A stretch of DNA of 39,065 nt from Spirochaetota bacterium (GTDB lineage: Bacteria > Spirochaetota > Spirochaetia > Treponematales > UBA12059), in the NCBI GenBank assembly GCA_029560805.1, contig JAKQKE010000187.1:1-39065 (forward strand), given 5' to 3'. The translations under genes were made by a program, and so were the position numbers. Below are positions 1 to 39,065 of this stretch, in pieces (within the stretch, counting starts at the first letter, position 1; every line of letters starts with the position of its first letter). The notes beneath the pieces were generated by a model. It saw only the letters and a list, made by a program, of their open reading frames with translations. It did not search any database and was not told where the DNA came from.

Positions 1-474
1 GAGCAGTTCTGGACCGACGTTCGGTGGGGCGAGCTCGACTACCTGATCGTCGACTTCCCGCCCGGAACCGGAGATGTCCAGATTACCGCCTTCAACAAGC
101 TGCCGATAGACGGCGTGGTCGTCGCGACGACCCCCCAGTCGCTGGTGTCGATGATCGTGGCCAAGTCGGTCAAGATGGCCGGCATGGTCGACGCGCCGGT
201 ACTCGGCGTGGTCGAGAACATGGGCACGATGGTCTGCCCGTCCTGCGGCGTGGAGCACAAGCTGTTCGATTCGCTCGATGGTTCGACGATCGAGAAGGCG
301 CTCGGCCTACCCGTGCTCGCCAGCCTGCCGTGGCGCAAGGAAGTCGCCCAGGCACGCGAGCTCCGCTGGGGGAAGCTGCCCGAGGATTTTAGGAAGCTCG
401 TCGAGGGCTTGGCGTCCGAGACGCTTCTCGCGCTCTCCTCGGTCAAGAAACCGGCCGCCGGCTCAAAGGAGTAG
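1..474 (+). CDS. mrp: Mrp/ApbC (NBP35-type) Fe-S cluster carrier ATPase, C-terminal part
   Basis: The gene is cut by the left edge and is open from base 1, with 157 residues visible. These proteins are P-loop ATPases that bind a bridging Fe-S cluster and pass it to apo-proteins in the cytoplasm. The sequence shows the family signature LDYLIVDFPPGTGD near the start of the visible part, then TPQSLVSMIVAKSVKMA. A CPSC pair in VCPSCGVEHKLF is the expected cluster ligand. The Walker A region lies outside the window. The stop codon is followed two bases later by the GTG of a DUF134-NifX gene, whose Shine-Dalgarno sits inside this gene's end, so the two are almost surely cotranscribed. Pairing of Mrp-type ATPases with NifX-like proteins is common in anaerobes and fits metal-cluster handling. 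The family call is firm; the client protein is unknown. Confidence 0.92.
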   Translation, partial: EQFWTDVRWGELDYLIVDFPPGTGDVQITAFNKLPIDGVVVATTPQSLVSMIVAKSVKMAGMVDAPVLGVVENMGTMVCPSCGVEHKLFDSLDGSTIEKALGLPVLASLPWRKEVAQARELRWGKLPEDFRKLVEGLASETLLALSSVKKPAAGSKE

Positions 475-476
475 CC

Positions 477-1145
477 GTGCCGAGACCCGTCAGCGAGCGC
501 CGCGTACGCGGCCGAATCGCCACCGGCCTGTTCAAGCCGGCCGGCGTGCCCGCGCGGGCCATCGAGGAGATCGTGCTCGGCCTCGACGAGGCCGAGGCGA
601 TCCGGCTGGCCGACCTGGAGGGCCTGTATCAGGAGGCCGCGGCGAGGCGCATGGGCGTCTCGAGGCAGACCTTCGGCCGCATACTCGAGGAGGCGCACCG
701 CATCGTCGCGGACGCGCTCATAAACGGCAAGGCCCTCCGCATCGAGGGCGGCCAGATCATAGAGCAAGAGGAGCAGCATATGCACGAGAAGGTAGCGGTC
801 CCGACCAAGGCTGGCATGGTGGACGAGCATTTCGGCCACTGCGAGTACTTTACCGTCTACTCGATACGGGACGGCAAGGTCGTCTCCGAGGGACGCGTCG
901 ACAGCCCGAACGGCTGCGGCTGCAAGACCGACATCGCGTCGGTCCTGGCCAAGGACGGCGTCACCCTGATGCTCGCGGGCAACATGGGCGAGGGCGCGGT
1001 GCGCGTGCTCAAGGCCAACGGCATCGAGGTGGTGCGCGGCGCATCCGGCCAGGCCCGGGCCGTCGTCGACGCGTGGCTCGCCGGCTCGGTCACGGACTCG
1101 GGCGTCGGCTGCTCCGCCCACGAGGGGCACGACTGCTCGCACTGA
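477..1145 (+). CDS. DUF134 helix-turn-helix protein fused to a NifX/NafY-like cofactor-binding domain
   Basis: The protein has 222 residues in two domains. Residues 1-92 are a DUF134 domain, with an HTH around 52-75 (AARRMGVSRQTFGRIL). Residues 103-200 are a dinitrogenase Fe-Mo cofactor family domain (NifX/NifB C-terminal type), with VDEHFGHCEYFTVY and a cysteine pair GCGC at 147-149. The tail carries further Cys and His (GCSAHEGHDCSH). Known family members bind Fe-S or Fe-Mo cofactors or precursors; DUF134 is presumed to bind DNA. The fusion suggests a cluster-sensing regulator or carrier, which is inference. It starts at GTG 477, with AAAGGAG at 465-471 inside the end of the Mrp gene. No nif genes are visible, so a role in nitrogen fixation is not implied. 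An ATG at 780 with its own ribosome site could yield the NifX-like half alone. Confidence 0.88.
   Translation: MPRPVSERRVRGRIATGLFKPAGVPARAIEEIVLGLDEAEAIRLADLEGLYQEAAARRMGVSRQTFGRILEEAHRIVADALINGKALRIEGGQIIEQEEQHMHEKVAVPTKAGMVDEHFGHCEYFTVYSIRDGKVVSEGRVDSPNGCGCKTDIASVLAKDGVTLMLAGNMGEGAVRVLKANGIEVVRGASGQARAVVDAWLAGSVTDSGVGCSAHEGHDCSH
768..782 (+). promoter_or_regulatory. Possible internal translation start for the NifX-like domain
   Basis: GAGGAG at 768-773 lies six bases before an in-frame ATG at 780-782, which is codon 102 of the DUF134-NifX gene. The ATG falls exactly at the linker between the two domains. Such a site could give a separate NifX-like protein of 121 residues. It could also be the relic of a gene fusion. 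The linker naturally encodes Glu-Glu, which makes GAGGAG likely by chance, so confidence is modest. Confidence 0.35.
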
Positions 1146-1181
1146 TCCGCTGGGACGCCCCTTCCCGGCTGTTCGGGCCGA

Positions 1182-1211
1182 TTGCCCACGACCGCCCGGG
1201 GAGGATACTAT
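1182..1211 (+). promoter_or_regulatory. Sigma-70 type promoter of the EamA gene, apparently leaderless
   Basis: TTGCCC at 1182-1187 and TACTAT at 1206-1211 are separated by 18 bases. The start codon ATG is only seven bases after the -10 box, so transcription should begin at or one base before the ATG. The only purine-rich stretch (GAGG, 1201-1204) is 14 bases from the ATG, too far to act as a normal ribosome site. Confidence 0.5.
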
Positions 1212-1218
1212 CCCGCGC

Positions 1219-2076
1219 ATGACGTATCAACAAAAAGACCGCGGCCTCGGCGCCCTAGCCCTGGCAGGCACGTCCTTCCTCTGGAGCCTCGCGGGGCTCC
1301 TGATCAAGCTCGTCGATTGGAACCCCTTCGCCATAGCCTGCGGACGCAGCGTCGTCGCCGCCGTATTCCTATTGCTATGGATTCGCAAGCCCAAGTTCAC
1401 GTTCTCGTTCCCGCAGCTAGGCGCCGCCGTGGCGAGCGCGGCGACGATGGTCCTATTCATCTACGCCAACAAGGCGACGACGGCCGCGAACGCCATACTC
1501 CTTCAGTACGGGTCGCCGATCTACACCGCCGTCCTCGGCGCCTTCCTCCTCAAGGAGAAACCGAGGGCCGAGCACTGGGCAGCCTTCGCCATGGTCGCCG
1601 GCGGCATGGCGCTCTTCTTCATGGGCGACATAGGCGGCGGGAGCCTGCCGGGTAACATAGCCGCGGTAGCCTCGGGCCTGACCTTCGCGGCCTACTTCGT
1701 GTTCATGCGCATGCAGAAGGACGGTTCGCCGCTCGAGTCGAACCTACTCGCGCACGCGATCACCGCCGTCATCGGCTTCGTCGTCGCGCTGTTCATGCCC
1801 GCTCCTCAGTTCAACCTCAAGGCCGCGGCCGCTATCGGCGCGCTCGGCGTATTCCAGATCGGGCTCGCCGCGGTGCTCCTGTCCTGGGGTATCAAGCGGG
1901 TCAACGCCATCCAGGGCTCCATCATCACGGGGCTCGAGCCGGTGTTCAACCCACTCTGGGTGTTCCTGGCCCTCGGCGAGAAGCCGAGCCCGAACGCGCT
2001 CGCCGGAGGCGCGGTGATCATCGCGGCCGTCGTCGGCTCATCCATCGTCACGGCGCGCAGGAAGACCAAGGCATAG
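1219..2076 (+). CDS. EamA-family (DMT superfamily) transporter
   Basis: This is a 285-residue integral membrane protein with about ten hydrophobic segments in two EamA repeats, roughly residues 10-140 and 150-280. Features include the opening LAGTSFLWSLAGLLIKLV, a mid-protein GGSLPGNIAAVASGLTFAAY, and the C-terminal repeat motif ITGLEPVFNPLWVFLALGE, which is typical of the family. EamA carriers export or import small metabolites such as amino acids or nucleotides; the substrate cannot be read from sequence. Length is normal for the family. It follows the NifX fusion by 73 bases and has its own promoter, so it is probably a separate transcript. The ATG lies only seven bases after the -10 box and has no good Shine-Dalgarno, which suggests a leaderless message. 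Confidence 0.9.
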   Translation: MTYQQKDRGLGALALAGTSFLWSLAGLLIKLVDWNPFAIACGRSVVAAVFLLLWIRKPKFTFSFPQLGAAVASAATMVLFIYANKATTAANAILLQYGSPIYTAVLGAFLLKEKPRAEHWAAFAMVAGGMALFFMGDIGGGSLPGNIAAVASGLTFAAYFVFMRMQKDGSPLESNLLAHAITAVIGFVVALFMPAPQFNLKAAAAIGALGVFQIGLAAVLLSWGIKRVNAIQGSIITGLEPVFNPLWVFLALGEKPSPNALAGGAVIIAAVVGSSIVTARRKTKA

Positions 2077-2339
2077 CGGCCGAGCGCATCGCGTCTTCTC
2101 CACTCCGCCACCGTACCCCGATTCGCCTTACGCCAAAGTGCCCCAAGCCACCGTCGCCTTCTGGCGTTCAGGCACGTGCATTTTTTTCACATCGCCTAAC
2201 GTTTCTTTCTCGATCGGATGAATACTTAGTCGCACATTCCACCGCCCGCCAGGCACAGCTTGGTGGGCCACATCGTTTTCATATTGTATATCATTATATA
2301 ATAATGACATAGAATGAGTTCATACAAATCTAATCAACC
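2077..2339. other. AT-rich gap with an orphan open frame and AT palindromes
   Basis: This gap before the redox operon is clearly richer in A+T than its surroundings. On the minus strand, 2128-2310 is a 60-codon open frame containing GGRWNVRLSIHPIEKE and ending KATVAWGTLA. Its third-position base use is unlike the neighbours and it has no ribosome site, so I do not call it a gene; it may be a remnant of transferred DNA or a repeat. A perfect inverted repeat CATTAT-ATA-ATAATG lies at 2292-2306, about 67 bases before the expected start from the sigma-54 promoter. It is a candidate activator site or simply AT-rich sequence. Nothing else recognisable was seen. Confidence 0.4.
2138..2187 (+). terminator. 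Weak candidate terminator after the EamA gene
   Basis: GTGCC (2138-2142) can pair with GGCAC (2171-2175) around an inner CGCC-TTCT-GGCG hairpin. Seven T follow at 2181-2187. The stem is short and five bases separate it from the T run, so this is only a candidate. Confidence 0.3.
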
Positions 2340-2355
2340 TGGCACGCTTACTGCT
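2340..2355 (+). promoter_or_regulatory. Sigma-54 (-24/-12) promoter of the DUF2202 redox operon
   Basis: The sequence TGGCACGCTTACTGCT matches the sigma-54 consensus TGGCACG-N4-TTGCW except for C in place of T at one -12 position. GG (2341-2342) and GC (2353-2354) are exactly ten bases apart, as required. The start point should be near 2366, which leaves room for the G-rich ribosome site at 2381-2387 and the ATG at 2393. The first ten bases equal those of the promoter at 27500. Activation would need an enhancer-binding protein, which is not encoded in this window. Confidence 0.75.
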
Positions 2356-2392
2356 ATATAGTAATTACTCTATGCCGGTTGGGGGGGTGCCT

Positions 2393-2977
2393 ATGAAAAT
2401 CACTAGAAAACGCGCGCCTATAATCGCCGCCGCGATCGCCGCGCTGGCCGTATCGGCCTACGCCGAGGGTTCGGGCCACGGGGCGAGCGCCGCGATCGCC
2501 GCGCTGGCCGCATCGGCCTACGCCGAGGGTTCGGGCTACGGGGCGAGCGCCGCGGTCGAGGCTGGCCGGGCAATCACTATCGTCGACAGGCTCCGTTGGG
2601 CGGTCGAGGACGAATACCTGGCTCGCGGCGAATACGAGGCCATCATGGCTAGGTTCGGCGCCATGAGGCCGTACGACAACATCATGGCGGCCGAGGAACA
2701 GCATCTCGCCTGGCTCAAGGCCGAGTACCAGGCCCGCGGCCTACCCTTCCCCACGGACGGCTCGGCCTCGAGCGTCGTCGTTCCTACGGACCTGAAAGCC
2801 GCCGCCCAGGCCGGCGTCGACGCGGAGATCGCCAACATAGCGATGTACTCGTCCTTCCTGAGCCGCCCCGAGCTATCGCGCCCCGAGAACGCGAGCGTCA
2901 GGGACCTGTTCGAGCGGCTGAAGCGCGCGAGCGAGAATCACCTGCGGGCCTTTAAAACGCAGCTGTCCAAGTACTAG
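2393..2977 (+). CDS. Secreted DUF2202 ferritin-like protein with a duplicated signal sequence
   Basis: The protein has 194 residues. Residues 60-194 form a DUF2202 four-helix ferritin-like domain with candidate metal ligands: Glu74 and Glu80 in RWAVEDEYLARGEYEAIM, Glu101/Glu102 and His104 in AAEEQHL, Glu145, and Glu181/His183 in ASENHLRAF. The N-terminus is an export signal (MKITRKR then AIAALAVSAYA), so it probably acts in the periplasm or outside. Residues 13-32 are repeated almost exactly as 33-52 through a 60-bp tandem duplication, giving two possible cleavage sites (after SAYA, 24 and 44). I chose ATG 2393 over ATG 2372. It follows seven G residues by five bases, and 2372 would lie only about six bases from the predicted transcript start. 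It is first in an operon with a polyferredoxin and an anchored protein. The biochemical role of DUF2202 is not established; iron or redox work is inference. Confidence 0.85.
   Translation: MKITRKRAPIIAAAIAALAVSAYAEGSGHGASAAIAALAASAYAEGSGYGASAAVEAGRAITIVDRLRWAVEDEYLARGEYEAIMARFGAMRPYDNIMAAEEQHLAWLKAEYQARGLPFPTDGSASSVVVPTDLKAAAQAGVDAEIANIAMYSSFLSRPELSRPENASVRDLFERLKRASENHLRAFKTQLSKY
2429..2548 (+). repeat. 60-bp tandem duplication inside the signal-sequence region
   Basis: Bases 2429-2488 and 2489-2548 are the same 60-bp unit, differing only at a few bases (for example GTATCG against GCATCG, and GGCCACG against GGCTACG). The unit is exactly 20 codons, so the frame is kept. The near identity indicates a recent or homogenised duplication. 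Confidence 0.95.
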
Positions 2978-3007
2978 ACTAGAAACGATCAGGAGCAAGG
3001 AGGCACC

Positions 3008-3907
3008 ATGGCAAGCGGCGCGTCGACCAAAAAGCCGAAGAAGGCATCGCGATGGATCAGGCGGGCGGTTCAGATCCTGTTCTTCGCCCTGGTCGCGACC
3101 ATAGCGACGAATGAGATACTGAGCGAGCGAGGCATCACGGCGCTGTCGTTCGTCGAGGGCGCCTCGCTGCACGCGATCTGCCCCTTCGGCGGCGTGGTCT
3201 CGTTCTGGCAGCTCGTCACCGCGGGCACCCTCGTCAAGAAAGTGCACGAGTCGTCGGTAGCCCTCGGCGTCATAGCCATAGCGCTCGCCGCGCTATTCGG
3301 CCCGGTGGTATGCGGCTGGATATGCCCCCTCGGCAGCCTGCAGGAATGGCTCGGCGCCCTGGGCCGCACGCTGTTCAAGAAACGGTACAACGCCTTCATA
3401 CCCGGGCGCGTCGACAAGCCGCTTCGCTACCTGCGCTACCTCTCCCTGGCCTGGGTCTCCTACATGACGATCGTGAGCGGCAAGCTGGTGTTCCAGGACT
3501 ACGACCCGTACTTCGCCCTGTTCAACTTCTGGACCGGCGAGGTCGCCATAGCCGGCCTCGTCATCCTCGGCCTGACTCTCGTCCTCTCGTTGTTTGTCGA
3601 ACGGCCTTTCTGCAAGTACGCCTGTCCCTTCGGCGCGTTCCTGGGCCTGTTCAACCTGTTCAGAGTGTTTAGCGTCAAGCGCGTCGCGTCGACCTGCATC
3701 TCGTGCAAAGCCTGCGACCGCGCCTGCCCGATGAGCATAACGGTATCGACGAGCGGTACCGTCCGCGACCATCAGTGCATCAGCTGCCTCAAGTGCACGA
3801 GCGAGGACGCCTGCCCCGTCGAAGCGACCGTCGTGCTAGCGGCGGGCAAGCCGAGAGTCGCGACCACGACGCTTCAGGCGACCGGCTCCGAGGAGGTATC
3901 GCGATGA
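3008..3907 (+). CDS. NapH/NosR-like membrane polyferredoxin (4Fe-4S)
   Basis: This 299-residue membrane protein resembles the NapH/NosR/CcoG-type family that moves electrons across or along the inner membrane. About five hydrophobic segments are visible (around 20-35, 85-105, 143-160, 178-197, 205-222). It has the paired CP motifs typical of the family: CPFGG at 58, CGWICPLGS at 102-110 and CKYACPFGA at 202-210. Two [4Fe-4S] sites follow, with cysteines at 230/233/236/240 (CISCKACDRACP) and 257/260/263/269 (CISCLKCTSEDACP). The ATG follows AAGGAGG at 2998-3003. It lies 30 bases after the DUF2202 gene and overlaps the next gene by four bases (ATGA), so all three form one operon under the sigma-54 promoter. 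It could feed electrons to the secreted ferritin-like protein, which is inference. No nap, nos or other reductase subunits are present. Confidence 0.9.
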   Translation: MASGASTKKPKKASRWIRRAVQILFFALVATIATNEILSERGITALSFVEGASLHAICPFGGVVSFWQLVTAGTLVKKVHESSVALGVIAIALAALFGPVVCGWICPLGSLQEWLGALGRTLFKKRYNAFIPGRVDKPLRYLRYLSLAWVSYMTIVSGKLVFQDYDPYFALFNFWTGEVAIAGLVILGLTLVLSLFVERPFCKYACPFGAFLGLFNLFRVFSVKRVASTCISCKACDRACPMSITVSTSGTVRDHQCISCLKCTSEDACPVEATVVLAAGKPRVATTTLQATGSEEVSR

Positions 3908-4686
3908 TACGCGTCAAGACGCTTCCGTTAGCCATAGCGGTCGTCGCCGTCATGTTCGGCGGCGTCGCGCTATCGAAGGCCGTCGGCTATTGGAATACGA
4001 CATCGACCAAGGAGCCCGCCAAGTTCAAGAATGGCGAGCTCGCTGGCCTGCCGAACCCCGCCGATATACGAGGCTCCTATACCTGGCTGGATCTCGAGAA
4101 GGCCTTTGGCGTACCCGCCGCCGAGTCGGCTCGGGCTTTCTCCACCGCCGACCGCGCCCTCGACCCGGCCGAGAGGGTCAGCGTGCTCGAGGAGCTATAC
4201 CTGCCGATACTGCCTCCAGGCCTCGAGATCGGCACGGGAGCCGTACGGCTGTTCGTGTCGCTCTATACCGGCCTGCCGCTCGAGGCGGAGGAAGGCTCGG
4301 TGCTGCCAGACGGCGCCCTCGAGTTACTATCGCAGCGGCCGGGGATGGATGACGAGGCGCTCGGCCGTTATGTCATTCCGTCCAACGCTCCGGCGGCTCC
4401 CGCTCCGGCGGCTCCCGTTCCAGCGGCGGCAAGCCCCGCCGCGAGCCAGTCCGGCACGTCTCAGGCCGGTACCGGAAGCGGCCAGGCGACCGCACGCTCC
4501 ATCGTCGGCAAGACCACCTTCGGCGACCTGTACGATTGGGGCCTCACCGAGGACCAGGTCGCCGCGGCTATTGGCTATGCGCCCGGCCCGAGGTCGCAGA
4601 GCGTACGCGACAGCGCCACGGCCAACGGCAAGGAATTCTCCGAGCTCAAGATAGCACTCCAGGCCTTGGTCGACGCCAGGCCCTAG
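3904..4686 (+). CDS. Membrane-anchored protein of unknown function, third gene of the redox operon
   Basis: The protein has 260 residues. An N-terminal hydrophobic segment (residues 7-27) should anchor it or act as an uncleaved signal, with the rest outside the membrane. Two small helical-looking modules are separated by an Ala/Pro/Gly/Ser linker (about 160-198). The first has [20 protein letters not shown] near 51-70; the second has [19 protein letters not shown] near 201-219 and ends [16 protein letters not shown] recall similar short modules beside polyferredoxins and membrane cytochromes in anaerobes, but I do not know a function. There are no cysteines or haem motifs, so it is not itself an Fe-S or cytochrome protein. 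The start ATG overlaps the previous stop (ATGA) with GAGGAGG just upstream. Its stop overlaps the recQ stop on the other strand by four bases. Confidence 0.75.
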
Positions 4687-6560
4687 TCGCGGCGGGAGCC
4701 GCCAAGCAGCTCGAGGAAGGCCGCGCCGTAGCGTTCGAGCTTGGCGCGGCCGACTCCGTAGACGGTCGCGAGCGAGGCCTCGGTGGTCGGCTTGAGCGCG
4801 GCCATCTCCTTGAGCGTCCGGTCGGGGAACACGACGTAGGGCGGCACGCCGGATTCGTCGGCCAGGCGCTTCCTGAGCGACCTGAGCTGCATGAACAGCT
4901 CCTCTGAGGCCAGATCCCCGTCGTCGCTGGAGCGAGCGATGGCCAGGCGCGGCTCGCTGTCGTCGCGCCTGCGTCGCTTCGAGCGTTTGGCGTCCAGGGC
5001 GCGCTCGGTCGCGGAGCCGCCGTTCGTCGAGCCGCCGATGAGGTCGACCGGTACGAGGTAGGGTCCCCGGTCTCTAAACAGTTCGTAGGCCGGACGCCCG
5101 AGCGACAGAGTCTGGCGCTCCGGCTCCCGCACGAGGTGGCCGGTCGACTGGAGCCGCCTCGCCAGCGCCATCCACGCGCTCCGGCCAAGCTCCGTGCCGA
5201 TGCCGAAGGTGGTCAGGCCGTCGTGGCTGAAGCGCTCGACCTTCTCGGTCCGCTCCCCCAGGAGCACGTCGACGATATGGGCCGCGCCGAAGCGCTCGCC
5301 GGTCCGCTTGACGCACGACAGCAGCTTCTGGGCCGGGATCGACAGGTCGACGCTAGCGCGTGGGCCGGCGAGGCAGTTGTCGCAACGGCCGCAGTCGGCG
5401 CCGCCCTCCTCGCCGAAATGCTCGAGGATCAGCGCCCGCCGGCAGCGCTCGCTCTCGGCGTAGTCGCGCATCGCCTCGAGCCTCGAGAGCGCAGCCCGGC
5501 GCTGCTCGTCGGGGAGCTCGTCGAATAGCCTGGAGGCCGCCGCCACGTCGCCGGCTCCGTAGAACAGCACGCACTCGGACGGCAGGCCATCGCGTCCGGC
5601 CCGTCCTATTTCCTGATAGTAGTTCTCGACGCTCTTCGGCAGGTCGGCGTGGACGACGTAGCGTACGTCGGGCTTATCGATGCCCATGCCGAAGGCGACG
5701 GTGGCCACGACGACGAGGAGGTCGTCCCGCACGAAGGCCTCCTGTACCCAGGAGCGCTCTTCGGATGGAAGCCCCGCATGGTAGGCGGCGGCCTTGACGC
5801 CGACCGCCCGAAGAGCCTCGGCCAGTTCCTCGGTCCTGCGCCTGGAGCCGCAATAGACGATGCCCGAGGCGTCGGGCCTGGACTGCGCGAAGCGCACGAT
5901 CCTGCGCCGTACTTCTAGCTTCCGCTCGACCCGGATGGACAGGTTCGGCCGGTCGAAGCCGCCGAGGAACAGCGCCGGGTCGCGCAGCCCGAGGCAACGC
6001 GCAATGTCGGCGCGGACGCGCTCGGTCGCCGTGGCCGTGGTCGCCATCCAGACGGCGGCCGGGTAGCGCTCGCGTAGGTAGCCGAGGCCACGGTACTCCG
6101 GCCGGAAATCGTGGCCCCACTCGGAGACGCAGTGGGCCTCGTCGACGACGATCAGCCTGGGCGGCGCGTCGTCGAGCAGCGACAGGAGCCGATCGCCGGC
6201 CAGCGACTCCGGCGCGGCGTACACGAGGCGTACGCCCCCCGAGCGCACCCTGGCCTCGATCTCGCGCCGCTCAGCGGCCTCGAGCGAGCTGTTAATGAAG
6301 ACCGCCTCGACGCCGGCGGCGCGCAGCGCGGCCACCTGGTCGCGCATCAGCGCGATCAGCGGCGAGACGACCAGCGTCGTCCCGCCCAGGATCAGCGCCG
6401 GTACCTGGTAGCACAGCGACTTGCCGCCGCCGGTAGGCAGAACGGCCAGCGCGTCTCGCCCGGACAGGACCGCGGTGATGATCTCGAGCTGCAAGGGCCT
6501 GAACGAGTCGTAGCCGAACACGTCCCTGAGCACCGACTCGGCGCTAGCCCCGACGCTCAA
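4683..6560 (-). CDS. recQ: ATP-dependent DNA helicase RecQ
   Basis: This is a 625-residue 3'-5' DNA helicase for recombination and fork repair. Walker A is LPTGGGKS at 41-48, DEAH is at 140-143, and the RecQ aromatic-rich loop [13 protein letters not shown] is at 144-156. The second RecA-like domain has [20 protein letters not shown] and the arginine-finger region [17 protein letters not shown] zinc site ([11 protein letters not shown] then CGRCDNC) and an RQC winged helix follow. An HRDC-like domain is at about 545-620, so the architecture is complete. It starts at TTG 6560, within a TTGA overlap with the stop of the upstream histidine kinase gene. No ATG lies near the correct N-terminus, and the motif spacing supports TTG. 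Translational coupling to a sensor kinase is unusual for recQ. It ends convergent with the redox operon with a four-base overlap. Confidence 0.95.
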
Positions 6561-9223
6561 GCCCCGGCCTCCGCCATGGCGCGCGCCAGCTCTCCCATGG
6601 TATACGGCTTATGGAGCAGGGCGTAGGCTGAGCCGACGATGACGGCCTCGCCGGATTCCGCATCGCCGCCGCTATCCTCGTGCAGGCCGCTCGCTATCAC
6701 GACGGGCAGGTCGGGTCTGAGCTCCCGCAACCGGCCGGCCAGCTCATCACCCGAGCAGTCTCCTAGGCGAAGGTCGAGCAGCGCGGCCTTCCACTCCGCG
6801 GGACGATCCTCGAACAGCCGCCGCGCCTCGTCGCCCGAAGAGGCGGCGACGGCCCCGTAGCCGAGCGCGCCGAGCAGGGACATGGCCGTCTCCCGCGGTA
6901 TATCGTCGTCGTCGACGATGAGCACCGCTCCGGTCCCGCGGTGGGGTTCCACCGCTTCCTGGCAGGCGTCGCCGCAGGCTTGGGCAACCGGCAGGTAGAC
7001 GATGAACTCCGCCCCCTCCCCCGGCTCGGAGCGCAGGTCGACGAAGCCGCCGTGTTGCGTGGCGATGGCGTGGACCATGGCCAGGCCGAGCCCGCTCGAG
7101 GACTCGTTCGGCTTAGTCGTGTAGAACGGGTCGAAGATGCGCCTCTGGATATGCCTGGGCACGCCGACTCCATCGTCCTTGACCGATAGGGCCCAGTACT
7201 CCGCTTCCGCGACGTTCGGGTTGGCTATCAGGAAGTCCCTGTCGGGCGCGAAGCGGTACAGGGAGATGACGACGCTTCCGCCCCGCCGCTGCTCTCTCGG
7301 CCTCATGATGGTGACGGCGTGCTCGGCGTTCACGATAAGGTTGAGGAACAGTTGCTCGAGCTGGCCCGAGTCGCCGCGCACCCAAGCCTCGGGCATACCG
7401 TGGCGCAGCGATAGCGAGACCGATGGATCCATCGAGCGCGCGGCGAATTCCTCGACCCGCCTAAGCGCCTCGTCCAGCCTGAAAACGAGCGACTCGGGCG
7501 ACCGCTTACGGGTCAGCGTCATGAGGCGGCGTACCGACGAGGCGGCGCGCTTCGAGGCGCGTTCTATCAGCTCGAGCTCCCGCTCGATGTCGGCGGCGGT
7601 CGTCACAGCGCCGCTCTCGATGCCCTGGCGTATGAGCGAGGCGGCTCCGACGATGCCGGCGAGCGTGTTATTGAAGTCGTGGGCTATGCCGCCGGATAGC
7701 GTGCCGACCGCCTCCATCTTCTGCGCGTGGTCGAGCTTACGGATGCGCTCGATATTCTCTTCGGCCAGGCGGCGCTCGTCGGTCACGTCCCGCGCGATGA
7801 TCGCCAGGATGGTACCGTCGGCCAACGGGATGGGGAACAGGTCGTTCTGAACGATGCGCCTGGAGCCATCCCGCCTCCAGATGACCGTCTCGAGCACCTG
7901 CCTATGCCGGGCCGGGTCGCGCATGGCCAGCATGGCCCTGATGGCCCTCCTCATGCGCGCCGGCTCGAAGCCGCTCTCCGGCTGCACCATCGTCAGCGCG
8001 TCCCAGTAGTGGCTGCCGAGAGCCTCCTCGGCCTCGATGCCCGTCATCGCGACCATCGGGTAGTTCCACCGGACGATGAGGCCGTCGGCGTCGGTCAGCA
8101 CGATGCCGTCGAGCGACCTGGCGATGAACTCGTCGAGCAGTCGGTCGGCGTCGGCGAGCCTGCGCTTGGTGCGCGCATTGGCGAACTCGGCTCGCAGGTC
8201 GACCGCGGTCAGTACGGCGCCCTCGGAGCTGGCCTCGCCGACCGGATGGATCCACAGGCTGACAGGTATGGAATCGGGTCCGAGCGTCGCCGAGACGCCG
8301 CGCGGCTCGAGCCTGAAGGCGGCGGGGTCGGCGAGCCAGCGCTCGACGTCGCCTCGCAGAAACTCTCGACAGCGCATTCCCCTGGCCCGGTTGAGGCCGG
8401 TCGCCCCGATGGCGGCTATGGCGCTCGGATTGGCCCATACCAGGCGGGCCCCTTCGTCGACATAGAGGACGAACTCGCCGAGGCTCTCGAGCACCGAGAC
8501 GGCCTCGTCCGGCGGCAGTATCGATAGGAGGCCGTAGCGCTTCATCGAGTAGATCATTCCCAGGGACAGGATCAGGATCCACAGGATGGCCATGTTCGGA
8601 AAATCGACGCCGAGCATCAGGAACGCCGTGTCGGTGGTGAAGCCGAGGGCGCTGGCGGCGACGTAGGATCGCCCGAGCACGGTCAGCCGCTTGGCGGTGC
8701 GCCGATCCTCGGCCCGACGCCTCGCGGCGAAGATGATCCACCCGGAAGCGACGACCATGGCCAGGTAATGGATGACGAAGAAGGCGTAGGCGGCGTTGGT
8801 GTCGACGGCCAGCATCCAGTAGCCGCCGCGATAGACCGGCTCGGTCACGACATAGGCCGGGGTCAGGAAGCACAGGAGCGCGCCCGGCGCGTAGAGGGCG
8901 ACCTGGAACGGCCGGCGGAAGCGGCCGTCGAGAACGGGATTGCCGGTAACGCTGAGGGAGAAATGCAGGATGAGCGGCGGGAAGAGCGACCAGGTCCACG
9001 AGAAGGCTCGGTATAGCGCCAACGCTTCGGACGGGTCGTCGGCGCCGTACCAGAACGAGGCGGCGGCGGCCCAGGCCGCGAACAGGACATTGAAGACGAC
9101 CGCGATCCGGTTCGGCTTAGCTTCCCGGTTCAGCGAGTACACCATCCAGGCGCAATACGCGAACACGAGCGCCGCGACGATCGATAGCCTGGACAAGCAC
9201 TGCTGCGCGAAAACGTCGATCAT
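6557..9223 (-). CDS. Hybrid sensor histidine kinase with 7TM sensor, two PAS domains and a C-terminal receiver
   Basis: The protein has 888 residues. Residues 1-225 hold seven or so membrane segments of the histidine-kinase N-terminal 7TM type. PAS-like domains follow at about 245-345 and 360-485. The phospho-acceptor His515 sits in GGIAHDFNN, an NtrB-like HisKA. The ATPase domain shows N628/N632 ([10 protein letters not shown]), DDGVGVP at 683-689 and [16 protein letters not shown] at 711-726. The receiver domain (765-888) has the acidic cluster DDDD at 771-774, phospho-acceptor Asp817, Ser845 and Lys872. No DNA-binding output is attached and no partner regulator gene is adjacent, so the target is unknown. 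The ATG is six bases after a TAGAAT box and has no Shine-Dalgarno, suggesting a leaderless message. The gcv terminator lies just upstream, so transcription starts afresh here; recQ follows with overlapping codons. Confidence 0.93.
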
Positions 9224-9229
9224 GGGCGG

Positions 9230-9235
9230 ATTCTA
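9230..9235 (-). promoter_or_regulatory. Candidate -10 box of the hybrid kinase gene
   Basis: TAGAAT on the minus strand ends six bases before the ATG at 9223, the spacing expected for a leaderless transcript. No convincing -35 element is seen, because the T-rich tail of the gcv terminator occupies that region. Confidence 0.35.
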
Positions 9236-9250
9236 TACTACGCCGGGACG

Positions 9251-9283
9251 AAAGAAAAGGCGGGGAGGCTTGGCCTCCCCGCC
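9251..9283 (-). terminator. Rho-independent terminator of the gcv operon
   Basis: On the minus strand GGCGGGGAGGC and GCCTCCCCGCC form a perfect 11-bp stem with a three-base loop, followed by TTTTCTTT. It lies 23 bases after the gcvPB stop codon and just before the hybrid kinase gene. Confidence 0.9.
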
Positions 9284-9305
9284 CGACGATACGACGATAC
9301 CTCGC

Positions 9306-10739
9306 TCAGCCCCGGTAGCAGAGCACCGGACACCTGGCCGCGGCCACCTCGTCGAGTCGGCCCACCGGCGTAGCATGGGGCGCCTCGCGGAGCAGCTCCG
9401 GAGAGCTCTTCGCCTCCTCGGCTATCTTGAGCATCACCTCGACGAAGCCGTCGAGCGTTTCCTTGCTCTCGGTCTCGGTCGGCTCTATCATCAGGGCCTC
9501 CGGGACGATGAGCGGGAAATAGATTGTCGGCGGATGGAAGCCGTAGTCTATCATACGCTTGGCGATGTCCAGGGTATGGACGCCCTCGGCGAAGTTGCCC
9601 ATCGCCACGAACTCGTGCATGCAGCGGCGTGGGTACTTGACCGGGTAGGCCTTCTCGAGCCTGGCCTTGAGGTAGTTCGCGTTCAGCACCGCAGACTCGG
9701 CCACGCGCCGCAGGCCATCGCCACCGAGCATCCTGATGTAGGTATAGGCTCGGACCAACACGCCGAAGTTGCCATAGAAAGCCTTCATGCGGCCTATGGT
9801 CTTGGATGGAGCCGCCATCGCGTAGCCGTCGCCCTCGCGGACGGCTATCGGCCCGGGCAGGTACGCGGCGAGGGCCTTTCCGGCCCCGACCATGCCGACG
9901 CCGGGGCCGCCGCCGCCATGAGGCGTGGAGAAGGTCTTGTGTAGGTTGAAGTGCATCACGTCGATGCCGACGTCGGCCGGTCTGAGCACGCCGGTCAGCG
10001 CGTTCATGTTGGCGCCGTCGCCGTAGACGAGACCGCCGGCCGCATGGACTATCCTGGCTATCTTCTCGATGTTGCGCTCGAAGAGTCCGAGGGTGCTCGG
10101 ATTGGTGATCATGATGCCGGCGACCGTGTCGTCGCAGGCGGACTCGAGGGCCGCCATGTCGACGCCGCCCTCGGCGTCGCTCGGGATGGTGACCGTGGTC
10201 AGGCCCGCCATCGTGCACGACGCCGGGTTGGTGCCGTGGGCGCTGTCGGGTATCAGCATCTTCACGCGCTTGGCGTCGCCCCGGGCCAGGTGGTAGGCCC
10301 TGATCATGAAGACCCCGGCCAGCTCGCCGTGGGCGCCAGCGGCCGGTTGCAGGCTGACGGCCTCGAAGCCGCCGATGGCCTTGAGGCTCTCCTGGAGCTT
10401 CCAGATGAGCTCGATGGAGCCCTGGCTGCAGCGAGCGGAGGCCAGCGGATGCGAGCCCTTCCAGCCCGGTAGCGCGGCGGCGACCTCGTTGGCCTTCGGG
10501 TTGTACTTCATCGTGCAGCTGCCGAGCGGGTAGAACTCGGTGTCGATCGAGTAGTTCTTCTGCGATAGCCTGGTGAAGTGCCTGACGACCGTCAGCTCGT
10601 CGAGCTCCGGCAGCTTGAGCTCATCGCGGAGTAGCGTCTCGGGCACCGGCGCTGCAGGCACGTCGCCCTTGGGCAGGGCCACGCCGACGCGCCCGGGGCT
10701 CGACAGCTCGAAGGCCAGAGGTTCGGGTTTCAGGTTCAT
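9306..10739 (-). CDS. gcvPB: Glycine dehydrogenase (decarboxylating) subunit 2
   Basis: This 477-residue protein is the PLP-binding half of the split P-protein of the glycine cleavage system, which decarboxylates glycine and loads the aminomethyl group on lipoyl-GcvH. The PLP lysine is Lys268 in MHFNLHKTFSTPHGGGGPG; a glycine-rich loop follows, as expected. Other family sequences are YPLGSCTMKYNPK at 70-82 and DSAHGTNPAS at 165-174. Length matches known gcvPB proteins. The start is ATG 10739, overlapping the gcvPA stop as ATGA, with GAGGAGG upstream. The frame stays open further upstream into gcvPA, but that extension is not part of the protein. It is the last gene of gcvT-H-PA-PB and is followed by a strong terminator. 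Confidence 0.96.
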   Translation of the reverse strand: MNLKPEPLAFELSSPGRVGVALPKGDVPAAPVPETLLRDELKLPELDELTVVRHFTRLSQKNYSIDTEFYPLGSCTMKYNPKANEVAAALPGWKGSHPLASARCSQGSIELIWKLQESLKAIGGFEAVSLQPAAGAHGELAGVFMIRAYHLARGDAKRVKMLIPDSAHGTNPASCTMAGLTTVTIPSDAEGGVDMAALESACDDTVAGIMITNPSTLGLFERNIEKIARIVHAAGGLVYGDGANMNALTGVLRPADVGIDVMHFNLHKTFSTPHGGGGPGVGMVGAGKALAAYLPGPIAVREGDGYAMAAPSKTIGRMKAFYGNFGVLVRAYTYIRMLGGDGLRRVAESAVLNANYLKARLEKAYPVKYPRRCMHEFVAMGNFAEGVHTLDIAKRMIDYGFHPPTIYFPLIVPEALMIEPTETESKETLDGFVEVMLKIAEEAKSSPELLREAPHATPVGRLDEVAAARCPVLCYRG

Positions 10740-12064
10740 ACGGAGGCCTCCTCGAGCGACCTCGCCAGGAGCTCGATCTGTTCCCTGGTATTCATCTCGG
10801 TGACGCAAACGAGCAGCTCGTGCGTCCGATCCGGATAGTAGCGGGACAGTGCCAAACCGGGCATGACGCCGCGGCGCTCGAGCTTCTCGACGATGGAGGC
10901 CGCCGTCACCGGTGTCCTCACGACGAATTCCTTGAAGAACTCGCCTTCCGCCACGGCGAAGCCCGGGATCCTGGCGACGAGGCCCGCCGCGTAATGGGCC
11001 TTGTCCCAGCACAGCCTGGCGACCGCCTTGAGGCCGCCCTTGCCGAGGGCCTCGAGGTAGATGGTAGCCTGGAGCATGGCCAGGCCTTGGTTGGAGCAGA
11101 TGTTCGAGACGGCCTTCTCGCGGCGGATATGCTGCTCTCGGGCCGACAGCGTCAGTACGAAGCCCCTGCGGCCGTCATGGTCGGCGGCCTGGCCGACGAT
11201 GCGGCCGGGCATCTTGCGTACGAATTTTTGCGTAGCGCCCATCATGCCGAGGAAGGGCCCGCCGTAGTTCATCGCGTTGCCGAGGGCCTGGCCCTCGGCC
11301 GTAACGATGTCGGCGCCCATAGATCCCGGGCTCCTGAGCAGGCCGAGCATGATCGGGTCGGCGCTGACGACGAACAGGGCGCCGGCGGCGTGAGCCGCCT
11401 CGGCCGCCCCGGTCAGGTCGCGGACGCGGCCCTCGAAATCGGGGTACGCGGCGACGACGCAGGCGGTACGCGCGTCGGCTCGGGCCGCGGCGACGACAGG
11501 CTCGTCGCGATACTCCTCGAGCTCGACCGCGAAGGCGGCCAGGTAGGTCCGTATGACGTCCTTGTACTCCGGGTGCAGGGCAGCGGGCAGCATGATCCGC
11601 GGTCGGCCGGAGCCGCCGTGGTTGAGCGCCATGATCACCGCCTCGGCGAGCGCGGTCGCGCCGTCGTAGTGGGACGCATTGACCGTATCGACGCCGAAGA
11701 GCTCGGCAGCCATCGACTGGTACTCGAAGATGGCCTGTAGGGTGCCCTGCGACACCTCCGGCTGGTACGGCGTATAGGCGGACAGGAACTCGCCGCGCGA
11801 GGCGAGGGCCGGCACCGCCGCCGGGATGAAGTGGTTGTAGGCCCCGGCGCCGAGGAACCAGGCGCTCTTGGACGCGACCTCGTTCTTCGAGGCCATGGCC
11901 TCGATCTCGCGTAGCGCCTCAAGCTCGGACAGCCCCTCGGGCAGCCCCAGCTTGGGAAAGCGCTTATCGGCCGGTATGTCGGAGAACAGCTCCTCGACCG
12001 ACCTCGCGCCGACGGCGGCGAGCATGGCCTCGCGGTCGGCGTCGGTATTCGGTATGAAGGGCAC
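10736..12064 (-). CDS. gcvPA: Glycine dehydrogenase (decarboxylating) subunit 1
   Basis: This 442-residue protein is the other half of the split P-protein and forms the heterotetramer with GcvPB. Family sequences include FLGAGAYNHFIPAAVP near residue 92, YTPYQPEVSQGTLQ near 117 and EYQSMAAELFGVD. The C-terminal half has YGGPFLGMMGATQKFVRKMP, typical of the family. It starts at GTG 12064, three bases after the gcvH stop, with AAGGA upstream. Splitting of the P-protein into two genes is usual in Gram-positives, archaea, Thermotogae and spirochaetes, unlike the single long gcvP of enterobacteria. Length and motifs are complete. Confidence 0.95.
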   Translation of the reverse strand: MPFIPNTDADREAMLAAVGARSVEELFSDIPADKRFPKLGLPEGLSELEALREIEAMASKNEVASKSAWFLGAGAYNHFIPAAVPALASRGEFLSAYTPYQPEVSQGTLQAIFEYQSMAAELFGVDTVNASHYDGATALAEAVIMALNHGGSGRPRIMLPAALHPEYKDVIRTYLAAFAVELEEYRDEPVVAAARADARTACVVAAYPDFEGRVRDLTGAAEAAHAAGALFVVSADPIMLGLLRSPGSMGADIVTAEGQALGNAMNYGGPFLGMMGATQKFVRKMPGRIVGQAADHDGRRGFVLTLSAREQHIRREKAVSNICSNQGLAMLQATIYLEALGKGGLKAVARLCWDKAHYAAGLVARIPGFAVAEGEFFKEFVVRTPVTAASIVEKLERRGVMPGLALSRYYPDRTHELLVCVTEMNTREQIELLARSLEEASV

Positions 12065-12067
12065 GGC

Positions 12068-12451
12068 TTATTCCTTACCGGCTTCGGCCTCGTAGGCGGC
12101 GGCATCGAGGAGCCCGTCCCATTCGGCCGGGGCGCTCGCCTCGATAGCGACGAGCCATCCGCCGGCGTAGGGCTCGCGATTGACCAGGGCCGGGTCGCCG
12201 GATACGGCGTCGTTCACGGCGACGATCGTGCCGGACATCGGCATGTACACGTCGCTGGCGGCCTTGACCGACTCGATCACGCCAAAGGCCTCGCCCTGAT
12301 TGAGCCGCTTGCCTACCTCTGGCAACTCGACGAACACGATGTCCCCGAGCGCTTCCTGCGCGTGATCGGATATACCGACGAGGTAGCGGGCTCCATCCTT
12401 ACGGGCCCACTCGTGGGAACTGCGGTACCGTGAATTCTTGTCGACGCTCAT
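12068..12451 (-). CDS. gcvH: Glycine cleavage system H protein (lipoyl carrier)
   Basis: This 127-residue protein shuttles the aminomethyl group from the P-protein to GcvT and hands electrons to dihydrolipoamide dehydrogenase. The lipoyl-lysine is Lys63 in [18 protein letters not shown], the classic motif. Also present are HEWARKDG near the start and [13 protein letters not shown] at 36-48. The start ATG has an AAGGAGG site upstream. It lies 71 bases after gcvT, and gcvPA follows after three bases. No lipoate ligase or lpd gene is in the window, so those partners are elsewhere. Confidence 0.96.
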
Positions 12452-12522
12452 GGATTCCTCCTTGTATCACCACTGTAACGGAACGAGTCTATAGACCGAT
12501 AGCAACCACGGATGTACGGGCC

Positions 12523-13635
12523 TTAGCGGCGGTAGGTCGGCACGTATAGGGGCCGCTTGACGACGACCGCCGGGGCGGGTTTGCCGCGGATGATCACCCT
12601 GAGCGCTGTGCCGGACTTGGCGACGGCCGGCTCGACGAAGGCGTTAGCCGCATACAGCTTGACCGATGGGCAGAACATGCCGGCCACGACCGTGCCGACC
12701 TTCCGGCCGCCCTCGTCCTGCACCTCGTAGCCTTCGCGCGGTACGCCGCCCGAGACGCTCAGGCCGACGAGCTTGCGCGTCGCGCCGGACTCGGCCAGGC
12801 GCAGCACCGCTTCCTTGCCGACGAAGTCCTTCTCGAGGTCGCAGGCCCACTTGAAGCCGGCCTCGAGCGGGCTGATCTCCTTGGACAGCTCGTGGCCGTG
12901 AAGCGGCATGCCGGCCTCGAAACGCAGGCTGTCCCTGGCGCCGAGCCCGATCGCCTTGGTCTCGATACCGCGCTTCTCGCCTTCGGACAGAAGCCCGGTC
13001 CAGAGCCTCACCGCGTCCTCGGCGGGGAAGAACAGCTCGACGCCGTCCTCGCCGGTATAGCCGGTACGGCCGACGAGGCAGGGTACACCGAGCACCTTGG
13101 CGTTGCCGGAGGTGAAGCGGACGAGCTCGGATACCTTCGTATCGGAGACCAGGTCGAGCAGCTCGATCGCCCTCGGTCCCTGGACGGCTATCATGTAGGT
13201 TTCTTCGGAGCGGTCGACGATATGCACCTGGCCGAACTCGCGCTCATGCGCGCGAGCGAGCGAGTTCATCCAGGCGAGGTCTTCCTCTCGGTTCGAGGCG
13301 TTGACGACGATCCACCAGGCGCCGGGGATCTTATAGACGAACAGGTCGTCGATGACGGTGCCGCCCTCGGAGAGGAGCAGCGAATAGCGCGCGTCGCCGT
13401 CCTTCATATCGAGCACGCGGGCGCTGACGAGGCGGGAGACGAAGGCGTCGGCGCCGGGCCCGGTCACCTCGACCTGGCCCATGTGGTCGATGTCGAAGAG
13501 CCCGACGGAGCGCCTGGTCACCAGGTGCTCCTCGACGGAGCCTATAGGATAGCTGATGGGCATATCGTAGCCGGCGAACGGAGCCATCTTGGCTCCGGCG
13601 GCGAGGTGCCAGTCATGCAGGCGAGTCTGATTCAC
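12523..13635 (-). CDS. gcvT: Aminomethyltransferase, glycine cleavage T protein
   Basis: This 370-residue enzyme releases ammonia and transfers the methylene group to tetrahydrofolate. Typical N-terminal sequence is HLAAGAKMAPFAGYDMP, followed by RRSVGLFDIDHMGQVEV and YSLLLSEGGTVIDDLFVYK. The folate-binding region has GRTGYTGEDGVELFF and the GcvT C-terminal domain is complete. It starts at GTG 13635 behind GAGGAGG. It is the first gene of the operon, with a good promoter about 60 bases upstream. I looked for a glycine riboswitch in the leader and saw none. With kbl elsewhere in the window, it suggests glycine and threonine are used as C1 and energy sources. Confidence 0.96.
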   Translation of the reverse strand: MNQTRLHDWHLAAGAKMAPFAGYDMPISYPIGSVEEHLVTRRSVGLFDIDHMGQVEVTGPGADAFVSRLVSARVLDMKDGDARYSLLLSEGGTVIDDLFVYKIPGAWWIVVNASNREEDLAWMNSLARAHEREFGQVHIVDRSEETYMIAVQGPRAIELLDLVSDTKVSELVRFTSGNAKVLGVPCLVGRTGYTGEDGVELFFPAEDAVRLWTGLLSEGEKRGIETKAIGLGARDSLRFEAGMPLHGHELSKEISPLEAGFKWACDLEKDFVGKEAVLRLAESGATRKLVGLSVSGGVPREGYEVQDEGGRKVGTVVAGMFCPSVKLYAANAFVEPAVAKSGTALRVIIRGKPAPAVVVKRPLYVPTYRR

Positions 13636-13695
13636 GATTGCGTCCTCCTCTTTCGGCCCGCGGCGCGCAGGGCGTCGGCCGTTTCGAACGGATCA

Positions 13696-13724
13696 ATTGT
13701 AGCTTGAAAGCAATCCATCGACAA
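13696..13724 (-). promoter_or_regulatory. Promoter of the gcv operon
   Basis: Minus-strand TTGTCG and TACAAT are separated by 17 bases. Transcription should begin near 13689, giving a leader of about 54 bases with a good ribosome site. Just upstream are two inverted repeats, CTCGTT-TT-AACGAG (13731-13744) and CATTAT-N8-ATAATG (13749-13768), which are possible regulator sites. Confidence 0.6.
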
Positions 13725-13800
13725 GGTCAGCTCGTTAAAACGAGGTTTCATTATTCAAAATTATAATGAAGCACGACTGGCTTCGATCCGGCTTCGGCGC

Positions 13801-14217
13801 TCAATCGTCGGTCGGCCGCGAGCGCCCGACCTTGGTGCCGGCCCTCGAACGCTTGGACTCCAGGCGCCGCTCTTTCGAGGCTCGTGTCGGCCTCGTCGGC
13901 TTACGCTTCTTCGGCACCTTGGCGGCCTTGGCGATAAGCTCGGTCAGCCTCGACAGGGCGATCGCCTCGTTCCGAGCCCTGGAGCGCTCGAGGTCCACGG
14001 CGACGAAGAGTCGGCCGTCGGCGTCGAGCCTGGAGGCGAGCGTCGCCTTGACGCGCTCGCGCTCGGCCTCCGAGAGGCCGTCGACGCGATCCAGGTCGAC
14101 GCGGGCGCGCACCTTCGTCTCCACCTTGTTGACATTCTGGCCGCCCGGCCCGGACGACCTGGCGTACTCGAGCTCGGCGGCGCCCAACACTGAGGCTTCT
14201 ATCAGGTCGTCGCGCAT
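13801..14217 (-). CDS. arfB: Peptidyl-tRNA hydrolase ArfB (YaeJ family), ribosome rescue
   Basis: This 138-residue protein has a class I release-factor GGQ domain without codon-recognition domains. SSGPGGQNVNKVETKVRARV at about 21-40 contains the catalytic GGQ at 25-27. The C-terminal tail is very basic (KKRKPTRPTRASKERRLESK), which in ArfB enters the empty mRNA channel of stalled ribosomes. Length matches ArfB. The ATG follows GGGTGG and lies nine bases after the GerMN gene, so it is cotranscribed with it. PrfH is an alternative, but the size and tail favour ArfB. Confidence 0.92.
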   Translation of the reverse strand: MRDDLIEASVLGAAELEYARSSGPGGQNVNKVETKVRARVDLDRVDGLSEAERERVKATLASRLDADGRLFVAVDLERSRARNEAIALSRLTELIAKAAKVPKKRKPTRPTRASKERRLESKRSRAGTKVGRSRPTDD

Positions 14218-14226
14218 GGCGCCACC

Positions 14227-15102
14227 CTAGAAGGACGCCCGCGACAGCGGTTTGCCGATGTACACGCCGTCGCCGCCGAGATAGTCGCGCGGCTGCCCCT
14301 CGATGAGTATCTGGACGTCCTTGACCGTGGAGAAATTCGTGGCAGTATAGACGATCTGCTTGAGCTGGCCCGCGTAGCCCTCGATGCCATAGCGGTTGTA
14401 CATGAATGCCTCGTTAAAATTCAGGTAGGCCGTCGAGCCTCTGACCTGGGCCGACAGGAGCCTCGCTTCCGAGGGTATCAGGCTGATCAGCCCTCGGCCC
14501 AGCTCGTCGGCGCTCGGACCGGCCATCAGGGCTTCAAGGGCGTCGGTCATCGGCGAATCGGAGGCTCCGACGGTGCGCTTGGTCTCGTGGCGGCTGATGG
14601 CGCCGTCATCGTCGACGCGTATAAAATACAGCACCGCCACCCTGGTCGCCTTCACCTGCTCCATCGGGCTGATGATCGGCTTGGTTGCCGGAGCCTCGGT
14701 CGAGGGGCGTCCTGTCGAGGGGGTGGCTTCGGGGCGTCCAGTCGATCGCGTATCGGACGGCTCGCCGCCGGTCGGCTTTGCGGTCGCGTCGCCGGCTGGC
14801 GAAGGGCTGACGACCCTCGGCGCCTCGGGGCTGGCCGTCGGCTCGAGACTACCGTCTCCGCGGGTCTGGTCGTCGCCCCGGGGCTGGTCGTCCCCGCTGG
14901 TCGGACCGTCGCCTTGGCCCTGGGCGTCACCGGACTTGCCGACGGCCTCGATGAAGCCGGTCGACTCGAGCGTCTCCTTGATCACGTCCCAGTTGACGAC
15001 GAACAACAGGAGCGTAACGAGCATCATGACGAGCCAGACGAGGCAGCCCGCGCCCTTCTTCTTGCTTGGACCTCCGCGGGTCTCCGACTTGCGTTGAGCC
15101 AT
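14227..15102 (-). CDS. Membrane-anchored GerMN-domain protein
   Basis: The protein has 291 residues. A basic N-terminus (to about 17) precedes one membrane segment (18-38, GCLVWLVMMLVTLLLFVVNW). A low-complexity Gly/Asp/Pro/Thr linker follows (about 54-140), then a GerMN domain (about 150-280) with LIPSEARLLSAQVRGSTAYL and NFNEAFMYNRYG. GerMN domains occur in sporulation GerM, in LpqB and in other envelope proteins; they are thought to bind at the cell surface or septum. Here the linker would place the domain well into the periplasm. The ATG lies nine bases after a strong -10 box and has no Shine-Dalgarno, so a near-leaderless message is likely. arfB follows after nine bases. Confidence 0.82.
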   Translation of the reverse strand: MAQRKSETRGGPSKKKGAGCLVWLVMMLVTLLLFVVNWDVIKETLESTGFIEAVGKSGDAQGQGDGPTSGDDQPRGDDQTRGDGSLEPTASPEAPRVVSPSPAGDATAKPTGGEPSDTRSTGRPEATPSTGRPSTEAPATKPIISPMEQVKATRVAVLYFIRVDDDGAISRHETKRTVGASDSPMTDALEALMAGPSADELGRGLISLIPSEARLLSAQVRGSTAYLNFNEAFMYNRYGIEGYAGQLKQIVYTATNFSTVKDVQILIEGQPRDYLGGDGVYIGKPLSRASF

Positions 15103-15111
15103 TATGGGTCG

Positions 15112-15140
15112 ATACTAGCCGCGCTCCGCGGCGGGGTCAA
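15112..15140 (-). promoter_or_regulatory. Promoter of the GerMN-arfB unit, near-leaderless
   Basis: Minus-strand TTGACC and TAGTAT have the ideal 17-base spacing. The -35 overlaps the stop codon of the TPR gene. With a start seven bases after the -10 box the leader would be only about three bases. Confidence 0.65.
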
Positions 15141-16249
15141 GCGGAGGTCAATTCGTCGAGCTGAGCCCTCGCGAGCGCATCGCCCGGCTCCATCTCGAGC
15201 ACGATCCTGAAGAACCCGGCCGCCTCCTCGTCCCTACCCTGCCTGCGGGCCACGACGCCGAGGTTCGAGATGATCTTGATATTCTCGGGCTCCTTGCGTA
15301 GCGCCCGCTCGAGCCTGCCCCGGCTCTCGGACAGCATGCCGAGCTCCATCTCGCAGATGGCCAATTCGTTCAGGAGGTCGACCTCGTCGGCGCCTAGCTC
15401 GAGGGCGCGGAGGAACGCGGCGCGGCCATCCTCGTAGCGTCCGAGGCGACGGTGTCCCCAGCCGACGAGGAACCAGCCGTTCCAGACACCGTCGTTGCCG
15501 CGGTTGAACTCCATGGCTCGCTCGATGCCTTCCTCTTCCCGGCCCATGCGTATGAAATCATAGGCTTCCTTGAATTTCGCGTCGGCGTCGCCGCGGACCC
15601 TGAGCTTCGACAGCACCTCGCGGGCCTTGGACAGCTTGGCCTCGTCATCCCCCATGGCCGCGTACGACTCGAACAGCCTGGCGGCCTGGCCGTACTCCCG
15701 GTTCTTGAGGTAGAAGAGGCCGGCGTTGAAGAATGCGTCGGGATACGCCGGCTCCATGGCCAGGAGCCGTTTATAGGCCTCGAAGGCCCTGGAGCGCATC
15801 GCGTCTGCCAGTTCCTCCTTACCGGAACGATCGAGGGCGTCGGCCTTGTCCTCGTAGAGGATGGCCAGGTTCAGAGTCGGCTCGGGCGCCTCGGGTGAGA
15901 GGCCGGCGAGCGCCTTGAAGATCTCCTCGGCCACCTCGAGGTCGCCGTTCCTGGCCTTGAGAATGCCGGCCTCGGACAGCTCGGCGAATAGCTCCGGCTT
16001 CACGGCCGTCACGAAGGCGCGATAATAGGCTCCGTCGGGGTTGTCCGGGTCGTACGCGAGCAGGCGTAGCATGCCGGCCACGATCATCTCCCAGCTCAGG
16101 TCGGATAGGTCGGGCGCGCCTTGGCCTAGCTCCACGGGTATCGGTATGGACGGGTCGACCGTGAACGAGCCTATGGGCCTGGCCATGCCCTCGGGTATCC
16201 TGATGAAGGCTATGTTGCCCGGAAGGCGCGGCGATTCGTCGGTATTCAT
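15137..16249 (-). CDS. Tetratricopeptide-repeat protein
   Basis: This 370-residue, apparently soluble protein is built of TPR helices. Clear repeats are ANLGVVARRQGRDEEAAGFF-like units near the end, LLNELAICEMELGMLSESRG before it, and DAFFNAGLFYLKNREYGQAA in the middle. TPR proteins act as scaffolds; no enzymatic motif is visible. I start it at ATG 16249, behind GGAGA with five-base spacing. A TTG at 16300 overlapping the stop of the PilZ gene would add 17 residues, but that extension looks unlike protein and lacks a good ribosome site. It follows the PilZ gene and is probably cotranscribed, so it could be part of c-di-GMP-dependent envelope or motility control, which is inference. Confidence 0.85.
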   Translation of the reverse strand: MNTDESPRLPGNIAFIRIPEGMARPIGSFTVDPSIPIPVELGQGAPDLSDLSWEMIVAGMLRLLAYDPDNPDGAYYRAFVTAVKPELFAELSEAGILKARNGDLEVAEEIFKALAGLSPEAPEPTLNLAILYEDKADALDRSGKEELADAMRSRAFEAYKRLLAMEPAYPDAFFNAGLFYLKNREYGQAARLFESYAAMGDDEAKLSKAREVLSKLRVRGDADAKFKEAYDFIRMGREEEGIERAMEFNRGNDGVWNGWFLVGWGHRRLGRYEDGRAAFLRALELGADEVDLLNELAICEMELGMLSESRGRLERALRKEPENIKIISNLGVVARRQGRDEEAAGFFRIVLEMEPGDALARAQLDELTSA

Positions 16250-16296
16250 CGTTTCTCCGTATTCGGCCCCCTCGGGGCCAGTCCGCTGGGTAGGGA

Positions 16297-17136
16297 TCAA
16301 GGGGCGGGAGCGCCGCCCTGATCGTCGTCGGCCTGGTTCTTCTTCTGTCCCAGGTAGTCGTTCAGGTGCATCTTGTAGGACATGGGCACCGTCGCCTCAT
16401 CGAAGCGTACGGCGATGGCGGTCAGATCCTTTCGGCCCTCGACGTCCTCGTAGCGGACCACGGAGCCGGACACGACGACGGTCTCGCGCGGATCCTCGAG
16501 GTCGACGCGCAGCCTGCAGCTCTTGCCGACGAGGAACTTGGCCAGCCCGACGATGATCACCTTGGCGCCGGAGAACGACAGGTCTCGCAGTATGCACCGA
16601 CGCGGTACCGAGTCGATCATGATCGTCGACTCCTTGCGGGCCAGGCCTATCTTGCGCATCACGTCGGGCGTCAGGAGTATGCGATCGTCGCGGCGGCGCG
16701 CGGAATTGACGTTGGCCTCGAGCAGTCGGCCCATGATCTCCACGAAATCGTCCGGCGGGCGGTGCGTCAGCTGTATCGAGACGAACTGCAGCGTACCGTT
16801 CGACTGAGCGTACGGCGAGAAGCCGGCCACTCGACCCGATATGAAAAACTGGACCGGCTCGGAGGTGTCCGACTGCTTGAACGACAGCCGGACACTGACC
16901 AAATTGTTGGCCTTGGCGATGCGCTCCAGCAAGGCCGGCCTGTTGGCCGCCAGCACCTTGACTTCGCTGAACGAGCTCGAGTAGATGACGCACGGCCACT
17001 GCTCCCCGAGGCACTTCAGGAACACGTTCTGAGGCTGGAGCCCGGTGGACTTCACGATTTCCTTGGTATAGGTCACCGAGATGGTCTTGAAGGTCTCGTA
17101 GTATTTGGCGATCTGCTGGCTGGTGGCTATGGACAT
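16297..17136 (-). CDS. PilZ-domain c-di-GMP receptor, PlzA-like with N-terminal PilZN domain
   Basis: The protein has 279 residues. Residues 10-130 resemble the spirochaete PilZN domain, and residues 145-262 form a PilZ domain. Both c-di-GMP-binding motifs are present: an arginine-rich RRRDDR at 147-152 (RxxxR) and DLSFSG at 185-190 (D/NxSxxG). The arrangement matches Borrelia PlzA, which links c-di-GMP to motility and host adaptation. The C-terminal tail (QKKNQADDDQGG) is probably disordered. The ATG has no Shine-Dalgarno and lies 11 bases after a very good -10 box, so the leader would be about five bases. It is divergent from the decarboxylase gene, sharing a 159-bp region. I consider the c-di-GMP role well supported; the phenotype is unknown. 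Confidence 0.88.
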   Translation of the reverse strand: MSIATSQQIAKYYETFKTISVTYTKEIVKSTGLQPQNVFLKCLGEQWPCVIYSSSFSEVKVLAANRPALLERIAKANNLVSVRLSFKQSDTSEPVQFFISGRVAGFSPYAQSNGTLQFVSIQLTHRPPDDFVEIMGRLLEANVNSARRRDDRILLTPDVMRKIGLARKESTIMIDSVPRRCILRDLSFSGAKVIIVGLAKFLVGKSCRLRVDLEDPRETVVVSGSVVRYEDVEGRKDLTAIAVRFDEATVPMSYKMHLNDYLGQKKNQADDDQGGAPAP

Positions 17137-17147
17137 GATCAGCTCGA

Positions 17148-17176
17148 ATAATACGGTATGGCCTATCTTTGGTCAA
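17148..17176 (-). promoter_or_regulatory. Promoter of the PilZ-TPR unit
   Basis: Minus-strand TTGACC and TATTAT have 17-base spacing. The expected start near 17141 leaves only about five bases before the ATG at 17136. Confidence 0.65.
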
Positions 17177-17210
17177 TCAAAGGGGATGGATGGACCGGCT
17201 ATAAACGATA

Positions 17211-17239
17211 TTGACAAAGGGGGTGGCTGAACCTATCTT
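17211..17239 (+). promoter_or_regulatory. Promoter of the PLP decarboxylase gene
   Basis: A perfect TTGACA and TATCTT with 17-base spacing. Transcription should begin near 17246, leaving a leader of about 50 bases. Confidence 0.75.
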
Positions 17240-17295
17240 TTGCGCATGCGGCGCCCGGGGCGCGGCCATCAAACCGCTAGGTTAAGGTAGGATCG

Positions 17296-18468
17296 ATGAA
17301 AGAAGAGTACGAGTTCCCGCTCGAGGACTACATGAGCCGGGAGCGCTTCGAGCGGATGAAGCGGTTCTCCCAGGACAAGACGACGCCGTGCCTGATCCTG
17401 GATCTTGACGTCGTACGGGAGAAGTACGAGGAGCTCCGCCGGAACATGCCGTACGCCAAGGTCTATTACGCGGTCAAGGCTAACCCGAACGACGAGGTAG
17501 TCGCCTTGCTGCGGGATCTCGGCTCCTGCTTCGACGTGGCCACGCGCTTCGAGCTGGATCAGCTGCTCAGGCTCGGCGTGACGCCGGACCGCATGAGCTT
17601 CGGGAACACGATCAAGAAAGAGCGCGACATCGCCTATTTCTACGAAAAGGGCGTCAGGCTCTACACCACCGATAGCTTCGAGGACGTGGACAAGATAGCC
17701 CGCGCCGCGCCGGAGTCCAAGGTGTTCTTCAGGATCCTCACCGAGGGCCTCGGAGCCGATTGGCCCCTGTCGAGGAAATTCGGTTCCCACCCCGAGATGA
17801 CGCGCAACCTGATACTCCATGCCCGCGACCTCGGGCTGGAGCCCTACGGCATCTCGTTCCACGTCGGGAGCCAGCAGCGCGACATCGGCCAGTGGTCGAC
17901 GGCGCTCGGCAACGTAGGCAACATCTACTCCTGGGCCGAGGATCAGGGCGTCAAGCTGCGCATGATCAACATGGGCGGCGGCTTCCCGGCCATGTATACC
18001 GATCCGACCAACCCCATCGAGCATTACGCGGGCGACATCAGGTCCTTCCTGACCAACAACTTCGGCGACGAGCTACCCGAGATCATCATCGAACCCGGTC
18101 GGTCGATGACCGGCGACTGCGGTATGATCGTCACCGAGATCGTCAACATCGCCAAGAAGAGCACTCACGACCTGTACCATTGGGTCTTCTTCGACATAGG
18201 TAAATTCGGCGGGCTCATCGAGACCCTGGACGAGGCGATCAAGTACCCGATCTACTTCGAGAAGTCTGGGCCGACCCTCGACATTATACTCGCCGGCCCC
18301 ACCTGCGACAGCATGGACATACTCTACGAGAAGACCCCGTACGAGATGCCCGCCGGCACCAAGATTGGCGAGCGCGCCTACATCCTGACGACCGGCGCCT
18401 ACACCTCGAGCTATAGCTCGATCTACTTCAACGGCTTCCCGCCGCTGGCCACCTACGTGATGAAATAA
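17296..18468 (+). CDS. Ornithine-type fold III PLP-dependent decarboxylase
   Basis: The 390-residue enzyme belongs to the eukaryote-like ornithine/lysine/diaminopimelate decarboxylase family. The PLP lysine is Lys61 in VYYAVKANPN. HVGSQ and the phosphate-binding MGGGFPA and EPGRSM motifs are in place. Cys337 in GPTCDSMDIL corresponds to the active-site cysteine of ornithine decarboxylases. The overall sequence favours ornithine or lysine decarboxylation (putrescine or cadaverine synthesis) over diaminopimelate, where the motif is usually GPICES. The ATG follows AAGGTAGG. It is a single-gene transcript with a strong promoter and no polyamine transport genes nearby. Substrate preference between ornithine and lysine cannot be settled from the sequence. 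Confidence 0.9.
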   Translation: MKEEYEFPLEDYMSRERFERMKRFSQDKTTPCLILDLDVVREKYEELRRNMPYAKVYYAVKANPNDEVVALLRDLGSCFDVATRFELDQLLRLGVTPDRMSFGNTIKKERDIAYFYEKGVRLYTTDSFEDVDKIARAAPESKVFFRILTEGLGADWPLSRKFGSHPEMTRNLILHARDLGLEPYGISFHVGSQQRDIGQWSTALGNVGNIYSWAEDQGVKLRMINMGGGFPAMYTDPTNPIEHYAGDIRSFLTNNFGDELPEIIIEPGRSMTGDCGMIVTEIVNIAKKSTHDLYHWVFFDIGKFGGLIETLDEAIKYPIYFEKSGPTLDIILAGPTCDSMDILYEKTPYEMPAGTKIGERAYILTTGAYTSSYSSIYFNGFPPLATYVMK

Positions 18469-18475
18469 AACGATC

Positions 18476-18512
18476 GGAGGCCGTCACGGCTATGCGAGCG
18501 GCGACGGCCTCC
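18476..18512. terminator. Hairpin between convergent decarboxylase and aminotransferase genes
   Basis: GGAGGCCGTC (18476-18485) and GACGGCCTCC (18503-18512) form a perfect 10-bp stem. No T run follows on the plus strand; on the minus strand TTTT comes five bases after the stem. It may slow transcription from both sides, but it is not a textbook terminator. Confidence 0.45.
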
Positions 18513-18558
18513 AGTATTCAGGCTTCCCGAGGCTCTTCGCCTCGCGAAGCGCGCCTCG

Positions 18559-19860
18559 TCAGGAGCGCGTCATCGAGGCGGCCGCCTCGTATATCTCCGA
18601 GTACATCGTCTCCAGATCCTCCTCGTCGACGCTCGAGAACGCGACGCGTAGCCAGGTGTCCTGGATCGATATGACGCCGATACCGCGCTCTTCGAGCAGC
18701 TTGAGCCTGAGCGCCTCGGCGGAGAAGCCCTCGCACTCGAAGCACATGAAGTAGCCGGAGTTGAACGGCAGGGCCCGGAGCCCCTTCGGAGCGGGCCGGG
18801 AGGCGATGAAGCGCTTAACGGCCTTGTAGCGCCCTTCGAGCGTCTCGCTGAAGCGCGCCTTCTGCTCGGCGTAGCGCGGTTGGGCCATCGCCTTGGCCAG
18901 GATATGCTGGGTCGGGGCGGTGGCGTTCGATACGCTCGAGCGCACGACGCCCATCAGCTTCTTGATCAGGGCGTCGTACCCCGTATCATCGAGCTCCGGG
19001 CTGGCGAAGGTGACGAAGCCGCCGCGGAAGCCCCAGACGTAGTCTTCCTTGGTCTGGCCATCGACCTTGGCGGCAAGGATCCTCGGATGGGCGCCGGCCA
19101 GGAGAGCGAACATCGACTCGCGGAGGTTATCGGGCTCGTACTGGAGGCCGAAGTACGCGTCGTCGAGCACGACCAGGACGTCGACGCCGGAATCGGCCAG
19201 GCGGACGAGCGCGTCGCGTATCGCGCCGGCCTCCGCGACGCTCGGCGTATAGCCGGTCGGGTTGTTCGGGTAGTTCAGGATGACGACGGCCTTCTTCGAG
19301 GCGGCCGAAGACTCTATCGCCGCCTTCTCCATCCCGGCCACGTTGAAGCCGCCATCGGCCGTGAAGAACTTGTACGAGGCGAACCTCGCCTGCTTCCGTT
19401 CCTCGACGATCAGCCTGTAGTTCGGCCAGAACATATCGGGAACGACCACCGAGTCGCCCTCCTCGATGAAGAGGTCGGCCAGGTAGGAGATGCCCGCGGT
19501 CAGGCCGGGCACGACAACCGGTAGGGAGAAGGACCGGCCGCTCAGGGACGGGTTCTTCTTGATGAGCTCGGCCTTCCAGGCGGTTCGGGTAGCCTGGACG
19601 CCTGACGTAGGCGCGTAGGCTACGGCCTCGCGCTTGGTTAGGCCCGGCAGATGCTCGAGCACTACGTCGAGGGCCATCGGCTGGCCATGAGAGAACGCCA
19701 TGCCGATGGTAGCGTTGAAGCGCTTAGCCTTCTCTCCGGCCTCGGCGCTCTGCGACAGGATCCCCTTAGGGAAGTACATCCGACGTCCAAGCCTCGAGAG
19801 CAACCTACCGGCGCTCTTCCCCTCCAGGGATCGATTCAGTTCCTCAGCTAAGGCGTTCAT
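18559..19860 (-). CDS. Class I/II aminotransferase (PLP fold type I)
   Basis: This 433-residue protein has the aspartate-aminotransferase fold. Visible motifs are YAPTSGVQATR near 82, LNYPNNPTGYTPS near 195-207 (substrate carboxylate and PLP contact), VLDDAYFGLQYE at 231-242 (Asp that binds the PLP nitrogen), and DGQTKEDYVWGFRGGF at 267-282, where Lys271 is the likely Schiff-base lysine. The substrate cannot be assigned; it is not close to a textbook AspC or HisC. Start ATG 19860 lies behind a GGAGG site. The promoter is excellent, and the 5' end of the message would begin with a very stable hairpin. It is a single-gene unit, convergent with the decarboxylase gene. Confidence 0.88.
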   Translation of the reverse strand: MNALAEELNRSLEGKSAGRLLSRLGRRMYFPKGILSQSAEAGEKAKRFNATIGMAFSHGQPMALDVVLEHLPGLTKREAVAYAPTSGVQATRTAWKAELIKKNPSLSGRSFSLPVVVPGLTAGISYLADLFIEEGDSVVVPDMFWPNYRLIVEERKQARFASYKFFTADGGFNVAGMEKAAIESSAASKKAVVILNYPNNPTGYTPSVAEAGAIRDALVRLADSGVDVLVVLDDAYFGLQYEPDNLRESMFALLAGAHPRILAAKVDGQTKEDYVWGFRGGFVTFASPELDDTGYDALIKKLMGVVRSSVSNATAPTQHILAKAMAQPRYAEQKARFSETLEGRYKAVKRFIASRPAPKGLRALPFNSGYFMCFECEGFSAEALRLKLLEERGIGVISIQDTWLRVAFSSVDEEDLETMYSEIYEAAASMTRS

Positions 19861-19883
19861 TCAAGTCCTCCGCTCCGTGATAC

Positions 19884-19905
19884 GGAGGCTCCCCCGGGAG
19901 CCTCC
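19884..19905 (-). promoter_or_regulatory. Hairpin at the extreme 5' end of the aminotransferase mRNA
   Basis: On the minus strand GGAGGCTCCC and GGGAGCCTCC form a 10-bp perfect stem, starting one or two bases after the predicted transcript start (about 19907). The 3' arm CCTCC can also pair in a second hairpin, CTCCGT-ATC-ACGGAG, or with the GGAGG ribosome site. It could stabilise the RNA or switch translation. Confidence 0.5.
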
Positions 19906-19913
19906 AGGTAAAG

Positions 19914-19942
19914 GTATTAGCCCCCGTTCTTCTCGTTGTCAA
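19914..19942 (-). promoter_or_regulatory. Promoter of the aminotransferase gene
   Basis: A perfect TTGACA and TAATAC with 17-base spacing on the minus strand, placed so that transcription begins at the hairpin described at 19884-19905. Confidence 0.75.
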
Positions 19943-20008
19943 TACGTAGCGCGATACACCCCATGGAGATACGCAAGCTCCGACGCACGGCCGCAGTCAT
20001 GGACGGTC

Positions 20009-20036
20009 TTGCCAACGTCGAGCTCGTGCATATACT
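20009..20036 (+). promoter_or_regulatory. Promoter of the CBM48 gene
   Basis: TTGCCA and TATACT are separated by 16 bases. The start would be near 20043, followed by AAGGAGG at 20057-20063 and the ATG at 20074. Confidence 0.55.
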
Positions 20037-20073
20037 CAGCGATGTAGCATTCCGTCAAGGAGGGCCCGGAATC

Positions 20074-20379
20074 ATGTTGAAGAAGCGGTACGCTAAGGAT
20101 GGCAGTCTCTGTACGGTCACCTTCATCATCCAGGCGGAACAGGCCGACGGAGCTATGACCGCCCATCTTTCGGGCGATTTCAACAACTGGAGCAGAAGCG
20201 CCAATCCTATGAAGCGCATGCCAGAAGGCGGTTTCGAACTGGGCATCAAGCTCGAGGCCGGAAAAGAATACCATTTCAGGTACTTGCTCGACGGCGAACG
20301 CTGGGATAATGACTGGCATGCCGACAAGTACGTCCAGAGTCCGTTCAGGGACTCCGACAACAGCGTCGTGATCGTCTAG
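20074..20379 (+). CDS. Small CBM48/AMPK-type glycogen-binding domain protein
   Basis: The 101-residue protein is essentially one isoamylase N-terminal/CBM48 beta-sandwich. Signature residues are AHLSGDFNNWS, then MKRMPEGGFE, EYHFRYLLDGERWDNDW and ADKYVQSPF. CBM48 domains bind glycogen or starch and normally sit next to a catalytic or kinase domain. Here the domain stands alone, so it may be a carbohydrate sensor or adaptor, which is inference. I start it at ATG 20074 behind AAGGAGG (20057-20063). The frame is open further upstream, but those codons would precede the promoter's transcript start. It is followed 128 bases later by the FMN-binding-like gene, which seems to have its own promoter. 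Confidence 0.85.
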   Translation: MLKKRYAKDGSLCTVTFIIQAEQADGAMTAHLSGDFNNWSRSANPMKRMPEGGFELGIKLEAGKEYHFRYLLDGERWDNDWHADKYVQSPFRDSDNSVVIV

Positions 20380-20421
20380 TCAACTCCGGCCATGCCTCCA
20401 TGCCGTTACCTTTTCCTTCTA

Positions 20422-20462
20422 TTGACTATTTAATCTATAATAATCTTACTATATTATACTAT
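20422..20462 (+). promoter_or_regulatory. AT-rich promoter region of the FMN-binding-like gene
   Basis: A strongly AT-rich block contains TTGACT (20422-20427) and several possible -10 boxes (TACTAT at 20447, TATTAT, TATACT). The spacing of any single pair is not ideal, so the exact elements are uncertain. Confidence 0.4.
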
Positions 20463-20507
20463 CCGCCATCGGACGGATGATAGTCTTAAGACCCATTGGA
20501 GGGACGA

Positions 20508-21323
20508 ATGAGGAAGTATATCGCGACGCTGATGACGTTGCTGGCGCTGTTCGCCGTCGCATCGGTCGGGGCCCAGGCCAAGATCGCTGACGGTTTCTAT
20601 TTCGCCGAGGAAGCGGCCTTCCCGTCGAGCGGCTGGAAGTACCAGGTAGTGCTCCAGGTCAAGGGCGGCAAGATCGTGTCGGCTACTTGGAACGGTATCA
20701 ACGCCCTCGGCCTCGAGGACAAGAAGACGATAGCCTCGTCCGGCCGCAACGGCATGGTCAAGGCTTCCAAGCTCGGCAAGGAGTGGCACGAGCAGGCGGC
20801 CGTCGTCGAGAAGTATCTCGTCGACACCCAGGACCTGTCCTTCGCCAAGTACACCACACCCGCCGGCAACACCGACGCCATCTCCGGCGTTTCGATTCAT
20901 GTGAAGGAATTCTTCGACCTGGCCAAGGCCGCCGTGGCCGCGGGTCCCGTCGCCAAGGGCAGCTACAAGAAGGACGGCTGGTTCTACGCCAAGGCCGCCG
21001 CCTTCGACAAGAGCGGTTACATGACGACCGTGCTGATCACGGTCGTCAACGGCCGCGTCGTCAGCGCCAACTGGAACGCCCTCAACAAGGCCGGCGGCGA
21101 CACCAAGTTCGTCCGAGCGGCCAAGGGTACCTATAAGATGGGGGCCAAGCAGGGCGAGTGGAATGTCCAGTCCCCGCGCGTCGAGGCCGAGCTGATCAGG
21201 ATCCAGGATCCGGCCAAGATCGCCGTCAAGGCCGACGGCCACACCGACGCTATCTCCGGCGTATCGATTCTCGTAGACGAGTTCGTGACTCTCGCAGCTC
21301 AGGCTCTCAAGGCCGCCAAATAG
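20508..21323 (+). CDS. Secreted protein with two tandem FMN-binding-like repeats
   Basis: The protein has 271 residues. A clear signal peptide ends at about residue 24 (LLALFAVASVGAQA). Two homologous halves follow. Each has DG.YFAEEAAF or DGWFYAKAAAF, a beta-rich stretch (YQVVLQVKGGKIVSATWN and TTVLITVVNGRVVSANWN), and ends in TDAISGVSI. This resembles the FMN_bind domain family, whose flavinylation motif is usually SGAT or SGAS followed by x-T. Here both copies read SGVSI with no Thr two positions later, so covalent flavin is doubtful. Spirochaetes use periplasmic flavoproteins for extracytoplasmic electron transfer, so a redox role is plausible but unproven. I start it at ATG 20508, eight bases after GGAGGG begins to appear; a TTG at 20496 is inside the ribosome site region. 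A strong terminator follows. Confidence 0.82.
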   Translation: MRKYIATLMTLLALFAVASVGAQAKIADGFYFAEEAAFPSSGWKYQVVLQVKGGKIVSATWNGINALGLEDKKTIASSGRNGMVKASKLGKEWHEQAAVVEKYLVDTQDLSFAKYTTPAGNTDAISGVSIHVKEFFDLAKAAVAAGPVAKGSYKKDGWFYAKAAAFDKSGYMTTVLITVVNGRVVSANWNALNKAGGDTKFVRAAKGTYKMGAKQGEWNVQSPRVEAELIRIQDPAKIAVKADGHTDAISGVSILVDEFVTLAAQALKAAK

Positions 21324-21341
21324 GCGTTTTCGACTAGCGAG

Positions 21342-21372
21342 AAGGCCGTCCGATCCGGACGGCCTTTTTTCT
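21342..21372 (+). terminator. Rho-independent terminator after the FMN-binding-like gene
   Basis: AAGGCCGTCCG and CGGACGGCCTT form a perfect 11-bp stem with the loop ATC, followed by TTTT and CT. It lies about 20 bases after the stop codon. Confidence 0.92.
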
Positions 21373-21401
21373 ATAGCGACGAAGCGCACGCCCCGCTATA
21401 G

Positions 21402-21443
21402 AAAAAAAGAACGGTATGCCTGGACGTCATTGCATACCGTTCT
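21402..21443 (-). terminator. Rho-independent terminator of the lepB-PBP-DUF115 operon
   Basis: On the minus strand AGAACGGTATGC and GCATACCGTTCT form a perfect 12-bp stem with a 12-base loop, followed by a run of T (plus-strand A run 21402-21408). Between this and the opposing terminator, TTTTTTCTATAGCG and its exact complement form a 14-bp inverted repeat (about 21365-21407) that joins the two T tracts. Confidence 0.85.
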
Positions 21444-21501
21444 ACCTCAGGCTTTCAGCGCCTATACAATATATCGGGCGTAAAGGTACGGATGATAAGC
21501 G

Positions 21502-23322
21502 CTATTTTTCGGTAATTGCCGCGCGGAGGCGTTCAGCGTGCCAATGGGCGCTCTCGGCGATTGCGCCGTATAGCTCGGCTGTACGTTCGAGGCTACCGAC
21601 GCCGTACCCATGGACGGCCTTCGCGGAGGTAGCGGCTGTATCGACGATGAAGCCGACTACGGCCTTGGCTTCGCTACCGAGCACGGCGTCGTCTATGGCG
21701 GATAGCTCGGCCAGGGCCGAGCCGAGATCGGCGCGGCCGATGGCTCCACGGGCTATGCCGACGGCCCGCTCGGCCAGGGCGGCGACCCGCGATAGCTCGC
21801 CGACGAGGCCGTCGACGATGAGGCCTACGGCGTCCGGATCGGCCTGGGCCGCCGCTTCCATCGCGGCGGTGGCGGCGCGCAGGCATGATCCTATCCTATC
21901 CCTGGCGGGCGCCAAGGCGAGCGGCTCCTCGGGACCGGCAGACGCTAGTCCGTCTATCGCCAGGCCTCGGTTCGACAGATTCACGGTACGGGCCTCCGGG
22001 TGCATGGCCGCGTTGCAGGAGAACCACGAGGCGTAGAGCGACAGGCGCTCGTCGCTGACGACCGCGGAGCCGTCGTTGGCCGTGGCGGTGAACGGCCTGC
22101 CGCCCCGCATCGCCTCGAAAGCGGCGTTGGAGGAAGGCCTCAGCCGGTCGCCCGACGCGAGGGCCCGTTGCTCGAATAGGCTGGCCCTCGCGTGGGTCCT
22201 GCCGTCCGGGAACGACAAGTCGAGGCCCGCCATGTAGATCGGCGAGCAGCCGAGCGTCCGCGCGAAGTCCCAGGCCGTCGTCGATACCGATCCGCCGGCC
22301 CCGAGCCGCCCTTTAGCCTGGCCGAGTCGGCTCTCGACGTAGGCTCCGAGGGGATAGATCGACGAGCAGAGGACCGTTCGCCCGCCGGGTCGCCACGACT
22401 CGCCGCGCAGGACCGACGGCCAGACAGCGGCCTCGGACACCAGTATCGCGCCGTCGGCCCGGCACCGGTCCAGGTGGCGGGCGTTCCAGTATTGCGGGTC
22501 GACGACGACGACGAAGTCCGGCGTCACGCCGTAGCGTAGCGCCGATCGCAGGGCCGTGTCGACGCAGACGACAACGCAACGCTCGGCCAGGTCCGGTAGC
22601 GAATCGGCTAGGTCGTCCAACGACGGCCCGGCCGCCAGTACCAGAGCCGGCAAACCCGAGAAGGCGCCGGCGATAGCGGATACGCCGGGCGAAGCCGCGG
22701 CCTGCCGCAGGTTGACGGCCAGGTTTCTCACCCATAACCTGCCGAAGCGCTTGATCGTCGCCGCGTTCATATCGTCGCGCTTTCGATACCGCGCGACTTG
22801 GGATCGCATGGCCTCGGCCGCCTCCGGGAACGCGGCCATGGCGGCCTTGTTCTCGATTACCTCGATGGTCCGCGGAGATGCGTCGTTAAGGTAGTCGGTC
22901 AGTCCCCGCCCTCGAGGGCACAACGCGATCGAGAAGCGGGGCGATGCTATAAGCGCCGACAGGTCGACCAGGCGGAGCGAGGCGGCCAGCAAGGACGCGT
23001 CCGATTCCACCGCGCATACCGTCGCGCCGGAGTCGACGGCCGCCTTGGCCGCGTAGCCGAGCCCCAGGCCGAGGAACAGCAGGGTCGAGGCGCCGCTCGC
23101 GGCGGCTTCAGCCGCTATCCTATCGCCCTCGGCGCGTGGATCGTAGCGAGAGTGTAGCCAGGCGCCGGCAACCGTGGCTGTCGGATCGCCGCTCCGGGCG
23201 ACGACTGGCTCGAGCGGGTACGGCTCGGCCGCCGCGACGAGCTCCGCCAAGGCCGTCGAGCGGCTCCTCAGGGCGCGCATATTCGCCTCGAGGACGGTGT
23301 TGTCGGACGGCGACGCGTCCAT
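21502..23322 (-). CDS. DUF115 (6-hydroxymethylpterin diphosphokinase MptE-like/Maf) protein
   Basis: The 606-residue protein has an N-terminal Rossmann-like part (STLLFLGLGLGYAAKAAVDS near 75-95) and a central DUF115 domain. The DUF115 domain shows PALVLAAGPSLDDLADSLPD, VVCVDTALRSALRYGVTPDF and VVVVDPQYWN, then GCSPIYMAGLDLSFPDGRTH. In flagellated bacteria such Maf-type proteins help glycosylate flagellin with nonulosonic acids, and members are common in spirochaetes; the archaeal relatives make a pterin. I start it at ATG 23322, which overlaps the PBP stop by one base (TGATG) behind GGAG. The upstream extension belongs to the PBP coding end. The genetic coupling to a PBP and signal peptidase is unusual and may point to an envelope rather than flagellin target. 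Confidence 0.82.
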   Translation of the reverse strand: MDASPSDNTVLEANMRALRSRSTALAELVAAAEPYPLEPVVARSGDPTATVAGAWLHSRYDPRAEGDRIAAEAAASGASTLLFLGLGLGYAAKAAVDSGATVCAVESDASLLAASLRLVDLSALIASPRFSIALCPRGRGLTDYLNDASPRTIEVIENKAAMAAFPEAAEAMRSQVARYRKRDDMNAATIKRFGRLWVRNLAVNLRQAAASPGVSAIAGAFSGLPALVLAAGPSLDDLADSLPDLAERCVVVCVDTALRSALRYGVTPDFVVVVDPQYWNARHLDRCRADGAILVSEAAVWPSVLRGESWRPGGRTVLCSSIYPLGAYVESRLGQAKGRLGAGGSVSTTAWDFARTLGCSPIYMAGLDLSFPDGRTHARASLFEQRALASGDRLRPSSNAAFEAMRGGRPFTATANDGSAVVSDERLSLYASWFSCNAAMHPEARTVNLSNRGLAIDGLASAGPEEPLALAPARDRIGSCLRAATAAMEAAAQADPDAVGLIVDGLVGELSRVAALAERAVGIARGAIGRADLGSALAELSAIDDAVLGSEAKAVVGFIVDTAATSAKAVHGYGVGSLERTAELYGAIAESAHWHAERLRAAITEK

Positions 23323-25205
23323 CACTCCAGCCTCAACCTGATGACGGCTCCGGCCGCTATAGGCTCCCCGGGCGCCGGCGACTGCTCGCGAACCCATCCG
23401 TCGCCCTCTATCTCGACGACGAGGTCATCCCGGGCGAGCAGTCCGGTCAGCGCCCGCTTGGGCAGGCCTCGCAAATCGGGCATCGCGTCGCCTACCTCAG
23501 CCGCCTCGACTCCGCTGACCGCTATCCGACCGCCATGGGTCGCAGAGGCCGAACCGGAGCGGGCCACGCCGTAGAGGTCGGCGATCGCGTTCGCCGCGTC
23601 CTTGACGAAGGGGGCGGCAATACGTCCGCCGTACGTCGAGGCGCCTTTCGGGTTGAAGATGGCGGCATACACGATGTACTCGGGGTCCTCGCTCGGGAAG
23701 AGCGCTATTGTGCTCGCGATGAAGTCAGTATCCGAATAGCGGCGCGTCCTCGGGTCGATGACCTGGGCCGTACCTGTCTTCACAGACATGCGGAGGTCGT
23801 CGATGCGGGCGCGGCGGCCGGTACCGGAGTCGAGCACGGCCGCCTCCATCGAGCGCAGTATCGCCTTCGCCTCGTACTCGCCCATAACCCTACGTACCGC
23901 TATCGGCTGCGGCTCCTCGAGGACGATACCGTCTGCCGATACGATGCGACCGAGCGTCCTAGCGCGCATCAGCACGCCACCGTTCGCCACGACAGTCGCC
24001 GCGTCGGCCATCTGCAGCGCCGTGACGAGCAGCTCCTGTCCCATCGCCATGGTCGGCTTCGTCCTGCCGGACCAGTCCCCCGGCCGCCTCATGAGCCCGG
24101 GGCTCTCGCCTGTCAGGTCGGCGCCGACGCGCTCACCGAAACCGAATTCCCGTATCTTGGCATAGAAGTCTATATCCGATACCGTCTCGGAGGCGTAGGC
24201 GGCGCCGGCGTTGCACGAGTACTCGAGAATGTTAGTCACGTCGACGTTGCCGTGGTGGCCGAGGCACTTGATGACGATCTCCTCGCCGGATGCCGTCACC
24301 TTCTCGTAGCTTCCGTCGCAGAAGAAACGCGAGCGCTCGTCGATGCCGCCGAGGGCCATCAACGAGGCCATGCTGTATACCTTGAAGACCGATCCCGGCT
24401 CGTAGGCGTAGATGGCCACGCGGTCGGTCCACGCCGACCGATCGACCGCCATGAAATCGTTCGGGTCGAAATCCGGCAGGGATACGTACGCCAGGATATC
24501 GCCGGTCTTCGCTTCCATCGCGACGAGGGCCAGGGCTTCGGCGGCGTTCTCCTCGAGAACGGCGCGGGAAAGCGTCTCGAGGCGGTACTGGAGATCGGCG
24601 TCGATGGTCAGGTAGACGGCGTCGCCGTACGCATAGCCTCCTCCGGCCTCCTTCGGGTCGGCCGACAGCCATGAGTCGAAGGCCGCCTCGGCGCCGGACA
24701 AGCCCTTGTTCTCGGTGCCGACGAAGCCGACAAGGTGGGCCGCAAGCGCGCGTTCCGGATACACCCGGCCGGATACACGGTCGATCCGGAGGCCGTTCAC
24801 GCCCTCGTCGCGTATGACGCGCTCGAGTTCCTTGGCCGCGTCGCCCGAGACGCGCCGGGCCAGGTACGCGAAGTCCGCCCCGTCTTCGGCCAGCTTGCCC
24901 GCAAGCACTTCCGGGTCGACGCCGAGCGCTGCCGAGGCCGAACGCGCGAACGAACCGACCTTATCCGCCTGGAAGGACGGCTTCCAGATCGAGACGTCAT
25001 AGAGGTCGGTATCGACCGCGAGAAGGCGGCCCTCCCGGTCGTAGATCGGGCCACGTATCGAGACGACTCTGGAGGCCGAGGCCGATGGCCGATCCGCCCC
25101 GGCGCCGCCGGCCAGGCGGGCGTAGCGCACCAGGGTCGAGCCGGCAACGGCCAGCAACGCGGCGATGATGACGTAATGACGGATAAAGCGCTTATCGATC
25201 GACAT
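23322..25205 (-). CDS. Class B penicillin-binding protein (FtsI-like D,D-transpeptidase) with C-terminal PASTA domain
   Basis: The 627-residue protein has one N-terminal membrane anchor (residues 10-25), a PBP dimerisation region (about 48-180) and a transpeptidase domain (about 195-555). The active-site motifs are all present: SVFK with Ser272/Lys275, SCN at 330-332 and KTG at 476-478. A PASTA domain (about 563-627) follows, with MPDLRGLPKRALTGLL and EQSPAPGEPIAAGAVIRLRL. It cross-links peptidoglycan in the periplasm, probably in septal synthesis, since PASTA-bearing FtsI proteins are typical of septal PBPs. No ftsL, mur or mraY genes are adjacent, so it lies outside the usual dcw cluster. 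ATG 25205 lies 14 bases inside the end of lepB. Confidence 0.93.
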   Translation of the reverse strand: MSIDKRFIRHYVIIAALLAVAGSTLVRYARLAGGAGADRPSASASRVVSIRGPIYDREGRLLAVDTDLYDVSIWKPSFQADKVGSFARSASAALGVDPEVLAGKLAEDGADFAYLARRVSGDAAKELERVIRDEGVNGLRIDRVSGRVYPERALAAHLVGFVGTENKGLSGAEAAFDSWLSADPKEAGGGYAYGDAVYLTIDADLQYRLETLSRAVLEENAAEALALVAMEAKTGDILAYVSLPDFDPNDFMAVDRSAWTDRVAIYAYEPGSVFKVYSMASLMALGGIDERSRFFCDGSYEKVTASGEEIVIKCLGHHGNVDVTNILEYSCNAGAAYASETVSDIDFYAKIREFGFGERVGADLTGESPGLMRRPGDWSGRTKPTMAMGQELLVTALQMADAATVVANGGVLMRARTLGRIVSADGIVLEEPQPIAVRRVMGEYEAKAILRSMEAAVLDSGTGRRARIDDLRMSVKTGTAQVIDPRTRRYSDTDFIASTIALFPSEDPEYIVYAAIFNPKGASTYGGRIAAPFVKDAANAIADLYGVARSGSASATHGGRIAVSGVEAAEVGDAMPDLRGLPKRALTGLLARDDLVVEIEGDGWVREQSPAPGEPIAAGAVIRLRLE

Positions 25206-25797
25206 CCTCGGCAGCGTCCTTGCTTAAAATCGTTCGTAACGTCGGCTCGGCGGCTCCGCCGAACCACAGTAGCACCTTTCCGGCCAGTTTCTCAATCGGT
25301 ACAGCCCCGTAGCGCCTCGAGTCTATCGAATGTTCAGCGTTGTCGCCGACGACGAAGGCCTTGCCTGCCGGAAGGTACGCCGTACCGGCGAGCGACGAGC
25401 GCGGAGACGGGCCTAGGGAGACGACGCCTCCTCGCCCGCGCAGGCTGCCGGCCTCCGCTACGATGAAGGCCGGGCCGACGTCGAACACGCGCTTGATGGC
25501 CTTGCGACGCTCGGGCGGGAACGGCGACACGAGCACGATGTCACCCGGGGCAGGCTCTCCCCAGCGGACCAGGTACGATCCAGATAGCGGTAGGCGGAGA
25601 CCGTAGGCGCAGGGCGCGACGACGGCCACGGCGCCGGAGCCTATGGTCGGACTCATCGACTCGCCGCTGACTATGACGAGGTCCAGGGCGAACGCCTTGA
25701 GCGCTACCGCGAGCGCCACGGCAGCGACTATGATGCGCGCCGCTGAGAGCCGGCCCCGGGGCGATCCGCGCCACCTATCGGGCTCGACCTCCGTCAA
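25192..25797 (-). CDS. lepB: Signal peptidase I
   Basis: This 201-residue inner-membrane serine protease cleaves secretory signal peptides. One membrane segment (residues 20-38) precedes the nucleophile region VSGESMSPT with Ser47. The general-base lysine is Lys102 in RRKAIKRVF. The later box VVGDNAEHSIDSRRYGAV at 149-166 is also typical. It starts at TTG 25797; an in-frame stop lies just upstream, so no longer form exists, and GAGG is about 12 bases before it. It overlaps the PBP gene by 14 bases, which indicates tight co-translation. Its substrates would include the secreted proteins in this window. Confidence 0.92.
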   Translation of the reverse strand: MTEVEPDRWRGSPRGRLSAARIIVAAVALAVALKAFALDLVIVSGESMSPTIGSGAVAVVAPCAYGLRLPLSGSYLVRWGEPAPGDIVLVSPFPPERRKAIKRVFDVGPAFIVAEAGSLRGRGGVVSLGPSPRSSLAGTAYLPAGKAFVVGDNAEHSIDSRRYGAVPIEKLAGKVLLWFGGAAEPTLRTILSKDAAEDVDR

Positions 25798-25848
25798 CGG
25801 GCAGCCCCGGCCTCAACGCCGCGCCATAATGCGCCGATAGATAATCGT

Positions 25849-27069
25849 ATGGAAATGCAGACTGTCATCGCGGATCAGTATATAGCAAGAAGGCGAAAGC
25901 CGATACGAATCAGCGTCGATCGCGGGTTCTCGCATAGCTTGGCCGACGGCCGCATCGCCATGAAACCGGCCAGGCGCGAGAGCCGGCCCGTGACGCTCGA
26001 GCCGAGCGAGCCGTCATGGAGGCAATCCATCGGCAGACGCGCCAAGGCTCGGCCCAACCAGCCAGGCGGTCGGGTCGCAAAGCGGGTAGCCGTCATCGAT
26101 TCCATCTCCGGGCTCGTCGAAGCGCTCGCTTCTCCGAGGGTCGCTACGCCGATCGCCGGGATCGCCGGCGCGATAGCGCTCATGGTCGCTATCGCGGCGG
26201 TCGGAGCCTTCGGGCGCCCCGCCGACCTCACCTCCTTCGTCCTACCTGACGACGGCTCGTCCGCGGCGATCCTACTCGACGCGCTATCGCCGGCCGCCGA
26301 CTATGGGGCCGATTCGATACCGACCCCCGAGTTGCCGATGACGCTCAGGATAGCGACCTATACGGTAGCGAAGAACGATACGCTCGACGCCATTTCCAGG
26401 CGATACGGCCTACGGATGGACACGCTGATCAGCGTCAACGGCCTCGGCGACGCGCGACGCATCATCTCAGGCTCGACGCTCAAGGTGCCGAACCTAGACG
26501 GCGTCGTCCATACGGTGACGAAGGGCGAGTCGCTCGCAGGCATCGCCGCGGCCAAGGGCGTCTCCGTGCTCGATATCGTCGACGCGAACGATTTGGCCAG
26601 CCAGACCATCCTGCCGGGCCAGAGCCTATTCATCCCCGGGGCGAGGCTGTCCTCGTACGACCTCAAGAAGGCGCTCGGCCAGCTCGTCATCTGGCCGATC
26701 AACGGCAGGATCAGCTCGAACTTCGGCTACCGCCCCAATCCGTTCACCGGCGTCAGGCAGTTCCATAACGGCCTGGACATAGTCGGCCCGCTCAACGCTA
26801 CGGTGAAAGCCGCGATGGATGGCAAGGTGGCGGAAACCGGCTACAGCGCCGTCTTCGGCAATTTCGTCATCCTGAGCCATCCCGAGGGATACCAGACGCT
26901 CTACGCCCACCTGAACAAGATCAGTGTCAAGGCCGGCGTATCCATAGCTCAAGGCTCGCCGGTCGGTTTACTCGGTTCTACCGGGTATAGTACCGGCCCC
27001 CATCTGCACTTCGGCGTCTTCAAGCGAGGCGCGCCTTTGGACCCGCTCAAGCTGCTCAAAGGCGGCTGA
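25849..27069 (+). CDS. LysM/M23 family metallopeptidase (membrane-anchored)
   Basis: The 406-residue protein has a basic cytoplasmic N-terminus and a membrane segment (about 98-122, IAGIAGAIALMVAIAAVGAF). Two LysM peptidoglycan-binding domains follow (about 168-211 and 214-258; YTVAKNDTLDAISRRYGL and HTVTKGESLAGIAAAKGV). The M23 endopeptidase domain (about 275-400) has its zinc ligands in RQFHNGLDI (His and Asp) and in HLHFGV. It should cut or bind peptidoglycan in the periplasm, or serve as an activator if the cutting site is inhibited. The ATG has no Shine-Dalgarno. ATG at 25855 is a second candidate; TAGATAAT just upstream could act as a -10 box. It is divergent from lepB across 51 bases. 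Confidence 0.92.
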   Translation: MEMQTVIADQYIARRRKPIRISVDRGFSHSLADGRIAMKPARRESRPVTLEPSEPSWRQSIGRRAKARPNQPGGRVAKRVAVIDSISGLVEALASPRVATPIAGIAGAIALMVAIAAVGAFGRPADLTSFVLPDDGSSAAILLDALSPAADYGADSIPTPELPMTLRIATYTVAKNDTLDAISRRYGLRMDTLISVNGLGDARRIISGSTLKVPNLDGVVHTVTKGESLAGIAAAKGVSVLDIVDANDLASQTILPGQSLFIPGARLSSYDLKKALGQLVIWPINGRISSNFGYRPNPFTGVRQFHNGLDIVGPLNATVKAAMDGKVAETGYSAVFGNFVILSHPEGYQTLYAHLNKISVKAGVSIAQGSPVGLLGSTGYSTGPHLHFGVFKRGAPLDPLKLLKGG

Positions 27070-27163
27070 TTATGGCAGGAATCCGGCACTTCGGCTCCAG
27101 GCGCCTCCGGACGCTTGCGATTCATACGACGAGCGAGTACGATCGGCGAGGTACGGGGGGTAT

Positions 27164-27307
27164 ATGAAGAAGCTCGTCATCGGAATCATAGCCGTATTGG
27201 CCATCGTCACCTTCATACGCGATTTCTCCGTTTCGCCGCGTCAAGTTGTCGCCCAAGACGTCGGGCAGACCATGCAGTCGAGTATGGGTACCATTGTCAC
27301 CAACTGA
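27164..27307 (+). CDS. 47-residue single-pass membrane peptide
   Basis: A short open frame begins at ATG 27164 behind GGGGGG (27155-27160) and runs 47 codons. The peptide starts MKKLVIGIIAVLAIVTFIRD, a classic basic start plus one hydrophobic segment, then a polar tail of about 27 residues ending MGTIVTN. It looks like a real small membrane or secreted peptide, since the start is well placed and a strong terminator follows 25 bases after the stop. It lies 94 bases after the M23 peptidase gene and may be in the same transcript. I recognise no family. Confidence 0.6.
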   Translation: MKKLVIGIIAVLAIVTFIRDFSVSPRQVVAQDVGQTMQSSMGTIVTN

Positions 27308-27331
27308 TGGCTACGCGCTCGAGACTCCTAG

Positions 27332-27362
27332 ACCGCCCCTTCACGGGGCGGTTTATTATTTT
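27332..27362 (+). terminator. Rho-independent terminator after the small membrane peptide gene
   Basis: ACCGCCCC and GGGGCGGT form an 8-bp stem with a five-base loop, followed by TTTATTATTTT. It insulates the following sigma-54 promoter from upstream transcription. Confidence 0.88.
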
Positions 27363-27499
27363 CTAGACGCATAAAAAGCGTGTTTGTGTACTGAAGTAGA
27401 CTATTGTTTCTGCCGACATGCTATCGCAAGTTATTATTGTAAGCTTATTTGGTTGTTTCATAATTACTTAGTGACGAGAGGCCCATGCTCTCAAATTTC

Positions 27500-27515
27500 T
27501 GGCACGCTTCTTGCA
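27500..27515 (+). promoter_or_regulatory. Near-perfect sigma-54 (-24/-12) promoter of the sigma factor gene
   Basis: TGGCACGCTTCTTGCA matches the sigma-54 consensus TGGCACG-N4-TTGCW throughout. GG (27501-27502) and GC (27513-27514) are exactly ten bases apart. The start point would be near 27526, followed by AGAGG (27527-27531) and the ATG at 27541. The AT-rich 135 bases upstream (27365-27499) hold the palindrome TAAGCTTA at 27440-27447, a possible activator site. Confidence 0.9.
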
Positions 27516-27540
27516 TCAAATATGGCAGAGGTAACAGGAA

Positions 27541-28383
27541 ATGAGTGCCAGAACAAATAAGTCAATATCTGAGGACACGCTTAAAATGTACTACGAGCGG
27601 GTAAAGCAGATACCGCTCCTCAGCGCCGAGGACGAGCGGGATCTCTCGATGCGCATCCAAGCCGGCGACGAGGCCGCCAGGACGCAACTCATCGAAGCCA
27701 ATCTCAGGCTGGTCATTAAGATAGCGCGTGCCTTCTCGAATTTCGACGTTCCCCTTATCGATCTTATCCAGGAAGGGAACATGGGCCTGATCAAGGCGGC
27801 CGAGCGGTTCGACTACCGCAGGAACGTACGTTTCTCCACCTATGCCTCGTGGTGGATCAAGCAGTCGGTGACCCGCTCGCTCGTCAACTCACGGCGCGCC
27901 ATTCGGCTTCCCCACCGTAAGGAAGAGCTGATACGACGCATCCACAGGACCTACGGATACCTGTCCCAGGCCCTCTCACGGGAACCGAGCAGCCTCGAGA
28001 TAGCGAACGAGCTCAACATCGACGAGAAGAACGTGCAGGAAGCCTTGGAGATGTCGGGCGCCATCATGCCGCTCGAGGGCGACTCCGACGATTCGGAGAG
28101 CGGCTGCGTACTGGACGTCTACGCTGACGAGACCTACAGCCCCGACGCGGCCTTCGCCCGCGATTGCCTTAGGGAAAAAACCGTCAGCCTGCTCGAGGCT
28201 CTGCTCGAGAAAGAACGCCAGGTATTGATCTATCGCTTCGAGCTGTACGGTAACAAGCGCAAGACGCTCAAGGGCATCGGCCAGAGCATGGGTATATCGG
28301 CTGAGACCGTGCGGCAGATCGAGAAACGGGCCATCCGCAAGCTGCGCGAGCATACCGAATACGCCGACTTCATAGGAGCCTGA
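27541..28383 (+). CDS. Sigma-70 family alternative sigma factor, RpoS/short RpoD type
   Basis: The 280-residue protein lacks the acidic region 1.1 of housekeeping sigma. Region 1.2 is at about 12-45 (LKMYYERVKQIPLLSAEDE). Region 2 has LIEANLRLVIKIARAF, LIDLIQEGNMGLIKAAERFD and RFSTYASWWIKQSVTRSLVN. Region 3 begins LPHRKEELIRRI, and region 4 has the HTH KGIGQSMGISAETVRQIEKR. The size and region layout match RpoS of Borrelia (about 267 residues) rather than RpoD. It is driven by a near-perfect sigma-54 promoter, the arrangement known for Borrelia rpoS. A short hairpin (GGAGCC-TGACAA-GGCTCC, 28375-28392) spans the stop codon. I leave the symbol open because orthology to rpoS cannot be proved here. 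Confidence 0.9.
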   Translation: MSARTNKSISEDTLKMYYERVKQIPLLSAEDERDLSMRIQAGDEAARTQLIEANLRLVIKIARAFSNFDVPLIDLIQEGNMGLIKAAERFDYRRNVRFSTYASWWIKQSVTRSLVNSRRAIRLPHRKEELIRRIHRTYGYLSQALSREPSSLEIANELNIDEKNVQEALEMSGAIMPLEGDSDDSESGCVLDVYADETYSPDAAFARDCLREKTVSLLEALLEKERQVLIYRFELYGNKRKTLKGIGQSMGISAETVRQIEKRAIRKLREHTEYADFIGA

Positions 28384-28404
28384 CAAGGCTCCCTACGGCG
28401 GCCC

Positions 28405-28445
28405 TTGCGAAAGACTCGGCCCGCGTCGTATAGTCCGACTATACG
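28405..28445 (+). promoter_or_regulatory. Promoter and 19-bp palindrome abutting the deacetylase start codon
   Basis: TTGCGA (28405-28410) and TATAGT (28429-28434) are separated by 18 bases. The perfect palindrome CGTATAGTC-C-GACTATACG (28427-28445) covers the -10 box and runs up to the ATG at 28446. The leader would be about five bases. A repressor bound there would block both transcription and start-codon access, which is inference. Confidence 0.55.
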
Positions 28446-29441
28446 ATGCCTACGAAACGTCCGAGGAAGTCGCCGCGCGATCGGGGCGCCTCGATCTTGC
28501 TCTATACGAGCGCGACTCTCGTGCTCATGTCGTTCGCGCTGGCCATAGCGTTGTCAAGCGCGGGCTCCCGGCCAGATCGCGATGCGCGGCTACCGAAGGC
28601 TGACGAGAGGCAGGAAACGGCGGCGCCGCCCGCGCCGTCCGAGGCCGTCCCGAAGGGAGATGGCGGAGCGGCCGGACCGGCCATGACGGATACGGGCCCC
28701 ACCGTCGCGCCCCAACGGCCGCAGCCGGTCGAGCGGCCCGCCCCGCGATCCAGAGGCGTCCTGGTCTTCGTTATCGACGACGCCGGGCACAACCGATGGC
28801 AGCTCGAGCCGTTCCTGAAGCTACCCGGACCGATAACGATAGCCGTGCTACCTGGACTTCCCCATACGGCGAACGCCGCGTCGATGGTCAAGGCGGCGGG
28901 CAAGGAGCTCATACTGCACCAGCCCATGGAAGCGCTGGGCGGCCTAGACCCGGGGCCGGGCGCGATACGGGCGGACATGGACGACGGGACGATACGCGAC
29001 ATCATTCGCGGCAACCTGGCCCAGGTGCCGGGGGCCAGGGGCGTGAACAACCATATGGGCTCCAAGGCGACCTCCGATGTGCGGGTGATGTCCACCGTGC
29101 TCGACGAGACCTCCGCCAACGGGCTCTATTTCCTGGACTCTTTAACCACAGGCGATTCCGTGGTACACTCCGTGGCTTCGCTGATGAGACAATCCGCATG
29201 GGAGCGTAGCGTGTTTCTAGATAATACCCCCGACAAGGCCTCGATCCTCAACTACATCGCCGAGGGCACCAAGATAGCCGAGAAGCGCGGCTACGCCGTC
29301 ATGATAGGCCATGTCTGGTCATCGGAACTGGCCCAGACCCTGGCTGACCTGTACCCGCAGCTCCTGGAGCAGGGTTTCAGCCTGTCGACCATATCGAGGA
29401 TCATGATGGACGACGACGACGATGACGATACTGGGTATTGA
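28446..29441 (+). CDS. Divergent polysaccharide deacetylase, YibQ family
   Basis: The 331-residue protein has one N-terminal membrane segment (about 16-36, SILLYTSATLVLMSFALAIA), a Pro/Ala-rich linker to about 95, then the YibQ domain. Visible family motifs are VFVIDDAGHN, ITIAVLPGLPHTANAA, LHQPMEA, GVNNHMGSKAT and AVMIGHVW. It belongs to the glycosidase/deacetylase fold (NodB relatives) and probably acts on an envelope glycan; the substrate is unknown. It ends in seven consecutive Asp residues (MMDDDDDDDTGY), and this coding run contains the tsaD start codon, so the two genes overlap by 20 bases. The ATG lacks a Shine-Dalgarno and sits against a palindrome. Confidence 0.87.
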   Translation: MPTKRPRKSPRDRGASILLYTSATLVLMSFALAIALSSAGSRPDRDARLPKADERQETAAPPAPSEAVPKGDGGAAGPAMTDTGPTVAPQRPQPVERPAPRSRGVLVFVIDDAGHNRWQLEPFLKLPGPITIAVLPGLPHTANAASMVKAAGKELILHQPMEALGGLDPGPGAIRADMDDGTIRDIIRGNLAQVPGARGVNNHMGSKATSDVRVMSTVLDETSANGLYFLDSLTTGDSVVHSVASLMRQSAWERSVFLDNTPDKASILNYIAEGTKIAEKRGYAVMIGHVWSSELAQTLADLYPQLLEQGFSLSTISRIMMDDDDDDDTGY

Positions 29442-30429
29442 GTCGTCCTGCGACGAGTGCGCGGCGGCCATCGTCGCGGACGGCCGCCGCGTCGCCTCAA
29501 ACGTCGTGGCCACGCAGATCGCCAGGCACGCCGCCTTCGACGGCGTCGTACCGGAGATCGCCTCGCGCCTACATACCGAATGGATCCAGGACGTCGTATC
29601 GAAAGCCATCGCCGACGCTGGGATAGCCGAAGGCGCCATCGACGGCGTGGCCGTAACGGCCAGGCCCGGCCTCGCCGGCTCCCTGCTCGTCGGTGTATCC
29701 TTCGCCAAGGCGTTCGCCTGGTCGCGAGGTCTGCCTTTTATCGGCGTGAACCATGTGCTGGCCCACCTCTACGCGCCGCTCCTCGATGACGAGGTCGAGT
29801 ATCCATTCATCGGCCTGATCGTCTCCGGCGGCCACACGCTGATATGCCGGGCCGACGGTTTCGACGACGTAACCGTGCTGGGCACGACCATCGACGACGC
29901 CATCGGAGAGGCCTTCGATAAGGTGGCCAAGCACTACGGCCTCGGCTACCCGGGCGGTAGCGCCATCGACCGACTGGCGCGCGCGGGCGATGCCGCGGCC
30001 TGCGACTTCCCAAGGCCGAACCTGTACAAGGGCGAGCACCGCTACGATGTATCGTACTCTGGACTCAAGACGGCCGCCATACGCCAGCTCGATCAGTTCT
30101 GGAACCCCGCCTACGAGCGCAACGACGCCAACCTGGCCGCGGCCTTCGAGAGGGCGGCCGTCGACATGCTCGTCTCGAGGCTACTGCGAGCGCTGGACGA
30201 CACGGGCATACGCACGGTGGTCGCCGGCGGCGGCGTCGCGGCGAACACCTACCTGCGATCGCGCCTGGCCGGCAGGGCTGAGCTACGCGTACTCTTCCCG
30301 CCACTGTCGCTCTGCGGCGACAACGCCGCCATGGTCGCCGGCCTCGGCTACCGCATGCTGGAGCGCGGCGACAGGGACGGCCTCCAGCTCAACGCCTCGC
30401 CGCGCGTCGCCGCGTTCAAGCGATCCTAG
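29422..30429 (+). CDS. tsaD: tRNA threonylcarbamoyladenosine transferase TsaD
   Basis: This 335-residue ASKHA-fold protein carries out the last step of t6A37 tRNA modification with TsaB and TsaE. The opening TILGIESSCDECAAAIV is diagnostic. The metal ligands are His111 and His115 (NHVLAHLYAP). SGGHT, GTTIDDAIGEAFDKVAK and GGGVAAN follow in the usual order. Length is normal. The start overlaps the deacetylase gene by 20 bases and has no own ribosome site, so it is probably translated by coupling. tsaB and tsaE are not in this window. Confidence 0.96.
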   Translation: MTILGIESSCDECAAAIVADGRRVASNVVATQIARHAAFDGVVPEIASRLHTEWIQDVVSKAIADAGIAEGAIDGVAVTARPGLAGSLLVGVSFAKAFAWSRGLPFIGVNHVLAHLYAPLLDDEVEYPFIGLIVSGGHTLICRADGFDDVTVLGTTIDDAIGEAFDKVAKHYGLGYPGGSAIDRLARAGDAAACDFPRPNLYKGEHRYDVSYSGLKTAAIRQLDQFWNPAYERNDANLAAAFERAAVDMLVSRLLRALDDTGIRTVVAGGGVAANTYLRSRLAGRAELRVLFPPLSLCGDNAAMVAGLGYRMLERGDRDGLQLNASPRVAAFKRS

Positions 30430-30441
30430 CGAGGCCCCGCC

Positions 30442-30861
30442 CTACTCCTTGAGCCCGACGCCAGACTCTACGAGCCTGATCGAGCCGATCCGATTGGTCA
30501 GGCCGTAACGGCGATAGCGTAGCTCGCAGAGCATGGCCCGCCGCTCGGCCCCCGAGCCGCCAGCCTCGCCTTGCACGATGATCAGGAAACGCAGGGTTCC
30601 AGGCTCCCTCTCGCCGAAGTCGAACAGCTCGTAGCTTCCTCGAACCAGGTTCCCGAGGCCTAGGTCGGATGAGAATTCCGGCGCTACGAGATCCTTGACC
30701 AACGCTTCATCGCCCGAGGACAGGGCCCTGAAGTAGCGGACGACGAGCGATTCCCTAGCCGCTTCGCTACGCGAGTACAGGCTGACGCCCACGATGACCG
30801 CGGCCGCGACGGCCAGGACGGCCCCCGCGGATAGGACGATGACGAGCCTCGGCTTGGTCAT
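30442..30861 (-). CDS. Small membrane-anchored hypothetical protein
   Basis: The 139-residue protein has one N-terminal hydrophobic segment (residues 6-28, LVIVLSAGAVLAVAAAVIVG). A helix (about 33-60, ARESLVVRYFRALSSGDEAL) and a beta-rich C-terminal part (about 75-133) follow, ending RIGSIRLVESG. The helix-plus-sheet pattern with VRYFRALSSGDE recalls NTF2/DUF4878-type lumicin-like folds, but this is only an impression. It lies nine bases after kbl and is the last gene of that transcript. It converges on tsaD with a 12-base gap and no terminator. Confidence 0.7.
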   Translation of the reverse strand: MTKPRLVIVLSAGAVLAVAAAVIVGVSLYSRSEAARESLVVRYFRALSSGDEALVKDLVAPEFSSDLGLGNLVRGSYELFDFGEREPGTLRFLIIVQGEAGGSGAERRAMLCELRYRRYGLTNRIGSIRLVESGVGLKE

Positions 30862-30870
30862 CGAACTACC

Positions 30871-32064
30871 CTACTTCTTGACGGCGCCCATCGCGGCACC
30901 GACCTTGGCGAAGGCCGCCACCGCAGCGTCGATCTGCTCGACCGAGTGGGCCGCGGATACCTGGACACGGATCCTGGCCTTGCCCCTGGGCACGACCGGG
31001 AAGCTGAAGCCTATCACGTAGATGCCCTCGTCGAGCAGGCGGTCGGCCATCTCGTGGGCGAGGCGCTCGTCGTAAAGCATAACCGGGCAGATGGGGTGCA
31101 CGCCCGGACGTACGTCGAGGCCGGCCCTGGCCAGGCCGTCCCTGAAGCGCTTGGTGTTCGACTCGAGCCTATCGCGCAGCTCGGTCGACTCCGTCAGTAG
31201 CTCGAGAGCCTTGAGAGTGCCGCCGACTATGGCAGGGGCGAGCGTGTTGGAGAACAGGTAGGGTCTGGCCTTCTGCCTGAGATACTCGACGATCTCGGCC
31301 TTGCCGGCGACGCAGCCGCCGGAAGCGCCGCCGAGGGCCTTGCCGAAGGTCGTCGTGATGATATCGACGCGATCCATCACGCCGCGGTACTCGTGGGTGC
31401 CGCGGCCGCGCTTGCCGATGAAGCCGGTCGCGTGGCTGTCGTCGACCATCACGAGGGCGTCATAGCGCTCGGCCAGGTCGCAGATGCACTCGAGGTCGGC
31501 GATGTCGCCGTCCATCGAGAAGACGCCGTCGGTCGCGACCAGTCGCAGACGCTTGCCGGCGGCGGCCTTGAGCTTGGCCTCGAGGTCGTCGAAGTCGCCG
31601 TGCTGGTAGATCAGGCGCTCGGCCTTGGACAGGCGCACGCCGTCGATGATCGACGCGTGGTTGAGGCTGTCGGCGACGATGGCGCAGTCGGCGTCGAGCA
31701 GGGGTTCGAACACGGCGCCGTTCGCGTCGAAGCAGGACGAGAACAGGATGGCGTCCTCGGTGCCGAGGAATTCGGAGCAGGCGCGCTCGAGCCGCTTGTG
31801 TGGTTCCTGCGTGCCGCAGATGAAGCGGACGCTCGACAGCCCGTAGCCCCACTCATCCATGGCTCGCTTGGCCGCCTCGCGGATCTCGGGGTTATTGGCC
31901 AAGCCGAGGTAATTATTGGCGCAGAAGTTGACGAGGCCCTTGCCGCCCTTGACCGAGACCAAGGCCCCCTGGGGCGTCGTGATGACGCGCTCGTCCTTAT
32001 AGAGCCCTTCGTCCCTGATGGCCGCGAGCTTGGCCGTAAGCTCGTCCTTCATCGCTCCGTACAT
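30871..32064 (-). CDS. kbl: Glycine C-acetyltransferase (2-amino-3-ketobutyrate CoA ligase)
   Basis: This 397-residue PLP enzyme of the alpha-oxoamine synthase family splits 2-amino-3-ketobutyrate with CoA into glycine and acetyl-CoA in threonine catabolism. Motifs include [49 protein letters not shown] and the PLP lysine in [14 protein letters not shown]. Length and sequence fit Kbl better than BioF or HemA. The start ATG 32064 lies behind AAGGAGA; the frame is open upstream to 32124, but that extension lies in the leader. A threonine dehydrogenase gene is not adjacent. The glycine formed could feed the gcv operon of this window. Confidence 0.94.
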
Positions 32065-32122
32065 AGATATTCTCCTTATATTGCTCGATGGAACAGCGAG
32101 CGGAAACGTACTACCCGGGCAC

Positions 32123-32152
32123 ATAGTAGTGCCGGACGACCGCTCGATGCAA
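32123..32152 (-). promoter_or_regulatory. Candidate promoter of kbl
   Basis: Minus-strand TTGCAT and TACTAT are separated by 18 bases. The -10 box sits in the loop of a small inverted repeat, GGCAC-TACTAT-GTGCC, which could be an operator. Confidence 0.45.
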
Positions 32153-32156
32153 CGCC

Positions 32157-33464
32157 TTACAGAAGGCTCGAGGCCAGTTCGGCGAGCTCGCTGCGCTCGC
32201 TCTTCTGGAGGGTCACATGACCGTAGATCGGCTGCCCCTTGAACGCGTCGACCAGGTACGAGAGCCCGTTGGAGTTGGCGTCGAGGTACATGTTGTCAAT
32301 CTGGTACGGGTCGCCCGTGAGCACGACCTTGGAGCCCTCGCCGGCCCTGGAGACTATGGTCTTGATCTCGTGCGGCGTCAGGTTCTGGGCCTCGTCGATC
32401 ACGATGTACTCGTTCGGCAGCGATCGGCCGCGTATGTACGATAGCGCCTCGATCTCGATCTGCTTATCCTTGATCATCTGATCGACGGTCTTGACCTTGT
32501 CCCGCTTGTGCACCCCGAGTATGTACTCGAGGTTGTCGAACAGGGGCTGCATCCAGTTGGACATCTTGGCCTGCTTCTCGCCAGGCAGGTAGCCGATATC
32601 CTTGCCGACCGGCACGACCGGCCTCGTTACGAGCATCTTGCCGTATACCTTGTCGTCGAACACCTTACGGAGGCCGGCCGCGATCGCGAGCAGCGTCTTG
32701 CCGGTGCCGGCCTTGCCGACGATGGTAACGAGGCTGAGCCTATCATCGAGCAGCAGCTCGAGGGCCACCCGTTGCCTGGCGTTGAGGGGCGAGACGCCGT
32801 AGACCGAGCCGAGCTCCCCCTGCAGCGCCTCGACGAAACCCTCGTCCGGCCTATAGCGGGCTAGGCGCTCTGCCGCGCCGCCGCGCTCGCGGAGTAGCAC
32901 GAATTCGTTGGGACGCTGCGCCTCCTTCCAAGGCAGGTTGCCGGTGGCGTCGAGCGCGGCTATCGCGTCCGACGCCACGTCGACCTCGACGACACCCTGG
33001 TAGAGCGTGGCGATGTCGACCTTCTCCTTCTCGTAGTCGACCGCCTTGACGCCGAGGGCCGTAGCCTTGACCCTGGCGTTGATGTCCTTGGACACGAAGA
33101 AGACCTGGCGCCCAGATTCCTTGATCGCCGCGGCGCACAGGATGATCCGGTTATCGTTCTTGGCCGTATCGAAGCCCTTCGGGGCCGTATCCGACTGGGC
33201 GAGCGATACGCGCAAGATGGAGCCATTTTCAAGCTTGACGCCGTCGTGGAGATCGCCCCGCTTGGAGACGCCGTCGAGAAAACGTATCGCGTCGCGCGCG
33301 CTCTTGCCGCGCTGGTCCGAATAGGTCTTCAGGTGGTCGAGTTCCTCAAGCACCTGAAGGGGGATGACGATCTCGTTGTCCCTGAAGGACAGTACCGATT
33401 CCGGGTTGTGGATGAGTATGTTGGTGTCGACGACGAAGACCTTACGCTCGCTGGAATCAGCCAT
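32157..33464 (-). CDS. PIN domain-PhoH family ATPase (PhoH2 type)
   Basis: The 435-residue protein joins an N-terminal PIN nuclease domain (about 8-150) to a PhoH ATPase domain (about 225-430). PIN acidic residues are visible: Asp13 in VVDTNILIH, Glu40/Glu41 in VLEELDHLK and Asp104 in [10 protein letters not shown]. The ATPase has Walker A GKAGTGKT at 250-257, Walker [14 protein letters not shown], and [11 protein letters not shown]. PhoH2 proteins of this build are reported as RNA helicases/ribonucleases, often with a toxin-antitoxin-like partner (phoAT); no such small partner is seen here. ATG 33464 follows AGGGG. Kbl follows after 92 bases under its own promoter. Confidence 0.93.
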
Positions 33465-33500
33465 GGTGCCCCCTAGTCAGGCGTTTCGCGCCATGCGTCA

Positions 33501-33528
33501 AGTATAGCGCGAGGAGCTAGGCGCGCAA
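33501..33528 (-). promoter_or_regulatory. Promoter of the PIN-PhoH gene
   Basis: Minus-strand TTGCGC and TATACT are separated by 16 bases, giving a leader of about 30 bases with an AGGGG site. The -35 lies next to the 17-bp repeat array, so array length could alter spacing to upstream sequence but not to the promoter itself. Confidence 0.5.
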
Positions 33529-33531
33529 GGC

Positions 33532-33625
33532 CGCCTGGCCGCCGTCAGCGCCTGGCCGCCGTCAGCGCCTGGCCGCCGTTAGCGCCTGGCCGCCGCCTGG
33601 CCGCCGTCAGCGCCTGGCCGGCCGG
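33532..33625. repeat. 17-bp minisatellite at the end of the rhomboid gene
   Basis: The unit CGCCTGGCCGCCGTCAG occurs at 33532, 33549, 33566 (one change), as a truncated 11-bp copy at 33583, in full again at 33594, and partly at 33611. The last copies form the rhomboid stop codon and final residues. No spacers vary, so this is a simple tandem repeat. Confidence 0.95.
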
Positions 33626-34164
33626 AGGTAGCCGAAGATGCTGCCGCAGAGCCCGCCTATGATGTGGCCGAATTCGCTGATGTTGTTGTCCCGGAAGGCG
33701 TTGAACACCTCCTTGCCGAGGTAGAGGACGAGGACCAGGATGAAGGTGAGCGGTATCTCGCCTTTGTTGAAGTTGGTGAACGACGACAGGAGTATCATCA
33801 TGAACACGATGCCGCTCGCGCCCATCAGGCCGGTCTGGAATAGGAGGATGTTCAGTATGCCGGTCACGAAGGCGGTGATCAGGGTCATGATGGCCATGCC
33901 GCCCGAGCCGTAGGCCGACTCGAGTATGGGCCCGAGCAGCAGGATGAACGAGAAATTGGACAGGAAATGGTTGATATCGGCGTGCCCGAGTATGTGGCTG
34001 AAGAGCCGCACGTACGAACGCATCGACTGCGGGTCGAAGCCGCCGCGCCCGGGCACCGAGAACCAGGAGGCCGTCAGCCCCGGCAACAAGCTATCGAACA
34101 GCAGGACGATGGCGCATATCAGGGTGAAGGTCAGCGTGGTTGGCGCGTTATAGCGTATCCTCAT
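33607..34164 (-). CDS. Rhomboid family intramembrane serine protease
   Basis: The 185-residue polytopic protein has about six membrane segments, the minimal rhomboid core. The catalytic serine is Ser117 in MGASGIVFMM (GxSG) and the catalytic His is His167 in EFGHIIGG. HFLSNF (His66, Asn70) is the conserved HxxxN of the second helix. Rhomboids cut membrane proteins within the bilayer; substrates are unknown. ATG 34164 follows GGAG. It follows xth by 24 bases, probably as one transcript. The last residues (RPARR) and stop codon are encoded by the first unit of a 17-bp repeat array. Confidence 0.9.
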   Translation of the reverse strand: MRIRYNAPTTLTFTLICAIVLLFDSLLPGLTASWFSVPGRGGFDPQSMRSYVRLFSHILGHADINHFLSNFSFILLLGPILESAYGSGGMAIMTLITAFVTGILNILLFQTGLMGASGIVFMMILLSSFTNFNKGEIPLTFILVLVLYLGKEVFNAFRDNNISEFGHIIGGLCGSIFGYLRPARR

Positions 34165-34188
34165 ATCGTTCTCCAGCGTATGGCGGAA

Positions 34189-34971
34189 TCAAAGCTCGAG
34201 CGATAGCGTTACCGGGCAGTGGTCCGAGCCCATGACCGCCTTGCCGATGGCCGCATGGCGGACCGCCGGGAATAGGGCCTCGTCGACGCAGTGGTAGTCG
34301 AGGCGCCAACCTATGTCCTTCTCTCGGGCCTTCATCCGGTAGCTCCACCAGCTGTAGTGACCGGACTCGCCCGGATGCATGCGCCTGAAGGTATCGGCGT
34401 AGCCGGCCGACAGGAAGCGGGTCATCCAGGCCCGTTCCTCGGGCAGGTAGCCGGGATTGCCCTCGTTGGCCTTGGGATAGGTCAGGTCGATGGGCTCGTG
34501 AGCGATATTATAATCGCCTGCCACCGACACGTGGCGCCCTTCGGCGACGATAGCGTCGCAACGCGCCAACACGGCGTCGCAGAAGCGTAGCTTGTAGTCG
34601 AGCCTGGCCCCGGCCTCCTGGGAATTCGGGAAATAGGCGCTGACGACGACGAGCTCGCCGAAATCCGCCTCGAGGTAGCGCCCCTCGTCGTCGAATTCGT
34701 CTATCCCTAAGGGCCGCACGGATCGCGGTTCCTTAAGCGAGTACACGGCGACCCCCGAATAGCCTCGGCGCTTGGCGCTGGCCCAGTAGGGCCGGTACAC
34801 GCGCCCATCGGCCGCGATCGGGGCGAAGAACTCCTTGCCGAGTTGCGACGGGTCGGCCTTGGTCTCCTGGAGACAGACGACGTCGGCGGACGACGAGGCC
34901 AGCCACTCGAAGAACCCCTTGGTAGCGACGGCGCGTATGCCGTTCACGTTCCACGATGCCACTGTGATCAT
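34189..34971 (-). CDS. xth: Exodeoxyribonuclease III (AP endonuclease)
   Basis: This 260-residue Mg-dependent nuclease of the ExoIII/APE1 family takes part in base-excision repair. Catalytic motifs are WNVNGIRA at 7-14, LQETKAD with Glu36, AGDYNIAHEPIDL with the Asp/Asn pair near 152-154, and MGSDHCPVTL near the end. W.WWSYR, typical of bacterial ExoIII (here HYSWWSYRM), is present. ATG 34971 is behind GGAG, 30 bases after the PEGA gene. Complete and normal length. Confidence 0.95.
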   Translation of the reverse strand: MITVASWNVNGIRAVATKGFFEWLASSSADVVCLQETKADPSQLGKEFFAPIAADGRVYRPYWASAKRRGYSGVAVYSLKEPRSVRPLGIDEFDDEGRYLEADFGELVVVSAYFPNSQEAGARLDYKLRFCDAVLARCDAIVAEGRHVSVAGDYNIAHEPIDLTYPKANEGNPGYLPEERAWMTRFLSAGYADTFRRMHPGESGHYSWWSYRMKAREKDIGWRLDYHCVDEALFPAVRHAAIGKAVMGSDHCPVTLSLEL

Positions 34972-35001
34972 AGCCGCTCCGATTCGCTGATGGTTTCTAT
35001 C

Positions 35002-35988
35002 CTATGGCGTCACGACGATGTCGAGCTCCACCGACAGGACGACGTTGTAGACCTTACCGCGCAGGGCCATAAGTTTTCTCGTCATCGAGTAGTCGCCTAT
35101 CCTGAAGAACAGGGTATGTTCGCCCGGCTCCACGCTCAGGCCGCTCATATCGCCGGGCTCGACGACTTTGCCGTCTATCGTCACGTAGGTGCCCGCCGGG
35201 GCCTGGAACGCTATGAAGGGGGCGTTCGGCGTCAGCGTGACCGATAACGGGGAGACGACGCCCGCCTCGACCGGCACCGTGACGATCTCCTCGCGGTAAC
35301 CCTCCGCGCGGACCCGTACGACGCGCGGCCCCTTCCTGGCCAGGATGAGCCGACCAGGATTCTCGGCCATCCTGTCGTCTATGAACACCGAGACGCCTTG
35401 AACCTCGGCGCCATCGATGGTCGTTACGCTGACCCTGATGCCGCCCTCGTCGCGGAGGACCGGCCTGATGGTCAGCTTGAACTCAGCGGATTCCATAGCC
35501 GGCAAGAGCCCCTTGCCGATGGGAGAGAGTTTGAACATGAGCGGGAAATCGGCCAGACCGGCTATGGCCGGTATCAGGCTGGCGAACGGGCCGCCCTTGA
35601 TGCCGTGAGAGGCTATGATCGGCAGGATCAAGCTCATCGAAACCCGCTGCGGCAAGGGCTGGGTGGATATCAGCCGGGCTTCGTAGTCGAAACGGCCGGA
35701 CGTCGGAGTCGGAGCTATGCCGGAGTACAGCGACCAGGCGATCGACGACTCGGCTCCCTGGAAGGCCTTGGGTATGCGCAGCTCGAATTCGACGCCCTGG
35801 ATGAACGTAGGATCGGCCGGAAACAACACGGCCACCGCCTCGTTATAGCGCAGGGATACGACGGCGCCGCCCGGTTCCTCCGACGACAGCGAGACGACCG
35901 ACGACACGACGGTACGGACTCCCTGCGGGAACGCCGCCGCGACGGAGAGGATGGCCGAGATGCACGACATCAGGACGATACGCTTCAT
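35002..35988 (-). CDS. Secreted PEGA-domain protein
   Basis: The 328-residue protein has a signal peptide (residues 1-21, ending AAAFPQG). The middle (about 25-190) is beta-rich with no family I know. Two PEGA-like domains close it: around 205-245 (VFIDDRMAENPGRLILARKG, VRAEGYREE) and around 265-305 (APAGTYVTIDGKVVEPG, LSVEPGEHTLFFRIGDY). PEGA domains usually sit on surface or periplasmic proteins and are frequent in spirochaetes. Its start overlaps the stop of the LysM/M23 gene (ATGA), so a shared envelope role is likely. Confidence 0.8.
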   Translation of the reverse strand: MKRIVLMSCISAILSVAAAFPQGVRTVVSSVVSLSSEEPGGAVVSLRYNEAVAVLFPADPTFIQGVEFELRIPKAFQGAESSIAWSLYSGIAPTPTSGRFDYEARLISTQPLPQRVSMSLILPIIASHGIKGGPFASLIPAIAGLADFPLMFKLSPIGKGLLPAMESAEFKLTIRPVLRDEGGIRVSVTTIDGAEVQGVSVFIDDRMAENPGRLILARKGPRVVRVRAEGYREEIVTVPVEAGVVSPLSVTLTPNAPFIAFQAPAGTYVTIDGKVVEPGDMSGLSVEPGEHTLFFRIGDYSMTRKLMALRGKVYNVVLSVELDIVVTP

Positions 35989-36956
35989 GGCTTCAACCCG
36001 GGCAGGTACCTGGAGGGATCCTTGGCCTGGCCGCTCAGCCGTATCTCGAAATGGAGATGGGGGCCGGTGGATAGGCCGGTCGAACCGACCGCGCCGATTA
36101 TTGTACCCGATCGCACCGTTTGGTTCAACACGACGTCAACGGCCGATAGGTGGCCGTAGACCGTGGATAATCCGCCGCCGTGGTCGAGTACGACGAACAG
36201 ACCGAGCGCAGAGTCGTTGCCGGTCTGCAGTACGGTTCCGTCACGGGCGGCGACGACGTCGGATCCTAGCGGCGCTGCGAGGTCGACGCCCTCGTGCATA
36301 CGGTCGTGCCCGTCTATCGGGCTTCGCCTATAGCCGTAGCGGCTCGTTAGAAGCCCCGTCGGCAGGGGCATGCGGAAGCCTACGTTCAGGAAGAACGATC
36401 GCTCGGTCGCGTTGAGCCTGGCCCCGGGCAGGAAGCCCAAGACGACTGCGCCGCCGCTCCTCCAGACCGATACCGAGTCGTCGCCGGACGGTCCCATCGA
36501 CCTTCCGGCCTTCAAGATGGCCTCGAAATCGCTCGCCGGCGCAGAGGGCACGAACAACCCGGCTATCGACGGCACGAGGACGGCCTCGCCCGGCTCGAAC
36601 GGTCGCGGCCGGCTCAACCCGTTAAGCGTGGCTAGGGTGTCGTATGGTACATTGAGCCTGGCGGCCACCGCGAAGAGATCCTCCCCCCCGGCGGCCACCC
36701 AACGGCAGATGAACAGGTCGGGGTACGGCGAGGCGGTCCGCTCGGCGCGATACGACTGGGCCAGCGCGTCCTGAAGCTGGACATACACTACGTCGCGCGG
36801 CCCAAGGCTACGGATGAGCGGATAATCGTAGGCAGAGCGCGCCTCCGGAGTCTGGGCGCTAGCCGGGACGACCGCGAGGATCGAGGGGACAGCGACGATC
36901 GCGAGGACCGAGAGGATCGTCGCGGCGGACAGCTGGCGCGACGACGACGCGGTCAC
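35985..36956 (-). CDS. Secreted LysM/M23 family peptidase
   Basis: The 323-residue protein has a signal peptide (about 1-34, ILSVLAIVAVPSILAVVPAS then AQ). One LysM-like domain is around 80-125 (AAGGEDLFAVAARLNVPYDT, LNGLSRPRPF). The M23 domain covers about 200-318, with zinc ligands in DRMHEGVDLAAP (His, Asp) and HLHFEI. All catalytic positions appear intact. The start is GTG 36956, overlapping the previous gene as GTGA. The same frame is open far upstream, but that part is out of frame with the real gene there and is rich in Arg and Ser, as shadow frames are. Second gene of its type in the window. Confidence 0.88.
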   Translation of the reverse strand: MTASSSRQLSAATILSVLAIVAVPSILAVVPASAQTPEARSAYDYPLIRSLGPRDVVYVQLQDALAQSYRAERTASPYPDLFICRWVAAGGEDLFAVAARLNVPYDTLATLNGLSRPRPFEPGEAVLVPSIAGLFVPSAPASDFEAILKAGRSMGPSGDDSVSVWRSGGAVVLGFLPGARLNATERSFFLNVGFRMPLPTGLLTSRYGYRRSPIDGHDRMHEGVDLAAPLGSDVVAARDGTVLQTGNDSALGLFVVLDHGGGLSTVYGHLSAVDVVLNQTVRSGTIIGAVGSTGLSTGPHLHFEIRLSGQAKDPSRYLPGLKP

Positions 36957-37240
36957 TCGCGCGCCGGCCGAACGGGAGCCGCTCCCCTGCGCCGACGCAG
37001 CCTCGCGGCGATCGACCACGCGACACCGGCGACCAAGGCTACCGAGGCGGCCAGGGTATAGAGGCCGGTATGCTCCGTAGCCAAGTACCAGAGCGGCCAG
37101 ACCACGGCGGCGGCGGCGGCGGCGACTGCCGCGGCGCCGACGAGCCCGAGCGCGGCTCCGCTCAAGGCTCCCCTTCGAGGACCGCGAGCCTTCCGAACGC
37201 CCGAGATTCCAGCAGACTCGTCGCGCCGAGTGGGACTCAT
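36953..37240 (-). CDS. Small two-helix membrane protein
   Basis: The 95-residue protein has a basic N-terminus (RKARGPRRG), two hydrophobic segments (about 27-50, GAALGLVGAAAVAAAAAAVV, and 60-78, LYTLAASVALVAGVAWSIA) and a basic C-terminal end. I know no family. It overlaps the genes on both sides by four bases (ATGA and GTGA), which supports it as real. Confidence 0.7.
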   Translation of the reverse strand: MSPTRRDESAGISGVRKARGPRRGALSGAALGLVGAAAVAAAAAAVVWPLWYLATEHTGLYTLAASVALVAGVAWSIAARLRRRRGAAPVRPARE

Positions 37241-37989
37241 ACGGTTCCGTTCCTGAGCGCCAGGGGTATGAGCCGCATATACGCGATAGCCAACGAGCCT
37301 TCCTCGAGGCCCAGTTTCCGTACCGTCTTGTCCAACAAGTAGCCCGGAACCTGCCCGCCCTCGATGGCGGCGTACAATTCTGCCACGACCGGCTTATGTC
37401 TCCATCGTCGCGCGAGGGCGGCGCAGAGCGCCTCAGCCTCGGCCGACTCGTCGTCGCCCAGGGTCGAGCCCTGACCGATCGTATAGAAGGCAGCCGGGCC
37501 GAGGGCAAGCGCCTCGTCCCGCCAGGCCTCGAGCAGGTCGACGACACGGCTCTCGGAGAAAAGAGCGCCGTCGATCTCCCTCCGGAGCCGCAGCACAGCG
37601 TCGAGGTGGCGTGGCGACGATAGGGCCTTGCGCTCGCTGGCGAAAAACACGGCCGCCGCAGACAACGAGCCGAGCAGTAGCTCGTCGATCAGCGGTATCG
37701 GGTCGCGTACGACTATGGACAGGAACAGATAGACCGCGACGAAGGCCGACGCGGTCATGGCAAGCCGTAGGTAATAGCCCCTGTTCAGGAAATAGCGCCT
37801 CGTGCCTCGCTCCATGGCCGCGTACAGGGCGGTACGGATGCCGTCGGCGCCGCGCGGCGCCGCACCGGAGCCGTAGCGGCCAACGACGGACCCCGGCTCG
37901 GCCGAAGCGAAGGTCTCGGGATCGTCGTAGGGATGGAGTATGACGGGATCATCGCCTCCGAGCACGAAGACATATTTCGTTGGGGTCAT
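37237..37989 (-). CDS. Membrane protein of unknown function, first gene of the envelope operon
   Basis: The 250-residue protein begins MTPTKYVFVLGGDDPVILHP, a beta-strand-like soluble part. Two hydrophobic segments follow (about 75-93, LAMTASAFVAVYLFLSIVV, and 101-116). The C-terminal helical cytoplasmic or periplasmic domain (about 125-250) has LRLRREIDGALFSESRVVDL and ends LALRNGTV. No family is recognised. It heads an overlapping set: this gene, the 95-residue membrane protein, LysM/M23 and PEGA. Its ATG lies exactly seven bases after a -10 box, with no ribosome site, so the transcript is probably leaderless. Confidence 0.75.
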   Translation of the reverse strand: MTPTKYVFVLGGDDPVILHPYDDPETFASAEPGSVVGRYGSGAAPRGADGIRTALYAAMERGTRRYFLNRGYYLRLAMTASAFVAVYLFLSIVVRDPIPLIDELLLGSLSAAAVFFASERKALSSPRHLDAVLRLRREIDGALFSESRVVDLLEAWRDEALALGPAAFYTIGQGSTLGDDESAEAEALCAALARRWRHKPVVAELYAAIEGGQVPGYLLDKTVRKLGLEEGSLAIAYMRLIPLALRNGTV

Positions 37990-37996
37990 ATTGAAG

Positions 37997-38026
37997 AAAG
38001 TACGATCGGCCGGTCGGCCATGTCAA
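37997..38026 (-). promoter_or_regulatory. Promoter of the envelope operon, leaderless
   Basis: A perfect TTGACA (containing the stop codon of the upstream acidic-protein gene) and TACTTT are separated by 18 bases on the minus strand. Seven bases separate the -10 from the ATG, so transcription should begin at the start codon. Confidence 0.65.
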
Positions 38027-39065
38027 GCGCCGCGATGCGTCAGCACCGACTCGGCCAAGGCTTTCAGCGACTGGTCCTCGGGTACCGCGTTCGATACGGC
38101 GTCCCGATTGAGCGTGTACACGCCGTCGACCATCACGATCGCTTCGCCGGGCGCATCGGCGTCCTCCCGGGAGACCGACTCGAGCGGCATCACGTCGATC
38201 GGCTCGCCGTCGGCTACCGCGGGCAACTCCTCGACGGTAGCTCCGGGCCACTCGACCCTATGGTAGGATATGGCGCTGATGATCTGTCGATAGGTAGAGC
38301 CGACGAGCGGTTCGAGGTCGACCGCTTCGTCGTCCTCGAGCTCGGGGGCCTGAAGCTCCTCCAGGCGCGCCCGCTGCTCGTCGGTCAGCATCGTTATCTC
38401 GTCGCCGAGCTCCTCTTCCTGGCTCTCGGCGATAGCGATGCGTTGGAACACCTGCTGTTCGAAGGAGCTGTCGTCGAGCTCGAGGAAGCCGTCCTCATCG
38501 CGGTAGCCCTCGAGTCCGCTCAGGTCGAGCGTACTCAGGAACAGGTCGAATTCGACCTCCTCGAGCAACTCGGCCATGTCGTCATCGTCAGCCGCTTCGA
38601 CCACAGATTCCCGGGCCGCGGCTCTTCCGGCGATCACAGCGTCCTCGGCGATCACAGTGTCCTCGGCGATCGCGGTTGCTTCGTTATTGCCCTCTTCCGC
38701 TGGGGCCTCGACAGCCGACGCCTCGTCGGCCGGTAAACCGGCGCTATCGTCGAGGCCGATGACCGACTCGGCCATTTCCTCGATCGGTGAAGCAAACACG
38801 AGGGCCGGTAGAGGCGCCTCAGGCTCGGCCCGTTCCTGCCTGAGGTCGGCCAGCGACTCGCCAGTATCGATCATGGCCTCGGCCTCACGCCCGGCGCCGC
38901 CCTCTTCGTCGCTCGATGAGCCGGAATCGATATACCCGATGACGTCGGCGAGGTCGGTCTCCTCCACGAGCTCCAGCCCGAGGCTCTCGGGTATGAGCGG
39001 GAGGTCGTCATCGTCTTCCGAGGACAGCGCTAGAGCCTCTGCAGAGAGGCTACCCCATTCGGCGT
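38023..39065 (-). CDS. Acidic protein of unknown function, partial (start beyond the window)
   Basis: The frame is open from the right edge to the stop at 38025-38023, about 346 residues. The visible sequence is strongly acidic (SSEDDDDLPLIPE, DSGSSSDEEGGAG, DDDMAELLEEVEFDLFLSTL), with Glu/Ala repeats (IAEDTVIAEDAVIAG). I see no signal, membrane segment or known motif. The C-terminal part from about 250 on (TYRQIISAISYHRVEWPGAT) is less repetitive and may be a folded domain. A GTG at 38967 could be read as a start, but the frame continues upstream with similar composition, so I treat the gene as truncated by the window. It may be a scaffold or a large spirochaete-specific protein; the function is unknown. 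Confidence 0.7.
   Translation of the reverse strand, partial: AEWGSLSAEALALSSEDDDDLPLIPESLGLELVEETDLADVIGYIDSGSSSDEEGGAGREAEAMIDTGESLADLRQERAEPEAPLPALVFASPIEEMAESVIGLDDSAGLPADEASAVEAPAEEGNNEATAIAEDTVIAEDAVIAGRAAARESVVEAADDDDMAELLEEVEFDLFLSTLDLSGLEGYRDEDGFLELDDSSFEQQVFQRIAIAESQEEELGDEITMLTDEQRARLEELQAPELEDDEAVDLEPLVGSTYRQIISAISYHRVEWPGATVEELPAVADGEPIDVMPLESVSREDADAPGEAIVMVDGVYTLNRDAVSNAVPEDQSLKALAESVLTHRGA
38630..38675 (-). repeat. 18-bp tandem repeat in the acidic protein gene
   Basis: GCGATCACAGCGTCCTCG (38630) and GCGATCACAGTGTCCTCG (38648) are adjacent 18-bp units (plus-strand notation), with a partial third copy from 38666. They encode the repeated six residues IAEDTV/IAEDAV. Confidence 0.85.

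Follow-up and report, generated by a model that had tools for sequence, protein, structure and literature searches.

In Borrelia the sigma factor gene rpoS is activated by Rrp2 (PMC3037356, PMC11109971) in concert with RpoN, and the question raised by the locus described here is whether such a cascade is confined to host-adapted spirochaetes. The window, i.e. the whole 39,065-nucleotide stretch that was analysed, comes from a bacterium of the Treponematales and has a -24/-12 element directly before the gene for an RpoS-sized sigma factor; an earlier note had read this as a counterpart of the Borrelia cascade, and had suggested that the cascade may predate host adaptation and extend beyond it. 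The sigma factor of the window and its orthologues are termed P below. The features of the locus are as follows.

25849-27069, + strand: LysM-M23 peptidase (murein hydrolase type), upstream gene, a conserved neighbour in families f1 and f3
27329-27355, + strand: intrinsic terminator, 11-bp stem and T-rich tail, ending the upstream transcript
27349-27368, + strand: possible distal enhancer copy, half-site ..TAGAC, seen by eye and weak in the window
27385-27404, + strand: enhancer (UAS) TGTGTACTGAAGTAGACTAT, an inverted repeat, conserved in 106 of 110 P promoters
27437-27464, + strand: weak sigma-70-like site, TTGTAA-16-CATAAT, 9/12
27500-27515, + strand: RpoN -24/-12 promoter TGGCACGCTTCTTGCA, predicted transcription start near 27526
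27541-28383, + strand: sigma factor P, 280 aa, assigned as a Borrelia RpoS orthologue from domains, tree and residues
28446-29441, + strand: divergent polysaccharide deacetylase, downstream gene, kept beside P
29422-30429, + strand: TsaD-family gene, conserved third neighbour

The possible distal enhancer copy, about 30 nt upstream of the main one, is clearer in relatives, e.g. locus L125 with two direct copies. The deacetylase gene is possibly on the same transcript as P.

The -24/-12 element and the gene behind it

The element at 27500-27515 fits the sigma-54 promoter pattern TGGCAY-N5-TTGCW throughout, with exact GG-N10-GC spacing, as had been claimed, and the ATG of the 280-aa ORF lies 25 nt downstream of it. 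It is the sole zero-mismatch site in the 39-kb window, and the expectation that the genome encodes RpoN was borne out, rpoN being present in single copy in the 3.33-Mb genome together with 13 strong enhancer-binding proteins (EBPs). The strict pattern has 9 matches genome-wide, versus 2 for a reversed control pattern; several of the remaining 8 precede genes adjoining EBPs, or typical RpoN targets, and genes for TAXI-type solute receptors, glutamine synthetase, a short-chain fatty-acid transporter and an Hsp20-like protein (named by eye) are among those preceded. Elsewhere in the window, a one-mismatch site at 2340-2355 (TGGCACGCTTACTGCT), directly before an ORF for a secreted-looking protein (2372-2977), is a possible further RpoN promoter; an imperfect AT-rich palindrome lies near it, at about 2295-2313.

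Orthologous loci were collected from many families of the class Spirochaetia, giving 122 P loci (a few genomes being represented in two collections), together with 33 belonging to a paralogue, Q, and 6 rpoS loci of Borrelia. The best upstream -24/-12 score is 12/12 in 86 of the P loci, 11/12 in 34 and 10/12 in 2, so that 120 of 122 have the element at 11 or 12 of its 12 positions, and it is complete in all 6 Borrelia loci. Because the element is conserved in orthologous loci, and matched coding stretches score at most 10, a chance origin is excluded. In the same upstream scan rpoD, fliA and a third spirochaete group-2 sigma factor, R345, score at most 9; E. coli rpoH, scanned alongside, has a 12/12 element and E. 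coli rpoS has none. The element is thus kept across the class, and the presence of an RpoN promoter before P is strongly supported by these comparisons.

The gene itself was described in the earlier note as encoding a 280-residue sigma factor; ORF 27541-28383 has that length and the domain order Sigma70 r1.2-r2-r3-r4. The origin of Borrelia RpoS has been disputed, some authors doubting that it counts as an RpoS (PMC6719511). In a careful tree of 45 rows (LG+C20; a wider tree was also built), P groups with Borrelia RpoS, as had been anticipated, in one clade with support of 100/100, and the sister of this clade is Q (94/89). A tree constrained to join Borrelia to E. coli RpoS is rejected (p-AU 0.018), and one joining it to Q marginally so (p-AU 0.043); the Borrelia RpoS branch is very long.

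Gene order and individual residues agree with the tree. The window's own family has the LysM-M23 gene upstream of P, where families other than f1 and f3, and Borrelia, have flgJ. A gene named flgJ on the basis of its sequence and of the gene order known in Borrelia immediately precedes P in 16 loci spread over many families, and stands likewise next to and upstream of Borrelia rpoS. An R-K pair (R121-K122 in Borrelia RpoS, R126-K127 here) is present in 59 of 60 P sequences and absent from every other group; these two residues of Borrelia RpoS have been singled out as possible determinants of promoter selectivity (PMC6719511). The -35 recognition helix of region 4.2 reads S-x-E-T in P and Borrelia alone (SAETVRQIE in the window), versus T-K-E-R in Q and T-R-E-R elsewhere. 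Given the shared clade, the flgJ-rpoS synteny, the R-K pair and the changed -35 helix, it is strongly supported on sequence grounds that P is the orthologue of Borrelia RpoS (BB0771) and not of E. coli RpoS.

Similarity to the gamma-proteobacterial RpoS, as in E. coli, lies in size and domain layout; by contrast, the E. coli protein belongs to another clade, its gene lacks the -24/-12 element, and its region 3.1 and 4.2 residues differ. Orthology with it was considered and is ruled out by the tree, and although RpoS is the nearest NCBIfam model by score, P reaches only 229 bits against a cut-off of 394. Two loci of the Brachyspira-like family f44 (L376, L377) encode a sigma factor of about 309 aa; since this is R345-like and without a -24/-12 element, it is placed outside the cascade.

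The enhancer and the protein that may read it

The P promoters have a further conserved feature which, like the co-occurring EBP and the second sigma factor described below, the earlier note had not anticipated: an inverted repeat upstream of the -24 element with the consensus TGTATAAAAAAGTATACA, the class-wide type being TGTATAC-N4-GTATACA. It mostly starts 107-117 nt before the -24 element; in the window, where the pattern has a chance expectation of 0.02, the distance is 115 nt, and P promoters thereby have the inverted repeat at about 100-150 nt upstream that marks enhancer-dependent promoters. With both strands scanned at a score of at least 12, the enhancer is found in 106 of 110 P promoters versus 4 of 110 shuffled ones, in none of the 6 Borrelia promoters and in 3 of the 33 Q promoters. 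A search of 218 genomes for the joint pattern (enhancer, 78-108 nt, promoter) returned 26 sites, the reversed control none; 17 of the 26 lie before P, and another 6, from four families, before a gene for a membrane protein of about 200 aa.

This membrane protein (LRKSIHFLIALVPS..., loci L443, L444, L448, L450, L453 and L456), for which a Pfam search returned no family, is a predicted second conserved target of the P-type enhancer. An enhancer for self-control was sought near the EBP genes, and none that was convincing was found there. In four loci of family f4 (L035, L038, L141, L150) a second palindrome, GTAATTCCTT-N7-AAGGAATTAC, is situated between enhancer and promoter. The window has another 20-mer resembling the P enhancer (25846-25865, score 14.6), which extends over the beginning of the M23 gene; no -24/-12 element lies close to it.

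As to which EBP may act here, the candidate, termed E (clade L013; encoded in this genome at G000:C37:18836-20344), has the GAF-AAA-HTH_8 architecture of NifA/NorR-type EBPs, but lies below the NCBIfam cut-offs for nifA (432 versus 529 bits) and norR (381 versus 476 bits). E is present in 98 of 218 Spirochaetia genomes. With family f2 and Borrelia left out, and P called at a best-hit E-value of at most 1e-60, 67 genomes have P together with E, 73 have neither, 3 have P alone and none has E alone. These counts are not independent on the tree, though joint absence recurs inside families f2, f4 (G025) and f24 (G202). Within f2, E is present in every one of the 16 genomes in which P was verified by sequence, and G031 has neither gene. 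The T. denticola-like genome G133 of the same family, which is without P, has a diverged E-clade EBP (L302) with an altered Walker A motif (GENGVGKA) and no GAFTGA loop, which looks like a decayed remnant. The chief discordance is the three genomes with P alone at this cut-off, G162, G184 and G212; the enhancer is still present in the latter two, so that either E escaped detection in them or the enhancer is read by a different EBP. In G109, P with its enhancer is accompanied by just two EBPs, one being E and the other the Rrp2 orthologue. From this genome and the co-occurrence we infer E to be the EBP that acts at the P enhancer. Two further EBP clades, L011 and L015, also occur in the first five P-containing genomes; neither holds one of the two EBPs of G109, and both were set aside as activators of P.

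In a tree of EBPs, the Rrp2 clade (L012) has a single member from every one of the ten genomes of the first comparison, Borrelia and a T. pallidum-like genome among them. The label AtcR, tried for this universal EBP, is wrong, the clade being Rrp2; AtcR is a LytTR regulator (PMC12070737). The check for an Rrp2-like EBP that the earlier note had suggested came out in its favour, the genome of the window having an Rrp2-clade member. Its reading needs correction in that the probable activator of P is not this Rrp2 orthologue but a separate GAF-type EBP acting through an enhancer that Borrelia lacks.

Proposed mechanism and its alternatives

We regard it as very probable that P is the sigma factor of Borrelia RpoS, that RpoN transcribes its gene from 27500-27515, that an EBP, most likely E, acts at 27385-27404, and that Borrelia lost the enhancer and E and uses Rrp2. 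On this proposal, RpoN holoenzyme would transcribe P from the -24/-12 element; in the window's organism and in most other Spirochaetia having P, a hexameric EBP, most likely E, would bind the palindrome, its GAF domain presumably sensing a signal, and would loop to the polymerase, ATP hydrolysis then opening the promoter. Sigma P would in turn direct transcription of a regulon whose -35 element is altered. Borrelia would have inherited sigma gene and promoter, with enhancer and E lost, and Rrp2, as its sole EBP, would activate without an enhancer.

It may be asked whether, as the earlier note implied, Rrp2 orthologues, rather than E, read the enhancer of the RpoN-driven P genes. Their presence in all ten genomes first compared and the role of Rrp2 at Borrelia rpoS speak for this, yet the Rrp2 clade is retained in the T. 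pallidum-like and T. denticola-like genomes and in G288, all of which lack P and its enhancer, Rrp2 and P persist in Borrelia with the enhancer missing, and enhancer presence follows E and not Rrp2; we thus consider this version unlikely. Quite unlikely, too, is that the main promoter of P is of the sigma-70 type, with RpoN providing only a conditional boost. The strong terminator said to close off the upstream transcript is real (27329-27355), but the accompanying statement that the RpoN element is the only visible promoter was too strong, since the 9/12 site at 27437-27464 exists, and several promoters are common at genes for alternative sigma factors. The site is nonetheless weak and, as judged by eye, has no counterpart in aligned relatives, the conserved features upstream of P being the -24/-12 element and the enhancer. 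That P arose separately as a group-2 sigma factor and resembles the Borrelia case by convergence is highly improbable: the long Borrelia branch could accommodate it, as could the occurrence elsewhere of sigma-54 promoters before sigma genes, exemplified by E. coli rpoH, but the fully supported clade, the synteny and the shared rare residues argue against it.

The preferred mechanism, with E at the enhancer, differs from that in Borrelia burgdorferi in definable ways. Alike are the orthologous sigma gene, the full-consensus -24/-12 element, rpoN, the Rrp2 orthologue, the R-K pair of region 3.1, the S-x-E-T of region 4.2 and, in relatives of the window, the flgJ synteny; by contrast, the window has an upstream enhancer, at a distance of about 110 nt, and its genome a GAF-type EBP, both of which are absent from Borrelia. 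Published work on the Borrelia promoter describes rpoS as so far the sole gene found with a sigma-54 promoter and Rrp2 as the sole EBP (PMC11109971), activation by Rrp2 as enhancer-independent (Blevins 2009, cited in PMC3037356), and 78 bp upstream as sufficient for activation (PMC11109971). The absence of both enhancer and E from Borrelia in our comparison agrees with enhancer-independent activation by Rrp2. Since the UAS at 27385-27404 is conserved, the circuit of the window is a variant and not the Borrelia form with its single, enhancer-independent EBP.

A second sigma factor and the origin of the Borrelia circuit

The paralogue Q, a group-2 sigma factor of about 290 aa, is likewise preceded by its own RpoN promoter and occurs in most of the class, but it forms a separate clade (100/99), lacks the R-K pair and has a different palindrome. 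The -24/-12 score is 12/12 in 24, 11/12 in 6 and 10/12 in 3 of the 33 Q promoters (loci including L195, L200, L201, L232, L233, L239-L247, L253, L256, L260, L262, L270 and L271). An unsupervised motif search of these promoters gave TGTGTCA-N4-TGACACA (18.5 bits versus 9.8 for shuffled sequences), which is found in 29 of the 33 and in 0 of 110 P promoters. In the T. pallidum-like locus L232 the Q promoter is kept (TGGCATGATATTTGCT) and the enhancer is not clear; Q, presumably TP1012, is the only group-2 sigma factor of the T. pallidum-like genome G031. Q was not found in the assembly of the window's genome, which could reflect an assembly gap, its genus mates G014 and G015 having Q. Because Rrp2 is the only EBP clade common to all Q genomes compared, it is plausible that Rrp2 activates Q.

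A broader reading, towards which we lean with some reserve, is that the ancestor of Spirochaetia had two such modules, with E acting via TGTATAC-N4-GTATACA on P and, probably, Rrp2 via TGTGTCA-N4-TGACACA on Q. Genome reduction would have left Borrelia with P, rewired to Rrp2 without an enhancer, and the relatives of T. pallidum and T. denticola with Q, such that host-adapted spirochaetes reuse leftovers of a free-living circuit. The 'RpoS-like' factors of Borrelia and of the T. pallidum/T. denticola relatives would then be paralogues.

A literature search, with most subscription journals outside it, found no description of a class-wide spirochaete RpoN-sigma cascade. The conservation of both element and orthologue across Spirochaetia upholds the proposal that the cascade predates host adaptation and reaches beyond it, and shows, as far as sequences can, that the virulence switch of Borrelia goes back to an ancient regulatory circuit of the spirochaete class, the window holding a fuller and probably ancestral form of it. 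The sigma factor and promoter are those of Borrelia; what is new is the different activator and enhancer, whose functions we infer. That free-living spirochaetes have an orthologue, with promoter and neighbouring gene in common, provides an ancestry for Borrelia RpoS, and the loss of the enhancer and of the EBP that probably acts on it may be why Rrp2 needs no enhancer there. In Treponema, an uncharacterised RpoN-to-sigma link is predicted, and the free-living relatives offer organisms in which the fuller circuit may be studied.
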